Source: Methylopila jiangsuensis (GTDB lineage: Bacteria > Pseudomonadota > Alphaproteobacteria > Rhizobiales > Methylopilaceae). Taken from it: DNA of 64,000 nucleotides. The translations under genes and the position numbers were made by a program. Where the stretch lies: positions 992,001-1,056,000 of the forward strand of contig NZ_BSFK01000005.1 in NCBI RefSeq assembly GCF_027922305.1, in the 5' to 3' direction. Each line of letters begins with the position of its first letter. Positions within the stretch are counted from its first letter, which is position 1. The notes beneath the pieces were generated by a model. That model made no database searches, was not told where the DNA came from, and saw only the letters and a program-made list of their open reading frames with translations. This document shows positions 1-64,000 of this stretch, piece by piece.

Positions 1-1
1 C

Positions 2-1333
2 GAGTATCGCTTCGAGGACGGCCCGTTCGCTGCGGTGCGGTTCTGGGTCAACGCGTCGCGCTACAAGCACAGGGAGCTCGGGCTCGAGGAGGACCACGAT
101 CACGGTCATGAAGACGAGGGCCACGGGCATGATCACGATCACGATCATGACCACGAGGATGAGCATGAGGAGGCCCGCGCCGACGTCGTCCACGGCGTGT
201 TCAGGAACCGGGAGACGGAAGCCCGCGTCGAACTTCAGCACGCGCCGGCGACGTTCTCCTTCGGCAGCCTGACGGGCGCCTTCGGCGTCCAGGCCGGTCG
301 CGGCAAGCTCAAGACGTCCGGCGAGGGCGACGGGCTTATCGCCCCCACCGACAGCACGACGGTCGCGGCCTATGTGTTCGAGCAGATCGATTTCGGGCGG
401 GGCCTCAAGCTTCAGGGCGCCGGCCGCATCGAACATGCGAGCGCCGATGGCGTGTCCACCACCTATCCGGGTCTGGTCCCGGACGGAACCGATCCGATCG
501 ACCGGGACCGGAAGCGCGCGTTCACGCCGATCAGCGGCAGCCTCGGACTGCTTCAGGATCTGCCGAACGGCTTCGTGGCCAGCCTGACCGGCCAGTATGT
601 GGAGCGCGCCCCAAGCGGGCTGGAGCTGTTCTCCCGCGGCTCCCACCACGCCGCCGGCCTGTTCGAGATCGGCGATCCGAATCTCAAGCTTGAAACCGCG
701 AAATCGGTCGAGATCGGCCTGCGCCGCTCCGAAGGGGCGCTCAGGCTCGACGCCAGCGCCTATCACACCTGGTTCGACGGCTTCATCTACCGGCGGCTGA
801 CGGGCGTCGGATGCGGCCACGCGTTCGAGAGCTGCGGCGAGGAGGACGAGTTCGACCAGAGCGTCTACTCGCAGAAGAACGCGAAGTTCTACGGCGTGGA
901 GCTCGCGGCGCAGTTCGACGCGGTGACGGTCGGCCAGAACACGTTCGGCGTCGAGGGGCAGTACGACTTCACCCGCGCGAAGTTCACGGACGGCGCGAAC
1001 GTGCCGCGCATCCCCCCGCACCGCCTGGGCGGCGGCGTGTTCTGGCGCTCGGAAACCGGGTTCTTCGCCCGCGTGAACCTGCTGCACGCCTTCGCGCAGA
1101 CCAAATTCGCGGATCACGAGACCCGGACGCCGGGCTACGACAACCTGAAGGCGGAGCTCAGCTACACCAAGCGCTTCCCCGACGCCCTGCCCGGCCGCGT
1201 GAGCACGCTGACCGTCGGCCTGCTCGGCGACAACCTGCTGAACGACCGCATCCGCAACGCCGCCTCTTTCAAGAAGGACGAGATCCTGTTGCCGGGCGCC
1301 GGCGCGCGACTGTTCGTGAAGGTGGGCTTCTAA
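2..1333 (+). CDS. TonB-dependent outer-membrane receptor, 3' part (ZnuD-like)
   Basis: The reading frame is open from the first bases, so the gene begins upstream and only the last 443 residues are visible. The visible part is a beta-barrel rich in alternating aromatic strands and ends in Val-Gly-Phe, the terminal Phe signature of outer-membrane proteins. Near the beginning of the visible part is an extracellular-loop-like tract dominated by His, Asp and Glu (HGHDHDHDHDHEDEH). Such tracts are known in zinc-scavenging TonB receptors (ZnuD family), so metal uptake energised by TonB-ExbB-ExbD is the best guess; heme or a metallophore is the alternative. It converges with the sensor kinase that follows, with only 9 bases between the stops. 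Confidence 0.85.
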   Translation, partial: EYRFEDGPFAAVRFWVNASRYKHRELGLEEDHDHGHEDEGHGHDHDHDHDHEDEHEEARADVVHGVFRNRETEARVELQHAPATFSFGSLTGAFGVQAGRGKLKTSGEGDGLIAPTDSTTVAAYVFEQIDFGRGLKLQGAGRIEHASADGVSTTYPGLVPDGTDPIDRDRKRAFTPISGSLGLLQDLPNGFVASLTGQYVERAPSGLELFSRGSHHAAGLFEIGDPNLKLETAKSVEIGLRRSEGALRLDASAYHTWFDGFIYRRLTGVGCGHAFESCGEEDEFDQSVYSQKNAKFYGVELAAQFDAVTVGQNTFGVEGQYDFTRAKFTDGANVPRIPPHRLGGGVFWRSETGFFARVNLLHAFAQTKFADHETRTPGYDNLKAELSYTKRFPDALPGRVSTLTVGLLGDNLLNDRIRNAASFKKDEILLPGAGARLFVKVGF

Positions 1334-1342
1334 GCGCTCGCC

Positions 1343-2791
1343 TCATGCCGCCGGAGCCGCGAGCGCGAGCTTCGGCGGCGGCGCCGCGAGCGTCGGGACC
1401 CGCAGGGGCAGCGTCACCACCACGCGCAGGCCCGGCGCGTTGTCCTCCAGCGCCAGCGTCCCGCCATGCAGACGGGCCACCGCGGATGCGAGCGCAAGGC
1501 CGAGGCCCGAGCCCGGACGCGTGCGGCTGGTGTCCAGCCGCACGAAACGGTCGAGCGCCCGCTCCCGGTCCGCCTCCGGAATGCCGGGGCCGCGATCCGC
1601 CACCACGATGCGCGCGGTCTCATCGTCCGCCATCGCCTCGACCCGCACCTCGCCGCCGTCGTCGGCGCCGTAGTTGAGGGCGTTCTCGATCAGGTTCGCC
1701 ACCGCCTGCCCGATCAGCTCCCGGCTGCCGAGCACGGAGATCGCGACCGGCGCGGCCACCGTGAGGCGCGCGCCGCGCTCCTCCGCCAGCGGCTCGTAGA
1801 GCTCCGCCACGCTGCGGGCGATGTCCGCCAGATCCACCGGCGCGAGCTTGTCGCGGGCGCCGCCGGATTCCGCGCGGGCGATCAGCAGCAGGGCGTTGAA
1901 GATGCCGAGCATGGCGTCGGTGTCGGCGATCACCCGCTCCATGGCCGCCGCCCAGTCGTCCTCGGTGCGGGCGTCGCGCAGCGCCGCCTCTGCGCGGTTG
2001 CGCAGGCGCGTCAGCGGCGTCTTGAGGTCGTGGGCGATGTTGTCGGACACCTCCTTCAGCCCCGCCATCAGCTCGTTGATGCGGTCGAGCATGGCGTTGG
2101 TGGCGCCCGCCAGACGGTCGAACTCGTCGTCGGAGCCGGTGACGGCGAGGCGCCCGGAGAGATCGCCCGCCATGATGGTGCGGGCGGTCTCGGTCATGGC
2201 GTCGATGCGGCCGAGCACGCGCTTCGCCACGAACACGCCGCCGGCGAGGCCGAACACCACCACCAGCGCCAGCGACCACTGCACGGCGTTGGAGATGACC
2301 GCCGACAGCCGCTCGCGCTCCTCGGTGTCGCGGCCGACCAGCAGGCGGTAGCCGCCCGGCAGCACGAACACCCGCACCACCGCCGGATAGGGCGCGGCGT
2401 TCTCCTCGCCCACGCGGCGGTAGGGCAGCTCGCGCTCGCCGGCCTCCGCGAGCGACGCGTTGGGCAGGCCCGAGACGTTGCCGGCCAGCACCTCGCCGCT
2501 CATGGTGGTGAGCAGGTAGATCGAGCCGCCGGAACGGTTTGAGCGCTCCTCCACGATCGCGACCAGACGCCGTATGCCGCCCTGCCGGTACTGGTCGGAC
2601 AGGCCCGTCACCTCGGCGTTGACGGTGGCGTTGAGCTGGGCCGCCAGCAGCGCGTTGGCGTGCCACGACACATAGATCAGCACCACCACGGACAGCGTGG
2701 CGAACACGAACAGGTAGGCCAGCACCAGCTTGAAGGCGGTGGTGCGGAGAAGCTTGCCCGCGGTGCGAAGGAGCTTACCGGCCGCCGTCAC
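1343..2791 (-). CDS. Two-component sensor histidine kinase (HAMP, HisKA, HATPase)
   Basis: Inner-membrane sensor kinase of 482 residues and partner of the regulator just upstream. Transmembrane helices lie at about residues 21-41 and 170-190 with a roughly 130-residue periplasmic sensing region between them, then HAMP (about 190-245). The phospho-acceptor His254 is in HDLKTPLTRLRN, and the ATPase N, G1 and G2 boxes are NLIENALNYG, ADRGPGIP and GSGLGLALA. The start is a GTG that overlaps the regulator stop by 17 bases, implying translational coupling. In rhizobia a similar regulator-kinase pair follows cycHJKL-degP, so envelope stress is a plausible input; the ligand cannot be read from sequence. 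Confidence 0.9.
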   Translation of the reverse strand: MTAAGKLLRTAGKLLRTTAFKLVLAYLFVFATLSVVVLIYVSWHANALLAAQLNATVNAEVTGLSDQYRQGGIRRLVAIVEERSNRSGGSIYLLTTMSGEVLAGNVSGLPNASLAEAGERELPYRRVGEENAAPYPAVVRVFVLPGGYRLLVGRDTEERERLSAVISNAVQWSLALVVVFGLAGGVFVAKRVLGRIDAMTETARTIMAGDLSGRLAVTGSDDEFDRLAGATNAMLDRINELMAGLKEVSDNIAHDLKTPLTRLRNRAEAALRDARTEDDWAAAMERVIADTDAMLGIFNALLLIARAESGGARDKLAPVDLADIARSVAELYEPLAEERGARLTVAAPVAISVLGSRELIGQAVANLIENALNYGADDGGEVRVEAMADDETARIVVADRGPGIPEADRERALDRFVRLDTSRTRPGSGLGLALASAVARLHGGTLALEDNAPGLRVVVTLPLRVPTLAAPPPKLALAAPAA

Positions 2792-3467
2792 GGATCACGT
2801 ATCCCGCGCCGCGCACGGTGTGCAGCAACGGCTTGTCGAAGCCCTTGTCGATCTTCGAGCGCAGCCGGGAGACATGAACGTCGATCACGTTGGTCTGGGG
2901 GTCGAAATGATAGTCCCAGACGTTCTCCAGCAACATGGTGCGCGTCACCACCTGGCCGGCGTTGCGCATGAGGTATTCGAGCAGGCGGAACTCGCGCGGC
3001 TGCAGCACGATCTCCTGCCCGCCGCGCGTCACCGTGTGGGACAGGCGGTCGATCTCCAGATCCGCCACCTTGTAGACGGTGTCGCCCGCGCCCGGCCCGC
3101 CGCGGCGCGCCAGCGCCTCGACGCGGGCCAGCAGCTCCGCGAAGGCGTACGGCTTGGTGAGATAGTCGTCGCCGCCGGCGCGCAGGCCCTGCACCCGGTC
3201 GTCCACCTGCCCGAGCGCGGAGAGAATCAGCACCGGCGTCGCGGCGCCCTCGGCCCGGAGGCGCCGGATCAGCGTCAGGCCGTCGAGCCGGGGCAGCATG
3301 CGGTCCACCACCAGCACGTCATAGGAGGACGAGCTGGCGAGCTCGTACCCCTCCACGCCGTCGGCGGCGTGGTCGGCCACATGGCCGGCTTCGGTCAGGG
3401 CCTTGACCACGTAGGCCGCGGCTTCGCGGTCGTCCTCGACGATGAGCAGCTTCATGGACGAGGTCAT
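2775..3467 (-). CDS. OmpR-family response regulator
   Basis: Receiver plus winged-helix DNA-binding regulator of 230 residues. The receiver carries the acidic pair in VEDD, phospho-acceptor Asp55 in VLVVDRMLP and the conserved Lys in LTKPYAFAELL; the C-terminal half has the OmpR-type ending TVRGAGYVI. I chose the ATG at 3467 because GGGAGG lies a few bases upstream; an ATG four codons further in (MKLLIVEDD) is the alternative. The kinase gene follows with an overlap. The degP terminator lies between this gene and degP, so the pair likely has its own promoter in the 3468-3530 interval. Close in type to copper and heavy-metal regulators, but the regulon is unknown. Confidence 0.9.
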   Translation of the reverse strand: MTSSMKLLIVEDDREAAAYVVKALTEAGHVADHAADGVEGYELASSSSYDVLVVDRMLPRLDGLTLIRRLRAEGAATPVLILSALGQVDDRVQGLRAGGDDYLTKPYAFAELLARVEALARRGGPGAGDTVYKVADLEIDRLSHTVTRGGQEIVLQPREFRLLEYLMRNAGQVVTRTMLLENVWDYHFDPQTNVIDVHVSRLRSKIDKGFDKPLLHTVRGAGYVIRDGGR

Positions 3468-3533
3468 GACCCGCCTCCCGCGCGGCCGCAAGGGTTCTGT
3501 CCGGCGCTGATCGCGCCGAAAACGAAGATCGTG

Positions 3534-3577
3534 AAAAAGCGGCCTCCAGCGGGAGGAAAGAAACCGCTGGAGGCCGC
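3534..3577 (-). terminator. Rho-independent terminator after degP
   Basis: A perfect 14-bp inverted repeat (arms 3539-3552 and 3564-3577, loop of 11) is followed on the minus strand by TTTTT (3538-3534). It sits about 125 bases beyond the degP stop and before the regulator gene, so it should end degP transcription. The remaining interval 3578-3701 holds a second GC-rich inverted repeat near 3603-3630 without a T-tract. Confidence 0.85.
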
Positions 3578-3701
3578 AAGGCGCGCCGCGGAAACGGCGG
3601 GCGGCGCCGGGAAGGGGGAACCCGGCGCGCCTCGCCGTCCGCGTGTCGATCCCGAAGGTCAGCGGGGGGTCATGAGCCCGCGGGACCGTTCGGCCGGGGC
3701 G

Positions 3702-5288
3702 TCAGCCGCGGCCGATCTCGATGGCGACGAAGCGCGTCGCGTCGCTGCGCTTGATGCGCAGCAGAACCGTCTTCTTGCCGTCCTTCTGGGCGGCGTCGAG
3801 CGAGGACGAGACGTCGCCGGCGGAGGCCACCTCCTTGCCGCCGACCTCGAGGATCACGTCGCCCTGCTGCAGCTTGCCGGCGGCGGAGCCGCCGTCGTCC
3901 ACATCCGTCACCACAAGGCCCTTGTCGCCGGAGCCGGCGACGCGGGCGGCGGGCTGCACCCGGATGCCGAGCTTGACGGCGGAGGTCGGCTGAGCGCCGC
4001 CTTCACCGTCCTCGCCGTCGAGCGAAGCGGTCTGCTGGTCCGGCAGCTTGGCGAGGGTGAGGCTGGTGGTCGCCTCCTTGCCGCCGCGCCAGTAGGTCAG
4101 CTCCACCTTGGCGCCCGGCTTGAACGAGGCGATCTTGCGGGACAGGTCGCGCGCCTGCGGAATGGCCTCGCCGTTGACTTTCAGGATCACGTCGCCGGAC
4201 TTGAGGCCGGCCTTCTCGCCCGGCTGGCCCGACTGGGCCTCCGCCACCAGCGCGCCCTCGGCCTTGGCCATGCCGAGGCTTTCGGCGATGTCGTCGGTCA
4301 CGGGCTGGATCTGCACGCCGATGAAGCCGCGCTCCACCACGCCGCCGTCCTTCAGCTTGGCGACGATGTCCGTCACCACCTCGGCGGGGATGGAGAACGC
4401 GATGCCCACGTTGCCGCCCGAAGGCGAATAGATGGCGGTGTTCACGCCCACCACCTCGCCGCGCAGGTTGAAGGTCGGGCCGCCGGAGTTGCCGCGGTTC
4501 ACGGCCGCGTCGATCTGCAGGAAGTCGTCATAGGGGCCGGCGCCGATGTCGCGGCCGCGGGCCGAGACGATGCCCGCCGTCACCGTGCCGCCGAGGCCGA
4601 AGGGGTTGCCCACCGCGATCACCCAGTCGCCCACGCGGGTCTGCTTGGTGTCGGCGAAGGTGACGTGCGGCCAGTCCTTGCGGTCGCCGTCCACCTTCAG
4701 CAGCGCGAGGTCGGTGCGCGGGTCCGTGCCCACCACCTTGGCCTTCAGCGTCTCGCCGCCGTCCTGCACCAGCTCCACCTCCTTGGCGGTGGAGACCACG
4801 TGGTTGTTGGTGACCACGTAACCGTCGCCGGAGATGAAGAAGCCCGAGCCCTGGCTCATGCCGAACTGGCGCGGTCCGCGACGCTGGCCGCGCTGCTCGC
4901 CGCCCTGCCCGCCCTGACCGAACTGGCGGAAGAAGCGCTTCAGCGGATGATCGTCCGGGAGCTGGTCGAGGCCGGGCAGATCGCCGCCCTGCCCCGGCAG
5001 TCCGGGAATGCCGAAGCCTTGCTGCTGGGCGGGCGCCTCGATCTTGACGCGCACGCTGACCACGGCGGGCTTCACCCGGTCGGCGACGTCGGCGAAGCTC
5101 GGAAGCTGCGGTCCGGCCTGCGGCGCGATGGCGGAGGACTGGGCGAAGGCCGGGGAGGCGCCGCCCGTGACGGCCTGCAGCCCGAGCGTTCCGACGACGC
5201 CGAGCGCGACCGCGGAGCCAAGCATGGCGGCGCGGCGGCGGGCGAGGAAGTTCGAGGGCCGGGAGGTGGAATTCAGTTCTGACGACAT
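3702..5288 (-). CDS. degP: DegP/HtrA-type periplasmic serine protease (Do family)
   Basis: Periplasmic quality-control protease of 528 residues that degrades or refolds damaged envelope proteins. An N-terminal signal region with a basic stretch (FLARRR) and hydrophobic core ends near AFAQSS. The trypsin-like catalytic triad is visible: His163 in VTNNHVV, Asp193 in RTDLALLKV and Ser268 in GNSGGPTF. Two PDZ domains follow (about 295-385 and 420-515), the Do architecture. A Gly/Gln-rich linker near residues 120-140 resembles the LA-loop region. The start at 5288 has GGAGAAG about 9 bases upstream, whereas the earlier in-frame ATG at 5327 has no ribosome site. It lies after ccmH with a 181-base gap and before a two-component pair, a common rhizobial order. 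Confidence 0.95.
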   Translation of the reverse strand: MSSELNSTSRPSNFLARRRAAMLGSAVALGVVGTLGLQAVTGGASPAFAQSSAIAPQAGPQLPSFADVADRVKPAVVSVRVKIEAPAQQQGFGIPGLPGQGGDLPGLDQLPDDHPLKRFFRQFGQGGQGGEQRGQRRGPRQFGMSQGSGFFISGDGYVVTNNHVVSTAKEVELVQDGGETLKAKVVGTDPRTDLALLKVDGDRKDWPHVTFADTKQTRVGDWVIAVGNPFGLGGTVTAGIVSARGRDIGAGPYDDFLQIDAAVNRGNSGGPTFNLRGEVVGVNTAIYSPSGGNVGIAFSIPAEVVTDIVAKLKDGGVVERGFIGVQIQPVTDDIAESLGMAKAEGALVAEAQSGQPGEKAGLKSGDVILKVNGEAIPQARDLSRKIASFKPGAKVELTYWRGGKEATTSLTLAKLPDQQTASLDGEDGEGGAQPTSAVKLGIRVQPAARVAGSGDKGLVVTDVDDGGSAAGKLQQGDVILEVGGKEVASAGDVSSSLDAAQKDGKKTVLLRIKRSDATRFVAIEIGRG

Positions 5289-5469
5289 CGGGCGGTCTTC
5301 TCCGAAGCGGTGATCCTGTCGCCTCATATGGGCGTTCGAGGGGGAGAGTCACCCAGCCCGGATTACGGCGTTCTGTCCCGGAGATGAAAATTCCGTAACG
5401 GGCGACGCCCTGAAAATCGCCGCGATTCATTGAACCGCCGCCCTTGGCGGCCCATGCGGCCGAGGGCGT

Positions 5470-5955
5470 TCAGGCCCTCTCGTCCTCGCGGGCGAGCAGC
5501 GCTTCGAGCCGGGCGCGCTCCGCCTCGGTCAGCCCCGCGCCTGCGACCTCTACGCGGCGCGCGCGCACGACGAAGACCAGATAGCCGAGCAGTCCGGCGA
5601 GCAGCACCGCCGGCGCGAACAGCCAGAGCAGCGCGGTCTCCCAGGTGAAGCGGGGCCGCAGCAACACAAAGTCGCCATAACGGGCGGTGAGGAACGAGAT
5701 CACGTCTTTGTCGCTGTCGCCGGCGGAGATGCGCTCCCGCACCAGCACCCGAAGGTCCTTGGCGAGCGGCGCGTCCGAATCGTCGATGGACTGGTTCTGG
5801 CAGACCATGCAGCGCAGTTCCGCGCTCAGCGCCCGCGCCCGCGCCTCCTGCGCCGGATCGGACAGCTCCTCGCCCGGCTGGACGGCGAACGCGGCCGCCG
5901 GAGCGGCGAGCGTCAGCGCCGCAGCGAGCGCCGCCCGGCGCAAGGCCGGGCTCAT
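5470..5955 (-). CDS. ccmH: Cytochrome c maturation protein CcmH (CycL)
   Basis: Membrane-anchored thiol-redox protein of 161 residues that handles the apocytochrome c CxxCH cysteines before heme attachment by the CcmF complex. It has a signal peptide (about 1-24), the active-site motif LRCMVCQNQ with Cys49 and Cys52, the family motif RYGDFVLLRP, one transmembrane helix (about 108-130) and a short basic tail. The ATG overlaps the ccmF stop as ATGA. No ccmG/dsbE-like gene lies in this block; rhizobial cycHJKL operons likewise keep it elsewhere. Confidence 0.95.
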   Translation of the reverse strand: MSPALRRAALAAALTLAAPAAAFAVQPGEELSDPAQEARARALSAELRCMVCQNQSIDDSDAPLAKDLRVLVRERISAGDSDKDVISFLTARYGDFVLLRPRFTWETALLWLFAPAVLLAGLLGYLVFVVRARRVEVAGAGLTEAERARLEALLAREDERA

Positions 5956-7946
5956 TCCGCCGGCGCCGGATGGGCGGAGACGGGAACGGGCTTCGCGGCC
6001 CGGCGCGGCGCGCCGACCCTGAGCCGCCGGTCCGCCAGCGACAGGCCGCCGCCGAGCGCCATGATCACCGCGCCGAACCAGATCAGCGTCACCAGCGGCT
6101 TGTAGGTCACCCGCAGCGCAGTGGCGTCGTCGCCCCGCGCCTCGCCCATGGAGGCGTAGAGCTGCGACAGGCCGAAGGTGGCGATGCTCGCCTCCGTCAG
6201 GTCCATCTGCCGGGCGGCGTAAAGCCGGCGGGAGGGCTCCAGGCGGCGCACCACCGCGCCGTCCTTGCGCACGGTGAGCGCAGCTATGGTGGAGGCGTAG
6301 TTCGGCCCCGGCCGCTGGCTGACGCCCTCGAAGGTGAGATCGTAGCCCGAGATCGAGACCGACTGCCCCGGCTTCAGCGCCACCACCGCCTCGCTCGGCC
6401 AGGCGGTGGCCGCGACCACGCCGAGCAGGGTGACGCCCATGCCCGCATGGGCCAGCGCCGACCCCCAGGTGGAGCTCGGCGCGCCGCGCAGGCGCCGGAC
6501 CGATTCGGCGAAGGGCGCGCGGAACAGCTTGGAGCGCTCCACCAGCTCCGCGAAGGCGCCCGTGATGGCGAACAGGGCGAGGCCGACGCCAAGCGGCGCA
6601 AGCGTCGGACCGCCGCGGGCGAAGCCCGCCACCAGAGCGGTCGCGACCACCGCGACGCCGACGGCGTAGACCATGGCGCGGGCGGCGCGGGCGGCGTCGC
6701 CGCGCTTCCACGCCAGCAGCGGCGCGAACGGCATCACCAGCATCACCGGCAGCATCAGCGGGCCGAAGGTGTTGTTGAAAAAGGGCGGGCCGACCGAAAT
6801 CTTCTCGCCGGTCATGGCCTCCAGCGCCAGCGGGTAGAGCGTGCCCACGAACACCGCCGCGGTGGCGGCGGTGAGAAACAGGTTGTTCAGCACCAGCGCG
6901 CCCTCGCGCGACACCGGCGCGAACATGCCGCCCTGCTTCAGCGTCGGGGCGCGCAGCGCGTAGAGCGCGAGGCTGCCGCCCACGAAGACGATCAGGATGA
7001 TCAGGATGGCGACGCCGCGGGCCGGGTCCACCGCGAAGGCGTGAACCGAGGTCAGCACGCCGGAGCGCACCAGGAAGGTGCCGAGCAGCGACAGCGCGAA
7101 GGTGAGCAGCGCCAGCAGCACCGTCCAGACCTTCAGCGCCTCGCGCTTCTCCATCACCACCGCGGAGTGCAGAAGCGCCGTGCCGGACAGCCACGGCATC
7201 AGCGAGGCGTTCTCCACCGGGTCCCAGAACCAGAAGCCGCCCCAGCCCAGCTCGTAATAGGCCCAGTAGGATCCCATGGCGATGCCGAGCGTGAGGAACA
7301 GCCAGGCGCCCAGCGTCCAGGGCCGCACCCAGCGCGCCCAGGCGGCGTCCACCTTGCCTTCGATCAGGGCCGCGACGGCGAAGGAGAACGCCATCGAGAA
7401 GCCCACGTAGCCGACGTAGAGCAGCGGCGGATGGATCGCGAGGCCGGGGTCCTGCAGCAGCGGATTGAGGTCCTGGCCCTCCATGGGCGCGGGGTCGAGC
7501 CGGGCGAAGGGGTTGGAGGTCAGCAGCACGAACAGCAGGAAGGCGACCGAGATCATCGCCTGCACGCCCAGCACGTCCGCCCGGAGGCGATCCGGCAGGT
7601 TCTTGCCGAAGAACGCCACCAGCGCGCTGAACAGCGTCAGGATCAGCACCCAGAGCAGCAGCGAGCCCTCGTGATTCCCCCACACCCCGGAGATCTTGTA
7701 GATCAGCGGTTTGGCGGAGTGGGAGTTCTCCACCACGTTCACCACCGAGAAGTCGGAGGTGACATAGGCGTGGGTCAGCGCCGCGAAGGACAGGGCGACG
7801 AAGGCGAGCTGGCCGTAGGCGAGCGGGCCGGCGAGGCCCATCAGCGCCGCGTCGCGGGTGCGCGCGCCCCAGATCGGCAGCACCGACTGCAGCAGCGCCA
7901 GCGCCAGCGCCAGGACGAGCGCGTAATGGCCGGTCTCGGCGATCAC
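5952..7946 (-). CDS. ccmF: Heme lyase subunit CcmF (CycK)
   Basis: Large polytopic inner-membrane protein (664 residues, about 15 hydrophobic segments) of the cytochrome c heme ligation complex. It contains the [13 protein letters not shown] segment and the tryptophan-rich WWD-type signature [19 protein letters not shown] that contacts holo-CcmE heme on the periplasmic side. Length is usual for the family. It overlaps ccmE upstream and ccmH downstream by 4 bases each (ATGA), so the block is translated as a coupled operon. Confidence 0.97.
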
Positions 7947-8443
7947 TTGGCGGCCCCCGCGTCGTCGCCCTTCCAGAGCCCCTGCGCCTTCATGCGGTCG
8001 GCCACGTCCTTGGGCATGTAGTTCTCGTCATGCTTGGCGAGCACGGTGTCGGCGAGGAACGAGCCGTCCGCCTGCAGCACCCCTTCCGACACCACGCCCT
8101 GCCCCTCGCGGAACAGGTCCGGCAGCAGCCCCTTGTAGGTCACGGGCATGTCGCGGGCGTTGTCGGTCACCGCGAAGCGCACCGTCGCGCCGTCCTGCAC
8201 GATGGAGCCCGCCTTCACCAGACCGCCGAGCCGCAGCCGCGTGCCCGGAACCTCGCCGCGCTGGGCGATCTCGCTCGGGGTGCGGAAGAACACGATGGTG
8301 TCGTCGAGCGCGGTCAGCACCAGCGCGGTCGCCGCCGCCAGCACGAGGCCGACGAGGGCGAACAGCGCGAGCCGCCGGCGCTTGCGGGTGGAGCCCCGGC
8401 GGCGCGGCGACGGAAAGGCGGAGGGAGAGGCTTCGATCGTCAT
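7943..8443 (-). CDS. ccmE: Heme chaperone CcmE (CycJ)
   Basis: Periplasmic heme chaperone of 166 residues anchored by one N-terminal helix (about 25-45) after a basic leader ([11 protein letters not shown]). Heme binds covalently to His138 in the motif [10 protein letters not shown], with Tyr142 as axial ligand; both residues are present. The OB-fold core reads through residues 55-135. It lies 12 bases after ccmI and overlaps ccmF by ATGA. Confidence 0.97.
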
Positions 8444-8455
8444 CCGGATACCCTT

Positions 8456-9577
8456 TTAGGCTCCCTGCCCTTCGAGACCAACCCCGACCGCCAGCGCGTC
8501 GAGCCGGGCGGTCGCGCGCGGATCGGAGGCGAAACGCCGGCGCGCCTCGGCGAGCGAGGCCCGGGCGCTGTCGGCGTCGCCCAGCACCGCGCGGGACTGC
8601 ACCAGCCGGAGCCAGTCGCCGATCTCGCCGCCGTCCTTCAGGCGCGCCTCGAGCCGGTCCACCATGCCGCGCACCATCTGCATGCGCTCCTGCGGCGTTT
8701 TGGCGGCGGCGGCCTCCTGATCGCTCGGCATGGGGATCGCGGGCGGCGCGGCGATGCGGGTCAGCTCGCCCTTCAGGCCCTGGACGTAGGGCGCGCCCGC
8801 GGGCGCCTTGGCGAGCAGCCCCTTGAGGCGCGCCACCGCGGCCGCGAGGTCGCCCTCCTGCTCGGCGGCGCGGGCGAGGTAGAACGCGCCCTTCACCGAA
8901 GGCGGCTCGGCGTTGGCGGCGCGTTCGAACACCGCGCGGGTCTCGGCCGAGATCGCGCCGTCGTCGCGGGCCATCATGGCCTCGCCCAGACTGGCTTCGA
9001 GATCCGGATTGGCACCCATGATGCGGATGGCGTTGGCGTAGGCCGACACCGCCTCCTCCGCGCGCCCGAGCCGCAGATAGATCGGGCCCAGCACCATCCA
9101 GCCGCGACCGTCGTTCGGGTTCTTCTTCAGCTCCGCCTCGGCGCGGGCCACCAGTTCGTCCACGTTGCGGCTGTCCGGCGGCGCGGCGCGGCGGGCGGCG
9201 AGCGGTCGGTCCGACACGTCGGGACGGCCAAGCGCGCCATAGAAGCCGAGCGCCACCGCCGGCGTCACCACCAGCGCCGCGACCGCCGCGATCCGGCGAC
9301 GGCGCAGCGCCGAGGCCTCGCTTCCCGTGCGGACGCGGGCTGCGGCCTCCGCTTCGGTGGCGGCGAACAGGCGGCGCGCCACTTCGGCCCGGGCGGCCTC
9401 CGCCTCGCGGGCGCCGATCAGTCCCCGCGCCTTGTCGCGCTCGATCTCCGCGATCTGGTCGCGATAGACCGCGGCGTCGCCGCCGTCATGGTCGGCGGCG
9501 CGCCTGCGGGCCAGCGGGAGCAGCGCCACGAGCGCCGCCGCCGCCGTCATGGCGGCCAGGATCAGCCAGAGAGCCAT
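8456..9577 (-). CDS. ccmI: Cytochrome c maturation protein CcmI (CycH)
   Basis: Apocytochrome c chaperone of 373 residues and first gene of the ccm block. Two transmembrane helices (about 2-22 and 95-115) flank a cytoplasmic loop with the family motif AVYRDQIAEIERDKARGLI. The C-terminal periplasmic half holds TPR repeats, for example around residues 165-195 (GWMVLGPIYLRLGRAEEAV), that bind the apocytochrome C-terminus and present it to CcmFH. The 9578-9812 interval upstream separates it from a divergent flavoprotein gene and must carry both promoters; I could not assign boxes there with confidence. Confidence 0.95.
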   Translation of the reverse strand: MALWLILAAMTAAAALVALLPLARRRAADHDGGDAAVYRDQIAEIERDKARGLIGAREAEAARAEVARRLFAATEAEAAARVRTGSEASALRRRRIAAVAALVVTPAVALGFYGALGRPDVSDRPLAARRAAPPDSRNVDELVARAEAELKKNPNDGRGWMVLGPIYLRLGRAEEAVSAYANAIRIMGANPDLEASLGEAMMARDDGAISAETRAVFERAANAEPPSVKGAFYLARAAEQEGDLAAAVARLKGLLAKAPAGAPYVQGLKGELTRIAAPPAIPMPSDQEAAAAKTPQERMQMVRGMVDRLEARLKDGGEIGDWLRLVQSRAVLGDADSARASLAEARRRFASDPRATARLDALAVGVGLEGQGA

Positions 9578-9812
9578 CTGCGATCTTTAGTCCTTCCAAA
9601 TTCTGGCGCAGGACATAGACCCGGAGCGCGCCCGCGAGAAGAGGCTTCGCCCGCGCACCCCCTAACGCTTTCGGCGCCGACGGCGCATTTGGCGCGGTTT
9701 GGAACAATTCGCAGGCCACGGGGCGCCCATCCGCGCGCGACGCCTTATGTTGAGCCCGACGCGCCCTCCGGGCTTGGGACGGCGCAATCTGTCCACGACC
9801 TCCGGAGGATCC

Positions 9813-10961
9813 GTGCTCCGCGCTCTTCTTCCCGCCCGCGCCCGCCCTGCGCCCGCTTTCGCGTCTCAGGAGAGCCGGCGGCCGGCGGACGCCTATGATG
9901 CGATCGTGATCGGAGGCGGCGTGCTCGCGGCCGCGATCGCCCGCGCCGCGGCGCTCGACGGGCGCTCGGTGGCGCTGCTCGCGCCGGCCGGCATCTGCGC
10001 CACGTCGCCGGAACGGGTCTGGCCCGTGATCCGGACCAGCGCGCCCGACCCGAACCGGTCCGCGCTGCAGGCGGACGCGCCGGCGCGGGCCGCGAAGCTC
10101 GCCCGGACGCTGCCGCTCTCCCCCGGTCTGGACCGCGTCGGAAGTCTGACGCTCGCGGGCCGCGAGCGCGATCTGGACGCCCTGACGCGCGAGGCTGCAG
10201 ACGCGCAGACGCTCGGCCTCGACGTGTGGCTGGACGCGCCGCAGGCGGCCGCGGCGCTCTCGCCCGCGCTCGCCGGCGTCACGCCGCCGCCCGCGCTCAA
10301 CGATCCGGCGGCCGTGACCGTGTATGCGGACGCGCTGGCGCTCGGTCTCGCCATCGCGGCGGAGGCGGCGGGCGCCGCCGTGTTCGCCCACACGCCGGTG
10401 GAGGCGCTGGCGCGGGACGACGCCGCCGTCACGGGCGTCGCGCTCCAAGGCCGCGCGATCCGCGCCGGCGCCGTCGTTTTGGCGGACGATCACTCCGCCA
10501 TCCGGCTGGTGCGGGAAGGGCGCGGCCGGCTGTCGCTGACGCGGGAGGAGCGCTCCGCCCTGACGCTCGACAGCGACACGGCCTTCGGGCCGGCGCTGGT
10601 CCAGGACGACCTTCTGGCGGCGCAGGACGGCGGCGGCGCCGTCCTGCTGTCCGCCGCCGACGCGCCGGAGCGCGTCGCCCTGCGCGCGGAGGCGCTCTTG
10701 CCGCGTCTGCGCGCCGCCCGCATCCGCGCCATCGAGAACGTCACCAGCTGGACCGGCGTCGACGGCCGCCCGCAGATCGGCGCTGCCGAACTGCCGGGGC
10801 TGTGGCTGGCGCTCGGCTTCGGGCGGGACGCGCTGTCGCCGGCGCTCGCCGTGGCGGATCATCTGGCCGCGGCGCTTGCGGGCGACGCCCTGTCCCCGGC
10901 GCTCGCGCCCTTCGCGCCGACCCGGCGCGCGGCGCTCCGGCTGCTGGAGGCGGCGCAATGA
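9813..10961 (+). CDS. FAD-dependent oxidoreductase, sarcosine oxidase beta-like (DAO family)
   Basis: Predicted flavoprotein of 382 residues in the D-amino-acid/sarcosine oxidase family, which oxidises a secondary or primary amine and reduces FAD. The N-terminal dinucleotide-binding motif reads DAIVIGGGVLAAAIARAA, with the last Gly of GxGxxG replaced by Ala. A second family segment near the C-terminus (WTGVDGRPQIGAAELPGLWLALGFGRD) matches the usual G-x-P-x-I-G...G-H-G-x-x-x-G, but the customary His is Phe. I chose GTG at 9813 because GGAGGA stands just upstream; an in-frame ATG at 9699 would add an unlikely leader. It overlaps the next gene by ATGA, so the two are made together. Substrate unknown. 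Confidence 0.75.
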   Translation: MLRALLPARARPAPAFASQESRRPADAYDAIVIGGGVLAAAIARAAALDGRSVALLAPAGICATSPERVWPVIRTSAPDPNRSALQADAPARAAKLARTLPLSPGLDRVGSLTLAGRERDLDALTREAADAQTLGLDVWLDAPQAAAALSPALAGVTPPPALNDPAAVTVYADALALGLAIAAEAAGAAVFAHTPVEALARDDAAVTGVALQGRAIRAGAVVLADDHSAIRLVREGRGRLSLTREERSALTLDSDTAFGPALVQDDLLAAQDGGGAVLLSAADAPERVALRAEALLPRLRAARIRAIENVTSWTGVDGRPQIGAAELPGLWLALGFGRDALSPALAVADHLAAALAGDALSPALAPFAPTRRAALRLLEAAQ

Positions 10962-12676
10962 GCGGGTTCCATCGTCTTCCCGGCTCGGCGCCGGCGCGTT
11001 TCGGCTCCGCCATCGACCGCGGCGAGCCGGTGGGCTTCCGCTTCGACGGCCGCCTGCTGCCGGCGCTCTACGGCGACACGCTGGCGAGCGCCCTGCTCGC
11101 AAACGGCCGCGCCGGCTTCGGCCGCGGGCCGCTGCTCGGCCGCGCCCGCGGCCTGACGGCGCTGGGGCTCGACGAGCCGTTCGCCTGGGCGATCCCGGAG
11201 GACGGATCCGAACCGCTGCGCGCCGACGACATCGCCGCCGTCGAAGGCGGGTCGGCGACGGCTGTTCCGTCCGGGGCCGCGCCGTCCCGGCTGTTCGCCC
11301 GCGCGGCGGCGGACGGTCCCGTGGCCGGAGCGTTTCCGCCGGGCCGCCGCCTGCTGGCGCGGCTGCGGCGCCACGCCGCCCTGCCGCCCGCGATCGCGGC
11401 CTCGCTCCCGCCGCTCGTGGAGGCTGCGGAGGAGAGCTGCGACGCGCTGGTGGTGGGCGCGGGGCTTGCGGGTCTCGCCGCCGCCGTCACGGCCCAGCGC
11501 TCCGGCCTCGTTGTCCGCGTGGTGGAGGCCACTGGGCGCGTCGGCGGGCTGGCCGATCTCTACGACGGCGCGATCGACGGCCTCGCGCCGCAGGACTGGG
11601 CGCTTCAGCGCGCCGGAGAACTTTCCGGCCGCGACGCCGCCGCGCTGGCGCTGCGCGCCGAAGCGCTCGCGATCGAGCCCGATGGAACGGCGCTGGTGAG
11701 CCAGCGCGGCGCCGGCCCGCGTCCGGGCCCGGCGAAACTGCGGGCGATCCGCGCCGGCGCGATCATTCTCGCCTGCGGCTTCCACGAACGTCCGCTGCTC
11801 ATCGCCGGCGCCGACCGGCCGGGCGTCCTGCTCGCCGGCGCCGCGCGCGGACTGCTGAGGCGCTACGCGGTGGCGCCCGGCGACCGGGTGGTGGTCGCCA
11901 CCACCGGCGACGAGGGCTACCGCACGGCGATCGACCTCGCTGAAGCCGGCGTCACGGTGGAGATGATCCTCGACGCCCGCGCGGCGCCGGACAGCGCCCT
12001 GGTCGACCGCGCCAAGGCGCATGGCCTGCCGCTCAGCCTGTCGAGCCTCGCGACCGGCGTCGCCACCGCCGACGGCTCCGACCGCATCGTGGGCGTGACG
12101 GCCTGCAACGTCGGCGGCGAAGGCGCCGCCGCAGGCCGCCGCACCCTGTTCGCGGACGCGCTGGTGGCGTCGGACGGTCTTGCGCCCCGGCGGGAGCTGG
12201 CGGACGCCGCCGGGCTCGACGAGGCGCAGGGGCTGTTCGTGGCGAGCCGCCAGGCCGATCTCGCCAGCGCGGTCCGGGACGGCGTGGCGGCGGGCGCCGC
12301 CGCGGCGCGCCACCTCGGCCGGGAGGCCGAGGCGGAGAGCTGGGACGTTCAGGGGCTCCCCGACGCGCCGGAGGACGCGGCGGCCCGCGCCGCCCCTCGC
12401 GCGCGGCTCGGCGAAAGCGGGGATCCGGCCGATGCGGCCGTCATCGACGCGGGTGCGGACGTGACCTTCGGGGATCTGCGTCAGGCGCGGCTTATGGGCC
12501 TGTCCGGCCCGGCGCTTCGGCGGTGGCTCGGCCTCGGCCGGGGCCGCGACGGCGGCCTCGCCGGATCGGCGCTCGCGGACGACGTGCTGGGCGAAGCCGC
12601 CCCGCCGTCAGCGCCGTCGCCGCGCCTCACCCTCGGCGCTCTCGCCGCGCGGGCCCGGCTGGTGGAGAACGCCTGA
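10958..12676 (+). CDS. Truncated sarcosine oxidase alpha-like flavoprotein
   Basis: 572-residue partner of the preceding gene. Residues about 15-50 match the SoxA N-terminus (IDRGEPVGFRFDGR then GDTLASALLANG), a ferredoxin-like domain without cluster cysteines. From about residue 160 comes a pyridine-nucleotide-disulfide oxidoreductase domain with CDALVVGAGLAGLAAAVTAQ and the family segment ACGFHERPLLIAGADRPGVL. The last 80 residues (VTFGDLRQARLMGL) correspond to the SoxA linker, after which the protein ends. The C-terminal GcvT-like folate-binding half of normal SoxA (about 1000 residues) is absent, as are soxD and soxG. Formaldehyde transfer to tetrahydrofolate is therefore not expected. 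A derived amine dehydrogenase or oxidase is possible. Confidence 0.7.
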   Translation: MSGFHRLPGSAPARFGSAIDRGEPVGFRFDGRLLPALYGDTLASALLANGRAGFGRGPLLGRARGLTALGLDEPFAWAIPEDGSEPLRADDIAAVEGGSATAVPSGAAPSRLFARAAADGPVAGAFPPGRRLLARLRRHAALPPAIAASLPPLVEAAEESCDALVVGAGLAGLAAAVTAQRSGLVVRVVEATGRVGGLADLYDGAIDGLAPQDWALQRAGELSGRDAAALALRAEALAIEPDGTALVSQRGAGPRPGPAKLRAIRAGAIILACGFHERPLLIAGADRPGVLLAGAARGLLRRYAVAPGDRVVVATTGDEGYRTAIDLAEAGVTVEMILDARAAPDSALVDRAKAHGLPLSLSSLATGVATADGSDRIVGVTACNVGGEGAAAGRRTLFADALVASDGLAPRRELADAAGLDEAQGLFVASRQADLASAVRDGVAAGAAAARHLGREAEAESWDVQGLPDAPEDAAARAAPRARLGESGDPADAAVIDAGADVTFGDLRQARLMGLSGPALRRWLGLGRGRDGGLAGSALADDVLGEAAPPSAPSPRLTLGALAARARLVENA

Positions 12677-12685
12677 AACACGAAA

Positions 12686-12714
12686 CCGCCGCGCCTTCCG
12701 GGAAGGCGCGGCGG
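12686..12714. terminator. Bidirectional stem-loop terminator between convergent genes
   Basis: A 14-bp perfect inverted repeat (12686-12699 with 12701-12714) lies 9 bases after the flavoprotein stop and 29 bases beyond the end of the convergent lipoprotein gene. AAA precedes it, giving a short T-run on the minus strand; the plus strand has almost none. It likely serves both genes. Confidence 0.65.
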
Positions 12715-12743
12715 TCGAACGTTCCGTTCGGAAGCGAGATCGT

Positions 12744-13220
12744 TCAGCCGACCTCGACCCAGCGGCCGCGCGGGCCGCGGCAGGTCTGGCCGCGCTCGGT
12801 GATCACGCGCCCGTCGTCCATGTAGATGCGGCGGGTGTAGGAGCGGCAGCGCTCGTAATCGGCGCGGGAGTAGCGCGGGCCGACGATGACCTCGCCGCGG
12901 TAGCGATCGCTGCGCCACTCGTAGGGCCGGCCCTCGTAGCCGCTTTCCAGCGCCTCGTATTCCGCGTCGTGGGCGCGGCGACGGGCGTCGTCGTCGATGG
13001 CGGCGCCGATGCGGTTGCCGACCAGACCGCCGAGACCGGCGCCGATGACGGTGGCCGCGACCCGGCCCGAGCCGCCGCCGATGGTGGAGCCGATCAGGCC
13101 GCCGCCCACCGCGCCCGCCACGGTGCCGAGGCCCTCGCCTTCACGGCCCGGACCGCAGGCCGTGAGGCCCAGCGCGAGCACGCCAACGGCCGCCAGGGCC
13201 GCCGCTTTGGAAATCAACAT
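12744..13220 (-). CDS. Outer-membrane lipoprotein with glycine-zipper domain (17-kDa antigen type)
   Basis: Lipoprotein of 158 residues. The signal peptide ends in the lipobox LTAC (Cys22), predicting lipidation and outer-membrane anchoring. Residues about 30-75 form a glycine zipper (GAVGGGLIGSTIGGGSG, GAGLGGLVGNRIGAAID) typical of rickettsial 17-kDa surface antigens and YMGG-like proteins. The C-terminal 80 residues are charged, with two cysteines (ERCRSYTRR, QTCRGPRG) that may pair. The ATG at 13220 has GGGAGG at ideal spacing. It stands alone between convergent flavoprotein genes and the FeuQ-like kinase. Role probably structural in the envelope; no enzymatic motif is visible. Confidence 0.85.
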   Translation of the reverse strand: MLISKAAALAAVGVLALGLTACGPGREGEGLGTVAGAVGGGLIGSTIGGGSGRVAATVIGAGLGGLVGNRIGAAIDDDARRRAHDAEYEALESGYEGRPYEWRSDRYRGEVIVGPRYSRADYERCRSYTRRIYMDDGRVITERGQTCRGPRGRWVEVG

Positions 13221-13339
13221 GAAACCTCCCGTTGCCGCCGTCGTCGCCCCCCGGACGATTCGGCTTGAGGGCACACAGAAATGCGGGATTCGGGCGAAAG
13301 CGGGGACGAAGGCCTTCGCGGGCGGCGATGTGGCGCGGG

Positions 13340-14755
13340 TCACAGCGCCGGCAAGGTCACCGCGCAGCGCAGGCCGCCCAGCTTCGAGCGCTCCAGCTCG
13401 AACCGTCCGCCATAAAGCCGCGTCAGGTCGCCGACGATAGCCAGGCCGAGGCCGGAGCCGGGCTTGGTCTCGTCCAGCCGCTTGCCGCGGGCGAGCGCCG
13501 CGATGCGCTGCTCTTCGGTGAGGCCCGGACCGTCGTCGTCGACTGCGACCTTCAGCAGCCGCGCACCGCCCACCACCGGCGCCGGCGCCGGCTCCACCGT
13601 AACCGTCACCCGGCCAGCCGCCCATTTGCAGGCGTTGTCAACCAGATTGCCGACGATCTCGTCCAGGTCCTGCCGCTCGCCCCGGAACCGGAGCTGCTCA
13701 TCCGAAACGTGAGCCTCCACCGTCAGGTCACGGTCGCGGTGGATCTTCTGCATGGTGCGGACCAGCGCCTCCACCACGGGCTTCGCCGGCGTGGCCTCGC
13801 CCGCGAAGGCGACGCCGGCGGACAGGCGCGCGCGCTCCAGATGGTGGTCGATCTGGCGGCGCATCACCTGCGCCTGTTCGCGCACCTTGTCCGCGAAGGC
13901 GCCCTCGCCCGCGTCCGCCTCGTTGGCGATGACGGACAGCGGCGTCTTCAGCCCATGGGCGAGATTGCCCACATGGGTGCGGGCGCGCTCCACGATCTCG
14001 CGGTTCGAATCGAGCAGCGCGTTCAGCTCCACCGCCAGCGGCGCGATCTCCTCCGGGAACGAGCCCTCCAGCCGGGAGCGGCCGCCGGCGCGCACCTCCG
14101 CCAGCTGGGCGCGCAGATGGACCAGCGGCCTGAGGCCGAAGCGCACCTGGAAGCCGGTGGTGGCCACCAGCCCGAGGCCGAGCAGCAGGAAGCTCACCAG
14201 CAGCGCTGCGTTGAAGTTCTTGATGTCGTCGTCGATCTCGTTGGCCTGCCCGCCGATTGAGATCAGGAACCGGCCGTCCTGCCCGAGGTCGATGATGCGC
14301 TCCACCACCCGGAGGCGCTGGTTCTCCGGCCCGAGCGCGTAGCCCTCGCGGGTGCCTACCAGCGTCTCCTCGACGCCGAGATCGGCGAGCCGCGGAAGCT
14401 GCTCCTCGAACAGGGACTTTGAGGTGGTGGCCTCGGGCGGGTCGCGGTCGAGCCGCGTCACCTGCCAGTACCAGCCGGACAGCGGCAGCTCGAAGCGCGG
14501 CTCGCCGAAGGAGCCGGGATCGTCCTTGTCGAAGCCGCCGTCCGCCAGCGCCCCGACCAGCGTCTTCAGATAGACGTGCAGCCGCTGGTCGAAGCTCCGC
14601 TCCACCGAGCGGGTGTAGTAGGACGACAGGGTGACTCCGCCGATCAGCAGGGCCGCGAGCGTCCACAGCGCGGCGGAGCCGAACAGGCGGGCCGCGATGG
14701 AGGCGGCGCGGCGCGGCTTGCCCTGCGCGTCCGGCGTCCGCGCTGCGGCGCTCAT
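13340..14755 (-). CDS. feuQ: Sensor histidine kinase, FeuQ/PhoQ-like
   Basis: Inner-membrane kinase of 471 residues with helices at about 24-45 and 183-203, a periplasmic domain between them, and the phospho-acceptor His267 in NLAHGLKTPLSVI. That variant H-box, with Gly after His, is the one seen in PhoQ/FeuQ kinases. The ATPase boxes are LVDNACKW, VDDDGPGLTEEQR and PGSGLGLAIV. The start overlaps the regulator stop as ATGA. In Sinorhizobium and Brucella, FeuPQ with an upstream PepSY gene controls cyclic glucan export and envelope functions; the same three-gene order is seen here, so the symbol is given by analogy. Confidence 0.85.
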   Translation of the reverse strand: MSAAARTPDAQGKPRRAASIAARLFGSAALWTLAALLIGGVTLSSYYTRSVERSFDQRLHVYLKTLVGALADGGFDKDDPGSFGEPRFELPLSGWYWQVTRLDRDPPEATTSKSLFEEQLPRLADLGVEETLVGTREGYALGPENQRLRVVERIIDLGQDGRFLISIGGQANEIDDDIKNFNAALLVSFLLLGLGLVATTGFQVRFGLRPLVHLRAQLAEVRAGGRSRLEGSFPEEIAPLAVELNALLDSNREIVERARTHVGNLAHGLKTPLSVIANEADAGEGAFADKVREQAQVMRRQIDHHLERARLSAGVAFAGEATPAKPVVEALVRTMQKIHRDRDLTVEAHVSDEQLRFRGERQDLDEIVGNLVDNACKWAAGRVTVTVEPAPAPVVGGARLLKVAVDDDGPGLTEEQRIAALARGKRLDETKPGSGLGLAIVGDLTRLYGGRFELERSKLGGLRCAVTLPAL

Positions 14756-15420
14756 GCGCCGTCCGGCGCCATCAGCACGTAGCCGAGTCCCCGCACGGTC
14801 TGGATCACGTCGGAGCCGAGCTTCTTGCGCAGCCGCCCCACGAACACCTCGATGGTGTTGCTGTCGCGGTCGAAGTCCTGATCGTAGAGATGCTCGACCA
14901 GTTCGGTGCGCGACACCACCCGGCCCTGATGGTGCATCAGATAGGCCAGCAGCCGGTACTCGTGGGAGGTGAGCTTGATGGGATGGCCGTCGAGCGTCAC
15001 CCGGCCGGCGCGGGTGTCGAGCCGCACCGGGCCGCACAGCAGCTCGCTGGAGGCGTGGCCGGTGGCCCGGCGCAGCAGCGCCCTGAGCCGCGCCAGCACC
15101 TCCTCCATGTGGAACGGCTTCGGCACGTAATCGTCGGCGCCGGCGTCGAAGCCCTGCACCTTGTCCGACCACCGGTCGCGGGCGGTGAGGATCAGGACCG
15201 GCATCACCCGCCCGTCGCGTCGCCACTGTTCGAGAACGGAGATGCCGTCCTTCTTGGGCAGGCCGATGTCCAGAACCACCGCGTCATAGGGCTCGGTGTC
15301 GCCGAGGTGGTGGCCCTCCTCGCCGTCGAAGGCGCGGTCGACCGCGTAGCCCGCGTCCTCGAGCGCGGTTGCGATCTGCCGGTTCAGGTCGGGATCGTCC
15401 TCGACGACGAGAAGACGCAT
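14752..15420 (-). CDS. feuP: OmpR-family response regulator, FeuP-like
   Basis: 222-residue regulator. The receiver has VVEDDPDLN, phospho-acceptor Asp51 in AVVLDIGLPKKDG and the Lys switch in VPKPFHMEEVL. The winged-helix domain has KLTSHEYRLLAYLMHHQG and DRDSNTIEVFVGRLRKKLG, segments that in my recollection are close to rhizobial FeuP. It is 19 bases downstream of the PepSY-domain gene and overlaps the kinase gene. Phosphorylated by the adjacent kinase, it should act as a transcription factor, probably including autoregulation. Confidence 0.9.
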   Translation of the reverse strand: MRLLVVEDDPDLNRQIATALEDAGYAVDRAFDGEEGHHLGDTEPYDAVVLDIGLPKKDGISVLEQWRRDGRVMPVLILTARDRWSDKVQGFDAGADDYVPKPFHMEEVLARLRALLRRATGHASSELLCGPVRLDTRAGRVTLDGHPIKLTSHEYRLLAYLMHHQGRVVSRTELVEHLYDQDFDRDSNTIEVFVGRLRKKLGSDVIQTVRGLGYVLMAPDGA

Positions 15421-15439
15421 GGTGACTCCTGCGACGGGC

Positions 15440-15982
15440 TCACTTCACGGCGAGCAGCTTGCCGGTTCCCGCGTCGACGCGCGCGCGCGCCACGCGCCCG
15501 TCGTCGCTGAGCAGCGTGAGATTGTATGTGAGAAGGCCGCTCACGCGGCAGAGCTTATAGTCGATCACCTCGCCGTCCCAGGCGGCGCGCGCGGCGCGCG
15601 CGGCGGCGGCAAGCGGCACCGCGCGCTTGGAGCGGATGGCGTCGCGGGCGTCGCGGGCCGACAGGCAGCCGCCATCCCGCGGCGCGTCGAGTCCGTCGTC
15701 GTCCGGCAGGGCTTTCGAGACCGGGCGGTCGGAGCGCTCGTCCCGCGGCACCCGGCGATAGAGACCGGGCGACGGCGCGTCCGGCGAGCGGTCGGCGGAG
15801 GGCGGCACCCGCAGATATTCGCCGGCGCCCGGCGCGGGCACGAGGATGCGCGGGCGACCATCCTCGCGCGGCCCCTCCTGCGCGGACGCGCCGGCGAGAC
15901 AGGCCGCCAGACACACGGCGACGCCGAGCCCGAGCGGCGCGCGCGTAAGACGGGACAGGATCATGACGCGGACTATGTCCAT
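15440..15982 (-). CDS. PepSY-domain exported protein upstream of FeuPQ
   Basis: Small exported protein (about 180 residues) with a hydrophobic leader ending near GASAQEG, a Pro/Asp-rich middle, and a C-terminal PepSY fold (about 110-180) with YKLCRVSGLLTYNLTLL and the ending VDAGTGKLLAVK. Small PepSY proteins next to PhoPQ/FeuPQ-type kinases are thought to bind and restrain the kinase sensor domain. In Sinorhizobium a PepSY protein upstream of feuP has such a negative role, so that is the inferred job here. Start uncertain: ATG at 15982, 15964 or 16000 are all possible and none has a strong ribosome site. Confidence 0.75.
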   Translation of the reverse strand: MDIVRVMILSRLTRAPLGLGVAVCLAACLAGASAQEGPREDGRPRILVPAPGAGEYLRVPPSADRSPDAPSPGLYRRVPRDERSDRPVSKALPDDDGLDAPRDGGCLSARDARDAIRSKRAVPLAAAARAARAAWDGEVIDYKLCRVSGLLTYNLTLLSDDGRVARARVDAGTGKLLAVK

Positions 15983-16090
15983 CCGGGCTGAACCCTTCAT
16001 GAACGCGCGGACGGCGGCGCCTCGCGGAAATACGCGGGACGCGCGCACGCGCGACGCCGCGTCCTCTGGCGAACGGGCCCGCGGCGCCGC

Positions 16091-16303
16091 ATGCTGCGGC
16101 CCATGCACAGGCTGCGCCACCGCAGAATCTTCTACCTCGCCCTCCTGCTCTGGACGGCGCTCTGCGGGCTCGTGTTCGACTACATGATCATCAACATGCG
16201 CTTCGCGGACGAGCCGTGGTTCCCGGCGCTCGGCGTGATGGTCTACGCCACCGGCATCTTCGTGCTCACCGTGATCCGCTTCGACCAGCTCAAGCGGCTC
16301 TGA
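16091..16303 (+). CDS. Small two-helix membrane protein, unknown
   Basis: A 70-residue frame with a basic N-terminus (MHRLRHRRI) followed by two clear hydrophobic helices (about 14-34 and 45-62) and a charged end (RFDQLKRL). Composition and helix pattern look like a real small inner-membrane protein and not antisense noise. No strong ribosome site is seen for the ATG at 16091 or the in-frame ATG at 16103, so the start is doubtful. It is divergent from the PepSY gene and convergent with the tail-fibre-like gene. Function not recognised. Confidence 0.5.
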   Translation: MLRPMHRLRHRRIFYLALLLWTALCGLVFDYMIINMRFADEPWFPALGVMVYATGIFVLTVIRFDQLKRL

Positions 16304-16309
16304 GAACCT

Positions 16310-16373
16310 GTTCCGAACGTCGTCCCGCGGCCTCCTCGACCCTGCGTGGCGCCGCAGGGCGCCGTTTCGGAAC
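16310..16373. repeat. Long inverted repeat between convergent genes
   Basis: GTTCCGAA (16310-16317) pairs with TTCGGAAC (16366-16373), and an inner CCCTGCG / CGCAGGG stem lies between them. Placed between two convergent genes it could end transcription from either side, but no T-run follows. Confidence 0.4.
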
Positions 16374-16389
16374 GGGCGCTGAGCCGGGG

Positions 16390-17901
16390 TCACAGCGCCA
16401 CGGACACGATCACGCACACTCCGGCGCCGCCCAGGCCGCCGCTTCCCGAACCGTAAGCGGCGCGTCCGGCTCCTCCGCCGCCACCGCCTCCGCCGCTTTC
16501 CCCGCCCGCGCCCCCCGCGCCGGGGCTCCCGGACGTGATCGATCCTCCTCCACCTCCCCCGCCTCCGGCGCCGCGCGCCCATCTGCGGCCGGCGCCGTCC
16601 TCTCCGTGCGCGCCGGCCGCTCCCCCAGCCCCCGCCGGCGCGAGGCGCAGCGCGCCGCCCATAGCGTAGCCCGCCGATCCTCCGCCGCCCGCGAAGCCGC
16701 CTGAGGCGGTCGCGGTGGACAGCCCGGCGCCTCCGCCGCCTGAGCCAGGCCCGGAAGCGAAGAAGACGGACCCCGCGGCCCCCGCGCCCGTCGACGAGCC
16801 CGCGCCGCCGCCGTTCGAGGCTCCGAAAGCGCCGGCGCCGCCTGCGCCTCCGGCGGCGTTGGACGTGGAGCCCCCGACGCCGCCGGAGCCGCCGGGCGCG
16901 CTCAGCGCGACGTTCTCCGGTTCCGTGCCGTTGAGCGAGAACGAGGTCGCTCCCCCGGCCCCGCCCGCCGCGCCGACGCCGGGGGAGCCCGGAGCAAGGC
17001 CCGCGCCCCCAACGCCGCCCACGCCGATGGCGACGCCGCAAGGAGCGGTCAGATCGGTGACAGGGAACTCCTCCAGCGCCAGGCCTCCTGCGCCGCCGCC
17101 GCCCCCGCCGCCGCGGATGTAGGTGCTTTCGCCGCACGCGCCGCTTCCGCCTCCCCCGCCGCCTCCGATCAGCAGCACCCGGCAGCGCGACGCCCAGGAG
17201 GGAGGCGACCACGTCCCACCGGCCGTGAGCACGTCGACCTGCGCCCGCTGCGGCGACAGCGGAAAGGATAGGCGGCCGTCCTCCGGCGAGGCCTCGAACA
17301 CGGTCTTCCAGACCGCGCCGTCCCCGGACACTTTCAGCGCGAAGCGGTCGGCGCCGATCAGGCCGAGCTCCGCGCGGCCGGAGAAGCCGGTCTGCAGCAG
17401 CAGGCTCGCCACGTCGCCCGCCGCCGCCTTGTTCAGCTTCAGCCGCATGTCGTCGCCGTCATGGGTGAACAGCGCGGCGTCGGCCGCCACCGCCAGCCGG
17501 TTGGCGGCGTCGGCCGTGGCGTTGACGCCAAGCGTCGAAAGCCCGTCGAGCGCGGCGATCAGGCCGGCGGCGCCGACCCAGGCGCCGCCCACGAAGGCGA
17601 GCAGCGCGTTCTCCGCCGCCACGTAAGCCAGCCAGCCGGGCTTCGGCGCGATGAAGGCCCAGACGCCGTCGAGCCGGGCGGCGATGCGGCCGTCCCGCCC
17701 GGCCCAGAGCCCGGTCGCGCCCGCGGCCACGATGTGGCGGTCGCCCTCGGCGGGGACGGCCGGCGGCTCGGTCCGGGTCCGGTCCAGCACGCCGCACTGC
17801 ACCAGCGCGTCGAGCCGGCGGAAGGCCTCGTTGACGGTGACGTGCTTCTGCGCCTGCGACGGCGCCAGATAGCCGAGCCCGAGATGGGGGCTGTCGCTCA
17901 T
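16390..17901 (-). CDS. DUF2793 protein with glycine-rich tail-fibre-like C-terminus
   Basis: 503 residues. The first about 110 residues match DUF2793 (LGLGYLAPSQAQKHVTVNEA, GDRHIVAAGATGLWAG), a module found at the end of GTA and phage tail regions. Residues about 110-250 contain a second tail-type domain. From about 245 a glycine-rich domain starts at GGTWSPPSWASRCRVLLIGG and runs to the end with long Gly/Ala/Ser blocks, as in phage fibres that use polyglycine helices for receptor binding. It is 39 bases downstream of g15, so it probably belongs to the particle as the host-contact protein. GGAG precedes the ATG at 17901. Confidence 0.8.
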   Translation of the reverse strand: MSDSPHLGLGYLAPSQAQKHVTVNEAFRRLDALVQCGVLDRTRTEPPAVPAEGDRHIVAAGATGLWAGRDGRIAARLDGVWAFIAPKPGWLAYVAAENALLAFVGGAWVGAAGLIAALDGLSTLGVNATADAANRLAVAADAALFTHDGDDMRLKLNKAAAGDVASLLLQTGFSGRAELGLIGADRFALKVSGDGAVWKTVFEASPEDGRLSFPLSPQRAQVDVLTAGGTWSPPSWASRCRVLLIGGGGGGGSGACGESTYIRGGGGGGGAGGLALEEFPVTDLTAPCGVAIGVGGVGGAGLAPGSPGVGAAGGAGGATSFSLNGTEPENVALSAPGGSGGVGGSTSNAAGGAGGAGAFGASNGGGAGSSTGAGAAGSVFFASGPGSGGGGAGLSTATASGGFAGGGGSAGYAMGGALRLAPAGAGGAAGAHGEDGAGRRWARGAGGGGGGGGSITSGSPGAGGAGGESGGGGGGGGAGRAAYGSGSGGLGGAGVCVIVSVAL

Positions 17902-17940
17902 GGGTTCAGGCTCCGATCAGAGAGAAACGCGGACGGCCGT

Positions 17941-20900
17941 TCAGACGGCGAAGCTTTCCGCCGCCGTCAGGCCCGGCCCGACGGTCGCGGAGAGCTGCCG
18001 CACCCGCAGTTCGATCGCCGTGGCCGGCCCGCCGAGGTCTGCCGCTTGCTGGGCGGCGGCGTAGAGCGCGGACGGCGACGTGGTCTCGAACGTCCGGACC
18101 CGCGCGCCGCCCGCCCAGACCTCGGCCTCATAGGCCTCGGTCTCCTCGCCGAGCCGGACCTCGCGGGCGTCGAAATCGTCGCCGCCGATCCGCGTGCGGC
18201 GGATCCAGCCGAACCGCAGGTCGCCGTTGGCGAGCCTGCGCGCCGAGAGCCGCACCGGCGCGAGCGGCCGCAGCCCGCGCCCGGCCATGGGCGCTGCGAG
18301 CGGGACATAGGCCGGATCGCCGCGCGGCAGCGTCGCCGGCCCCGCCGACCATGCGAGCGTCAGGCCGCGCTCGGTCTCCGGCGCTTCCGACGCCGGCGTC
18401 GCCGCGCCGATCAGGGCGAAGGCGGCGCCGGCGGGCGTGGGATCGCCCATGGCGTCCTCCGTGCCCGCCTGCCCGCGCAGCAGCGCGGTGAGGCGCCAGC
18501 GGCCGGACCCGACGAGCGCGGCGTCGCGGAACTGCACCACCTCCCATTGGCCGGAAGGCCCCCGCACCGCCGCCGCGTTGGCGCCGGCGAACAGCGCCTG
18601 CTCGGTGACGCTCTCGAGCGTGCGGTCCGGGCCGATCTCCACCTCCAGCGCGTTGGCATGGTCGAAGCGGCCGCTGGCGTGGCGGGGAAGCGGCGCCTTC
18701 AGCTCGCCGAGCGTCGCCGGCAGCGGCAGCACCTGGTCCAACTCGAACGCCGCCCCGTCGCGGGAGCGATAGACCGCCATGGGCGCCCAGGGCTTGGCGT
18801 AGGCCGCAAGCCGCGGCGCGTGCGCCGGCTCGTCGCCGGAGAGCAGCGGCAGGTCGAGCACGGCGAAGACCGGCGCCACCGCGCGCGGCCGGTCCGGCGG
18901 CGGACGGGGATCGTCCTGCACCGGCGCGACGGAGCGCGCGTCCGGGTCCGCCCGCACGGCCTTCACCGGGCGGCCGTACTCCTCGCCCACCTCGTCAAGC
19001 CGCATCAGCGTGGTCCGGCCATGGGCGGCGAAGGCCACCAGATCGCCCGGCTCAAGCGCCAGCCGGCCCGGCGGCAGGGTCCACTCGCCGCGCTCGCGCC
19101 GAACCGAGGCTTCGATCAGCAGGCCGTCCGCCAGCGCCTGCGCCTCTGGCGCGGTCAGCGCCAGCGGCACGCTGATTTCGGCCACCGCGCGGCCCTCGCC
19201 CGCGAGCCGCCGCGCCTCCACCGCGCCCTGCCGGTAGTCGATCTCCGGGTCCACATGGCGCAGCTGAAGCGCCGCCGGCACTTCGGAGGCCTGCGCGCGG
19301 GTGAGGCGGAAGGCGGGCTTGCCCTCGCCGGGGTCGATCAGGTCGTCCGGCGTCAGCACGGCCACCGGCGCGGCCGGGCGGTTCGCCAGCCGCACGCCCT
19401 CGCCGCGCTGCTGGGCGGTGGCGTTGAAGGCCTCCATCAGCGGCTCGATGGCGTCGCGGGGCGCCATCACCCGGTCCACGGCGTAGCCGCGCACCACGCC
19501 GTCGAGATCGTCGAGGTCGAAGGCCACGCCCGACGGGGCGGCGAGCTCCGCCACCACGTCGCGCAGGCTCGCGAAGCCCAGCCGGCCGGACAGCCAGTGC
19601 CCGCGCCGCCAGTTGGCCGCGTCGGCCCAGACGTCCGAGCGCAGCGGATAGGCCGGATGCGGGCGGGCGTCCCAGGTCCATGCGTGTATACGCACAGTGT
19701 CGATCATGCGCAGGCCGGTGACGGCGGAGACCGGATTGTTCCCGGCGGCCGGCGCCCAATGGGCGAGCTGCGCGGTCAGATAGGCGCGCTGGGCCACGTC
19801 GTCCCGGCGGCCGTTGGAGAAATGCGGCAGCGCGCTCTCGGACGACTTCTCGTCCACGAACACGTTGGGCTGGTTGGCGCCCTTGTCCACCGCGGGGCAC
19901 CCCACCTCGCAGAAGCGGATCGGCTTCGACTGCGGAACCCAGGCGGTGGGCGTCGCAGAACGGACGCCGCCCGGCCGGTCGTGATGGGCGTTCGCCCACC
20001 AGCCGCGGAAATCCTTGACGCGGAACGCCCAGTGCTCGCCGTGGGCCGTGTCGGCGATCGGCGTGCGGACCTGCGCGGCGCGGTCGGCTTGGGAGGCGTA
20101 GAACCAGTCGTAGCCCTCGCCGCCCTCCACATTGGCGTCGAGATAGGCGGGATCGTAAGGCCCGCGCCAGCCGGCCAGCGCGTCCAGATGGCCGCCGCCG
20201 TCGCGCCAGTCGGCGAGCGGCGCGTAGGCGTCCACGCCGACGAAATCCACGTTCGCGTCCGCCCACAGCGGGTCGAGATGGAACAGCACGTCGCCGGAGG
20301 CGTCGTCCGGGCGGTGGCCGGCGTATTCGGTCCAGTCGGCGGCGTAGCCGATCTTCACGTCCGGCCCCAGCACCCAGCGCGCGTCGGCGGCGAGAGCCTT
20401 GAGGGCGGCGACCGCCGGATAGCTCGCCGGAGCGTCGCGCACCGTGGTCAGGCCGATCATCTCGGAGCCGATCAGGAAGGCGTCCACGCCGCCGGCGGCT
20501 TTCGCCAGCCGCGCCATGTGCAGGATGAAGCGGCGGTAGGACCAGTCGTCGCCCTCGCCGTCGAAGGTCACGGTGTGGTCGCCGCCGTCCCAGCCGAAAT
20601 CGGCGCGGTCGGCGGCGCCGAAGAAGGCGGCCACCTGCGCCGCCGCCACGGGCCCCCTGTCCGGCGAACCGGCGCGCCCCGGCGCCGGGTGGCAGGTGAT
20701 GCGCCCGCGCCAGGGATAGGCCGCCTGCTCCGCGCCGCCGTAAGGGTCCGGCAGCCCGTTGCCCGACGGGATGTCCATCAGGATGAAGGGCGTCAGCGTC
20801 ACCTCGAAGCCGCGCGCCTTCAGCTCCCGGATCGCCTGCTCCACCGCCCGGTCGGCGGGGGCGCCGCCGAGCGCCGGCGCGCCGTCCACCCGGCTGACGA

Positions 20901-21879
20901 TGGCCGCGTCGCCCCGGCCCATGTCCGCCACGCGCCAGCTCCACGGCCGGGTGATCTTGTCGTCGGTCTCCACCTTGGGAACGATCCGGCAATGGCCGGC
21001 GCGCAGGTCCGTGCCGTGCCACGCCACGATCAGCGACGCCGCCTTCACGTTGGGCGCGAGCGCCTGCAGGTCGTCCAGCGCCACGTTGAGGTCGGCGTCG
21101 TCGTATTCGGTGTGGACGTTCTCGCTGGCATAGGCTCCGAAGCCAGCGCGGCGCTCGATCCGGTCGGTGGCGTAGGCGAATTCGGCGGAGCCGGGGATCA
21201 GCGTCACCGCCCGCAGCAGGTCCTCGAGCTGGGGCTCCGCCGACGGCGGGCGGCGGATCACCTCCACCGTGATCTGGGGCACGCGGTTGCCGAAATCGCC
21301 GATCGGCAGCTCGTCGAACACCAGATAGGCGAGACCGCGGAAGGCCGGCGCGAACTCGGCCCCCTCCACCGCCGCGATCTTGGGATCGGGAAGCTGGTCC
21401 TCGGTCCCCCGATGGAGCCGCACGTCATAGGCGCCCGGGTCGATGGCGCGGCCGTCGGCCCAGATGCGGCCGATCCCGTCGATCCCGCCCTCGCACAGGC
21501 CGACGGCGAAGCTCGCGAAGTAGCTGTAGGTGGTGGTCTTCACCTTCGGCCCGCCGCCCTTGCCGCCCGAGCTCTGGGTGGAGCTGGTCTCCCGGAACCG
21601 GCTCGCCCAGATCACCTGCCCGCCGACCCGCATGCGGCCATAGACCCGCAGCACCGGCGCGCCCTCGGTGGAGGCGGTGACGCGCAGGTCGTCCAGCCGG
21701 GGCCCGGCGCGGCGCGTGGTGGTGGAGAGCACCGTCTGGTCGAGCATGGAGCCCGCCAGCCCGCCGAGCGCCCCGCCAAGCGCCGCTCCGGACAGCGTGG
21801 CGCCGAACAGGCTCAGGCCTCCCGGCAGCAGCGCCCCGCCGATGGCGGAGCCCACGGCGGTGAGCGCGAGAACGGCCAT
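17941..21879 (-). CDS. GTA tail protein gp15 (TIM-barrel-like host specificity protein)
   Basis: At 1312 residues this is the largest GTA protein and corresponds to the baseplate hub / megatron of RcGTA. The N-terminus is glycine-rich and hydrophobic (GAALGGALGGLAGSML). A glycosidase-like TIM-barrel module lies around residues 380-760 (FLIGSEMIGLTTVRD, YAADWTEY, VDFVGVDAYAPLADW), followed by a phage-tail module and a fibronectin-like C-terminal region. Length agrees with the family. It begins after a palindromic repeat (21933-22026) that separates it from g14. Confidence 0.93.
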   Translation of the reverse strand: MAVLALTAVGSAIGGALLPGGLSLFGATLSGAALGGALGGLAGSMLDQTVLSTTTRRAGPRLDDLRVTASTEGAPVLRVYGRMRVGGQVIWASRFRETSSTQSSGGKGGGPKVKTTTYSYFASFAVGLCEGGIDGIGRIWADGRAIDPGAYDVRLHRGTEDQLPDPKIAAVEGAEFAPAFRGLAYLVFDELPIGDFGNRVPQITVEVIRRPPSAEPQLEDLLRAVTLIPGSAEFAYATDRIERRAGFGAYASENVHTEYDDADLNVALDDLQALAPNVKAASLIVAWHGTDLRAGHCRIVPKVETDDKITRPWSWRVADMGRGDAAIVSRVDGAPALGGAPADRAVEQAIRELKARGFEVTLTPFILMDIPSGNGLPDPYGGAEQAAYPWRGRITCHPAPGRAGSPDRGPVAAAQVAAFFGAADRADFGWDGGDHTVTFDGEGDDWSYRRFILHMARLAKAAGGVDAFLIGSEMIGLTTVRDAPASYPAVAALKALAADARWVLGPDVKIGYAADWTEYAGHRPDDASGDVLFHLDPLWADANVDFVGVDAYAPLADWRDGGGHLDALAGWRGPYDPAYLDANVEGGEGYDWFYASQADRAAQVRTPIADTAHGEHWAFRVKDFRGWWANAHHDRPGGVRSATPTAWVPQSKPIRFCEVGCPAVDKGANQPNVFVDEKSSESALPHFSNGRRDDVAQRAYLTAQLAHWAPAAGNNPVSAVTGLRMIDTVRIHAWTWDARPHPAYPLRSDVWADAANWRRGHWLSGRLGFASLRDVVAELAAPSGVAFDLDDLDGVVRGYAVDRVMAPRDAIEPLMEAFNATAQQRGEGVRLANRPAAPVAVLTPDDLIDPGEGKPAFRLTRAQASEVPAALQLRHVDPEIDYRQGAVEARRLAGEGRAVAEISVPLALTAPEAQALADGLLIEASVRRERGEWTLPPGRLALEPGDLVAFAAHGRTTLMRLDEVGEEYGRPVKAVRADPDARSVAPVQDDPRPPPDRPRAVAPVFAVLDLPLLSGDEPAHAPRLAAYAKPWAPMAVYRSRDGAAFELDQVLPLPATLGELKAPLPRHASGRFDHANALEVEIGPDRTLESVTEQALFAGANAAAVRGPSGQWEVVQFRDAALVGSGRWRLTALLRGQAGTEDAMGDPTPAGAAFALIGAATPASEAPETERGLTLAWSAGPATLPRGDPAYVPLAAPMAGRGLRPLAPVRLSARRLANGDLRFGWIRRTRIGGDDFDAREVRLGEETEAYEAEVWAGGARVRTFETTSPSALYAAAQQAADLGGPATAIELRVRQLSATVGPGLTAAESFAV

Positions 21880-21932
21880 GGGAGGAACCTCGGAGCCGGT
21901 TTGAAAAGCGCCGAAGCGCGACTGAACCTCCC

Positions 21933-22026
21933 GTCATGCCCGGCGAACGCCGGGCATCCACGACTTGAACCCGCACGCCCTTGCGCGGCCGAAGTCGTGG
22001 ATGCCCGAGACAGGCTCGGGCATGAC
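21933..22026. repeat. Palindromic repeat, copy 1
   Basis: A 94-base dyad: outer arms GTCATGCCCG / CGGGCATGAC and inner arms CGGGCATCCACGACTT / AAGTCGTGGATGCCCG, allowing a nested cruciform or RNA hairpin. Near-identical copies are at 27183, 32664 and 59378 and a reduced one at 35235. This copy separates g14 and g15 of the GTA. Confidence 0.9.
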
Positions 22027-22054
22027 GAGGAGCTTGACGGGTCTGGACTGGCCT

Positions 22055-22501
22055 TCAGACGTCGAACGACGACTCCGGAAAGCGGAAGCGGGCGGCGAGG
22101 CGGCGGCGCCAGGCGGGGGCGACGGGCGTCTCCACCACGCCGTGGCCGTCATAGGCGTGGATCATGCGGTCCGGCCCGCAGGCGACGCCCGCATGGCGCG
22201 GGGGGCCGCCGGGCTTCAGGCGGAACAGCAGCACGTCGCCGGGGACGATCCCGCCCGGCGGGGCCGCAGCCAGCCAGCGCCGGGCGGCGTCGATCAGCAG
22301 GTCCGGCGCGCCGTCCTCCGCCCAGCTTCGGGCGTAGGGCGGCGGGGGTTCGGGCTCCGGCCCGACCAGCTCGCGCCACAGCCCGCGCACCAGCCCCAGG
22401 CAGTCCGCGCCGGCGCCGCGCAGGCTCGCCTGATGGCGGTAGGGCGTGCCGATCCAGCCCCGCGCGGCCGCCACCACGCGATCCGGCGCGATCTCAGCCA
22501 C
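22055..22501 (-). CDS. GTA gp14, NlpC/P60 cell-wall peptidase
   Basis: 148-residue cysteine peptidase of the particle tail that opens recipient peptidoglycan during DNA entry. The catalytic residues of the NlpC/P60 fold are visible: Cys34 in GADCLGLVRG, His103 in PPRHAGVAC and His115 in MIHAYDGHG. The start overlaps the end of g13 by 8 bases. Standard length and position for RcGTA g14. Confidence 0.93.
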   Translation of the reverse strand: MAEIAPDRVVAAARGWIGTPYRHQASLRGAGADCLGLVRGLWRELVGPEPEPPPPYARSWAEDGAPDLLIDAARRWLAAAPPGGIVPGDVLLFRLKPGGPPRHAGVACGPDRMIHAYDGHGVVETPVAPAWRRRLAARFRFPESSFDV

Positions 22502-23366
22502 GACGGCCGCCGTCGTTGTCGCCGTCGGAGCGGGCGGGCTGGGCCAGCCAGTCGTTGCCGGGCATCAGGGGAAATCCGCGAAAATTCACCTGATTGCCGA
22601 ACCGCTTGCGGCAGGTGGCGAAGGTCTTGTCGCACCCGGCGGTGACGGTGAAGCCGTCGCCCGGCGCGATCGCCATGGGCGGCGTCTCCGCGAGTTCGAC
22701 GGCGGCGCCGTCCTGCGCGCGCACCTCCGCCGCGGCGCCCCGGTTGGCGCCGGAGGTCCAGACCAGCCGGCCGCGCGCGAAGGCGTCGCCGCGCCCGGCG
22801 AGCGCCGCCGCGCTGAAGCCCCGCGCGCCGGTCACCGCCGCCGCCACGCCCTCGGCCCGGTGGAGGGGAAGCGACAGGTCGATCCCGCAGCGGGCGTCGC
22901 CGAGCGCGGCGTCGCAGGCGCGCTGGTAGAGCCGCCCCTGCGGCTGCTGCAGCGCGTGCGCCACGGAGCGCAGCTCGGCGGTGAACAGGCTGCGCTCGCG
23001 GGCGATCTCGCCGAGCGCGCCCCTGAACAGCAGCAGCCGGGAGGCCGGATCGCGCCAGTCCACCAGATAAAGCCGCGCCTCGGCGCCGTCATAGAGCCCG
23101 CGGGCGAGATCGGCCTCGGTGAGCGCGGCGTCGTCCAGCGCGCCCACCACGTCGAGCCCGCCGGCGGCGAGGCCGAGCGCGGACGACGCCGCCGAGGCGC
23201 TCATGCCGCTCGCGGCGCGGTAGAGATCGCCGCCGAAGGCGATGTCCTCGTCGTGGTCGGTGAAGCCGAGCGCGACGCCGTCGCGCCTTTCCAGCCGCCA
23301 GCAGCGGGCGAAGGTGGTGACGCCAGACGCGAGCGCGGCCGCCATCGGCGCCGGGATGTCCCTCAT
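22494..23366 (-). CDS. GTA gp13, tail/baseplate protein (BR0599 family)
   Basis: 290 residues of the phage BR0599/DUF2163 family. The N-terminus TFARCWRLERRDGVALGFTD and the segment CDAALGDARCGIDL are characteristic, as is the Cys pair near the C-terminus (CDKTFATCRKRFGNQVNFRG), which in RcGTA gp13 coordinates an iron-sulfur cluster; four cysteines suitable for that are present here. It forms part of the baseplate hub. It lies 10 bases after g12 and overlaps g14. Confidence 0.92.
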   Translation of the reverse strand: MRDIPAPMAAALASGVTTFARCWRLERRDGVALGFTDHDEDIAFGGDLYRAASGMSASAASSALGLAAGGLDVVGALDDAALTEADLARGLYDGAEARLYLVDWRDPASRLLLFRGALGEIARERSLFTAELRSVAHALQQPQGRLYQRACDAALGDARCGIDLSLPLHRAEGVAAAVTGARGFSAAALAGRGDAFARGRLVWTSGANRGAAAEVRAQDGAAVELAETPPMAIAPGDGFTVTAGCDKTFATCRKRFGNQVNFRGFPLMPGNDWLAQPARSDGDNDGGRRG

Positions 23367-23376
23367 GGCCTTGTCC

Positions 23377-24006
23377 TCACGCGAGCCGGATCTCGATCAG
23401 GGGGATGGAGGGGATGGCTCCGGCCTGAAACGCGGCGAGGTCGATCTCCAGCCGGTCGGCGTCGAAGCGCACCGGCGTGTCGAAGCGGAAACCGGCGGAG
23501 ACGACGGCGCCCGCGGGCGGGGCCATGTCCAGCATCGCCGCGCCGTCGGCGGCGTCGACCGAGAAGGCGGTGGTGGCGACGCCGTTCACCGCCACGAGCA
23601 CGCTCGCCGCCACCGGCTTCGGGATCGGCCGGCGGTAGGGCGCGAAGGCGCCGCCGTAGGTCTTGACGAGCGGGAACCGGGTCGCGGCGCCGTCGCCGGT
23701 CCCGATCACCTGGTCGGTGGCGGCGACGCCCACGCCCGGCGCCGCGGAGGCGTGGTCGAGCGGGTCGCGGAAGCGGAAGCCGTAAAGCCGGCCGCGCCGC
23801 TCCTCGAAGAAGGCGACCACGGCGGCGAGCTGCGCCAGCGTGCGCACGCCGAGCCCCGCGTCCCACCGCCGGCGGGAATGGGCCCAGACGGCGTTGCGCT
23901 CCTCGAAGCCGGAGCCGAGCGTGGCGATCTCGGTGCGCCGCTCCGGCCCGCCCCGCGCGCCGCGGGCGATGTCGGTGGGAAACAGCGCGTCGTGAAAGGC
24001 GGTCAT
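23377..24006 (-). CDS. GTA gp12, distal tail protein (DUF2460)
   Basis: 209 residues of the DUF2460/TIGR02217 family, which makes the distal tail ring linking tube and baseplate. The start FHDALFPTDIARGARGGPER and the segment FEERRGRLYGFRFRDPLDH are typical. It ends 10 bases before the g13 start and is preceded by the inverted repeat pair at 24036-24195. Confidence 0.92.
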   Translation of the reverse strand: MTAFHDALFPTDIARGARGGPERRTEIATLGSGFEERNAVWAHSRRRWDAGLGVRTLAQLAAVVAFFEERRGRLYGFRFRDPLDHASAAPGVGVAATDQVIGTGDGAATRFPLVKTYGGAFAPYRRPIPKPVAASVLVAVNGVATTAFSVDAADGAAMLDMAPPAGAVVSAGFRFDTPVRFDADRLEIDLAAFQAGAIPSIPLIEIRLA

Positions 24007-24035
24007 GGAAAGCGCTCCTGCGGGCCGTTCAAAGC

Positions 24036-24195
24036 CCCCTCACCCGGCGCTTCGCGCCGACCTCTCCCCGGCCGGGGAGAGGTCAAGCGGCGGCGACCGC
24101 GCGCTGAACATTGTCGACGGCTCACATGCGGCATCCCGCGCTCACCTCTCCCCGTCCTGGGAAAGGTCGGAGGGCGAAGCCCTCCGGGCGAGGGG
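24036..24195. repeat. Pair of inverted intergenic repeats between g11 and g12
   Basis: Copy A (24036-24083) begins CCCCTCACCCGG and ends GGGGAGAGGT. Copy B (24144-24195), read on the opposite strand, begins CCCCTCGCCCGG and ends in the same GGGGAGAGGT, differing mainly in its central hairpin. The two copies face each other across about 60 bases, so the transcript can fold into one long hairpin between the two tail genes. This explains the only long gap in the g6-g14 run. Confidence 0.8.
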
Positions 24196-24211
24196 CCTTC
24201 CCTCGACCGCC

Positions 24212-24754
24212 TCACAGGCCCCGCTGGCCGCGGGCGACGGCGCGGGCGAGGGTCGCGGTGAGCTGGCCCTCGGCGCGGCGGAAGCTCTCGACGTCGGGCG
24301 TCGCGATGTTCACGGTGATCGGCGCGGCCCGCGCCCCGCCCGACGCGGCCACGCCGAGGCGTCCGTCCGCGCCGCGGGCGAGCGGCAGCACCGCTTCCGG
24401 CCCCGCCTCGCCGGCGAGCGCCAGCCCCGCGCCGCCGTTGGGCAGCACTGTGGGAGACGCCAGCACCCCGCCCTTGGCGAAGGGCGTGACGCCGGCGAAC
24501 AGGTTCTGCGTCAGGTTCGAGAACAGCGAGCCCAGCGTGTTCTCCACCGGCTTCAGCGCGCTCTGCAGCGCGAGCTGCGACAGGCGGGAGCCCAGCCCCC
24601 GCAGCACGTCGGTGAGCGAACGACCCTTGACCACGCCGCCTTCGAGCGCGGCTCCCAGCGCGCGGCCGAAGCCGCGGGTCAGCCGGTCCGCCTCCGCGAT
24701 CTCGCGCCGGAAGCCGGTGGTGTCCACGGAGATCGCGATCGGGTCGTCAGCCAT
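24212..24754 (-). CDS. GTA gp11, short tape-measure protein
   Basis: 180-residue tail length determinant. The N-terminal half is helical (FGRALGAALEGGVVKGRSLT), and the C-terminal half has the tape-measure tail motif FAKGGVLASPTVLPNGGAG and GEAGPEAVLPLARGADGRLG. It is somewhat shorter than I recall for RcGTA gp11, consistent with a very short tail. It starts 3 bases after the g10.1 stop. Confidence 0.9.
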   Translation of the reverse strand: MADDPIAISVDTTGFRREIAEADRLTRGFGRALGAALEGGVVKGRSLTDVLRGLGSRLSQLALQSALKPVENTLGSLFSNLTQNLFAGVTPFAKGGVLASPTVLPNGGAGLALAGEAGPEAVLPLARGADGRLGVAASGGARAAPITVNIATPDVESFRRAEGQLTATLARAVARGQRGL

Positions 24755-24757
24755 GGC

Positions 24758-24964
24758 TCAGGTCTCCTGATCGGGGAAGCGCGCCATCAGCGCGGCGAGA
24801 TCGGCGCGGCCCATGGCCGGGGGGCCGGCGGGCGGGCGAAAGGCGCGGGCGGCGGCCGCGATCTCCTTCGGCGTGGCGCGCCAGAAGGCGTCCGGCGCGA
24901 GGCCGAGGCGTCCGAGGCCGAAGGCGGTCAGCTCGTCCCAGGGGAAGGCGCGCGGGCCAAAGGG
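24758..24964 (-). CDS. GTA g10.1, tail-assembly chaperone extension, probably made by -1 frameshift
   Basis: A 66-codon frame after the slippery site reads GPRAFPWDELTAFGLGRLGL, then the family segment DAFWRATPKEIAAAARAF and the ending LMARFPDQET, matching the small g10.1 (TIGR02216) protein of GTAs. The frame is open back only to a stop at 25001-25003 and contains no ATG, GTG or TTG before Met 20 residues from its end. It is in the -1 frame relative to g10. The heptamer CCCTTTG (minus strand 24964-24958) is positioned as C-CCT-TTG in the g10 frame. The likely product is a g10-g10.1 fusion of about 185 residues, like the G/GT chaperones of tailed phages. Confidence 0.75.
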   Translation of the reverse strand, partial: PFGPRAFPWDELTAFGLGRLGLAPDAFWRATPKEIAAAARAFRPPAGPPAMGRADLAALMARFPDQET

Positions 24965-25314
24965 CCGGCGGCCTCGGCCGCGCCCTCCCCGCCGCCGCCA
25001 TCACCGCCGCCGAAGGTCGCGGCCAGCAGCTCCGCCACCACCCGCACGAAACCGGCGGCGCCGTCGTCATGGGTGAGGCGGGCGGCGCCGGCCTCGTCGA
25101 TCTCGGTCCCTCCGCCGCGCAGGCCCGCCGCCAGGATGCGGGCGGCGTCGCGGGCGGACAGGCGGCCGTGCTCGAAGCGCTCGGCCAGCGCCACCAGATC
25201 GGCGACCCCGAAGGCGTCCTCCAGTTCGGCGAGCGCGCCAAGCGTCAGCACCAGACGATGAGGCCGGCCGTCGAACACGGCCTCCACCTCGCCGCGGCGG
25301 CGGTTCACGGGCAT
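24928..25314 (-). CDS. GTA gp10, tail-assembly chaperone
   Basis: 128 residues of the GTA_gp10-type chaperone family. The core FDGRPHRLVLTLGALAELED and VADLVALAERFEHGRLSARD is typical. The last 30 residues are Gly/Ala-rich (GGGDGGGGEGAAEAAGP) and overlap the g10.1 frame. By analogy to lambda gpG it coats the tape measure during tail assembly. The overlap contains a perfect slippery heptamer, see g10.1. Confidence 0.88.
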   Translation of the reverse strand: MPVNRRRGEVEAVFDGRPHRLVLTLGALAELEDAFGVADLVALAERFEHGRLSARDAARILAAGLRGGGTEIDEAGAARLTHDDGAAGFVRVVAELLAATFGGGDGGGGEGAAEAAGPLARAPSPGTS

Positions 25315-25327
25315 GGGACAGCCTCCC

Positions 25328-25738
25328 TCAGGCGGCGGTGAAGGCGAGCGCGCCGGCGCTTTCCAGCGCCAGATCGAAGGTCATCTCGCCGGCGTGGTCG
25401 CCCTTGAACTCGAGGCCCGTGACCTGGAACGGCCCCTCCACGCGCCCGAAATCCGGGATCACGATCTGGAAGGTCTCGATCGCGCCGTCGAACATCAGGC
25501 CGCGCACCAGCGCGTCCGAGGCCTCGTCCCGGAACACGCCGGTCCCGGCCACGCTCGCCCGTTTCGCGCCGGCGCCCGCCAGCAGCTCGCGCCAGCGGCC
25601 GGCGCTCTCCGCATGGGTGACGTCCACCGTCTCGGCGTTGAACGACAGCGCGCGGGAGCGCAGCCCCGCCACCGTGACGAACACGCCCGGCGCGTTCTGG
25701 ACCTTCACGAGCAGGTCCTTGCCCTTCTGGATGGCCAT
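25328..25738 (-). CDS. GTA gp9, major tail tube protein
   Basis: 136 residues of the TP901-1-type major tail protein family. It begins AIQKGKDLLVKVQNAPG, contains the family segment SFNAETVDVTHAESAGRWRE and ends in LALESAGALAFTAA. It forms the tail tube rings. It sits 13 bases before g10 and 14 after g8. Confidence 0.93.
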   Translation of the reverse strand: MAIQKGKDLLVKVQNAPGVFVTVAGLRSRALSFNAETVDVTHAESAGRWRELLAGAGAKRASVAGTGVFRDEASDALVRGLMFDGAIETFQIVIPDFGRVEGPFQVTGLEFKGDHAGEMTFDLALESAGALAFTAA

Positions 25739-25752
25739 GGAATCGCAGTCCT

Positions 25753-26169
25753 TCAGTCGAGGGGTTCGGTGACGGCGCGGAACAGGAGTTCGGCCCTGCG
25801 CAGGCCCGCGGCGTCCACCCGCTCAGCGCGGGTGAAGCGCCAGGAGAGGTCCACGAGCCGCCAGCCGTCGAGCGCCAGAGCGGCGCCGTCGAGACGGTCG
25901 ACCACGCGGTTGGCGGCCTTCAGCGCCTCGGCGAGCCCGCCCTGGCGCGACCACACCTCCAGCGTCAGCCGGTGCTCGGCGGCGGGCGCGAGATCGCCCG
26001 AGACGTCGGAGCTCTCCACCGCCGCCAGCACCACGTAGGGCGGCAGCGCGGCGCGAGGCGGCTCGTCATGGACGCGGGCACCGCCGAGCAGCGCGGAAAG
26101 CGTCGCGTCGGAGGCGAGGCGCTGCACGACGGCGGCCCGCAGCGCCAGCGCGGCGGAGGCGATGGTCAT
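25753..26169 (-). CDS. GTA gp8, tail terminator (DUF3168)
   Basis: 138 residues of the DUF3168 family that caps the tail at the head joint. Recognisable parts are the start ALRAAVVQRLASDATLSALL, then RVHDEPPRAALPPYVVLAAV and LTLEVWSRQGGLAEA. The ATG at 26169 overlaps the g7 stop as ATGA, which decides the start over the longer open frame. Confidence 0.92.
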   Translation of the reverse strand: MTIASAALALRAAVVQRLASDATLSALLGGARVHDEPPRAALPPYVVLAAVESSDVSGDLAPAAEHRLTLEVWSRQGGLAEALKAANRVVDRLDGAALALDGWRLVDLSWRFTRAERVDAAGLRRAELLFRAVTEPLD

Positions 26170-26501
26170 GGCGTCAGCTCCTCGCACAGCAGCTCTTCGA
26201 ACCGGCCGTCGGCGTCGAGGCAGCGCGCCGAGAGCACGGTGAAGGCGCGGCCGCTCCACGCCGCCCGGCAGCCGCCGGTGACGTCGCCCCGGGCGCGGAT
26301 GACGACCCGCCAGAGCTTGGCGAGGCCGAGCGCCGCGCCGCGGCGGACCTCCTCCGCCGCGACCGGCTCGACGCGGGCGAACACCACCGCGAGCGGCGCG
26401 AAGCCGCGCGTCACGCCGCCCGCCTCGTCGGGGGCGTCGTCCGGCCGCTCGAGCGCGACCCGGCGGCGCAGCGCGGAGAAGGACAGCACCGCCGCGCTCA
26501 C
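26166..26501 (-). CDS. GTA gp7, head-tail adaptor
   Basis: 111 residues of the phage head closure / SPP1 gp16-like family. Visible features are FSALRRRVALERPDDAPDEA at the N-terminus, AVVFARVEPVAAEE in the middle and a C-terminal ARGDVTGGCRAAWSGRAF segment. It joins the portal side to the tail. Overlaps g6 upstream and g8 downstream by ATGA-type junctions. Confidence 0.9.
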   Translation of the reverse strand: MSAAVLSFSALRRRVALERPDDAPDEAGGVTRGFAPLAVVFARVEPVAAEEVRRGAALGLAKLWRVVIRARGDVTGGCRAAWSGRAFTVLSARCLDADGRFEELLCEELTP

Positions 26502-27031
26502 AGCTTCAGGTCCCGGTAGGGCGCGATCAGATCGGCCACGTCGGCCCGCGGCCCGTCGGCGCCGGTGCGGCGCTCATAGGCGTCGGCCACCAGACGCCGC
26601 AGCGCGAGCCGCAGCGACTCCGGCGCGTCCTCCGGATCGCCATAGCCGCAAGCGAGGTCGATCTCGACGACCCGCGCCTCGGGCGTGACCCGCAGGATCT
26701 CCAGCCGCTCGGACGCCCAGTCGAACCGCCAGTCGGCGGGATCGAGCGCGGTCAGCGTCCCGTCGCGGGCGCGGAAGCGGACCGCCTCCACCTCCCGCAC
26801 CGGGCGCGGCCGCAGGATCACGGCGCCGCCCGGCGGCGGGACCGGAGCGTCCAGCCGCCAGCGCTGGGCCACCAGCACCCGGCGCGTCAGGCGCTCCACC
26901 TCGGCGCGGGCCGCGGCGATGAGGCCGAGAACCAGCGCGTCCTCGTCGTCATGGTCGAGGCGCAGGAAAGCCTTCGCGTCCGCAAGGCCGAGGGGCTCGG
27001 CCGCAGGCGCGGTCAGGAGAACGGCGGGCAT
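26498..27031 (-). CDS. GTA gp6, head-tail connector (phiE125 gp8 family)
   Basis: 177 residues. The N-terminal helix LGLADAKAFLRLDHDDEDAL with LIAAARAEVERLTRRVLV is the hallmark of connector proteins of this family; the C-terminus contains IDLACGYGDPEDAPESLRLA and VADAYERRTG. An in-frame TTG at 27046 is possible, but the ATG at 27031 is the better start. It is the first gene of the uninterrupted g6-g14 run. Confidence 0.9.
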   Translation of the reverse strand: MPAVLLTAPAAEPLGLADAKAFLRLDHDDEDALVLGLIAAARAEVERLTRRVLVAQRWRLDAPVPPPGGAVILRPRPVREVEAVRFRARDGTLTALDPADWRFDWASERLEILRVTPEARVVEIDLACGYGDPEDAPESLRLALRRLVADAYERRTGADGPRADVADLIAPYRDLKL

Positions 27032-27182
27032 GGGGGTGAGCCTCAAGGGCGCGCGACGGCGGCCCGCCCGGAAGGCGCGGCGGCGGTCGCACGCGAGGGA
27101 AAGGACGCGAGGTCATGAAAATGCGCGGAGCGCTGCGACGCCTCGGCGCGCCAAGCGTCATCGGGAACATGTGAAAAGCGTC

Positions 27183-27280
27183 GTCATGCCCGAGCTTGGT
27201 CATCGGGCATCCACGACTTGGGCGGTCAAGCTTTCGCCCTGCGAAAAGTCGTGGATACCCGCGCTCCGCGCGGGCATGAC
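27183..27280. repeat. Palindromic repeat, copy 2
   Basis: 98-base copy of the family described at 21933: outer GTCATGCCCG / CGGGCATGAC, inner CGGGCATCCACGACTT / AAGTCGTGGAT. It lies between g6 and the inserted DUF2335 gene. The rest of 27032-27314 shows nothing else I can support. Confidence 0.9.
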
Positions 27281-27314
27281 AATCGGGTTGCGTTTCGGGG
27301 CGGTCGCCGGGCGC

Positions 27315-27707
27315 CTACCCGCTCCTGGCTTCCCGGTACAGGAACGCGCCGATCACGCCGACGAGCGTGGTCCCGAGCACGATGGCCGCGACGCCGTGCG
27401 CGCCGAGATGCAGCGCGAACGCCCCGACGGCGAGGGCGCCGAAGGCGAACAGGCCAGCGGCCCATTGGGCGCGCCGGCGCTCGGCCGCGTCTTCCGCGAG
27501 GGCGAAGCTGTCGAGACCGCGGCGGTGCTCCGCCTCGGCCTCGAACTGGCGGAAGATGCGCTCGGCGCCGCCCGCCACCAGTCCGTCGTAAGACCGCAGT
27601 TCGCGCGCCGGCGGCAGCGGGCCGGACCAGCTCTCCTCATAAGCGAGGGAGACGCGGCTCGGCGAAGCGGAGGCGAGCCCGCCCGGCCCCGGCTCTTCGC
27701 CCGTCAT
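27315..27707 (-). CDS. DUF2335-type membrane protein inserted between g5 and g6
   Basis: 130 residues matching the DUF2335 pattern: GPLPPARELRSYDGLVAGGA, then ERIFRQFEAEAEHRR, a helical charged region, and two C-terminal hydrophobic helices (about 82-102 and 104-122) ending YREARSG. DUF2335 proteins are frequent in prophages and are suspected to be holin-like or other small phage membrane proteins. Within a GTA cluster a role in lysis or release is an inference, not a demonstrated function. The ATG overlaps the stop of the small gene before it (ATGA). Not part of the textbook RcGTA cluster. Confidence 0.75.
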   Translation of the reverse strand: MTGEEPGPGGLASASPSRVSLAYEESWSGPLPPARELRSYDGLVAGGAERIFRQFEAEAEHRRGLDSFALAEDAAERRRAQWAAGLFAFGALAVGAFALHLGAHGVAAIVLGTTLVGVIGAFLYREARSG

Positions 27708-27910
27708 TCCTTACGGGTCGTGGTCTTCGCGATGGCGCGGCGCAGGTCGCGGCCAAGCCGCTCCCAGTCGCCGCGCAGCGCCGCGGCGTCGGAGCGCGAG
27801 ACCGAGGGCGACGCCGCGATGCGGGCCGGACGCAGATCCACGAGGCTGCCGAGCGCGCGGCCGATGAGCGCCTTGCGGGACGGAGCCTTGAGGGGACGGG
27901 AGATGGTCAT
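27704..27910 (-). CDS. Small basic protein coupled to the DUF2335 gene
   Basis: 68-residue protein rich in Arg, Ala and Leu (SRKALIGRALGSLVDLRPAR, RLGRDLRRAIAKTTTRKE). It has an AAGGA ribosome site 8 bases before its ATG and overlaps the DUF2335 start by ATGA, which supports real translation. No family recognised. It may be a chaperone or partner of the membrane protein. Confidence 0.6.
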   Translation of the reverse strand: MTISRPLKAPSRKALIGRALGSLVDLRPARIAASPSVSRSDAAALRGDWERLGRDLRRAIAKTTTRKE

Positions 27911-27988
27911 GGCGTCGTGTCCTTTGACGATCCCAGGCGTCGATATGGAGACCGGGGTCCGTTTCAAAAACCCCGGTCCCGCCGCGCG

Positions 27989-29257
27989 TCAGCTCGCGGC
28001 GAAGCGCAGCGTCTTGATGGCGTCGAAGTCCTGCACGCCGCCGCCCACCCGCTTGGTGGTGTAGAACAGCACGTAGGGCTTGGCGGTGAAGGGATCGCGC
28101 AGGATGCGCACCCCGATGCGGTCGGCCACCAGATAGCCGCGGCGGAAGTCGCCGAAGGCGATCGCGTGGGCGTTCTCGGCGATGTCGGGCATGGCTTCGG
28201 CCTCGGCGATGGGGAAGCCCATCAGCGTGGCCGGCGCGCCGGCGGCGGCGGGGGCTTCCCAAAGATAGCGTCCGTCCGCGTCCTTCAGCTTGCGAACCGC
28301 CGCCTGGGTGCGGCGGTTCAGCACGAAATGCGCCTCGCGCCGGTAGCCGGAGCGCAGGGCGTAGACCAGATCCAGCAGCGCGTCGGAGGGGTGGGAGGCC
28401 GCGAAGGCGCCCGCGGCGCCGGTAGGCACGTAGCCGATCTTGCCCCACTCCCAGGCGGAATTGGCGACCTTGGCCGGGGTCAGGAAGCCCTGCGGCCGGG
28501 TGACGCCGTCGCCGGTGACGAAGGCGACGCTCTCCTGCTCGGCGAAGGCGGTCTCCACCTCCTCGGCGATCCACTGGTCGAGATCGACCGCGGCGTCGTC
28601 CAGCAGGGTCTGGGTCGCCGCCGGCATGGCGAACAGCTCCATGGCCGGGAAGGCGAGCTCGTCCAGCGCGGGCGTCGCGGACTGGGCGCGGGCCGCGGTC
28701 TCCGCCGCCCAGCCCGACGCGAAGCCCTCGGTGGCGAAGGGCTTGCGGAACACCGAGCCGGTCATGGCGCGCACCGTGGCGATGGCGCGGATGGGCGAGA
28801 CCTCCGCCAGCCGGCGGCCGATCTCGCGCTCGGTCTCGTCGGGGGCGAGATAGCCGCCCTGGGCGTCGGTTCCGGCCACCAGCGCCTTGGCCTCCAGCGC
28901 GCCGTAACGCCCGGCGTCCCCTCGGCGCACATAGGCGTCGAAGGCGCCCCGGCGTTCCCGCGCCTCCGGGCGGGCGCCCTCCTCCGCGCCTGCGAGCGCC
29001 GGACGGCGGCCCTTCAGCGCCAGCTCGTCCACCAGCCGGCGCTGGCGGTCCAGCGCCTCGTCCAGCCGGGCGAGCTTCTCGGTGGTCACCGCGTCGGGCG
29101 ACAGCCGCTGCTCGATCTCGGCCAGGCGCTCGTCATTGGTCTCCTTGAACGCCTCGAAGGCGCGCATGAAGTCGTCGAAGGCGCCCACCACGTCGAGGCT
29201 GGTGGGCGGGCCGTCCACGGCCTTGGTTTCGGGCGAACGGAGGGCGTCGAAGGTCAT
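27989..29257 (-). CDS. GTA gp5, major capsid protein (HK97 fold)
   Basis: 422-residue capsid precursor. Residues about 20-110 form the helical delta domain (DDFMRAFEAFKETNDERLAE), removed by the prohead protease. The HK97 fold starts around ALVAGTDAQGGYLAPDETE and continues through YVPTGAAGAFAASHPSDALL, a typical capsid segment, to FVLNRRTQAAVRKLKDADGR and ILRDPFTAKPYVLFYTTKR. The ATG overlaps the protease stop (ATGA). Length is normal. Confidence 0.95.
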   Translation of the reverse strand: MTFDALRSPETKAVDGPPTSLDVVGAFDDFMRAFEAFKETNDERLAEIEQRLSPDAVTTEKLARLDEALDRQRRLVDELALKGRRPALAGAEEGARPEARERRGAFDAYVRRGDAGRYGALEAKALVAGTDAQGGYLAPDETEREIGRRLAEVSPIRAIATVRAMTGSVFRKPFATEGFASGWAAETAARAQSATPALDELAFPAMELFAMPAATQTLLDDAAVDLDQWIAEEVETAFAEQESVAFVTGDGVTRPQGFLTPAKVANSAWEWGKIGYVPTGAAGAFAASHPSDALLDLVYALRSGYRREAHFVLNRRTQAAVRKLKDADGRYLWEAPAAAGAPATLMGFPIAEAEAMPDIAENAHAIAFGDFRRGYLVADRIGVRILRDPFTAKPYVLFYTTKRVGGGVQDFDAIKTLRFAAS

Positions 29258-29817
29258 CGGGTCAGGCCTCGGGTCGTGGGGAGGAAGGGCCGCCCGGCAG
29301 GGCGGAGACGATGGGCGGCGGCGAGGCGCCCCGCCTTGGCCGCGCCGACGCGGGCGCCGGGCAGCATGGGAAAGGTGACGATGGAGATCTCCCACAGGTC
29401 GATCTCCACCAGCCGGCGCACGCCGCCGGCCATGCGGGCCGCTCGCACCGGGCGGAAGCCGATGGAGAGCCCGTCGAGCGCGCCCTGCCGCAGCAGCGCG
29501 CGCAGCTCCCGGGCGCGGGCGACGGCGAGGTTCAGCCGCCCCTCGACCCGCAGACCGCGGGCGTCCTCCGCGATGCGCTCCCAGGCGCCGATGGGCTCGG
29601 CCGGATCGTGCTGGAACAGGAACCGCACGCCGTTCGCGCCGCGGCGTTCGAGGCTGCCTGAGAAGGCGCCGGGCGCCACCACGTCGCGGCCGAGATCGAC
29701 CACGCCGAACAGGCTGGCGTAGCCGGACACGCGCCCGTCCTCCGCCACCGCCGCCGCGAACGGCAGCCGCTTCCGTTCCGGCGCGAGCGAACGCGCCGGG
29801 CCTGCGATCTGGGTCAT
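29254..29817 (-). CDS. GTA gp4, HK97-type prohead protease
   Basis: 187-residue serine protease that matures the capsid. The motifs GYASLFGVVDLGRDVVAPGA, FLFQHDPAEPIGAW (catalytic His70) and GALDGLSIGFRPV (catalytic Ser118) are intact. The start at 29817 is preferred over an open frame that runs 102 bases further upstream. The gene upstream is in the opposite direction, so transcription of g4-g5 cannot simply read through from g3 unless it crosses the inserted genes. Confidence 0.93.
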   Translation of the reverse strand: MTQIAGPARSLAPERKRLPFAAAVAEDGRVSGYASLFGVVDLGRDVVAPGAFSGSLERRGANGVRFLFQHDPAEPIGAWERIAEDARGLRVEGRLNLAVARARELRALLRQGALDGLSIGFRPVRAARMAGGVRRLVEIDLWEISIVTFPMLPGARVGAAKAGRLAAAHRLRPAGRPFLPTTRGLTR

Positions 29818-29939
29818 GGGATTGAGATTCCGTCGTTTCGGTTGCGTCAGGCGGAATGGCTGCGCTTCAGCGCGGCGACGAGCCGGAAAAGCCGCATTCG
29901 GCAGGCTCGTTGGCTCCATCGCTCTTTCGGGGATTCGCC

Positions 29940-30431
29940 ATGCTCATCGCGCACCTGCCTTCAGGCTATGTGGTCGGCGCGCTCGGACAGCGGGCATGTC
30001 CGAGCGTCCGAGGCGTGCTCGCGGCGGCGCTCGTCGGTTCGGTCCTGCCGGACGTGGACATGCTCTGGTTCCATCTCGCAGACGGCGGCCGGACACATCA
30101 CCACGCCTTCGTCACCCACTGGCCCTTATTCTGGGCGGCCGTGTCCGCCGTCCTGATCGCCGCCACGTCGGCGTTTCGGCCGCGCTGGCGGCCGGCGGCC
30201 ATGGCGTTCGCGGCAGCCGTGCTGCTGCATATGGCGCTCGACAGCGTGGCCGCGCCCATGACGTGGCTCGCGCCCTTCAGCGACGCGACGGTGGAGCTGG
30301 CGCGCGTACCGGCGATCCATCCGAACTGGATCGTTAGCTTCCTGCTGCACTGGACGTTCCTGATCGAACTCGCCATCTGCGCCGTCGCCGCCGCGCTCTG
30401 GCTCGCCCGTCGGCGTCAGCCCACTCCCTGA
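29940..30431 (+). CDS. Membrane-bound metal-dependent hydrolase (YdjM/DUF457-like) inside the GTA
   Basis: 163-residue polytopic protein with five or six hydrophobic segments. It has the YdjM-type metal-binding motifs LPDVDMLWFHLADGG and HHHAFVTHW, and a later His in LLHMALDSVAAP. The family is linked to LexA-regulated membrane hydrolases, but the reaction is not established. GGGG lies a few bases before the ATG at 29940. It runs opposite to the GTA genes and divergent from g4, so it is an insertion that splits the cluster. No repeats marking its boundaries were found. Confidence 0.8.
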   Translation: MLIAHLPSGYVVGALGQRACPSVRGVLAAALVGSVLPDVDMLWFHLADGGRTHHHAFVTHWPLFWAAVSAVLIAATSAFRPRWRPAAMAFAAAVLLHMALDSVAAPMTWLAPFSDATVELARVPAIHPNWIVSFLLHWTFLIELAICAVAAALWLARRRQPTP

Positions 30432-30486
30432 GCAGGGCCGGCCGCGCTGACGCGCGACGGGTAACGTTCGAAGCCTTTCGCCCGCG

Positions 30487-31053
30487 TCAGGCGACCTTTT
30501 TCGCCGCCTCGTCATCGCCGCTGGCGAGACGCGGCGCGTGGGCCGCCGCCAGTTCGCCCAAGCTGTCACGAAGGGCGTCGTTCGATCCGGCCAGCATTTC
30601 GTTGGCGCGCTTCAGCAGTTCCGCCTCGACCACCTGTTGCGGCTCGACCTTGTCCTGCGCCAGAAGCCAGGCGCTCACGCTCGCCCAGTCCCAAAGAGGA
30701 CTTTCGGACGTCACCTTGACCGCCGGCGCCGGGAAGCCGCGGCCGCGCTGCCCTTTAGCGTATTGCGTCATGGCGGCGCGGGACATCCCCACGCGCGCCG
30801 CGATGTCGGCGAGACTGACCAGCGGATCGGGCTCGATCCGGATCACCCGTGCGCCCGCCGCGCGCACGGCGACGATCGCGGACGCCAAGGCATGATCGAA
30901 GCTCTCCGCCTCGCGTGCGAAATCCAGAATGATGCGGCCGCGCTGGAACGAGATCGTCGCGTCGTCGCAGCCAACGTCGTAGAAGCGCTGCTCGAACGCG
31001 TCGTCCTCTGGGTCCAACCCGGATGCGACGACGCTGAACTCATAGGTCTTCAT
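30487..31053 (-). CDS. HTH protein, HicB-like antitoxin candidate
   Basis: 188 residues. The N-terminal about 75 residues (YEFSVVASGLDPEDDAFEQR, DVGCDDATISFQRGRIILDF, SAIVAVRAAGARV) resemble a partial HicB-like alpha/beta fold. Next comes a helix-turn-helix SLADIAARVGMSRAAMTQYA followed by KGQRGRGFPAP, then a helical C-terminus. The gene begins 14 bases inside the preceding small gene and has AGGGAAA at good spacing, so the two are co-expressed. The layout, a small RNA-binding-like protein followed by an overlapping HTH protein, is that of HicA/HicB modules. It could instead be an ordinary regulator. Confidence 0.65.
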   Translation of the reverse strand: MKTYEFSVVASGLDPEDDAFEQRFYDVGCDDATISFQRGRIILDFAREAESFDHALASAIVAVRAAGARVIRIEPDPLVSLADIAARVGMSRAAMTQYAKGQRGRGFPAPAVKVTSESPLWDWASVSAWLLAQDKVEPQQVVEAELLKRANEMLAGSNDALRDSLGELAAAHAPRLASGDDEAAKKVA

Positions 31054-31282
31054 CGTTGCTTTCCCTGTCGTGCGGACAGCGATCCACCGCCCGCCTGATC
31101 TGCTCGGCGTGATGGAAAGGCACGCGCGGCGTGCCGTTCACGCCAACCCGACAGCCATCCCGATCCGCATGAGCGCAGAACAGTCGTCCCCAATGCCCCA
31201 TCTTGCGCCACGTCCAGCCCTTGGCTTCGGCATAGGCGACGGCGGCCTCCACATGCTTGTCCGGATGGCGCGGCCTAGACAA
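31040..31282 (-). CDS. Small HicA-like toxin candidate
   Basis: 80-residue basic, His-rich protein. Its core, AVAYAEAKGWTWRKMGHWGR then a strand and VNGTPRVPFHHAEQIRRAVD, recalls the HicA double-stranded-RNA-binding pattern: Gly-aromatic, Arg, Gly-His, later V-P-x-H and a final helix. Three cysteines (FCAH, DGCRV, DRCPH) are extra and could bind metal. The start is a TTG just downstream of a promoter-like pair (31295-31322), making the message almost leaderless. It overlaps the HTH gene by 14 bases. Toxicity is inferred only. Confidence 0.6.
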   Translation of the reverse strand: MSRPRHPDKHVEAAVAYAEAKGWTWRKMGHWGRLFCAHADRDGCRVGVNGTPRVPFHHAEQIRRAVDRCPHDRESNDEDL

Positions 31283-31294
31283 AAGCGCCCCCGG

Positions 31295-31322
31295 AACCTA
31301 TCGCTGCGCTAACATATGTCAA
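31295..31322 (-). promoter_or_regulatory. Promoter of the toxin-antitoxin-like pair
   Basis: On the minus strand TTGACA (31322-31317), a 16-base spacer and TAGGTT (31300-31295) precede the TTG start at 31282. The palindrome ACATATGT (31312-31319) overlaps the -35 box and could be an operator for the HTH protein. The surrounding 31283-31434 interval is distinctly AT-richer than the neighbouring genes. Confidence 0.6.
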
Positions 31323-31434
31323 CACACCATCATCCTAGCCGCTCAAAAGGTTAGGTATGGGTTAACGAGATCGAAATCGCGCAACAGTTGCAAGGCTCCG
31401 GATCGGATCGCGACCAGAAATGTCGCGCCCGCCC

Positions 31435-32589
31435 TCACCCCGCCGCGCCGTAGCCCACCGCGGCGCGCTTCTCGTCGTCGGTGAGGAAGTCGGCCTCGGT
31501 CACGCGGCGCCACAGGGCTTCGCGCTCGGGGGCCAGCGCCTCCACGGCGTCCAGATCGGGCTCGAGGCGGAGGTCGCCGCCCCAGACGGGGCCAAGCCAG
31601 TGGGCGAGGCTCTGGGCCACGCGGCCGAGCAGCGGCAGCACGGTCTGGCGCCACAGCGCCCGGTTCGCCTCCTGGTAGTTGGCGTAGGTGGCGTCGCCCG
31701 GAATGCCCAGCAGCATGGGCGGCACGCCGAAGGCGAGCGCGATCTCCCGCGCGGCGCCGTTCTTTGCGGCGAGGAAATCCATCTCCTGCGGCGACAGCGA
31801 CAGCGGCTTCCAGTCGAGCCCGCCGTCCAGCAGCAGCGGGCGGCCGGCGTTGGCGGCGCCGGAGAACTGGGCCTCCAGCTCCTCCTTCAGCCGCTCCACC
31901 TGGTCGTCGGACAGGCCGGTCCCCTCCGGCCCGGAATAGACCAGCGCGCCGGAGGGCCGCGCGGCGTTGTCGAGCAGCGCCTTGTTCCAGGCGGTGGCGG
32001 CGTTGTGCAGGTCGAGCGCGGCGGCCGCCGGCGCCATGGGGCTGAGGCCGTAATGGTCGTCGAGCGGGTGGAACAGCGTCAGGTGCAGGATCGGCGGCGC
32101 GGGCTCCGCCCGCTGGTCGAAGCGCGAGACCTCAGCGCCCACGCGGTACTCGTAGGCCTCCGGCCAGCCGTCCGGCCCGGCCAGAACCCGCATGCGGTCC
32201 GGCCGCAGCGCGTGCAGCTCCCGCGGCTCGCCCTCCACGGCGACCGCCTCCAGATAGGCGTCGCCGGAGATCAGCAGATGCGAGACCACGGCCTCGATCA
32301 GCCCCGCCCGCCCCTGACGGGGGTTGGGCCGCGCGAGCAGGCGCTTCAGCGGGTGCTCGTCCAGCTCCCGCGCGCCGTCGAACAGCAGCAGCGGCACGCC
32401 GCCGGCGGCCTCCGCCACCATGCGCACCGCCCGGTGGCAGACCGGATTGCGCTCATAGCCCTCGCGGGCGAGGCTCGAAGGGTCGCGCCCGCTCCAGCGC
32501 GCCGCGCCGCCGCCCGAGAAGGCGACCAGCCCGTTGAAGGATTTACGCTCCACGCGGGGGCGGAACAGACGTGACAAGCCGAAAGCCAT
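31435..32589 (-). CDS. GTA gp3, portal protein
   Basis: 384-residue HK97-type portal. Recognised parts are GYERNPVCHRAVRMVAEAAG, PLKRLLARPNPRQGRAGLIE, HLTLFHPLDDHYGLSPM, NGAAREIALAFGVPPMLLGI and ATYANYQEANRALWRQTVLP, the last being diagnostic for phage portals of this family. The start at 32589 has AGGGG six bases upstream. Between it and the terminase gene lies palindromic repeat copy 3. Downstream, where g3.5 and g4 would follow, is the insertion. Confidence 0.95.
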   Translation of the reverse strand: MAFGLSRLFRPRVERKSFNGLVAFSGGGAARWSGRDPSSLAREGYERNPVCHRAVRMVAEAAGGVPLLLFDGARELDEHPLKRLLARPNPRQGRAGLIEAVVSHLLISGDAYLEAVAVEGEPRELHALRPDRMRVLAGPDGWPEAYEYRVGAEVSRFDQRAEPAPPILHLTLFHPLDDHYGLSPMAPAAAALDLHNAATAWNKALLDNAARPSGALVYSGPEGTGLSDDQVERLKEELEAQFSGAANAGRPLLLDGGLDWKPLSLSPQEMDFLAAKNGAAREIALAFGVPPMLLGIPGDATYANYQEANRALWRQTVLPLLGRVAQSLAHWLGPVWGGDLRLEPDLDAVEALAPEREALWRRVTEADFLTDDEKRAAVGYGAAG

Positions 32590-32663
32590 GGCGCCCCTCA
32601 CGGCGGGAAGGAAGTGTCGAAGACCGGAACGACTTCGAAGCCGCCCGGACAACCTTTCTCGCC

Positions 32664-32759
32664 GCCATGCCCGATCTTGGTCGTCGGGCATCCACGACTT
32701 GAACGGTCAAGCTTTTGTCGCGCCAGAAGTCATGGATACACGGCTTCGCCGGGCATGAC
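32664..32759. repeat. Palindromic repeat, copy 3
   Basis: 96-base copy with the same outer and inner arms as at 21933 but with more mismatches in the right inner arm (AGAAGTCATGGATACACGG), suggesting decay. It separates g2 and g3. Confidence 0.88.
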
Positions 32760-32804
32760 GGCGGCTTCGATCGCCGCGCTTCGGCCGTCTCCGAATGCGC
32801 GCTG

Positions 32805-34136
32805 TCACAGCGACAGCACGCGGGGCCCGCGGCCCTTCGCGCCGAGCATGAGATGGGTGACGGCCCAGACCAGCGCGTCCACCCGGTCGGGCGAGCGGCC
32901 GTTGGCGAGGCCGTCGAGGCCGAAGGCGGCCATCTCGTCCTCCAGCGCCGGGTAGGCGCCCACATGGCGCACCTTCCCTTGCGCGTAGAGCGCCGCCACC
33001 GGCTCGGCCCGCAGCCACTTGCCGCGGGTGGCGCGCACCGCGACCACGGGAACGCCGTCGTCCACCTGCGCGATCACCGCCCGCACCATGTCGCCGCCCT
33101 GGTTCACCTCCGCCACCAGCGCGTCGGCCTGAAGCCGCCGCCACAGCGCCACGGCGCGGGCGGACCACAGCTCCGGTCGGGGCGCGGGCACGGTGTCGTC
33201 GGCGAGCACATAGGCCCGGCCGTCGACGCCAAGCCCCGCCGCCACCAGCCCGCAGGCGTCGGAGCGGCGTCCGCCGCCGGCCGGCGGGTCCACCGCCACC
33301 ACGATGCGGGCGAGGTCCGGCGCCGCATCGACGCGGGCGCGCTCGATGGCCTCGCGGGTCCAGAGCGCGTCCTCGCGCTCCTCCAGCAGCTCGCCGTCCA
33401 GCTCCTGCCGGCCGAGCCGCGTGCCGGCGTAGGTGCCGACCACCGCCTCAAGAAAGCTCGGCGCCAGATTCGCGGCGTTGTCGCGGGTCGCGGCCCGCGT
33501 CACCGCCACCGACGGATCGGCCAGCAGCCGCTTCAGCAGCGGCGTGGCGCGGGGCGTGGTGGTCGCCATCTGGCGGGGGCGGGCGCCCAAGCGAAGGCCG
33601 AACTGCAGCATGTCCCAGGTCTCCTGCGGGCGGCGCCATTTGGCGATCTCGTCGCACCAGGCGGCTTCGAACTGCGGCCCGCGCAGGGCCTCCGGGTCTT
33701 CCGCCGAAAACCCCTGCGCCACCGCGCCGTTCGGCCAGACGAGGCGCTTGCGGCTCGGCTCGTAGACCGGCCGCTCGCCGCGCGGATGCACGGCGATGAG
33801 GCCGGACACGCCGTCGATCATCACCTCGCGCAGGTCGGCGTAGGTCTCCGCCACCAGCGCGATGCGGCCCACCGGCCGCGCCGAGAATCCGTCGAGGCCG
33901 AGCGCCAGCCCCCGCACCCATTCGGCGCCGGCGCGGGTCTTGCCGGCGCCGCGGCCGCCCAGCATCAGCCAGGTGGTCCATAAGCCCTGCGGCGGAAGCT
34001 GGTCGTCCCGCGCCCACACCGCCCAGTCGCCGTGAAGCTTCGCGCCGTCCGCGGGCGACAGCGCGCTTAGGAACTCACTCGCCGCGCTCGCGTCGCAGCC
34101 GCTCAAGGCGCTCCGCAAGCGCCGCGCGGAACTCAT
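32805..34136 (-). CDS. GTA gp2, large terminase
   Basis: 443-residue DNA-packaging motor. Walker A is LMLGGRGAGKTRAGAEW (Lys66), the Walker B-like acidic motif is AAWCDEIAKW, and the C-terminal nuclease has IVVAVDPPAGG, VAEVNQGGDMV and DRVDALVWAVTHLML. The arginine-rich N-terminus resembles RcGTA gp2. The ATG at 34136 gives the family-like N-terminus and overlaps the g1 coding end by 62 bases, longer than usual. Sequence-nonspecific headful packaging of host DNA is the expected activity. Confidence 0.94.
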   Translation of the reverse strand: MSSARRLRSALSGCDASAASEFLSALSPADGAKLHGDWAVWARDDQLPPQGLWTTWLMLGGRGAGKTRAGAEWVRGLALGLDGFSARPVGRIALVAETYADLREVMIDGVSGLIAVHPRGERPVYEPSRKRLVWPNGAVAQGFSAEDPEALRGPQFEAAWCDEIAKWRRPQETWDMLQFGLRLGARPRQMATTTPRATPLLKRLLADPSVAVTRAATRDNAANLAPSFLEAVVGTYAGTRLGRQELDGELLEEREDALWTREAIERARVDAAPDLARIVVAVDPPAGGGRRSDACGLVAAGLGVDGRAYVLADDTVPAPRPELWSARAVALWRRLQADALVAEVNQGGDMVRAVIAQVDDGVPVVAVRATRGKWLRAEPVAALYAQGKVRHVGAYPALEDEMAAFGLDGLANGRSPDRVDALVWAVTHLMLGAKGRGPRVLSL

Positions 34137-34545
34137 CCGCGTCGCGCAGGGACCCGTCAGCGTCAGGCTCTCCGGCGCCACCCGCGCTCTCCTCGTCGAA
34201 TTTCGCAAGCTCCCGCAGCGAGCGCACAAGGCTCGACAGCGTCCGTGCGGCCTTGCCCGCCGCCTCCCCGGCGGCGCCGTCGTCGCCGGAGGCGAACAGC
34301 CTCTCGGCCTTGGCGACCTCCGCGTCCACGGAGCGGCGCAGGCCCCGGATCAGCGTGCGCCGCCGCGCGGCGTCGAACGGCCGGGTCCAGGCCTCGCGCT
34401 TCGCCCTGCGGGCCACCGCGTGCCGGGAGAGGCCGAGCCGGCGGCCGATCTCGACCTGCGAGAGCTGCGTGGTCTCGTAGAGGCGGCGGGCTTCGGCGAA
34501 GACCTCGGGAGAGGCGTGCGGAGCGGGAGGCTTGGGTCCGGTCAT
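34075..34545 (-). CDS. GTA gp1, small terminase-like HTH protein
   Basis: 156 residues. A helix-turn-helix at about 28-55 (TTQLSQVEIGRRLGLSRHAV) is followed by long charged helices (SLVRSLRELAKFDE and ALAERLERLRRERGE) suited to oligomerisation, as in small terminases. GGGAGGG stands 8 bases before the ATG at 34545, which decides the start. Being first in the cluster and directly after the GTA promoter, it is taken as g1 (TerS). Confidence 0.85.
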   Translation of the reverse strand: MTGPKPPAPHASPEVFAEARRLYETTQLSQVEIGRRLGLSRHAVARRAKREAWTRPFDAARRRTLIRGLRRSVDAEVAKAERLFASGDDGAAGEAAGKAARTLSSLVRSLRELAKFDEESAGGAGEPDADGSLRDADEFRAALAERLERLRRERGE

Positions 34546-34609
34546 TTCACGCCCTCCCGCCGTTCGCGCCCCCCGCCGCTTCATGAGCGCAACTGTGGAG
34601 CATGGGAGA

Positions 34610-34638
34610 AACCTACCCGAGCAGCGTCACGCTGTCAA
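34610..34638 (-). promoter_or_regulatory. Promoter of the GTA cluster with dyad operator candidate
   Basis: TTGACA (34638-34633), 17-base spacer, TAGGTT (34615-34610) on the minus strand, about 65 bases ahead of g1. The spacer and the edge of the -35 box contain the perfect palindrome CAGCGTCACGCTG (34622-34634), a candidate binding site for a GTA activator or repressor. AT-rich DNA (34636-34675) lies upstream of the -35, as with UP elements. Confidence 0.6.
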
Positions 34639-34702
34639 TGCTTATTTTCCTATTTAGGATTTTTAGCTGAAAGCTCCCCGTGCGCCACGCCGCTCCGCTC
34701 GC

Positions 34703-34731
34703 TTGACGCTGTGGGTCGCGGTTCCTACGTT
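34703..34731 (+). promoter_or_regulatory. Promoter of trxA
   Basis: TTGACG (34703-34708), 17-base spacer, TACGTT (34726-34731), about 80 bases before the trxA ATG. It is divergent from the GTA promoter, so 34546-34813 is a shared regulatory region. Confidence 0.6.
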
Positions 34732-34813
34732 CGCCGCGACCCCGGCGGGCGCCGGGCGCGGCTCCTCCGCGCACGATTCCCTTTGAGCCCGCGACGAATG
34801 TGAGGATGCTCTC

Positions 34814-35134
34814 ATGGCGACCGGAAAGGTTTCCGACGCGACTTTCGAGGCCGAAGTGCTGCAGTCGGCCGAACCCGTGGTGGTGGATTTCTGGGCCGAA
34901 TGGTGCGGCCCCTGCCGGGCGATCGCGCCGGCGCTGGAGGAAATCTCGGACGAGCTCGCCGGCAAGGTGAAGATCGTGAAGCTGAACGTGGACGAGAACC
35001 CCGCCACCGCCACCCGCTTCGGCATCAGCGCCATTCCCATGCTGATGATGTTCAAGGGCGGCGAGCATGTCGCCACTCAGCGCGGCGCGGCTCCGAAGTC
35101 CAAGCTGGTGAGCTGGATCGAAACCTCGGTCTGA
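34814..35134 (+). CDS. trxA: Thioredoxin 1
   Basis: 106-residue cytoplasmic disulfide reductase. The active site is [13 protein letters not shown] (Cys31, Cys34), with the buried Asp25 in VVVDFW, the cis-Pro segment [12 protein letters not shown] and the Gly-Gly in MFKGGEH. It reduces ribonucleotide reductase and other enzymes using NADPH via thioredoxin reductase. GAGG is 8 bases before the ATG. Confidence 0.97.
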
Positions 35135-35234
35135 AGACCGCAGGCCCGATCGGGCGACGAGGCCCGCGAGGTCCCGGCCATGGGCCGGGACCTGAAAGCG
35201 GGTTCGGAAATGGCCGCAGCGGGCGATTTGAATT

Positions 35235-35271
35235 GACGTCATGCCCGGTGGCCAGGCTCGGACATGACGTC
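35235..35271. repeat. Reduced palindromic repeat, copy 5
   Basis: Only the outer arms remain: GACGTCATGCCCG facing GGACATGACGTC around a short centre. It looks like an internally deleted member of the family at 21933. It lies in the trxA-gnd interval (35135-35397). Confidence 0.7.
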
Positions 35272-35316
35272 AGACACGAATGTCCAGACAGACTTTAACG
35301 ATCACGGCGCGCTCCT

Positions 35317-35346
35317 GCGGCGGCTCAGGGCGCGCCGCTGCTTTTT
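35317..35346 (+). terminator. Possible rho-independent terminator downstream of trxA
   Basis: GCGGCG (35317-35322) pairs with CGCCGC (35333-35338), followed by TGCTTTTT (to 35346) on the plus strand. It is 180 bases beyond trxA, past the reduced repeat, so it would end the trxA message. Confidence 0.5.
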
Positions 35347-35397
35347 GACGGACGCGACAGGGCGAAACGCCGGCCCTGAGCGGCGCCCTGACGGTCC

Positions 35398-36402
35398 TCA
35401 GGTCCGCGACTTCGAGACCTCGCCGCCGGACGGGGCCTCCTTGTGGCCGCCGAACTGGAACCGCATGGCGGACAGCAGCCGATCCGAGAACGGGTGATCG
35501 ACCCGCGAGCGGAACCGCGCGAACAGAGCGGCGGCCAGCACGTCCGCCGGGGTCGCCTGCTCGATGGCGGCCTCGATGGTCCACCGCCCCTCGCCCGAGT
35601 CCGCCACCCGCCCCTCGAAGCCCTCGAGCCTGGGGTCGGCGGCCAGCGCCGAGGCGGTGAGGTCCAGCAGCCAGGACGACACCACGCTGCCGCGGCGCCA
35701 GAGCTCGGCCACGTCCGCCACGTCGATGTGGAAGCGGCGGTCCTCCGGCAGCTCCTCCGAACCCTTGCCGCGCAGGATGTCGAAGCCCTCGGCGTAGGCC
35801 TGCATCAGGCCGTATTCGATGCCGTTGTGCACCATCTTCACGAAATGGCCGGCGCCGGCGGGGCCGCAATGCATGTAGCCCTGCTCCACCCGCGGGTCGC
35901 GGCCCTCGCGGCCGGGCGACGGCGCCACCTCGCCCCGCCCCGGCGCGAGGGTTGCGAAGATGGGGTCCAGCCGGCGCACCGCCTCCTCCTCGCCGCCGAT
36001 CATCAGGCAGTAGCCCCGCTCCCGGCCCCAGACGCCGCCCGAGGTGCCCACGTCGAGATAGACCACGCCGCGCCCGGACAGCTCCTTCGCGCGCCGCACG
36101 TCGTCCTTGTAGAAGCTGTTGCCCCCGTCGATCACCACGTCGCCCGGCGACAGCAACCCGCCAAGCTCCGCCACGGCCCTGGCGGTGATGTCGCCTTCCG
36201 GCAGCATGACCCACACCGCCCGCGGCGCCGCGAGCGCCGCCACCAGAGCGGCGAGCGAGTCCGCCGGCGTGGCGCCGTCGGCGGCGAGCGCGGCGGTCGC
36301 CTCGGCGTTCACGTCATGCGCCGCCACGGCGTGGCCGTCGTCCATCAGCCGCCGCGCGATGTTTCCGCCCATTCGGCCGAGGCCGACCACTCCGATCTGC
36401 AT
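35398..36402 (-). CDS. gnd: 6-phosphogluconate dehydrogenase, decarboxylating (short NAD-type)
   Basis: 334 residues, the short bacterial 6PGDH class. It oxidises 6-phosphogluconate to ribulose-5-phosphate and CO2. The N-terminal Rossmann motif [16 protein letters not shown] and the substrate-binding signature [18 protein letters not shown] are present, as is the catalytic Lys region [20 protein letters not shown]. Short forms of this kind are usually NAD-preferring, which is family knowledge only. It is convergent with trxA and divergent from the MoxR operon. Confidence 0.93.
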
Positions 36403-36585
36403 GACGTCGTCCGCTGTCCATTTCGGTTCGCCGCAGCAGATACGTCTCGCAGCCGCTCAGTCCAGTCCCGCGCCCGCGCAGAGCGGGCATGCGACGGCCG
36501 ACAAACGGGATTGACGGCGGCGGCGCGAATGGGCGAGATCGGAAACGTAAAAACGTCAGAATAATAAGAAAATGAGGGAGAACGC

Positions 36586-36654
36586 ATGACTGAGGGAGAG
36601 CGCATGAGCTTGAGTCGGTCCGCCTTTGGGCTTCGCGCAGGCGCCGCCGCGTGA
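36586..36654 (+). CDS. Candidate 22-residue leader peptide coupled to moxR
   Basis: ATG at 36586 and an in-frame ATG at 36604 each follow GAGGGAGA at good spacing; an 18-base unit is tandemly repeated (about 36573-36608). The frame reads MTEGERMSLSRSAFGLRAGA and two more Ala, and stops with TGA inside GTGA, whose GTG is the moxR start. The strong ribosome sites belong to this ORF and none stands before moxR, so moxR translation may depend on it. Confidence 0.5.
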   Translation: MTEGERMSLSRSAFGLRAGAAA

Positions 36655-37658
36655 CGGCGCATCGCCTGGAGACTTCCGCCGCCGCGCCGTCCGCGCCCGA
36701 TCCGGTCCTGCGTGACCGCGTCTCGGAGCTGCGTCGCGCGCTGGAGGACGGGCTGATCGGCGCCGGCGCGCTGGTGGAGCGGCTGCTGATCGGCCTGCTC
36801 GCCGGCGGCCATGTGCTGGTGGAGGGCGCGCCGGGCCTCGCCAAGACGCGGGCGGTGAAGCGGCTCTCGGCGGGGCTCGACGCCTCCTTCGCCCGCATCC
36901 AGTGCACGCCGGACCTGATGCCGGCGGACCTCACCGGCGCCACGGTGTGGCGGCCCGACCAGGGCCGGTTCGAATTTCTGGCCGGTCCGCTGTTCCACTC
37001 GCTGGTGCTGGTGGACGAGATCAACCGCGCCCCGCCCAAGGTGCAGTCGGCGCTGCTGGAGGCCATGGCCGAACGGCAGGTGACCGCGGGCGCCGCGACC
37101 CACGCCCTGCCCGACCCGTTCATGGTGGTGGCGACCCAGAACCCCATCGAGCACGAAGGCACCTTCCCGCTGCCCGAGGCGCAGCTCGACCGGTTCCTGC
37201 TGCATGTGATCGTGGGCCTTCCCGACGCGGCCTCCGAGCGGCTGATCCTCGATCTGGTGGAGCGGGAGACCCTCGCCGGCGAGCAGGCCATGCCGCTCAG
37301 GCTGACGGCCGACGAGGTGCGCCGCGCGCGGCGGGACGCGGCGGCGACCCATCTGTCGCCCGCGCTAAAGGATTACATCGTCCGCATCGTGGCCGCGACC
37401 CGCAGCATGGAGGTCGCGCCGGAGGCGCGGCGGGCGATCGAGCATCCGGTGTCGCCCCGCGGCACGCTGGCGCTCGCCGCCGCCGTGAAGGCCCGCGCCT
37501 ATCTTAAGGGCCGCGACCACGGCACGCCCGACGACGTGGCGGAGCTCGCCGCCGACGCGCTGGCCCACCGTCTGGTGCTGACCTGGCGCGCCGCCGCCGA
37601 CGGCCGCACGGCGCGGGATCTGGTGCCTGTCCTGCTCGACGCCGTCCGGCCGCTCTAG
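36651..37658 (+). CDS. MoxR-family AAA+ ATPase
   Basis: 335 residues. Walker A is LVEGAPGLAKTRAVKRL, Walker B is LVLVDEINRAPPKVQSALLE, with MAERQVTAG and the sensor region VVATQNPIEHEGTFPLPEAQ, all hallmarks of MoxR. MoxR ATPases act as chaperones for the VWA proteins encoded nearby. The start is GTG at 36651, overlapping the leader ORF stop. It begins a seven-gene operon reaching 43015. Confidence 0.95.
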   Translation: MTAHRLETSAAAPSAPDPVLRDRVSELRRALEDGLIGAGALVERLLIGLLAGGHVLVEGAPGLAKTRAVKRLSAGLDASFARIQCTPDLMPADLTGATVWRPDQGRFEFLAGPLFHSLVLVDEINRAPPKVQSALLEAMAERQVTAGAATHALPDPFMVVATQNPIEHEGTFPLPEAQLDRFLLHVIVGLPDAASERLILDLVERETLAGEQAMPLRLTADEVRRARRDAAATHLSPALKDYIVRIVAATRSMEVAPEARRAIEHPVSPRGTLALAAAVKARAYLKGRDHGTPDDVAELAADALAHRLVLTWRAAADGRTARDLVPVLLDAVRPL

Positions 37659-37672
37659 ACCGGCGGCGCGGC

Positions 37673-38566
37673 ATGGAGACGGACCTGGTTCCGGGCGTCG
37701 ATCTGGACGCGGGCGCGCTGCTCGGCCTGAAGCATCTGGCCGGACGGCGCGGCGCGCCCGGTTCGCGCCGCCTCATCGCCCGTCCCGGCGGCGTCGTCAC
37801 CCGCCGCCGGGGGCGCGGCAGCGAGATCGACGACGTGCGGCCCTGGACCGACGGCGACGACATCCGCCACATCGACCGCCACGCCACCGCCCGCACCGGC
37901 GAGCCGCACGTCCGCACCTTCCGGGACGAGCGGGAGCGGGCCGCGCTGCTGGTGGCGGACTTCCGCCCCGCCATGCTGTTCGGCACCCGCCGCGCCTTCC
38001 GCTCCATCGCCGGCGCCGAGGCGCTCGCCATCCTCGGCTGGCGGGCCGTTCAAGAGGGCGGCCGGGTCGGCGCGCTGTGCCTGACCTCCGGCGATCCGGT
38101 CTATGTGCGTCCCAAAGGCGGCGAACGCGCCATGACGGCGGTGGCGGGCGCCATGGCCGCCGCCCACGCCCGCGCCCTGGCCGAATCCGACCGGGACGAC
38201 CCGCCGCTCGACGCCGCGCTGGAGACCGCCGCCGCGGCACTTCCCCGTGGCGGACGGCTGGCGCTCGCCACCGGCCTCGACACTCCCGGCCCCCGCTTCG
38301 ACGACGTGATCCGCGCCGCCCTCGACCGCGTCGCCGTCACCGTGGCGCTGATCGCCGACGCCTTCGAGGCGGATCCTCCCCGCGGCGCGCTCGCCTTTCT
38401 CACCCGCGAGGGCCGGCGCGGCTGGCTCGCGCCCCGCGCGAACCGGGCCGCCGATCCGCGGGTGGAGCGGCTCAGGGCGCTGAGCGTGCCGGTGGTGACG
38501 CTCGACGCCGGATGGGCGCCCGAGCGCGCCGCGCCGGAGCTGGAGGCCCTCGATGCCGCCCGCTGA
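37673..38566 (+). CDS. DUF58 protein (MoxR-associated)
   Basis: 297 residues with the DUF58 signature GRGSEIDDVRPWTDGDDIRH and IDRHATARTGEPHVRTFRDE, followed by a degenerate VWA fold. DUF58 proteins accompany MoxR and are thought to help assemble or fold surface or periplasmic complexes. It starts 14 bases after moxR and overlaps the next gene by 14 bases. Confidence 0.9.
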   Translation: METDLVPGVDLDAGALLGLKHLAGRRGAPGSRRLIARPGGVVTRRRGRGSEIDDVRPWTDGDDIRHIDRHATARTGEPHVRTFRDERERAALLVADFRPAMLFGTRRAFRSIAGAEALAILGWRAVQEGGRVGALCLTSGDPVYVRPKGGERAMTAVAGAMAAAHARALAESDRDDPPLDAALETAAAALPRGGRLALATGLDTPGPRFDDVIRAALDRVAVTVALIADAFEADPPRGALAFLTREGRRGWLAPRANRAADPRVERLRALSVPVVTLDAGWAPERAAPELEALDAAR

Positions 38567-39008
38567 CGAGCTCGACGGCCTGCGGGGCCTGCATCTGCCG
38601 CCGCTGGATGTCCCCTTCTGGAGCGACGTCTGGCTGGCGGTCGCGCTCGGGCTGGCGCTTGCGCTCGCGGCCTCGCTGCTCCTGCGCCGGCTGATGCGGC
38701 CGAGGCCGGCGCTCCGCGCCGCGGCGCTCGCCGCCTTCGACAAGACGCTGGCGCTGCCGCCGCCTGAACGGCGCGCCGCGCAGGCCGCGCTGCTCCGCCG
38801 GGTGACGCGGGCGCAGGCCGGCGACGCCGCCGCCGCCGCCCACGGCGCGGACTGGGCCGCAACGCTCGACCGGCTGTTCGGCGGCGATCTGTTCTCCGCC
38901 GGCCCCGGCCGGGTGTTCGGGGACGGGCTCTACGCCCGCGACGCAGCGCGGGACGATGCCGAGCTCGACGCGCGGCTGCGCCTGCTGCTCGCCCGGCTGC
39001 CCCGGTGA
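38553..39008 (+). CDS. DUF4381 membrane protein
   Basis: 151 residues. After LDGLRGLHLPPLDVPFW comes one transmembrane helix (about 27-46) and a cytoplasmic helical domain ending YARDAARDDAELDARLR. This is the DUF4381 pattern seen in Bat/MoxR operons between the DUF58 and VWA genes. The overlap at both ends suggests tight coupling. No enzymatic motif. Confidence 0.82.
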   Translation: MPPADELDGLRGLHLPPLDVPFWSDVWLAVALGLALALAASLLLRRLMRPRPALRAAALAAFDKTLALPPPERRAAQAALLRRVTRAQAGDAAAAAHGADWAATLDRLFGGDLFSAGPGRVFGDGLYARDAARDDAELDARLRLLLARLPR

Positions 39009-39973
39009 CGGCGATGTGGGACTTCGCGACCCCTTACGTGGCCGTGCTGCTGCCCCTGCCCTTTTTGGTGATGTGGCTGGCGCGGCCGGACGCGCGGGTC
39101 GCCGGCGCGCTGAAGGTGCCGGGCACGGTGGTCGGCGGCGCGGCTGAGACCTCCACCGCCGGCCGTCCCGGCCGGAGGCTGCATCTCTGGGCCTGGATCG
39201 CGTGGATCGCGCTGCTCGCGGCGCTGGCCGGCCCGCGCACGGTGCTGCCGGCGAGCGCGCTGCCCACCACCGGACGCGACCTGATGGTGGCGCTCGACCT
39301 GTCCGGCAGCATGGAGCGGCGGGATTTCGCGCTCGACGGCGCCGTCGCCCGGCGGCTCGACGTGGTGCGGACGCTGGGCGCGCGCTTCGTGCGCGGCCGG
39401 GCGGGAGACCGCGTGGGTCTGGTGGTCTACGCCGACCGGGCGTTCGTGGCCGCCGAACCGTCCTACGACGTGGAGGCGGTGGCGCAGGCCTTCGACTCGG
39501 CGGCCATCGGGCTCGCGGGCCGCTCCACCGCCATCGGCGAAGGCCTCGGCCTCGCGCTGCGCCGCCTCGCCGACGCGCCCGGCCGGTCACGGGTGGCGGT
39601 GCTGCTGTCGGACGGCGCCAACAACGCCGGCGCGGCGCTGCCCAAGGACGTGGCCCGGCTCGCGAAGCAGATCGGCGTGCGGGTGCACACCATCGCCATG
39701 GGGCCGAAGGAGACCACGGAGGTTCAGGGCTATGACCCGGACGTGGTGGACGCCGAGGCGCTGAAGGCGATCGCCGACATCAGCGGCGGGCGCTTTTTCC
39801 GGGTGCGAGCCACCGAGGACCTGAAGCAGGCGATGGACGCCATCGACGAGATCGAGCCCACCCGCACGCTCGCCCCCGCCGCGCCGCTGTGGCGGGAGCT
39901 GTGGCCCTGGCCGGCGGCGCTGGCGCTGTTCGCCGCCGCCATGAGCGTGCTGGCGCGGCGGAGGGCGGGATGA
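39005..39973 (+). CDS. VWA-domain membrane protein, BatA-like
   Basis: 322 residues: N-terminal helices (about 9-27 and 62-80), a VWA domain facing the periplasm with MIDAS motif DLSGSM (Asp98, Ser100, Ser102), the Thr of GRSTAIGEGL and the Asp of LLSDGANN, then a C-terminal helix (about 300-316). Metal-dependent protein binding is expected. GTG start overlaps the previous stop as GTGA; an ATG three codons later is possible. Confidence 0.92.
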   Translation: MTAMWDFATPYVAVLLPLPFLVMWLARPDARVAGALKVPGTVVGGAAETSTAGRPGRRLHLWAWIAWIALLAALAGPRTVLPASALPTTGRDLMVALDLSGSMERRDFALDGAVARRLDVVRTLGARFVRGRAGDRVGLVVYADRAFVAAEPSYDVEAVAQAFDSAAIGLAGRSTAIGEGLGLALRRLADAPGRSRVAVLLSDGANNAGAALPKDVARLAKQIGVRVHTIAMGPKETTEVQGYDPDVVDAEALKAIADISGGRFFRVRATEDLKQAMDAIDEIEPTRTLAPAAPLWRELWPWPAALALFAAAMSVLARRRAG

Positions 39974-40899
39974 TCGAGTTCGACGCCTTCGCCCTGCTGC
40001 GGCCCTGGTGGCTGCTGGCGCTGCCGGCGGCCGCGGCGCTCGGGGTCGTGGCCGTGCGCCGGGCGGCCGGCGTCGACGACTGGCGCAAGGCGGTGGACCC
40101 GCATCTGTTCGCGGCGCTCGCCCGCCGGGGCGCGGTGGTCGCCGGCCGGGGGCGCGGCGCGCTGCCCGCCGCCCTGGCCTGCGCGGCGATCGCGCTTGCG
40201 CTCTCCGGCCCCGCCATCGAGCGGCCCGGGGCCGAGACCTTCCGCAACCTCGACGTGGCGGTGGTGATCGTGGACCTGTCGCGCTCGGTCACGGAGAGCC
40301 CCCGCTTCACGGACGCCCGGCTCGCCGCCTTCTCGGCGGTGCAGGCCGCGGGCTCGCGGCAGGCGGCGGTGATCGTCTACGCCGGCGACGCCTATCTCGC
40401 CGCTCCGCTCACCAGCGACCACCGCGCGCTCGAAACCCTGATCTCCTCGCTCGACGGCGACACCGTTCCGGATGTGGGCACCGCCCCCACCGCCGCGCTG
40501 GCGCTCGCCCGCGCCACGCTCCGGCAGGCGGGCGCGCTCGGCGGCGACGTGGCGCTGGTCAGCGACGGCGGCGGGCTGGACGAGGGCGCGGAGAGCGAGG
40601 CGCGGGCGCTCGCCGCCGACGGCCATGCGCTCAGCACGCTCTACGTGAAGCCCGCGCCGCAGGCCCCCCGCCGGGAGGGCGAGGACGGGCGGGCCGCGCT
40701 CGACGCGCTGGCCGCGGCCGGCGGGGGCGTCGCCGCAACGGTTGAGGCGCCCGCGCCGGCGCTGGAGCGGCTTTCGCGAAGCGCCGCGGAGCGGCTTGGC
40801 CCCGGCCTGTTCTCCTCCATCGTCTGGCTCGATCTCGGCCGCGCGCTGCTGCTGTTCGCCTGCGCCCCCGTCCTTCTCCTGTTCCGGAGGAGCGGATGA
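39970..40899 (+). CDS. VWA-domain membrane protein, BatB-like
   Basis: 309 residues, similar in layout to the preceding protein. Helices lie at about 13-30 and 64-82. The MIDAS is DLSRSV (Asp102, Ser104, Ser106), where Arg replaces the usual Gly and Val the usual Met, and VSDGGGLDEG supplies the distal Asp. A terminal helix is at about 288-304. ATGA overlap with the gene before. Paralog of BatA that probably forms a hetero-complex with it. Confidence 0.88.
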   Translation: MIEFDAFALLRPWWLLALPAAAALGVVAVRRAAGVDDWRKAVDPHLFAALARRGAVVAGRGRGALPAALACAAIALALSGPAIERPGAETFRNLDVAVVIVDLSRSVTESPRFTDARLAAFSAVQAAGSRQAAVIVYAGDAYLAAPLTSDHRALETLISSLDGDTVPDVGTAPTAALALARATLRQAGALGGDVALVSDGGGLDEGAESEARALAADGHALSTLYVKPAPQAPRREGEDGRAALDALAAAGGGVAATVEAPAPALERLSRSAAERLGPGLFSSIVWLDLGRALLLFACAPVLLLFRRSG

Positions 40900-41732
40900 T
40901 CCGGCCGCTGCTTCTCCTCTCTCTCGTCGTGGCCGCGCTGGTCGCCGCCGATCCCCGCGCCCGGATCGGCCTCGCGCTCCACCACGCCGGTCTTCCCGGC
41001 CTCGCCGCGCCGCTGCTGGACGGGCCGGACTGGGCCGGCGCGGTCGCCTTCGCGCAAGGCCGCTTCGACGAGGCGGCGGAGCTGTTCGAGGGCCGCCGTT
41101 TCGCCGGCGCGACCTACGACCGCGGCACCGCGCTCGCCCGCGCCGGACGGCTGGACGAGGCCGAGGCGGCCCTGAACGAGGCGCTGTTCCTCAACCCCAA
41201 CGACGACGACGCCCGCCACAACCTCGCGCTGGTGGAGGCCGCCAAGGCGAAGCGCGAACGGGTGGAGCGCGACGCCCGCAACGGCGCCAACGCCCGAGCC
41301 GCCAAGCAGAAGCGCGGCGGCGAGGCCCCGACCGACGCCGAAAACGACGTCAACTCCACCGGCGAAGGCATGGCCGGCGACCGCGACAGCGGCCGGGAGG
41401 CGCAGTCCCCCGGCGGCAGCCAGGTGACGCGGGCGGGCCGCGCCGAGCAGAGCCGCATCTCCGACGAACGCGAAGCGGCCCGCGGCTCCATAGGGGCGGC
41501 GGAGGGCGCCGGCCGCACCGGCGGCGAGCAGGCGCCCGTCGCCCAGCAGATGGAGCAGCCGGCGCTGAAGCTGCGCCGCAGCCATGAGCAGCAGGCGGTG
41601 AGCCCCAGCGTGCAGTGGCTGCGCACGCTCGCCGATGATCCCGGCCGCTATCTGAAGCTCAGACTCGCGGCCGAGCGCGCCCGCCGGGCGGAGCGCGGCG
41701 TGGCGGCCCCCGCCGGCACGGAGGCGTGGTGA
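40896..41732 (+). CDS. TPR protein, BatC-like
   Basis: 278 residues: a short N-terminal hydrophobic anchor (about 2-18), TPR units around 50-115 (FAQGRFDEAAELFEGRRFAG and ALARAGRLDEAEAALNEALF), then a long Gly/Arg/Glu-rich unstructured region and a conserved-looking end (VQWLRTLADDPGRYLKLRLA). In Bat operons such proteins bind the VWA proteins. Overlaps both neighbours. Confidence 0.88.
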   Translation: MIRPLLLLSLVVAALVAADPRARIGLALHHAGLPGLAAPLLDGPDWAGAVAFAQGRFDEAAELFEGRRFAGATYDRGTALARAGRLDEAEAALNEALFLNPNDDDARHNLALVEAAKAKRERVERDARNGANARAAKQKRGGEAPTDAENDVNSTGEGMAGDRDSGREAQSPGGSQVTRAGRAEQSRISDEREAARGSIGAAEGAGRTGGEQAPVAQQMEQPALKLRRSHEQQAVSPSVQWLRTLADDPGRYLKLRLAAERARRAERGVAAPAGTEAW

Positions 41733-43015
41733 TGGCGCGGCTCGCGGGCTTCCTGCTGGCTCTCATGGCGGGCCTTGCGCTCGTTTCCGGGCCGGCCCGG
41801 GCCGATCCGTCCGTGTTCGACGACGCGCGGCTGGAGGTGACGCCGCTGCTGAACGGACCCGCGCCCTATCCCCGCGAGCTGGTGCTGCTGCGCATCCGCG
41901 GCGTCTACCGTCCGCTGATCAACCAGTCGAAGCTGATCCAGCCCGAGCTGGTGGATTTCGCCTGGTCGGAGCTCGGCCAGGACGCGGTGCGGGTGATCGA
42001 GGAGGACGGCTACGCCAAGCGCGAGTTCACCCGCGTGATCGCGGTCTATCCCAGCCGCTCGGGGACGCTCACCATCGGGCCGTTCGTCCACCGGCTGAAG
42101 GTGGTGGACGGAGCGGAACGCCGGGAGATCGAGGTGCGCTCCAAGCCCGTGGAGCTGAAGGTCGCGGCCTGGAGCGGCCCCGGCGGGCCCGACGACCCGC
42201 AAGGCTGGTGGCTGCCCGCGCGCTCGGTGACGGTGCGCGACGCCTGGTCCGGCGACCCTGACCGCGTTCCCCGCGGCGAGACCCTGACCCGCACCGTGAC
42301 GGTGACCGCCGACGGCGCGCCCGCCGACATGCTGCCTCCGACTCCGAAGCTGCTGTCGCCGGGCGTGATCAGCTTCCTCGGCCCCACCAGCCGGGAGACG
42401 CGCATCACCCCGAGCGGGCCGGTGTCGCAGGTGACCTATTCCTGGGAGGCGCGGCCGACCACCGCCTACCCCGCCACCGTGCAGGAAATCCGCATTCCGT
42501 GGTTCGACACGACGGCTCGCAAGATGCGGGAGGCGGTGATCCCGGCCCGGCGCATGGCCTGGGCCGCGGATGGAAGCGGCGAGCCCGCGCCCGCGAAGCG
42601 CGCGGCGGCGCCCATGCTGGCGGCGGCGGGGGCGCTGGCGCTATCCTTCGCGTTCGGCGTCGCGCTGCTGCTGTGGCGCGCCGGGGGCGCGCCGCGGCTC
42701 CTGCCCGAACGCGAACCTCAGGCGTTGCGCGCCCTGCGCCGGGCCGCGCGCCGGAGCGACGCGGCCGGCGTCCGGGCGGCGGTGAGCGCCCTCTCCCGCC
42801 ACGATCCGGCCCGCGCCCGCCGGTGGCGGGAGGATCCGGAGGCGCGCGCGGCGCTGTCGGCCCTCGACCGCCGTCTGTTCGGGCCGGCGGACGAGCCGGC
42901 GCCCGATCTGAACGGCCTCGCCCGCGCGATCGGCCGCGCGTGGCGCGCATCGCGGCCGGACGCCGCCCCGCCCTCCGGTCTGCCTCCGCTCGACGGCCGG
43001 TCCGCGAAGCGCTGA
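41732..43015 (+). CDS. BatD-like exported protein (oxygen tolerance family)
   Basis: 427 residues with signal peptide (about 1-24, ending PARADPS), a beta-sandwich BatD region (LEVTPLLNGPAPYPRELVLL, LTIGPFVHRLKVVDG), a transmembrane helix at about 290-310 and a cytoplasmic helical tail. The ATG at 41732 has GGAGG seven bases upstream and overlaps the TPR stop as TGATG, which decides it over two upstream GTG codons. Last gene of the operon. Confidence 0.9.
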   Translation: MARLAGFLLALMAGLALVSGPARADPSVFDDARLEVTPLLNGPAPYPRELVLLRIRGVYRPLINQSKLIQPELVDFAWSELGQDAVRVIEEDGYAKREFTRVIAVYPSRSGTLTIGPFVHRLKVVDGAERREIEVRSKPVELKVAAWSGPGGPDDPQGWWLPARSVTVRDAWSGDPDRVPRGETLTRTVTVTADGAPADMLPPTPKLLSPGVISFLGPTSRETRITPSGPVSQVTYSWEARPTTAYPATVQEIRIPWFDTTARKMREAVIPARRMAWAADGSGEPAPAKRAAAPMLAAAGALALSFAFGVALLLWRAGGAPRLLPEREPQALRALRRAARRSDAAGVRAAVSALSRHDPARARRWREDPEARAALSALDRRLFGPADEPAPDLNGLARAIGRAWRASRPDAAPPSGLPPLDGRSAKR

Positions 43016-43120
43016 CCGCCGCGGCGGGCTGATTGCAGGACCGTGGCCTTTCGGCTTGGCGAGTCGGGCGCCGAGTTGGTAGCGTCGCGCCGCCCGCGGT
43101 TCCCGAGGTTTCAGAAACAC

Positions 43121-43879
43121 ATGACGTATTGCGTCGGCATACTCGTTCGCGACGGCCTGGTGATGATCGCCGACACCCGCACCAACGCGGGCATCGACAA
43201 CATCGCCGTGTTCCGCAAGCTGAAGATCATCTCGCACAGCGGCCAGCGGGTGCTGGCGGTCGCGACCTCGGGCAACCTCTCCGTCAGCCAGTCCGTGCTC
43301 AGCCTGCTGGCCGAAGGGCTGGAGAACCCCGAGACCGGCGAACTCGACACGCTGGAAAACCAGCCCACCATGTTCAAGGCGGCCCAGCTCATCGGCCGGG
43401 CGGTGCGGGAGGTGTGGCGGCTCGACGGCGCGAGCCTGGAGCAGATGACCGCCCGCTTTGACGTGCAGCTGCTGTTCGGCGGCCAGGTGGCGGGCGGCCG
43501 GCTGCGGCTGTTCATGATCTACGCCGCCGGCAACTTCATCGAGGTGACGCCGGACACGCCCTATTTCCAGATCGGCGAGCACAAATACGGCAAGCCGATC
43601 CTCGACCGCGCCGTCACCTACGACACCGATCTCTACGACGCGCTCAAGATCGGCCTGATCTCCATGGATTCCACCATGCGCTCGAACCTCGGCGTCGGGC
43701 CGCCCATCGACGTGCTGGTGCTGCGCAAGGACGCCCTGACGCCAGAGCTGGAATACCGGATCGAGCCGAACGAGCCCTACTTCCTCGACCTGCGCGCCCG
43801 CTGGTCGCAGGCGCTGCGCACCGCCCACATGGACATTCCGCGCCCGCCCTACGGCAAGAACGTTCCCGGCGACATATGA
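43121..43879 (+). CDS. Anbu-type proteasome-like hydrolase
   Basis: 252-residue Ntn-hydrolase of the ancestral beta-subunit (Anbu) class. The start MTYCVGILVRDGLVMIADTR places the nucleophile Thr2 right after the initiator Met; Asp18 and Lys33/Lys35 fill the proteasome active-site positions. The rest (LLFGGQVAGGRLRLFMIYAA, YQIGEHKYGKP-like region, SMDSTMRSNLGVGPPIDVLV) fits the family. The start ATG at 43121 is chosen because it exposes Thr. The usual Anbu partners (ATP-grasp, alpha-E, transglutaminase) are not next to it here; the gene stands alone between the Bat operon and a tRNA. Confidence 0.9.
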   Translation: MTYCVGILVRDGLVMIADTRTNAGIDNIAVFRKLKIISHSGQRVLAVATSGNLSVSQSVLSLLAEGLENPETGELDTLENQPTMFKAAQLIGRAVREVWRLDGASLEQMTARFDVQLLFGGQVAGGRLRLFMIYAAGNFIEVTPDTPYFQIGEHKYGKPILDRAVTYDTDLYDALKIGLISMDSTMRSNLGVGPPIDVLVLRKDALTPELEYRIEPNEPYFLDLRARWSQALRTAHMDIPRPPYGKNVPGDI

Positions 43880-43992
43880 GACCCGCAGCGGGACGGGCGG
43901 ACGCGCCTGCTCCCGCTTGACCCCATGCGCCGATTGGGCGAAGCACAAACCTCACGCCTCGCCGGGCGAACCTTCGTTCCCGGCGCGCGGAC

Positions 43993-44067
<75 letters not shown>

Positions 44068-44254
44068 TTTTCCTGTCCTTCGCGGGACGCGCCGCGGGGC
44101 GTGCCGGCTTCACGTCCGCTCTCAAGCGACGCGGCCTCAATGATCGCGCACCGCGCCGGAGCGGTGGTGGCGCCTCTTCCTGCGCGTGACGGAGTCCTCC
44201 GCTCATCCCTTGACGCCCCGCCCAGACCTCAGCCCGATATCCTTCGGCGGACGT

Positions 44255-47200
44255 TCACCCGGCTTTCGACATCCGCGGCTGATCCGCGTCCAGAATGCGG
44301 TCGATCGTGGCCACGAGCGCTGCGAGCGAAGAGCGGGATTTGGTGAGGCGCGCGTCCGCTTCGAAGGCTGGGCCTCGCTGTTCGACGTCATGGGCGGAAA
44401 ACAGGATGGTCGGCGTAGGATGCTGGGCCGCCTTCAGATCCGCGATCAGGTCGAGCCCCGAGCCGTCGCTCAGCGTCACGTCCAGAATGACGAGATCGAA
44501 CCTGTCCCGGGCGAGGCGCTCCCGCGCGGCGGCGAGACCGCCGGCGAAGCTCACATCCGCCCGCGGTCCCACGGCCGCCGCCACGACGCGCGTCAGGTCT
44601 TCGTCGTCCTCCACATGCAGGATGCGGGGCTTCGGCCGGCGCGCCGCGAGGCTCCGCGTCAGAATGTCCGCGAGCCGTGCGGGGTCAATGGGCTTTTCCA
44701 GCCATTCCGTCACCTTCAGCTTGGCCGCGCGTTCGTCCGCCCGACCTTGAGCCGCGGCGGCGGAGACCACCAGCACCGGCAGGTCCCGCGCCCGCGATGA
44801 CGTCTGAATGTCCTGAATGAGGCTGATTCCGTCGCCGTCCGGCAGGTTCAGGTCCACCAGCAGCGCTTCGATGTCCGGATTGAACGCCGCCTCCCGCGCT
44901 TCGCGCACGGACCTTGCCGAAAGGCTGTCGAAGCCCGCATCCTTCAGCAGTTCGCCGAGCAGCGTGGCCGTGAACGGATCGTCTTCGCAGATCAGCACCT
45001 TGGCGCGGCGCCGGAGCGCGGACGCAGGCTCCGCGGGCGTCGGCTCGGCCGCCCGGCCGACGCGCGGCAGCCGCACCTCGAACTCGGCGCCGCCATTGGC
45101 GCGATAGCGGATCGCGCCGGCGTGCCGCTCCACGATCTCCTTCACGATGGCGAGCCCCAGTCCGGTGCCGCCCTTGCGCCGGCTGTCGGAGCCGTCGGCC
45201 TGCGCGAACTTGGTGAACATGCGCGGCAGGAACGCCTCCGGCACGCCGGGGCCGCTGTCGCGCACCCGGATCGCCGCCGTCTCGCCGTCCACGCCCACCG
45301 CCACGATCACCACCCCGCCCGGCGGCGAGAACTTGATGGCGTTCGAGACCAGATTGGTCACCACCTGCGTCAGCCGGTCCTGATCGCCGAACACCATGAC
45401 GGACTCGGGCGCGGAGACGATCTCCACCGCCACGCCGAAGCCGTCGGCGTAGGAGCGCAGGCCCGCCACCGCCTGCCCGGCCACCTCGATGAGATCCAGC
45501 GTCCGCAGGTCGAACGCCATGCGCCCGGCCTCGATCCTTTCGATGTCCAGAATGTCGTTGATCAGCCGGACGAGCCGAAGGCTGTTGGCGTGGGCGATGC
45601 CGACCAGATGGCGGGCCCGTTCGCCGATCTCGCCCGCGGCCCCGCCCGACAGCAGGCCGAGCGAGCCGGCGATGGAGGTGAGCGGCGTGCGCAGCTCGTG
45701 GCTGACGGTGGAGACGAACTCGTTCTTCAGCCGATCCACGCGCTTGCGGTCGGAAATGTCGCGGGCGGTGGCGAACACCAGATCGATCCGTCCGTCCGCC
45801 GCGCGGAACGGCGCCAGAACCATCTCGAAGGTGGCGACGGCCCCGTTCACCTGCGGCTCCCGCTCCACCCTCAGCACCCGGCCGAGTTCGGACACCCGGC
45901 GCAGGTCGCGCTCGATCGACTCGCCCCGCGAGCCCGGAAACACCTCGATCGGCCGACGGCCCAGCACTTCCGGCAGCGACAGGCCGGTGAAGCGCTGGGC
46001 CGCCGCGTTCCAGGCCTCGAACCGGAAGCCGCCCTCGCCGTCGGCGCGCATGACGGCGGCGGGATCGGGCGAATGATCGAACAGGCCGCGGAACAGCGCC
46101 TCCGCGCCCGCCAGACGGCGCTCCCGGTCCTCGACGGCGTCCGCCATCACCGCAAGCGCGCGCCCGAGCGCGCCAACCTCGCCGCGCGCGTTCAGCTCGG
46201 GCCGCGCCGCCAGTTCGCCCGTCTCCAGCCGGCGGGCGTAGGCGGTAAGCCGCCGCAGCGGCCGCAGCACCAGAATTTCGCCCCCCAGAGCCCCAAGGGC
46301 GACCGAGACAAGCAGGATCAGCGCAATGGCGCCGAGGCGCTGGTTCATGCGCCGGTCGACCACCGCCACCACGTCCAGCTTCGGAAGACCGACGATCAGC
46401 CGCGCCCGATCCTCGATCACCGTGCGCGTGACGAACAGGCTGTCGGTTCCGTCAAGCTCGGGCGCCTCGAACACCCCGTCCGTGTCTCGAACGGCCATGC
46501 TCCACATCAGCCGCCCGGCGAGGCTGTCGCCCACCAGCCCCGTCTCCTCCGGATGCCGCGCGATGACGAGGCCCTCGGCGTCGACCAGCGTGACCTTGGC
46601 GCGGGGGTCGATCTCGCCCGCCAGCCGCTCCAGAGGCCCGCTGACCGCCGACAGGTTCAGCGTGACGCCGAGCGCGAGCGGGCGTCCCTGTTCGTCTCGA
46701 AACGGGATGGCGAGGGCGATGCGCGGCAGGCCGCTGACGCGCGCGGTTACGAGGCCGCTCACGGCGAGCCCGCCTTCCGCGAAGGCGCGCCGGACGTAGT
46801 CTCGGTCGCCCACATCGAGCCCCTTGGCGGCAGCAAGGTCCGAGCAGACGATTTTCATGTCCGACGCGATGACGAAGAAGGCCTGCGTGGCCGGATTGAG
46901 CCGCGAGAATTCGGACAGCCTGCGGTCGCACGCCTCGCCGCCGCCGCGCACCTCCGAAAACCGCGTCAGGAACACCAGCAGCTTGCGCGCATCCTCGATG
47001 GCTGCGTTCTGCTGCTCCACCGCCAGCCGCAACGCGCCGTTCAGCCGGGCGGTCGCTCCCTCCAGCTCCGCCTCGCGCTCCACGCTGGCGAAATGGACCG
47101 TCAGCCAGGCGAGCGGCGCGATGGCGAGCGCTCCGAGATGCGCGACCTGCCACCGCAGGCTGAGAACCGGCCGGTCGAACCCGGCCACGAACAGCATCAG

Positions 47201-47782
47201 CGTCAGCGCCAACGCGGTCGTGGCCCGGAAGGTCTCGAAGCCGTGCACCGCTTCGATCATCCCGGGCTTGAACAGTTGAAGCGCCAGCGCGAAGGCCGAG
47301 GCGCACAGGCCCATCAGCCGGGCGGACTGGCGGACGTCGTCCGCCCAGGACGGCCGCGCGCGGGTCAACCCCACAGCGACCGAAAGCGCGATCAGCGCGC
47401 AGCTCACCGCCGCGGCGGGCGCCGCCGTCACGCCGCCGCCAAGCGCGGGAACATCGAGCGGTCGTCCCATCAGCCGGGCGGCGAGCGTCGTCGCGCCGAT
47501 CAGCCCCGGCGCGGCCGACAGGGCGAAAGCCATGAGGTCCGGCACAGGGCGATTGAGCCGGAACAGCAGCCAGGCCGCCGCCGCCGCGAGCAGCCCGACG
47601 CCCGCCGCCGGCGCCATGGCGTAGGCGGCGGGAAGCTCCACGCCGAGCCCGGTCGCCGCCAGCGGCGCGCCCGCGAGAGCCGCGGCGCAGGCCACCGCCG
47701 CCAGACCAGCCCAGCGCCGCGCCAGAATTCCGGATCGCGCCGTAAACGTCACGGGAGAGGTCGGCCTTCGCGCTCTGGGCAC
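44255..47782 (-). CDS. Hybrid sensor histidine kinase with Cache-like sensor, PAS and two receivers
   Basis: 1175 residues. About seven hydrophobic helices (28-230) lead to a periplasmic dCache-like sensor (about 235-480), a further helix (483-505), HAMP (505-555), PAS (560-675), HisKA with His695 in VSHELRTPLTSIAGSL, an ATPase domain (800-905: NLVSNAIKFSPPGG, GTGLGLAIV) and two receivers (Asp977 in LLVDLNLPDGDG; Asp1101 in VILDVTLSDGSG). The second receiver has a poorly typical C-terminal half (ARLTKSRSSL). No Hpt or output domain is present, so phosphate must pass to another protein. Start is a GTG without a clear ribosome site. Ligand unknown. Confidence 0.9.
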   Translation of the reverse strand: MPRARRPTSPVTFTARSGILARRWAGLAAVACAAALAGAPLAATGLGVELPAAYAMAPAAGVGLLAAAAAWLLFRLNRPVPDLMAFALSAAPGLIGATTLAARLMGRPLDVPALGGGVTAAPAAAVSCALIALSVAVGLTRARPSWADDVRQSARLMGLCASAFALALQLFKPGMIEAVHGFETFRATTALALTLMLFVAGFDRPVLSLRWQVAHLGALAIAPLAWLTVHFASVEREAELEGATARLNGALRLAVEQQNAAIEDARKLLVFLTRFSEVRGGGEACDRRLSEFSRLNPATQAFFVIASDMKIVCSDLAAAKGLDVGDRDYVRRAFAEGGLAVSGLVTARVSGLPRIALAIPFRDEQGRPLALGVTLNLSAVSGPLERLAGEIDPRAKVTLVDAEGLVIARHPEETGLVGDSLAGRLMWSMAVRDTDGVFEAPELDGTDSLFVTRTVIEDRARLIVGLPKLDVVAVVDRRMNQRLGAIALILLVSVALGALGGEILVLRPLRRLTAYARRLETGELAARPELNARGEVGALGRALAVMADAVEDRERRLAGAEALFRGLFDHSPDPAAVMRADGEGGFRFEAWNAAAQRFTGLSLPEVLGRRPIEVFPGSRGESIERDLRRVSELGRVLRVEREPQVNGAVATFEMVLAPFRAADGRIDLVFATARDISDRKRVDRLKNEFVSTVSHELRTPLTSIAGSLGLLSGGAAGEIGERARHLVGIAHANSLRLVRLINDILDIERIEAGRMAFDLRTLDLIEVAGQAVAGLRSYADGFGVAVEIVSAPESVMVFGDQDRLTQVVTNLVSNAIKFSPPGGVVIVAVGVDGETAAIRVRDSGPGVPEAFLPRMFTKFAQADGSDSRRKGGTGLGLAIVKEIVERHAGAIRYRANGGAEFEVRLPRVGRAAEPTPAEPASALRRRAKVLICEDDPFTATLLGELLKDAGFDSLSARSVREAREAAFNPDIEALLVDLNLPDGDGISLIQDIQTSSRARDLPVLVVSAAAAQGRADERAAKLKVTEWLEKPIDPARLADILTRSLAARRPKPRILHVEDDEDLTRVVAAAVGPRADVSFAGGLAAARERLARDRFDLVILDVTLSDGSGLDLIADLKAAQHPTPTILFSAHDVEQRGPAFEADARLTKSRSSLAALVATIDRILDADQPRMSKAG

Positions 47783-47919
47783 CCGATGGGAGAACGCAAC
47801 GAGCTTAACCTCTGCCGGAGCGCCGCGCGACCCGCCGATCGGACGGAGACCGCGCTAGCGAAATGAACGCCCGATGAATGCGGCGCACGGGCTTCGTTCA
47901 GTCAGGCGGACCTAATGTG

Positions 47920-48040
47920 ATGGGGCTTCGGACGAGGTCCCCCGCTCCGAACGGCGTCGAACCGGACTCCCGCCCCTCTCCGGTTCGATCTCCCGAAGCG
48001 CGCCCGGTCGTCAGGGGAACGACCGGGCTTTTTCGTTTTT
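47920..48040 (+). ncRNA. Candidate structured small RNA in the ligA / kinase gap
   Basis: Three hairpins follow one another on the plus strand. The first is TTCGGA (47927-47932) with TCCGAA (47946-47951). The second is a 10-bp stem 47957-47966 with 47979-47988 whose 12-base loop is CTCCCGCCCCTC, C-rich like an anti-Shine-Dalgarno sequence. The third is the terminator stem at 48002-48028 with a T-tract. No plus-strand gene lies before it, and both neighbouring genes point away on the minus strand. The 5' end is not defined; nothing else is seen in 47783-47919. Confidence 0.5.
48002..48033 (+). terminator. Orphan rho-independent terminator (plus strand)
   Basis: GCCCGGTCG (48002-48010) and CGACCGGGC (48020-48028) pair perfectly around a 9-base loop, followed by TTTTTCGTTTTT. 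A T-run exists only on the plus strand, so it does not serve ligA, which ends nearby on the minus strand. Confidence 0.85.
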
Positions 48041-48098
48041 GCGGCCGGCGCGGCGGATCGCGCCGGGGATGTCGGACGCCGCCAGGGGCGCTCCCGCC

Positions 48099-51913
<3,815 letters not shown>

Positions 51914-51946
51914 GGAGCCTCCCGCAGCACGGGCCTCTGCGGGCCG

Positions 51947-52822
51947 TCAGCCGCCCGCGACGCTCCGGAACGCCTTGCTGATCCAGGAGCCGGTGTTCTC
52001 CTGGCCCTGCGCCACGCCGCCCTGGGTCATCAGCGCATAGGAGCGCTTGTACCACTCGCTGTCCGGGAAATTGTGGCCGAGAATCGCCGCCGCGGTCTGC
52101 GCCTCGCCGGTGATGCCGAGCGCCAGATAGGCCTCCACCAGACGGTGCAGCGCCTCCTCGATGTGGCGGGTCTGCTGGTACTGACTCACCACCACGCGGA
52201 AGCGGTTGATGGCGCCGGTGTAGTCGCGGCGGGCGAGGTAGAACCGGCCGACCTGCATCTCCTTGCCGGCGAGCTGGTCGCGGGCGATGGACATGCGCTT
52301 CTTGGCCTCGGGCGCGTATTCGCTCTCCGGCCAGCGGCGCTGCACCTCGTCGAAGGCCGCGATGGCGCGCTGGGTGCGCTCCTGGTCGCGGCTGATGTCC
52401 GGCACCTGATTGTAGTAGGACATGCCCACCAGATACTGGGCGTAGGCCGCGTCCGGACTGGTGGGGTAGAGCTGGACGTAGCGGTTGCCGGCGGTGATGG
52501 CGTCGGTGTAGCTGCCGGCGCGGTAGTTCGCGAAGGTGGTCATCAGCTGCGCCTTGCGCGCCCACTCCGTGTAGGGGTGCTGGCGGTCCACCTCGGCGAA
52601 CTTCTTCTTCGCCGCGTCGTAGGAGCCGGCGTTCAGCTGCGCCAGACCCTCGTTGTAGAGCTTGTCGGCGGGCTCGTCCGGCGCGACCTCTTCCTTGTCG
52701 CCGCTCAGCGACGAGCAGCCGGCCATGGGCAGCGCGACCGGCGCCAGCACGGCCAGCAGGAGCGCCATCCTCAGACCGCGCCCCCGCGCGGAGGACGGGT
52801 GGGAGGACATACGCAGCGCCAT
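51947..52822 (-). CDS. bamD: Outer-membrane assembly lipoprotein BamD
   Basis: 291 residues. Lipobox MAGC with Cys36 after the hydrophobic core ALLLAVLAPVALP, then five TPR-like helical repeats (ADKLYNEGLAQLNAGSYDAA, FAEVDRQHPYTEWARKAQLM). An essential partner of BamA for barrel insertion. The ATG at 52822 has GAGG six bases upstream, better than the ATG at 52810. Following lpxC, it belongs to the envelope block downstream of ftsZ. Confidence 0.95.
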   Translation of the reverse strand: MALRMSSHPSSARGRGLRMALLLAVLAPVALPMAGCSSLSGDKEEVAPDEPADKLYNEGLAQLNAGSYDAAKKKFAEVDRQHPYTEWARKAQLMTTFANYRAGSYTDAITAGNRYVQLYPTSPDAAYAQYLVGMSYYNQVPDISRDQERTQRAIAAFDEVQRRWPESEYAPEAKKRMSIARDQLAGKEMQVGRFYLARRDYTGAINRFRVVVSQYQQTRHIEEALHRLVEAYLALGITGEAQTAAAILGHNFPDSEWYKRSYALMTQGGVAQGQENTGSWISKAFRSVAGG

Positions 52823-52972
52823 CGCTCGCCTCACAACTGTCAAAAGGGATTTCCCCGTTCCGCGCGGCCCGAGCGGACCGCGCGCGGCCGCCGGACCGGC
52901 GCCGCGTCGCCGTCTATAGCCGAAACGACGCGGCCGCGCCAAGGCGGGAAGGCGCTTTGGCCCGAGATCGCG

Positions 52973-53935
52973 TCAGTCGACGCGGGGACCGAAGGCCGCG
53001 ACCGGGGCCGGGGCGAAGCCCGCGGGCCGGACGGCGCGGGCCGCGCGCTCGCGGCGGGCGGGGGCCGGCTCGGCCGTCACGATCTCATAGGCGGTCGGGT
53101 CCGCCAGCAGCGCGCCGAGCACGGCGCCGTTCATGCGGTGGCCGCCGCAGAACGAGCGGAAGCGGCCCTGCAGCGGCAGGCCGGACAGCGCCAGATCGCC
53201 CACCGCGTCCATGGCCTTGTGGCGCACGAACTCGTCGGGGAAGCGCAGGCCTTCCGGATTCAGCACGCGATCCTCGCCGAGCACGATGGTGTTCTCGGTG
53301 GAGGAGCCGCGGGCGAAGCCCGCCGCCCACAGCCGCTCCACGTCCTTCAGGAAGCCGAAGGTGCGGGCGCCGGCGAGCTCCGCGCGGAAGCTCTGGGGCG
53401 TGACCTCGAGACGCACCGCCTGCCGGCCGATCAGGTCGGACGGGAAGTCGATCTCCACGTCGAGATGGAAGCCGTGCGGCGCGGGCGCGAGCTCGGCGAA
53501 GCCGCGGCCCTGCTCCACGCGCACCGGCTTCACGATCTTCATCACCCGGCGCGGCGCGGCGAGCGTCGCCACGCCGACGCTGTCGATCGCCTCCACGAAG
53601 GGACGCGCGGAGCCGTCGAGAATCGCGACCTCCGGCCCGTCGATGGCGACGCGGGCGTTGTCCACGCCCATGCCGCGCAGCGCGGCCATCAGGTGCTCGA
53701 TGGTGGAGACGGTGGCGCCGGCGGAGTCGCCGAGGACGGTCTGCAGCTCGGTGCCGCCCACGAGGCGATGGCTGGCGGGCATCTCATGCTCCACGCCGTC
53801 CGGCGCCGTGCGGACGAAGACGATCCCCGAATCGGCCTCAGCCGGCTCCAGGATGAGAGAGACCGGCGCCGCGGAGTGGACGCCGATGCCCGTCAGGGTC
53901 ACCGGGCCGGCCAGCGTGGTCTGCTTTGCGAACAT
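52973..53935 (-). CDS. lpxC: UDP-3-O-acyl-N-acetylglucosamine deacetylase LpxC
   Basis: 320-residue zinc enzyme committing UDP-GlcNAc to lipid A synthesis. Zinc ligands are His81 in STIEHLMAAL and His239/Asp243 in FVRHKAMDAVGDL; the catalytic His266 is in FCGGHRMNG. N-terminal motif TLTGIGVHSAAPV is typical. It has its own promoter at 54058-54086, apart from ftsZ, which ends with a terminator. Confidence 0.97.
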   Translation of the reverse strand: MFAKQTTLAGPVTLTGIGVHSAAPVSLILEPAEADSGIVFVRTAPDGVEHEMPASHRLVGGTELQTVLGDSAGATVSTIEHLMAALRGMGVDNARVAIDGPEVAILDGSARPFVEAIDSVGVATLAAPRRVMKIVKPVRVEQGRGFAELAPAPHGFHLDVEIDFPSDLIGRQAVRLEVTPQSFRAELAGARTFGFLKDVERLWAAGFARGSSTENTIVLGEDRVLNPEGLRFPDEFVRHKAMDAVGDLALSGLPLQGRFRSFCGGHRMNGAVLGALLADPTAYEIVTAEPAPARRERAARAVRPAGFAPAPVAAFGPRVD

Positions 53936-54057
53936 GAACTCAGTCCTTCACGGCTTGTCGGCGCCCCTTGGATCGGGCGCCGGGCGACTCGAAAGACGTG
54001 TCGTCTCAAGTCGCGGCCTTAAGGGTCCGGCGACAGGCCGGACGCGTGTTTCGCATG

Positions 54058-54086
54058 CAACCTAAGTCTCGCCCCGGACAAGTCCA
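54058..54086 (-). promoter_or_regulatory. Promoter of lpxC
   Basis: TTGGAC (54086-54081), 17-base spacer, TAGGTT (54063-54058) on the minus strand, giving a leader of roughly 115 bases before lpxC. It lies in the AT-richer part of the 53936-54234 gap, between the ftsZ terminator and lpxC. Confidence 0.6.
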
Positions 54087-54136
54087 AATCAAGGTTCTTT
54101 TCGGATTGTAACAGAGCCAAGGCGTTGATGATCAAA

Positions 54137-54167
54137 AGAAATCCGGCGCCCCGAAGGGCGCCGGATC
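54137..54167 (-). terminator. Terminator after ftsZ
   Basis: An 11-bp perfect stem ATCCGGCGCCC (54142-54152) / GGGCGCCGGAT (54157-54167), loop CGAA, with TTCTTTTG following on the minus strand. It marks the end of the dcw transcript about 70 bases beyond ftsZ. Confidence 0.8.
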
Positions 54168-54234
54168 ACGTCGGCCCGGAAGAGGCCACCGGGCCGGCGC
54201 TTGGCGGACGGCGCGCGGCGGAGCGCCGTCCGGG

Positions 54235-55914
54235 TCAGTTGGCCTGACGCCGCAGGAAGGCCGGGATCTCGAGCTGCTCGTCCTCGAGGCCGCGGGGATG
54301 AGCCGGGCTCGGCTGGCGGCCGTGGGCGTCGAGACCGCCCTGGGCGGGGCGATAGGCGGGCGCCTGCGGGGCCGGCTGCGGACGGCGCTGCTGCTGCTCG
54401 GGCGCGGCCATGCGCGGTTCGGCGGCGGGCGCCGCCGGGGCGCGCTGCGGCTCGTCGTCGTGACGGCCGCTCAGGCCGTTGGCGAGGCGCTGCAGCAGCG
54501 AGACCCGCTTGCGGTCCGGCGCGGCCACGTCGGCGGCCTGCTCGCGGCTGGCGCGGATCTGCGCCTGGGCCGGCAGCGGCAGTTCGTCGATGCGCGGCAT
54601 GCGCGGGGCGCGGGCGCGCTCGGCCTGCGGCGGGATGTACGGCTGGTCGTGGCGCTCGTCCTCGACGTGCTCGTAGTGGTGCTGCTGCTGCGGCTCCGCG
54701 AGGGCGGGCTTCGGCGCGGCGGGACGGATGGTGACGTCCTCGATCGCGGCGATCGCCTGCTGCTCGTAGGCCTGATAGACGGGCTCCTGCGCCACGGGCT
54801 CCTGGGCCTGCGGCTGGGTCGGGGCGCGGAACTGCGGCAGCGGCTGGGGCTCCGGCGAGCGGGCCTGCGCGGCCGCCGCCGGCTGCTTGAAGCGGCTGGT
54901 CAGCTCGGCGATGCGCTGCTCGGCGGGAGAGACCTGCCCGGCCTCGAACACCTGGTCGATGCCGGTCGCCACCACCGACACGCGGATGATGCCTTCCAGG
55001 CTCTCGTCGAAGGTGGCGCCGAGGATGATGTTGGCCTCCGAATCGACCTCCTCGCGGATGCGGGTCGCGGCCTCGTCCACCTCATAGAGCGTCAGGTCGT
55101 TGCCGCCGGTGATGGAGATCAGCAGGCCGCGGGCGCCCTTCATGGAGACGTCGTCGAGCAGCGGGTTGGCGATGGCGGCTTCCGCCGCCTGCACCGCGCG
55201 CTTCTCGCCGGAGGCCTCGCCGGTGCCCATCATCGCCTTGCCCATCTCGCGCATGATCGCGCGCACGTCGGCGAAGTCGAGGTTGATCAGGCCTTCCTTG
55301 ACCATCAGGTCGGTGATGCAGGCCACGCCCGAGTAGAGCACCTGGTCGGCCATGGCGAAGGCGTCGGCGAAGGTGGTGCGCTCGTTGGCGACCCGGAACA
55401 GGTTCTGGTTCGGGATGACGATCAGGGTGTCGACCGCCTTCTGCAGCTCCTCGATGCCCGCTTCCGCCGTCTTCATGCGGCGCTGGCCCTCGAAGTGGAA
55501 CGGCTTGGTGACGACGCCCACCGTCAGGATGCCGGCCTCGCGGGCGGCGCGGGCCACCACGGGGGCCGAGCCGGTGCCGGTGCCGCCGCCCATGCCGGCC
55601 GTGATGAAGGCCATGTGCGCGCCGGACAGATGATCGCGGATCTCGTCGATCACCTCTTCGGCGGCCGCGCGGCCCACTTCCGGCTGGGAGCCGGCGCCGA
55701 GGCCCTCGGTCACCTGCACGCCCATCTGGATGATGCGCTCGGCCTTGGACAGCGTCAGCGCCTGCGCGTCGGTGTTCGCCACGACGAAGTCCACGCCCAC
55801 GAGGCCGGCTTCGATCATGTTGTTGACGGCGTTGCCGCCAGCGCCGCCGACGCCGAAAACGGTGATGCGGGGCTTCAGTTCCCGGATGTCCGGCATCTTC
55901 AGGTTGAGCGTCAT
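54235..55914 (-). CDS. ftsZ: Cell division GTPase FtsZ
   Basis: 559 residues. The N-terminal GTPase has [25 protein letters not shown] and the tubulin signature [10 protein letters not shown] (about 109-118); the T7 synergy region includes [11 protein letters not shown]. The globular part ends near residue 330; a long Pro/Gln/Ala linker of about 200 residues, usual in rhizobia, leads to the C-terminal conserved peptide [12 protein letters not shown] that binds FtsA. Located after ftsA. Confidence 0.98.
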
Positions 55915-56035
55915 CCTATGTGCCTCTTAAACAGTTGTCCGCCGCTACGGGCGTTCAATCCAGACCAAGTTTTCGGCGTTCAGAGGCCTCGCGGGGGCGA
56001 AACCTCTCTCCGACAGGCGACCGCCGCGCCGCCCG

Positions 56036-57361
56036 TCAGAAGCTCTCCTTCAGCCACCGGCCGACCCGGTGGATGTACGTGTCCTTCGGCGCCGGCCCGC
56101 CCCGGCGCATGCGCCTCGGGTCGACGTGTTCGATGCCCGCGACCTGCGGGAAGACCAGAAGCCCGACCGGCGCCGCGAAGGCCGGCCCCTTGGCCGCCTC
56201 GGGCAGGCCGCGCGCGCCGAGCGGACGGCCGATGCGCACCGGACGGTCGAGGATGCGGCGGGCGAGATCGGGCACGCCCGTGAGCTGGCTCGCGCCGCCG
56301 GTGAGCACCACGCGCCGCGCTTCCGCCGCGTAACCCGAAGCCTTGAGCCGGTCGCGCACCAGCTCCAGCGTCTCCTCCACCCGCGGCTTGACGATCTTCA
56401 CGACCATCGACTTCGGCAGGTAGGTGGTGGACTCGAGCTCGTTCTCGCCGACCGGCGTCACGGTGATCTGTTCGCGCTCGTCGGCGATGGCGGGGAAGAC
56501 GCTGGCGTGCAGCGTCTTCAGCCGCTCCGCCTCGTCGAGGCTGACCGACAGGCCGCGCGCCAGATCGAGCGTGACGTGCTGGCCGCCGAGCGCCACCGCG
56601 TCCGAATGCACGAAGGAGCCGCCCTGGAAGACCGCGACCGACGTCACGCCGCCGCCCATGTCGATCAGCGTGACGCCCATCTCGCTTTCGTCGTCCACCA
56701 GCGAGGCGAGGCCCGCCGCGTAAGGCGCGGCGACGATGGTCTCCACGTCGAGGTGGCAGCGCTCCACGCACAGCATGAGGTTGCGCAGCGGCGCGCCCTC
56801 GGCGGTGACGATGTGCATGTCCACGCCGAGATGCTGCCCGACCATGCCGCGCGGATCGCGCACGCCGCGGGTGGCGTCGAGGCCGAAGCCGGTCGGGATC
56901 GAATGCACCACGGTGCGGTTCGGCCGCACGGTGTGGACGCAGCCCGCCTGCAGCACGCGGCGGATGTCGCGGTCCTCCACCGGATGGCCGGCGATGCCCA
57001 CTTCCGCATGGAAGGTCTCGCTGGACAGCCGACCCGCCGACACCGAGACGATGACGCTCTCGATCTGGACGCCCGCCATGCGCTCGGCCGAGTCCACCGC
57101 GAGGCGGATCGCCTGCTCGGCGGCCTCCATGTCGACGATCTGGCCGTTCTTCACGCCGCGGGAGCGCTGGTGGCCGACGCCGATCAGCTCCACGAGGTGG
57201 CTGCGGTCGGGCAGCGCGTCGCCGGCCTCGACCGGCTTGAGCCGCGCCACGAGGCAAGCGACCTTGGACGTGCCCACGTCGAGCACCGAGACCACCACGG
57301 CCCGGCGCGCCGGAAGCGGCCGCATCTTGGGAACGACGCCGTAGGGGAACGCCTGACTCAT
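56036..57361 (-). CDS. ftsA: Cell division actin-like protein FtsA
   Basis: 441 residues, membrane-linked FtsZ anchor. Actin-fold motifs: VVSVLDVGTSKVACLVARL (phosphate 1), ALGGQHVTLDLARGL, LIDMGGGVTSVAVFQGG (phosphate 2) and RRVVLTGGASQLTGVPDLAR (adenosine). The C-terminal amphipathic end HRVGRWLKESF is the membrane-targeting sequence. Overlaps the ftsQ stop by 4 bases. Confidence 0.97.
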   Translation of the reverse strand: MSQAFPYGVVPKMRPLPARRAVVVSVLDVGTSKVACLVARLKPVEAGDALPDRSHLVELIGVGHQRSRGVKNGQIVDMEAAEQAIRLAVDSAERMAGVQIESVIVSVSAGRLSSETFHAEVGIAGHPVEDRDIRRVLQAGCVHTVRPNRTVVHSIPTGFGLDATRGVRDPRGMVGQHLGVDMHIVTAEGAPLRNLMLCVERCHLDVETIVAAPYAAGLASLVDDESEMGVTLIDMGGGVTSVAVFQGGSFVHSDAVALGGQHVTLDLARGLSVSLDEAERLKTLHASVFPAIADEREQITVTPVGENELESTTYLPKSMVVKIVKPRVEETLELVRDRLKASGYAAEARRVVLTGGASQLTGVPDLARRILDRPVRIGRPLGARGLPEAAKGPAFAAPVGLLVFPQVAGIEHVDPRRMRRGGPAPKDTYIHRVGRWLKESF

Positions 57362-58386
57362 GCCCCGCCCGCCTTCTTCCTGGCCTTCTCGGCCGCTTTG
57401 TCGGCTTCCGCCAGGGTGTCCGCCGCCTCGGGCGTCAGCCGCACCACGGTGCGGCCGGGCACGCGCAGATCGACCACGGTGATGCCCTTGGCGAACAGGT
57501 TGTCGCGCGCCTGCAGCGCGTCGAGCCGGATGAGCGCGGTCTCGAAATCACGCTCCGGCAGCTTCACCTCCACGCCCGAACGCAGGCGCAGGTTCCAGCG
57601 CCGCTCGGCCACGAACACCGCCGCGTAGGTCTGCTCCTTGATCGCGGGCGCTTTCGCCAGCGCCTCCAGCAGATCGCCCGCCTTCAGGTTGGCGGAGGGG
57701 CCCACCACCAGCGGCAGATGCGCGAAGCGGCGGTCGCGGAACTCGTCGATCGGGGTGCCGTCGGCGGCGAGAATCTGGACCTTGCCCTCGTGCTGCCACA
57801 GCGCGAACGGCTTGCGCTCCACGAGATGCACCGTCACCCGGTCGGGATAGAGCTTGCGCACGGTGGCGTCCGCCACCAGCGGATTGGCGAGCAGGCGCTC
57901 GCGCGCGGCCTTCACGTCGAGGAAGGGCAGCGCGGTGTCGTCCTTGACGCCGAGCGCCAGCAGCACCTCGTCGTCGGTCAGCGCGCTCTGCCCCTCGGTC
58001 GCGACCGCGACGACGCGGAAGCCGAGCAGGTTGGCGGTGGTGACGTGGAGATTGAGGATTTCGTCGCGGACCGTCGGCCAGTGGCCGCCCTCCGCCATGC
58101 CGGCGAGGCCGGTGGCGGCGTAAAGCAGGGCCGCCAGCGCCAGGCCCACGCGCCGGCGGCGCAGCAGGCGTTCGGCGCGGAAGCGGAAGCTGGACCAGCG
58201 GCTGGCGCCGATCACCTCCTGGACGTCGTCCAGGTCCGGGCGGGGCTGGCGGGCGTTCTCGCCCGCGACCCGCATGTTGGGGCCGGTCTTGAACACCACC
58301 GTGCGGCGCGCGGGGGCCTCGCGGGTGCCGCCTTCAGGGAGGGCCCGTTCGTCTACCGATCTAAGGAGGCGTCCTCCACCAGCCAT
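57358..58386 (-). CDS. ftsQ: Cell division protein FtsQ
   Basis: 342 residues. A cytoplasmic N-terminal region of about 78 residues, one transmembrane helix (about 80-97), then periplasmic POTRA (VATEGQSALTDDEVLLALGV) and FtsQ domains (VRKLYPDRVTVHLVERKPFA). It connects FtsZ-ring assembly to septal synthesis. The start at 58386 gives MAGGGRLLRSVDE, which resembles related FtsQ N-termini and overlaps the ddl end by 34 bases; a later Met (MRVAGENARQ) cannot be excluded. Confidence 0.93.
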   Translation of the reverse strand: MAGGGRLLRSVDERALPEGGTREAPARRTVVFKTGPNMRVAGENARQPRPDLDDVQEVIGASRWSSFRFRAERLLRRRRVGLALAALLYAATGLAGMAEGGHWPTVRDEILNLHVTTANLLGFRVVAVATEGQSALTDDEVLLALGVKDDTALPFLDVKAARERLLANPLVADATVRKLYPDRVTVHLVERKPFALWQHEGKVQILAADGTPIDEFRDRRFAHLPLVVGPSANLKAGDLLEALAKAPAIKEQTYAAVFVAERRWNLRLRSGVEVKLPERDFETALIRLDALQARDNLFAKGITVVDLRVPGRTVVRLTPEAADTLAEADKAAEKARKKAGGA

Positions 58387-59273
58387 CGAACGAGCTCACC
58401 AAACCCCATGCCGACATACGCCGCGAGCTCGGGCACCAGCGACGTCTCCGTCATGCCCGGCTGCGTGTTCACTTCGAGGCAGACAAGCTCTCCCGTCCCG
58501 TTCGCACGGTCGTCGAAACGGAAGTCGGCCCGGCTGACCCCGCGACACCCGAGCGATCGGTGCGCCGCGAGAGCCAGTTTTCGGACCTCTTGGTAAACAA
58601 AGGGTGAAATTTTCGCCGGAAGGAGGTGCTGTGAGCCCCCCTTGGCGTACTTGGCCTCGAAGTCGTACCAGCCTTCGCCGGGCACGATCTCGATCACGTC
58701 CAGCGGCTCGTCGTTGAGGACGGCGCAGGTAAGCTCTTTTCCCGCAACGAAATTTTCCGCCAGCAGCAGATCGCCGTGCTCCCAGTCCGCGCGGCCGAGG
58801 TCCTGCGGCGGATGCGACTGGCCTTCGTTAACAATCACCACTCCGACGGAGGATCCGCCGTCCACGGGCTTGAGCACGTAAGGCGGCTCCAGAACGTGGC
58901 CGGCGGCGGCCTCCCGCCGCGTCACCACCCGGCCCCGGGGCACGGGCACGCCCGCCGCCGCCATCACCACCTTGGCCCGCTCCTTGTGCATGGCGAGCGA
59001 GGACGCCAGCACGCCCGAGTGGGTGTAGGGGATGCCCGCGATCTCCAGCAGGCCCTGCACCGTGCCGTCCTCGCCGAAGCGACCGTGAAGGGCGTTGAAG
59101 CACACGTCCGGCTTCACGCGCGAAAGCACCTCGGCGAGGTCGCGGCCCACGTCGATGGGCGTGACGCGAAAACCTTCCGATTCCAGAGCCTTGGCGCAGG
59201 CGGCTCCCGACCAGAGCGAAACCTGCCGCTCCGAGGACCAGCCGCCCATCAGGACGGCGACGTGTTTGGACAT
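58353..59273 (-). CDS. ddl: D-alanine--D-alanine ligase
   Basis: 306-residue ATP-grasp enzyme making D-Ala-D-Ala for peptidoglycan. Motifs: VAVLMGGWSSERQVSLWSG, NALHGRFGEDGTVQGLLE, PYVLKPVDGGSSVGV and RADFRFDD; the end EVNTQPGMTETSLVPELAAY holds the metal-binding Glu/Asn. The interval 59274-59499 to murB holds palindromic repeat copy 4. Confidence 0.97.
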   Translation of the reverse strand: MSKHVAVLMGGWSSERQVSLWSGAACAKALESEGFRVTPIDVGRDLAEVLSRVKPDVCFNALHGRFGEDGTVQGLLEIAGIPYTHSGVLASSLAMHKERAKVVMAAAGVPVPRGRVVTRREAAAGHVLEPPYVLKPVDGGSSVGVVIVNEGQSHPPQDLGRADWEHGDLLLAENFVAGKELTCAVLNDEPLDVIEIVPGEGWYDFEAKYAKGGSQHLLPAKISPFVYQEVRKLALAAHRSLGCRGVSRADFRFDDRANGTGELVCLEVNTQPGMTETSLVPELAAYVGMGFGELVRWLVEDASLDR

Positions 59274-59377
59274 GCGTGTTCCCCGAAACTCGACCTCGTG
59301 TCCCGGCCCGCGAGCCGGCGCAAACCCGTCCGGCTCAGGAGCGAGCTCCAGAAGCCTGTGTGAAACCTCAGCTCGCC

Positions 59378-59473
59378 GTCATGCCCGTGCATCGCGCGGG
59401 CATCCACGACTTTGCGCACGGCACGAGCTTCAGCGATCCATTCGTGGATGCCCGAGACAGGCTCGGGCATGAC
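59378..59473. repeat. Palindromic repeat, copy 4
   Basis: 96 bases with outer arms GTCATGCCCG / CGGGCATGAC and inner CGGGCATCCACGACTT / TCGTGGATGCCCG. It lies inside the dcw cluster between murB and ddl, so it must be tolerated in an essential transcript. Confidence 0.9.
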
Positions 59474-59499
59474 GGCGAGCGGCCTGCGCCAGCCCGGCC

Positions 59500-60414
59500 T
59501 TAAGCCCCCACACCGATCCGCTTGATCTCCCACTCCAGCTCCACGCCGGAAGCTTCGCGCACGCGGCGGCGAATTTCCTCGCCCAACGCCTCGATCTCGG
59601 CGCCGGTGGCGCCGCCGGTGTTGAGAAGGAAGTTGCAGTGCATCTCGGAAACCTGCGCGCCGCCTATGGAAAAGCCGCGCAGGCCCGCCTCGTCGATCAG
59701 CTTCCACGCCGCATGGCCGGGCGGATTCTTGAAGGTGGAGCCGCCGGTGCGGGCCTTCACGGGCTGGGTGGCCTCCCGGTGGCGGGCGACCCCGTCCATT
59801 TCGGCGCGGATGGCGTCCCCGTCCTGCGCGCGGCCCCCGAACAGCGCGCCGGTGAAGATCACATCTTCCGGAGCATTGCTGTGGCGGTAGGAATAGCCCA
59901 TCTCGGCGCGGGCGAAGGTCCGGCGCGCGCCCGTGCGGTCGACGCCGTAGACCTCCACAACCCGGTCGGCGGTCTCGGTCCCGTTGGCGCCGGCGTTCAT
60001 GCGCAGCGCGCCGCCGATGGAGCCGGGCACGCCGAAATAGAACGCGAAGCCGCCGATCCCCGCCTCCTGCGCCGCCATGGCGACCCGGCGGTCGGCGGCC
60101 GCGGCGCCGGCGAACAGACGCGCGCCCGGCCGCGGCTCGATGGCGGCGAAGGCGCGGCCCAGCCGGATGGTCACGCCCGGCAGGCCGCCGTCGCGCACCA
60201 GCAGGTTCGAGCCGAGACCGATGGTGGTGACGGGCACGTCTTCGGGCAGGCGCGCGAGGAAATAGGCGAGGTCGTCCTCGTCCTGGGGCGAGAACAGCAG
60301 CTCGGCCGGACCGCCGACGCGGAACCAGACCAGATCGCTTAAGCGCTGTCCTTCCACCAGCCTGCCGCGGAGATCGGGCGCAAGCTGGCCCAGCCTCCGG
60401 GCAAGATCGCTCAC
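59500..60414 (-). CDS. murB: UDP-N-acetylenolpyruvoylglucosamine reductase MurB
   Basis: 304 residues, FAD enzyme reducing UDP-GlcNAc-enolpyruvate with NADPH. Motifs: WFRVGGPAELLFSP, TTIGLGSNLLVRDGG, FYFGVPGSIGGALRMNAGAN (FAD and catalytic region), YSYRHSNAPEDVIFTGALF and TGGSTFKNPPGHAAWKLIDE (catalytic Ser). I chose GTG at 60414 because it overlaps the small upstream ORF as GTGA and gives the normal type-I length. The open frame extends further upstream without family similarity. Confidence 0.95.
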   Translation of the reverse strand: MSDLARRLGQLAPDLRGRLVEGQRLSDLVWFRVGGPAELLFSPQDEDDLAYFLARLPEDVPVTTIGLGSNLLVRDGGLPGVTIRLGRAFAAIEPRPGARLFAGAAAADRRVAMAAQEAGIGGFAFYFGVPGSIGGALRMNAGANGTETADRVVEVYGVDRTGARRTFARAEMGYSYRHSNAPEDVIFTGALFGGRAQDGDAIRAEMDGVARHREATQPVKARTGGSTFKNPPGHAAWKLIDEAGLRGFSIGGAQVSEMHCNFLLNTGGATGAEIEALGEEIRRRVREASGVELEWEIKRIGVGA

Positions 60415-60593
60415 CGGCGGCGCGCCCTGAGCGACAGCGGCGCGGTCACCCGGCGCAGGCCGCGGCCCGCGCCGTTCTCGTCCGAAGCGCGCTCCATGTG
60501 AGTCGCGGTCTCCGCGGGGCGCCAGCCGGCCATCTGGCCGCCGTCCGCCTCGCTGTGGTCGCTTCCCTGCTGCGGGGTCGTCATCCGGGGCAT
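60411..60593 (-). CDS. Small hypothetical protein between murC and murB
   Basis: 60-residue Arg/Gly/Gln-rich frame ([20 protein letters not shown]; ending RRVTAPLSLRARRR). Its ATG shares a base with the murC stop (TAATG), and its TGA overlaps the murB GTG (GTGA). That is the coupling expected of a translated cistron within the mur operon. No family or motif recognised; likely unstructured and nucleic-acid- or membrane-surface-binding at most. Confidence 0.55.
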   Translation of the reverse strand: MPRMTTPQQGSDHSEADGGQMAGWRPAETATHMERASDENGAGRGLRRVTAPLSLRARRR

Positions 60594-62011
60594 TAACCGC
60601 CCTCTCCTGTTCCAAGCGCCGCCAGTTCGTCCGGAAGAGCGGCGGCCCAATAGGTGCTCGTTCCGGCGCCGAGCAGAACCACGTAGTCGCCGGGCTTCGC
60701 GAGCGAGGCCACGACTCCGGCGAGCGCCTGCGGCCCTTCGAGCGGAACCACATGCCGGTGGCCTTTTGCGCGCAAGCCCGCAACAAGTCCATCCCGGTCC
60801 GCGCCTTCGATCGGCGGTTCGCCCGCGGCGTAGACATCCGCCACGATCACCGTGTCGGCGTCGTTGAAGCAGCTCGAGAAGCCGTCGAACAGCGCGTGCA
60901 GCCGGGAATAGCGGTGCGGTTGCACCACCGCCACCACCCGCCCCTCGGTGGAGGCGCGGGCGGCCTTGAGCACGGCGGCGATCTCCACCGGGTGGTGGCC
61001 GTAGTCGTCGAAGATGGTGACGCCGTTCCAGTCGCCGACGCGGGTGAAGCGGCGCTTCACGCCGCCGAACTTGGCGAGGCCGGCGCGGATCTGGTCCGGG
61101 CCGATGCCGAGTTCGTGGGCGACCGCGATGGCGGCGGTGGCGTTCAGGGCGTTGTGCCGCCCGGCCATGGGCAGCACGAGGTCCTCGATCACGGTCTCGC
61201 CCTCGCCCTTGCGGTCGCGCAGCGTGACGCGGAAGCGGCACACGCCGCCGCGCAGGTCGAGATCGCTCAGGCGCACGTCCGCCTGCGGGTTCTCGCCATA
61301 GGTGACGACCCGGCGGTCCTCGATCGTGCCCACCATGTCCTGCACGGTCGGGTGATCGAGGCACATCACGGCGAAGCCGTAGAACGGCACGTTCTCCACG
61401 AAAGTGCGGAACGCCGCCTTCACCGCGTCGAAGGTTCCGAAATGGTCGAGGTGCTCGGGGTCGATGTTGGTGACCACCGCCACGTCCGCCGGCAGCTTCA
61501 GGAAGGTGCCGTCGCTCTCGTCCGCCTCCACCACCATCCAGTCGCCGTCGCCCATGCGGGCGTTGGTGCCGTAGGCGTTGATGATGCCGCCGTTGATGAC
61601 GGTGGGGTCCTTGCCGCCCGCGTCCAGCAGGGTCGCCACCAGCGAGGTGGTGGTGGTCTTGCCATGGGTGCCGGCGATGGCGACGCAGGTCTTCAACCGC
61701 ATCAGCTCGGCCAGCATCTCCGCCCGGCGCACCACCGGCAGGCGCTTCTCCCGCGCGGCGGCCAGTTCGGGATTGTCGCGCTTGATGGCGGAGGACACCA
61801 CCACCACCTCGGCGTCGCCCAGGTTCTCGGCGGCATGGCCGATGACCACCTGGACGCCCTTCTCGCGCAGGCGCTTGACGTTGGCGCTCTCGGCGGCGTC
61901 CGAGCCCTGGACCTTGTAGCCGTGGTTGGCGAGCACCTCGGCGATGCCCGACATGCCGATGCCGCCGATGCCGACGAAGTGGACGGGGCCGATGTCGCGG
62001 GGGAGCTTCAT
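60593..62011 (-). CDS. murC: UDP-N-acetylmuramate--L-alanine ligase MurC
   Basis: 472 residues. N-terminal UDP-binding [20 protein letters not shown], central ATP-binding [40 protein letters not shown], and the C-terminal domain with [16 protein letters not shown]. It adds L-Ala to UDP-MurNAc. Start at the ATG 62011, although no strong ribosome site is seen; murG ends 31 bases upstream. Confidence 0.97.
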
Positions 62012-62042
62012 GGGAGATCGAACGCCGTTCTTGGAATGAGGA

Positions 62043-63176
62043 TCACGATGCCGGGGACGGGGCCGAGCCGGCGGCGAGGCCGTGCGCGCCGGCCGCGGCC
62101 AATACCACATCCGCGAGCCGGGCGGAGGCGTCCGGCTTGCCGACCTGCCGCGCGGCGGCGGCGGAGGTCACGAGGCCGTCCACGTCCCGGAGCCGCACGT
62201 CGAGATCGTCCGCGAGCGCGTCCGGCGTGAACCGGTCCTGAGGCGTCACCACCGCGCCGCCCGCCATGGCGAGGGCGTTGGCGTTGGCGAGCTGGTCGTT
62301 GTCGAGCGCGTGCGGCAGCGGCACCAGGATCGACGGCCGGCCGATCACCGCAAGCTCCGCCACGGTGGAGGCGCCGGCGCGGGCGATGACGAAATGGGCC
62401 AGCGCCATGCGCGCCGGCATGTCGTCGAAGAAGGAGGCGATGTCCGCCTCGATTCCGGCGGCGGCGTAAGCCGAGCGGGCGCGCGCCATGTCCTCGGGCC
62501 GGGCCTGCTGCGTCACCCGCAGCCTGCGGCGCAGGTCCTCGGGCAGCCGCGCCAGCGCCTGCGGCGCCACCTCGGTCATGACCCGCGCGCCCTGGCTGCC
62601 GCCGAAGATCAGCAGCCGGATCGGCTGGTCGTCGCTGAGCGGGGCGTAGGGCACGCCGCTCGCCGCCAGCACCTGCGGCCGCACGGGGTTGCCCACATGC
62701 GTCGCGGTCGCGCCGGCGGGCAGGCCCGCCACCACGGGGAAGCCGCTCGCGATGGTGGTGGCGAGCCGGGCCAGCATGCGGTTCGCCCGGCCCATGACCG
62801 CGTTCTGCTCGTGCAGGATCACCGGCGCGCCCGTCAGACGCGCCGCCACCAGCGGCGGGAAGGTGGGGTAGCCGCCGAAGCCGACCACGGCCTTCGGCCG
62901 GGCGCGACGCATGACGCCGACGCTCGCCGCCACGCCTTTGGCGAGGGTGAAGGCGAGCTTGCCATAGGCCAGCGGGCCGGAGCCGCGCAGCGTGTCGGCG
63001 GGCGTCGCGTGCAGGGCGCGGGCCGGGAAATGCTTGGCGTAGGCGAGCGCGCGGGCGTCGGTGACGAGCTCCACCGCCTCGCCGCGGCGGGCGAGCTCCA
63101 CCGCCAGCGCCTCGGCCGGGAACAGGTGGCCGCCGGTGCCTCCGGCCGCCAGCAGGATGGGACGCTGCTCGCTCAT
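62043..63176 (-). CDS. murG: Lipid II synthase MurG
   Basis: 377-residue GT-B glycosyltransferase adding GlcNAc to lipid I on the inner membrane. Motifs: [20 protein letters not shown] (first G-loop), [57 protein letters not shown] (third G-loop) and [24 protein letters not shown] overlap with ftsW. Confidence 0.97.
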
Positions 63177-64000
63177 GCGTGCGCGCCCGCAGGCGTCTGC
63201 GGCCGCGCGGCCTGACGGCGGCGGTGGCGGGCGATCTCGTTCGCCAGCGTGTCGGTGCGCGGGCGGCGGCGGGTCAGCGCCAGCAGCATGCCCATGTTGA
63301 GCGCCAGCGCCAGCATGGACGAGCCGCCGTAGGAGATGAACGGCAGCGTCATGCCCTTGGCCGGCATCAGGTGCAGGTTCACCGCCATGTTGATGGCCGA
63401 CTGCAGCCCGAACAGCATGGTGAGGCCGGCGATGGCGAGCCGCACGAACCCGTCCTGCTCGCGCCGGGCGTGGGACAGGCCGCGCAGCACGATGAAGGCG
63501 TAGAGCGTCACGATCACGATGCAGAACAGGATGCCGAACTCCTCCGCGGTGACGGAGAAGATGAAGTCGGTGTGCCCGTCCGGGATGATGCGCTTCACCG
63601 TGCCCTCGCCCGGCCCCTTGCCGAACCAGCCGGCGGAGGCGAAGGCCTCAGTCGCCTTGTCGATCTGGAAGGTGTCGCCGGTCTCGGGGTTCATGAAGCG
63701 GTCGATGCGCTTCGCCACATGGGGCAGGAACTGATAGGCCGCGAGCAGGCCGAACACGCCGGCGCCGCCGAGCCCGACCACCCAGATCCACGGCAGGCCG
63801 GCGAGGAAGAACAGCCCGCCCCAGACGGCGGTCGTCAGCACGGTCTGGCCGAGGTCCGGCTGCAGCACCAGCAGCCCGACCACGAGACCGAGCAGCGCCA
63901 TGGCGAGCAGGTGGCCCGGCATGTCGCGCCGCTCCGCGCCCTCCGCGAACAGCCAGGCCGACAGCACGATGAAGGTGGGCTTCACGAACTCCGACGGCTG
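63173..64000 (-). CDS. ftsW: Lipid II polymerase FtsW, 3' part
   Basis: The last 275 residues of a SEDS protein; the gene continues beyond the window end. Visible are QPSEFVKPTFIVLSAWL at the edge, LGLVVGLLVLQPDLGQTVLT (conserved Asp of SEDS glycosyltransferases), GPGEGTVKRIIPDGHTDFIF, FSVTAEEFGILFCIVIV and MPAKGMTLPFISYGGSSMLA, all diagnostic. About seven transmembrane helices remain. It works with the septal transpeptidase FtsI. Confidence 0.96.
   Translation of the reverse strand, partial: QPSEFVKPTFIVLSAWLFAEGAERRDMPGHLLAMALLGLVVGLLVLQPDLGQTVLTTAVWGGLFFLAGLPWIWVVGLGGAGVFGLLAAYQFLPHVAKRIDRFMNPETGDTFQIDKATEAFASAGWFGKGPGEGTVKRIIPDGHTDFIFSVTAEEFGILFCIVIVTLYAFIVLRGLSHARREQDGFVRLAIAGLTMLFGLQSAINMAVNLHLMPAKGMTLPFISYGGSSMLALALNMGMLLALTRRRPRTDTLANEIARHRRRQAARPQTPAGAHA

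Follow-up and report, generated by a model that had tools for sequence, protein, structure and literature searches.

A predicted programmed −1 ribosomal frameshift between the tail chaperone genes g10 and g10.1 in the RcGTA-like cluster of Methylopila jiangsuensis

We suggest that the two tail chaperone genes g10 and g10.1 in the RcGTA-like cluster of Methylopila jiangsuensis are joined by a programmed −1 ribosomal frameshift. Judged from sequence comparisons this is very likely the case in the window, i.e., the whole stretch of 64,000 nucleotides that was analysed (contig NZ_BSFK01000005.1, positions 992,001–1,056,000). An earlier note on this DNA had predicted such a g10–g10.1 fusion, and the prediction is supported by the phase of a slippery heptamer in the overlap of both frames, by the conservation of this heptamer and by the near-exclusivity of heptamers and start codons in three sets of relatives.

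Results

The tail chaperone locus

The cluster is located on the minus strand and has the usual order g9, g10, g10.1, g11, with the g10/g10.1 pair between the gene of the major tail protein (g9) and the tape measure gene (g11; Table 1). The assignment as RcGTA-like is based on profile scans of seven proteins of the cluster, which revealed homologs of RcGTA-like head–tail proteins (NF048004, megatron, 1758 bits; TIGR02217; PF05065; PF11836; PF09550). The tape measure protein comprises only 180 aa and reaches 150 bits with the RcGTA_tape profile, the cut-off being 220. On the opposite strand a 1710-aa open frame (17461–22593, +) runs antisense to g15 and its neighbours and is most likely a by-product of the high G+C content.

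The AlphaFold models of g10 (pLDDT 87.7) and g10.1 (pLDDT 90.6) are confident. A fold search of both models against the PDB gave no match at E values up to 0.001, and the same holds for the g10 model against BFVD, where the best match is an unnamed entry with 1.3e-3. Several of the BFVD matches above E 0.001 are named tail assembly chaperone and have TM scores of about 0.5–0.6. Thus, the modelled g10 weakly resembles predicted phage tail assembly chaperones.

Table 1. Features of the g10/g10.1 region, in positions of the window
Feature	Position	Strand	Basis or remark
g9, tail tube protein	25328..25738	−	PF06199 E 8.6e-41; TIGR02126
g10, tail assembly chaperone 1 (0 frame), 128 aa	24928..25314	−	PF11836 'GTA-gp10' E 3e-29, residues 7–103
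TGA in −1 frame, opens the g10.1 frame	25001..25003	−	frame reading
g10.1 (chaperone 2), stop-to-stop frame, 80 aa	24758..25000	−	PF09550 E 2.3e-18
Shine–Dalgarno-like GGGGAGGG	24983..24990	−	18 nt upstream of slip site
GAGG	24972..24975	−	7 nt upstream of slip site
Slippery heptamer C_CCT_TTG	24958..24964	−	phase verified; GGC CCT TTG in g10 frame
g10.1 part translated after slip, predicted	24958..24761	−	−1 frame
FPW, opening residues of the conserved g10.1 domain (−1 frame)	24938..24946	−	
g10 TGA stop, 0 frame, end of unshifted translation	24928..24930	−	
g11, short tape measure protein	24212..24754	−	NF058675 RcGTA_tape E 6e-44

The junction between g10 and g10.1

The coordinates confirm that g10.1 overlaps g10 and is its −1 frame, and the TGA after which the g10.1 frame was said to open is indeed present. 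As the earlier note had stated, this frame contains no ATG, GTG or TTG upstream of the conserved domain; we add that none occurs in the first 12 codons of the domain either and that, counted from the end, the first Met is residue 18 instead of about 20. The proposed slip site CCCTTTG is phased C_CCT_TTG, that is X_XXY_YYZ, in the g10 frame. It stands nine sense codons ahead of the g10 stop, and its TTT is located 15 nt upstream of the F codon of FPW. At the g10 stop the −1 frame reads CTG, a codon within the domain (F-P-W-D-E-L). With 119 g10 codons and 66 codons in the −1 frame the fusion would have 185 residues, in agreement with the length of about 185 given before.

We define a canonical heptamer as X_XXY_YYZ with YYY being AAA or TTT. 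The codons of the slip site are rare in the 11 other cluster genes of the window (CCT is used for 7 of 259 Pro codons, TTG for 6 of 384 Leu codons). A canonical heptamer in the correct phase does not occur in any of the 11 genes, and in a wrong phase there is a single one. When the 24-codon tail of g10 was resampled synonymously (20,000 draws), a phased canonical heptamer appeared with a frequency of 0.00035. The phased C_CCT_TTG in the overlap is therefore beyond chance.

Conservation in the genus and family of the window

CCCTTT is kept in all 12 junctions of the genus, the window's own included, and the −1 relation of both frames is the same in all of them; in this comparison L021 (M. turkensis) stands for L009, the junction of which is identical. 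The other 11 junctions have CCCTTTC directly at P-F-P-W, whereas the window has CCCTTTG. In one genome of the genus (G014) a PF09550 match was not found. Within the genus, dN/dS is 0.46 for the g10.1 domain and 0.23 for g10, indicating that g10.1 is under purifying selection. The linker around the invariant CCCTTT, by contrast, evolves fast and varies in length and sequence; its dN/dS is 0.73 when read in the 0 frame and 0.82 when read in the −1 frame.

One could argue that g10.1 is in decay or results from an assembly error and that the heptamer is there by chance, as g10.1 scores 55.0 bits against TIGR02216 (rcc01693 family), slightly below the cut-off of 56.1. The PF09550 score of 66.8 (cut-off 23.4), the frame relation shared by the whole genus, the dN/dS of the g10.1 domain and the outcome of the synonymous resampling all speak against this explanation, which we consider extremely improbable.

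Two further observations concern single open frames. Four loci of the genus (L017–L020, from genomes G012, G013 and G017) have weak g10-like and g10.1-like matches (25–32 and 31–39 bits, from profiles that may be trained in part on these loci) within one open frame, possibly a natural fusion of the two chaperone domains. In the IMG/VR locus L278 (1687–2316) the full g10 and g10.1 domains share a single frame of 210 residues with CCC TTT read in frame, which is either a natural fusion or a 1-nt indel of the metagenome assembly.

Heptamers and start codons in relatives

The first set of relatives was drawn from genomes of the family, order and class, among which PF09550 is present in 15 of 18, 101 of 150 and 24 of 190, respectively. 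It comprises 143 loci, including the window's own copy and six loci from named genomes. Both genes are found in 139 loci (four lack a g10 match), and with cut-offs of 60 bits for g10 and 45 bits for g10.1 127 were kept and 12 dropped. Five weak second places and two further places were left out of the locus sets. Heptamers were searched from the end of the g10 domain to the g10 stop.

In 111 of the 127 loci g10.1 is in the −1 frame. An X_XXY_YYZ heptamer of any kind occurs in the correct phase in 70 of these 111 and in the two wrong phases in 9 and 8. A heptamer without a start is found in 58, a start without a heptamer in 30, both in 12 and neither in 11 (Fisher p 5e-9); with one locus for each cluster at 70% identity (57 loci) the same classes contain 24, 23, 3 and 7 (p 7e-7).

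The excess over chance was estimated by synonymous resampling of 108 tails, i.e., of the 111 −1-frame loci without three that have very short tails. Canonical heptamers are present in 49 of these loci, in contrast to a mean of 2.1 and a maximum of 7 in 300 draws. AAACCCN, a class defined post hoc from inspection of the first set, is present in 24 of the 108 loci with 2.5 expected; beyond this set there is one AAACCCC in the second set, and AAACCCT occurs 19 times in the IMG/VR set. Pooling all homotriplet heptamers into one class proved unsuitable, as the null expectation is then high (29.5 of 108, with 70 observed) because of heptamers made of G and C only; therefore, the canonical and AAACCCN heptamers were analysed separately. 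Phased heptamers of only C and G triplets are in fact rarer than the synonymous null in the 108 tails (5 instead of 26.5 loci), perhaps by avoidance of competing slip sites or by a flaw of the null.

A second set was drawn from the orders to which four other genomes belong; a few of their loci had already entered the first set. By order, PF09550 was present in 31 of 40, 3 of 3, 27 of 60 and 5 of 6 genomes. It yielded 58 new loci, 54 of which were kept and 53 of which are in the −1 frame. Among the latter, 30 have only a slip site, 22 only a start, one has both and none has neither, and the heptamer is in the correct phase in 31 and in the wrong phases in 0 and 2. Pooling the genome loci of both sets, g10.1 is in the −1 frame in 164 of 181, with 86 loci having only a heptamer, 53 only a start, 12 both and 13 neither; the remaining 17 are in other frames and all have a start.

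Of 600 candidate stretches in IMG/VR, 581 were confirmed with one g10 pattern, and many of these 'viral' contigs are probably GTA clusters. The third set consists of the best 80 of the 581 loci. Among these 80, the −1 frame is found in 76; 39 of the 76 have a slip site and no start, 16 a start and no slip site, 16 have both and 5 neither, and the heptamer is in the correct phase in 55 and in the wrong phases in 0 and 1. Of the four loci in other frames, three have a start. The exclusivity of heptamer and start is less sharp here than in the genome sets (Fisher 2.7e-4). Repeating the analysis with the best-scoring domain for each match did not change any class in the first two sets and gave the same tables for the third. 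Searching phage records by tblastn, we obtained no match for g10.1 and two contigs for g10, both GTA-like in look and both with AAACCCT as well as TTGA, i.e., with slip site and start.

The comparison of junctions across alphaproteobacterial GTAs proposed in the earlier note thus shows that heptamers are conserved in the right phase, chiefly where g10.1 has no start. The phase also bears on the possibility that transcriptional slippage produces mRNAs joining both frames. The protein outcome would be the same, and runs of six A occur in a few relatives (AAAAAAC, four occurrences among the 111 loci). However, the runs at the window site are only three long (CCC and TTT), and a strict codon phase (98 correct, 4 and 8 wrong in the 164 pooled loci) is expected of tRNA re-pairing and not of a polymerase. 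We therefore give transcriptional slippage hardly any weight.

Two modes of expressing g10.1

The loci with a start form a class of their own (START loci). In 51 of the 53 START-only −1-frame loci the start overlaps the g10 stop as NTGA, and the g10 tail after the domain has a median length of 18 nt compared with 69 nt in the slip loci; the dichotomy is thus confounded with tail length, short tails leaving less room for heptamers. Clean slip and clean START loci are never mixed within a genus (0 of 86 sampled) and are mixed in 6 of 56 families. On a tree of g9, g10 and g10.1, approximate as it is a quick tree with a single-matrix model, we count at least 17 changes between both modes among 156 loci.

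Among the named genomes Methylopila turkensis, a Microvirga MAG and Shinella sp. PSBB067 are of the slip type, the latter two with A_AAC_CCT as site. Aliiroseovarius, Paracoccus pantotrophus and P. denitrificans are START loci, in Methylobacterium bullatum TTGA is present and a heptamer of the class is absent, and two Martelella and Pseudochelatococcus have neither start nor heptamer. In five loci (L078, L130, L134, and also L093 and L109) the g10.1 domain begins 89–298 nt past the g10 stop, so that the spacer is unusually long; the class with both includes three of these loci.

Termination at the g10 stop and reinitiation at a start at or near it, with g10.1 made as a separate protein, is evidently the mode in 70 of the 181 genome loci, including the three named Rhodobacterales, as borne out by the frequent NTGA. 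For the window we regard this mode as very unlikely: from position 25000 to well inside the domain there is no ATG, GTG or TTG, initiation at the CTG of the g10 stop would remove FPW from the domain, and all 15 loci of the window's family that pass the cut-offs have a heptamer and no start. The earlier note had named homologs in which g10.1 has its own start and a slippery sequence is missing as evidence against its prediction. Such homologs do occur (53 of the 164 −1-frame loci and all 17 in other frames), but they form a separate class in other genera; the frameshift prediction stands for the window genome and is not universal to GTAs. The START lineages show that the fusion is not needed in every GTA.

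In the 13 loci with neither feature (L022, L023, L025, L034, L040, L049, L050, L058, L067, L074, L080, L096 and L126) some other mechanism must be at work. Three of them (L034, L040, L050) have CTGA at the g10 stop. C_CCT in the 0 frame is present in 12 of the 13 (other phases 2 and 1) compared with 5 of the 53 START loci, the START tails being shorter in this comparison (463 codons against 331 in total). This may mean that slippage mainly involves the proline tRNA, and it would be compatible with a single proline tRNA slipping where no complete heptamer is present. C_CCT also occurs in 75 of the 86 slip loci (in the other phases in 14 and 1), but to use this as evidence would be circular, as CCCTTTN and AAACCCT themselves contain this motif.

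Discussion

Proposed mechanism

We propose that ribosomes translating g10 reach C_CCU_UUG, where most of them would stay in frame and stop nine codons later at UGA, releasing the 128-residue chaperone. Some would slip back by one base (CCU to CCC, UUG to UUU) into the g10.1 frame and would give a product of about 185 residues that begins with the g10 domain and ends with the TAC_6 domain. By analogy to lambda G/GT, the short form would coat g11, the tape measure protein, and the tail tube protein g9 would be brought in by the long form. Tandem slippage is a good fit at C_CCT_TTC, whereas at the C_CCT_TTG of the window the second tRNA (A-site, UUG to UUU) re-pairs with a mismatch. A_AAC_CCT is an unusual site, although in a survey of annotated phage frameshifts all four bases are seen in each position (PMC10885494). 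The TTT at the Phe codon of FPW cannot serve as proof of selection, as 35 of 49 START loci use TTT too; its occurrence in the heptamer is in part a matter of codon preference.

The purine-rich, Shine–Dalgarno-like GGGGAGG upstream of the site probably aids the slip. GGAGG-like pairing of −6 kcal/mol or stronger at gaps of 6–7 is found in 46% of 56 start-less loci compared with 15–19% after codon shuffling, and the excess reaches to about gap 24. Downstream folding is slightly stronger than in shuffled sequences, with a mean z of −0.69 in 85 loci compared with −0.10 and 0.09 in the controls. Given this weak signal, a downstream stem–loop is probably not the main stimulator; such structures accompany some, but not all, tail-chaperone frameshifts. 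The E. coli dnaX gene likewise uses a −1 frameshift stimulated by a Shine–Dalgarno sequence, with a purine-rich element upstream of X_XXY_YYZ. The dnaX frameshift differs in that its product is shorter and that it uses A_AAA_AAG plus a hairpin.

Comparison with known systems

The −1 frameshift of the lambda tail assembly chaperones G/GT and its relatives were reportedly described by Xu, Hendrix and Duda in 2004. The lambda heptamer is GGGAAAG, which is also present in some GTA relatives. As in the lambda arrangement outlined in PMC5009743, two small overlapping frames are flanked by the genes of the tail tube and the tape measure protein, the second of them is −1 and has no start, and an X_XXY_YYZ stands near the end of the first. 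In contrast to lambda, the GTA pair belongs to a domesticated element with a short tape measure, its usual heptamers are CCCTTTN and A_AAC_CCT, an upstream Shine–Dalgarno-like element is present, and the mode interchanges with a stop–start overlap between genera. By the relevant sections of several reports, frameshifted tail chaperones are well established in phages (PMC5009743, PMC3711429, PMC3556154). The phiCbK-like Caulobacter phages are alphaproteobacterial phages that use the same device, with AAAAAAC or GGGAAAC as chaperone slip site (PMC3556154), and both heptamers are also found in the GTA set. These phages are however large and prolate, and their authors link them, in the part concerned, only distantly to GTA genes 12, 13 and 15 (PMC3556154).

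For RcGTA itself, g10 and g10.1 appear as tail chaperone 1 and 'tail chaperone 2 (g10.5)' and are treated as two genes where they are named in PMC11409702; as far as described there, both protein families and their order match those of the window. The difference is that g10.1 has its own start in the three named Rhodobacterales checked, R. capsulatus not being among them. A term search of the accessible text of PMC7296036 on the RcGTA structure gave no occurrence of chaperone, frameshift or g10, and the accessible text of PMC8601537 mentions a frameshift for phages only. Within the searchable part of the open-access literature, a scope outside of which most subscription papers and preprints lie, we found no description of a tail-chaperone frameshift in GTAs.

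Implications for GTAs

For the alphaproteobacterial GTAs as a group we tentatively suggest a wider picture, which has somewhat less than even chances of being right: a −1 frameshift centred on the proline tRNA (CCU to CCC), for which C_CCU_UUN is the standard site and A_AAC_CCU an unusual one, would have been exchanged repeatedly with stop–start coupling, the second chaperone being either fused or split. As tail-chaperone frameshifting is already known from phages, its widespread and switchable presence in GTAs is the interesting part. The split mode of the three named Rhodobacterales may explain why the frameshift has gone unnoticed in the RcGTA model. The exchange of frameshift and stop–start overlap offers a natural comparison for the question why tail chaperones are fused at a set ratio. 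If our reading is correct, g10.1 will be easily missed, or given a false start, in genome annotation. Moreover, GTAs would then retain a phage recoding signal that sets tail assembly in an element that has ceased to spread as a virus, and the retained signal would be evidence of selection on GTA tails to assemble properly.
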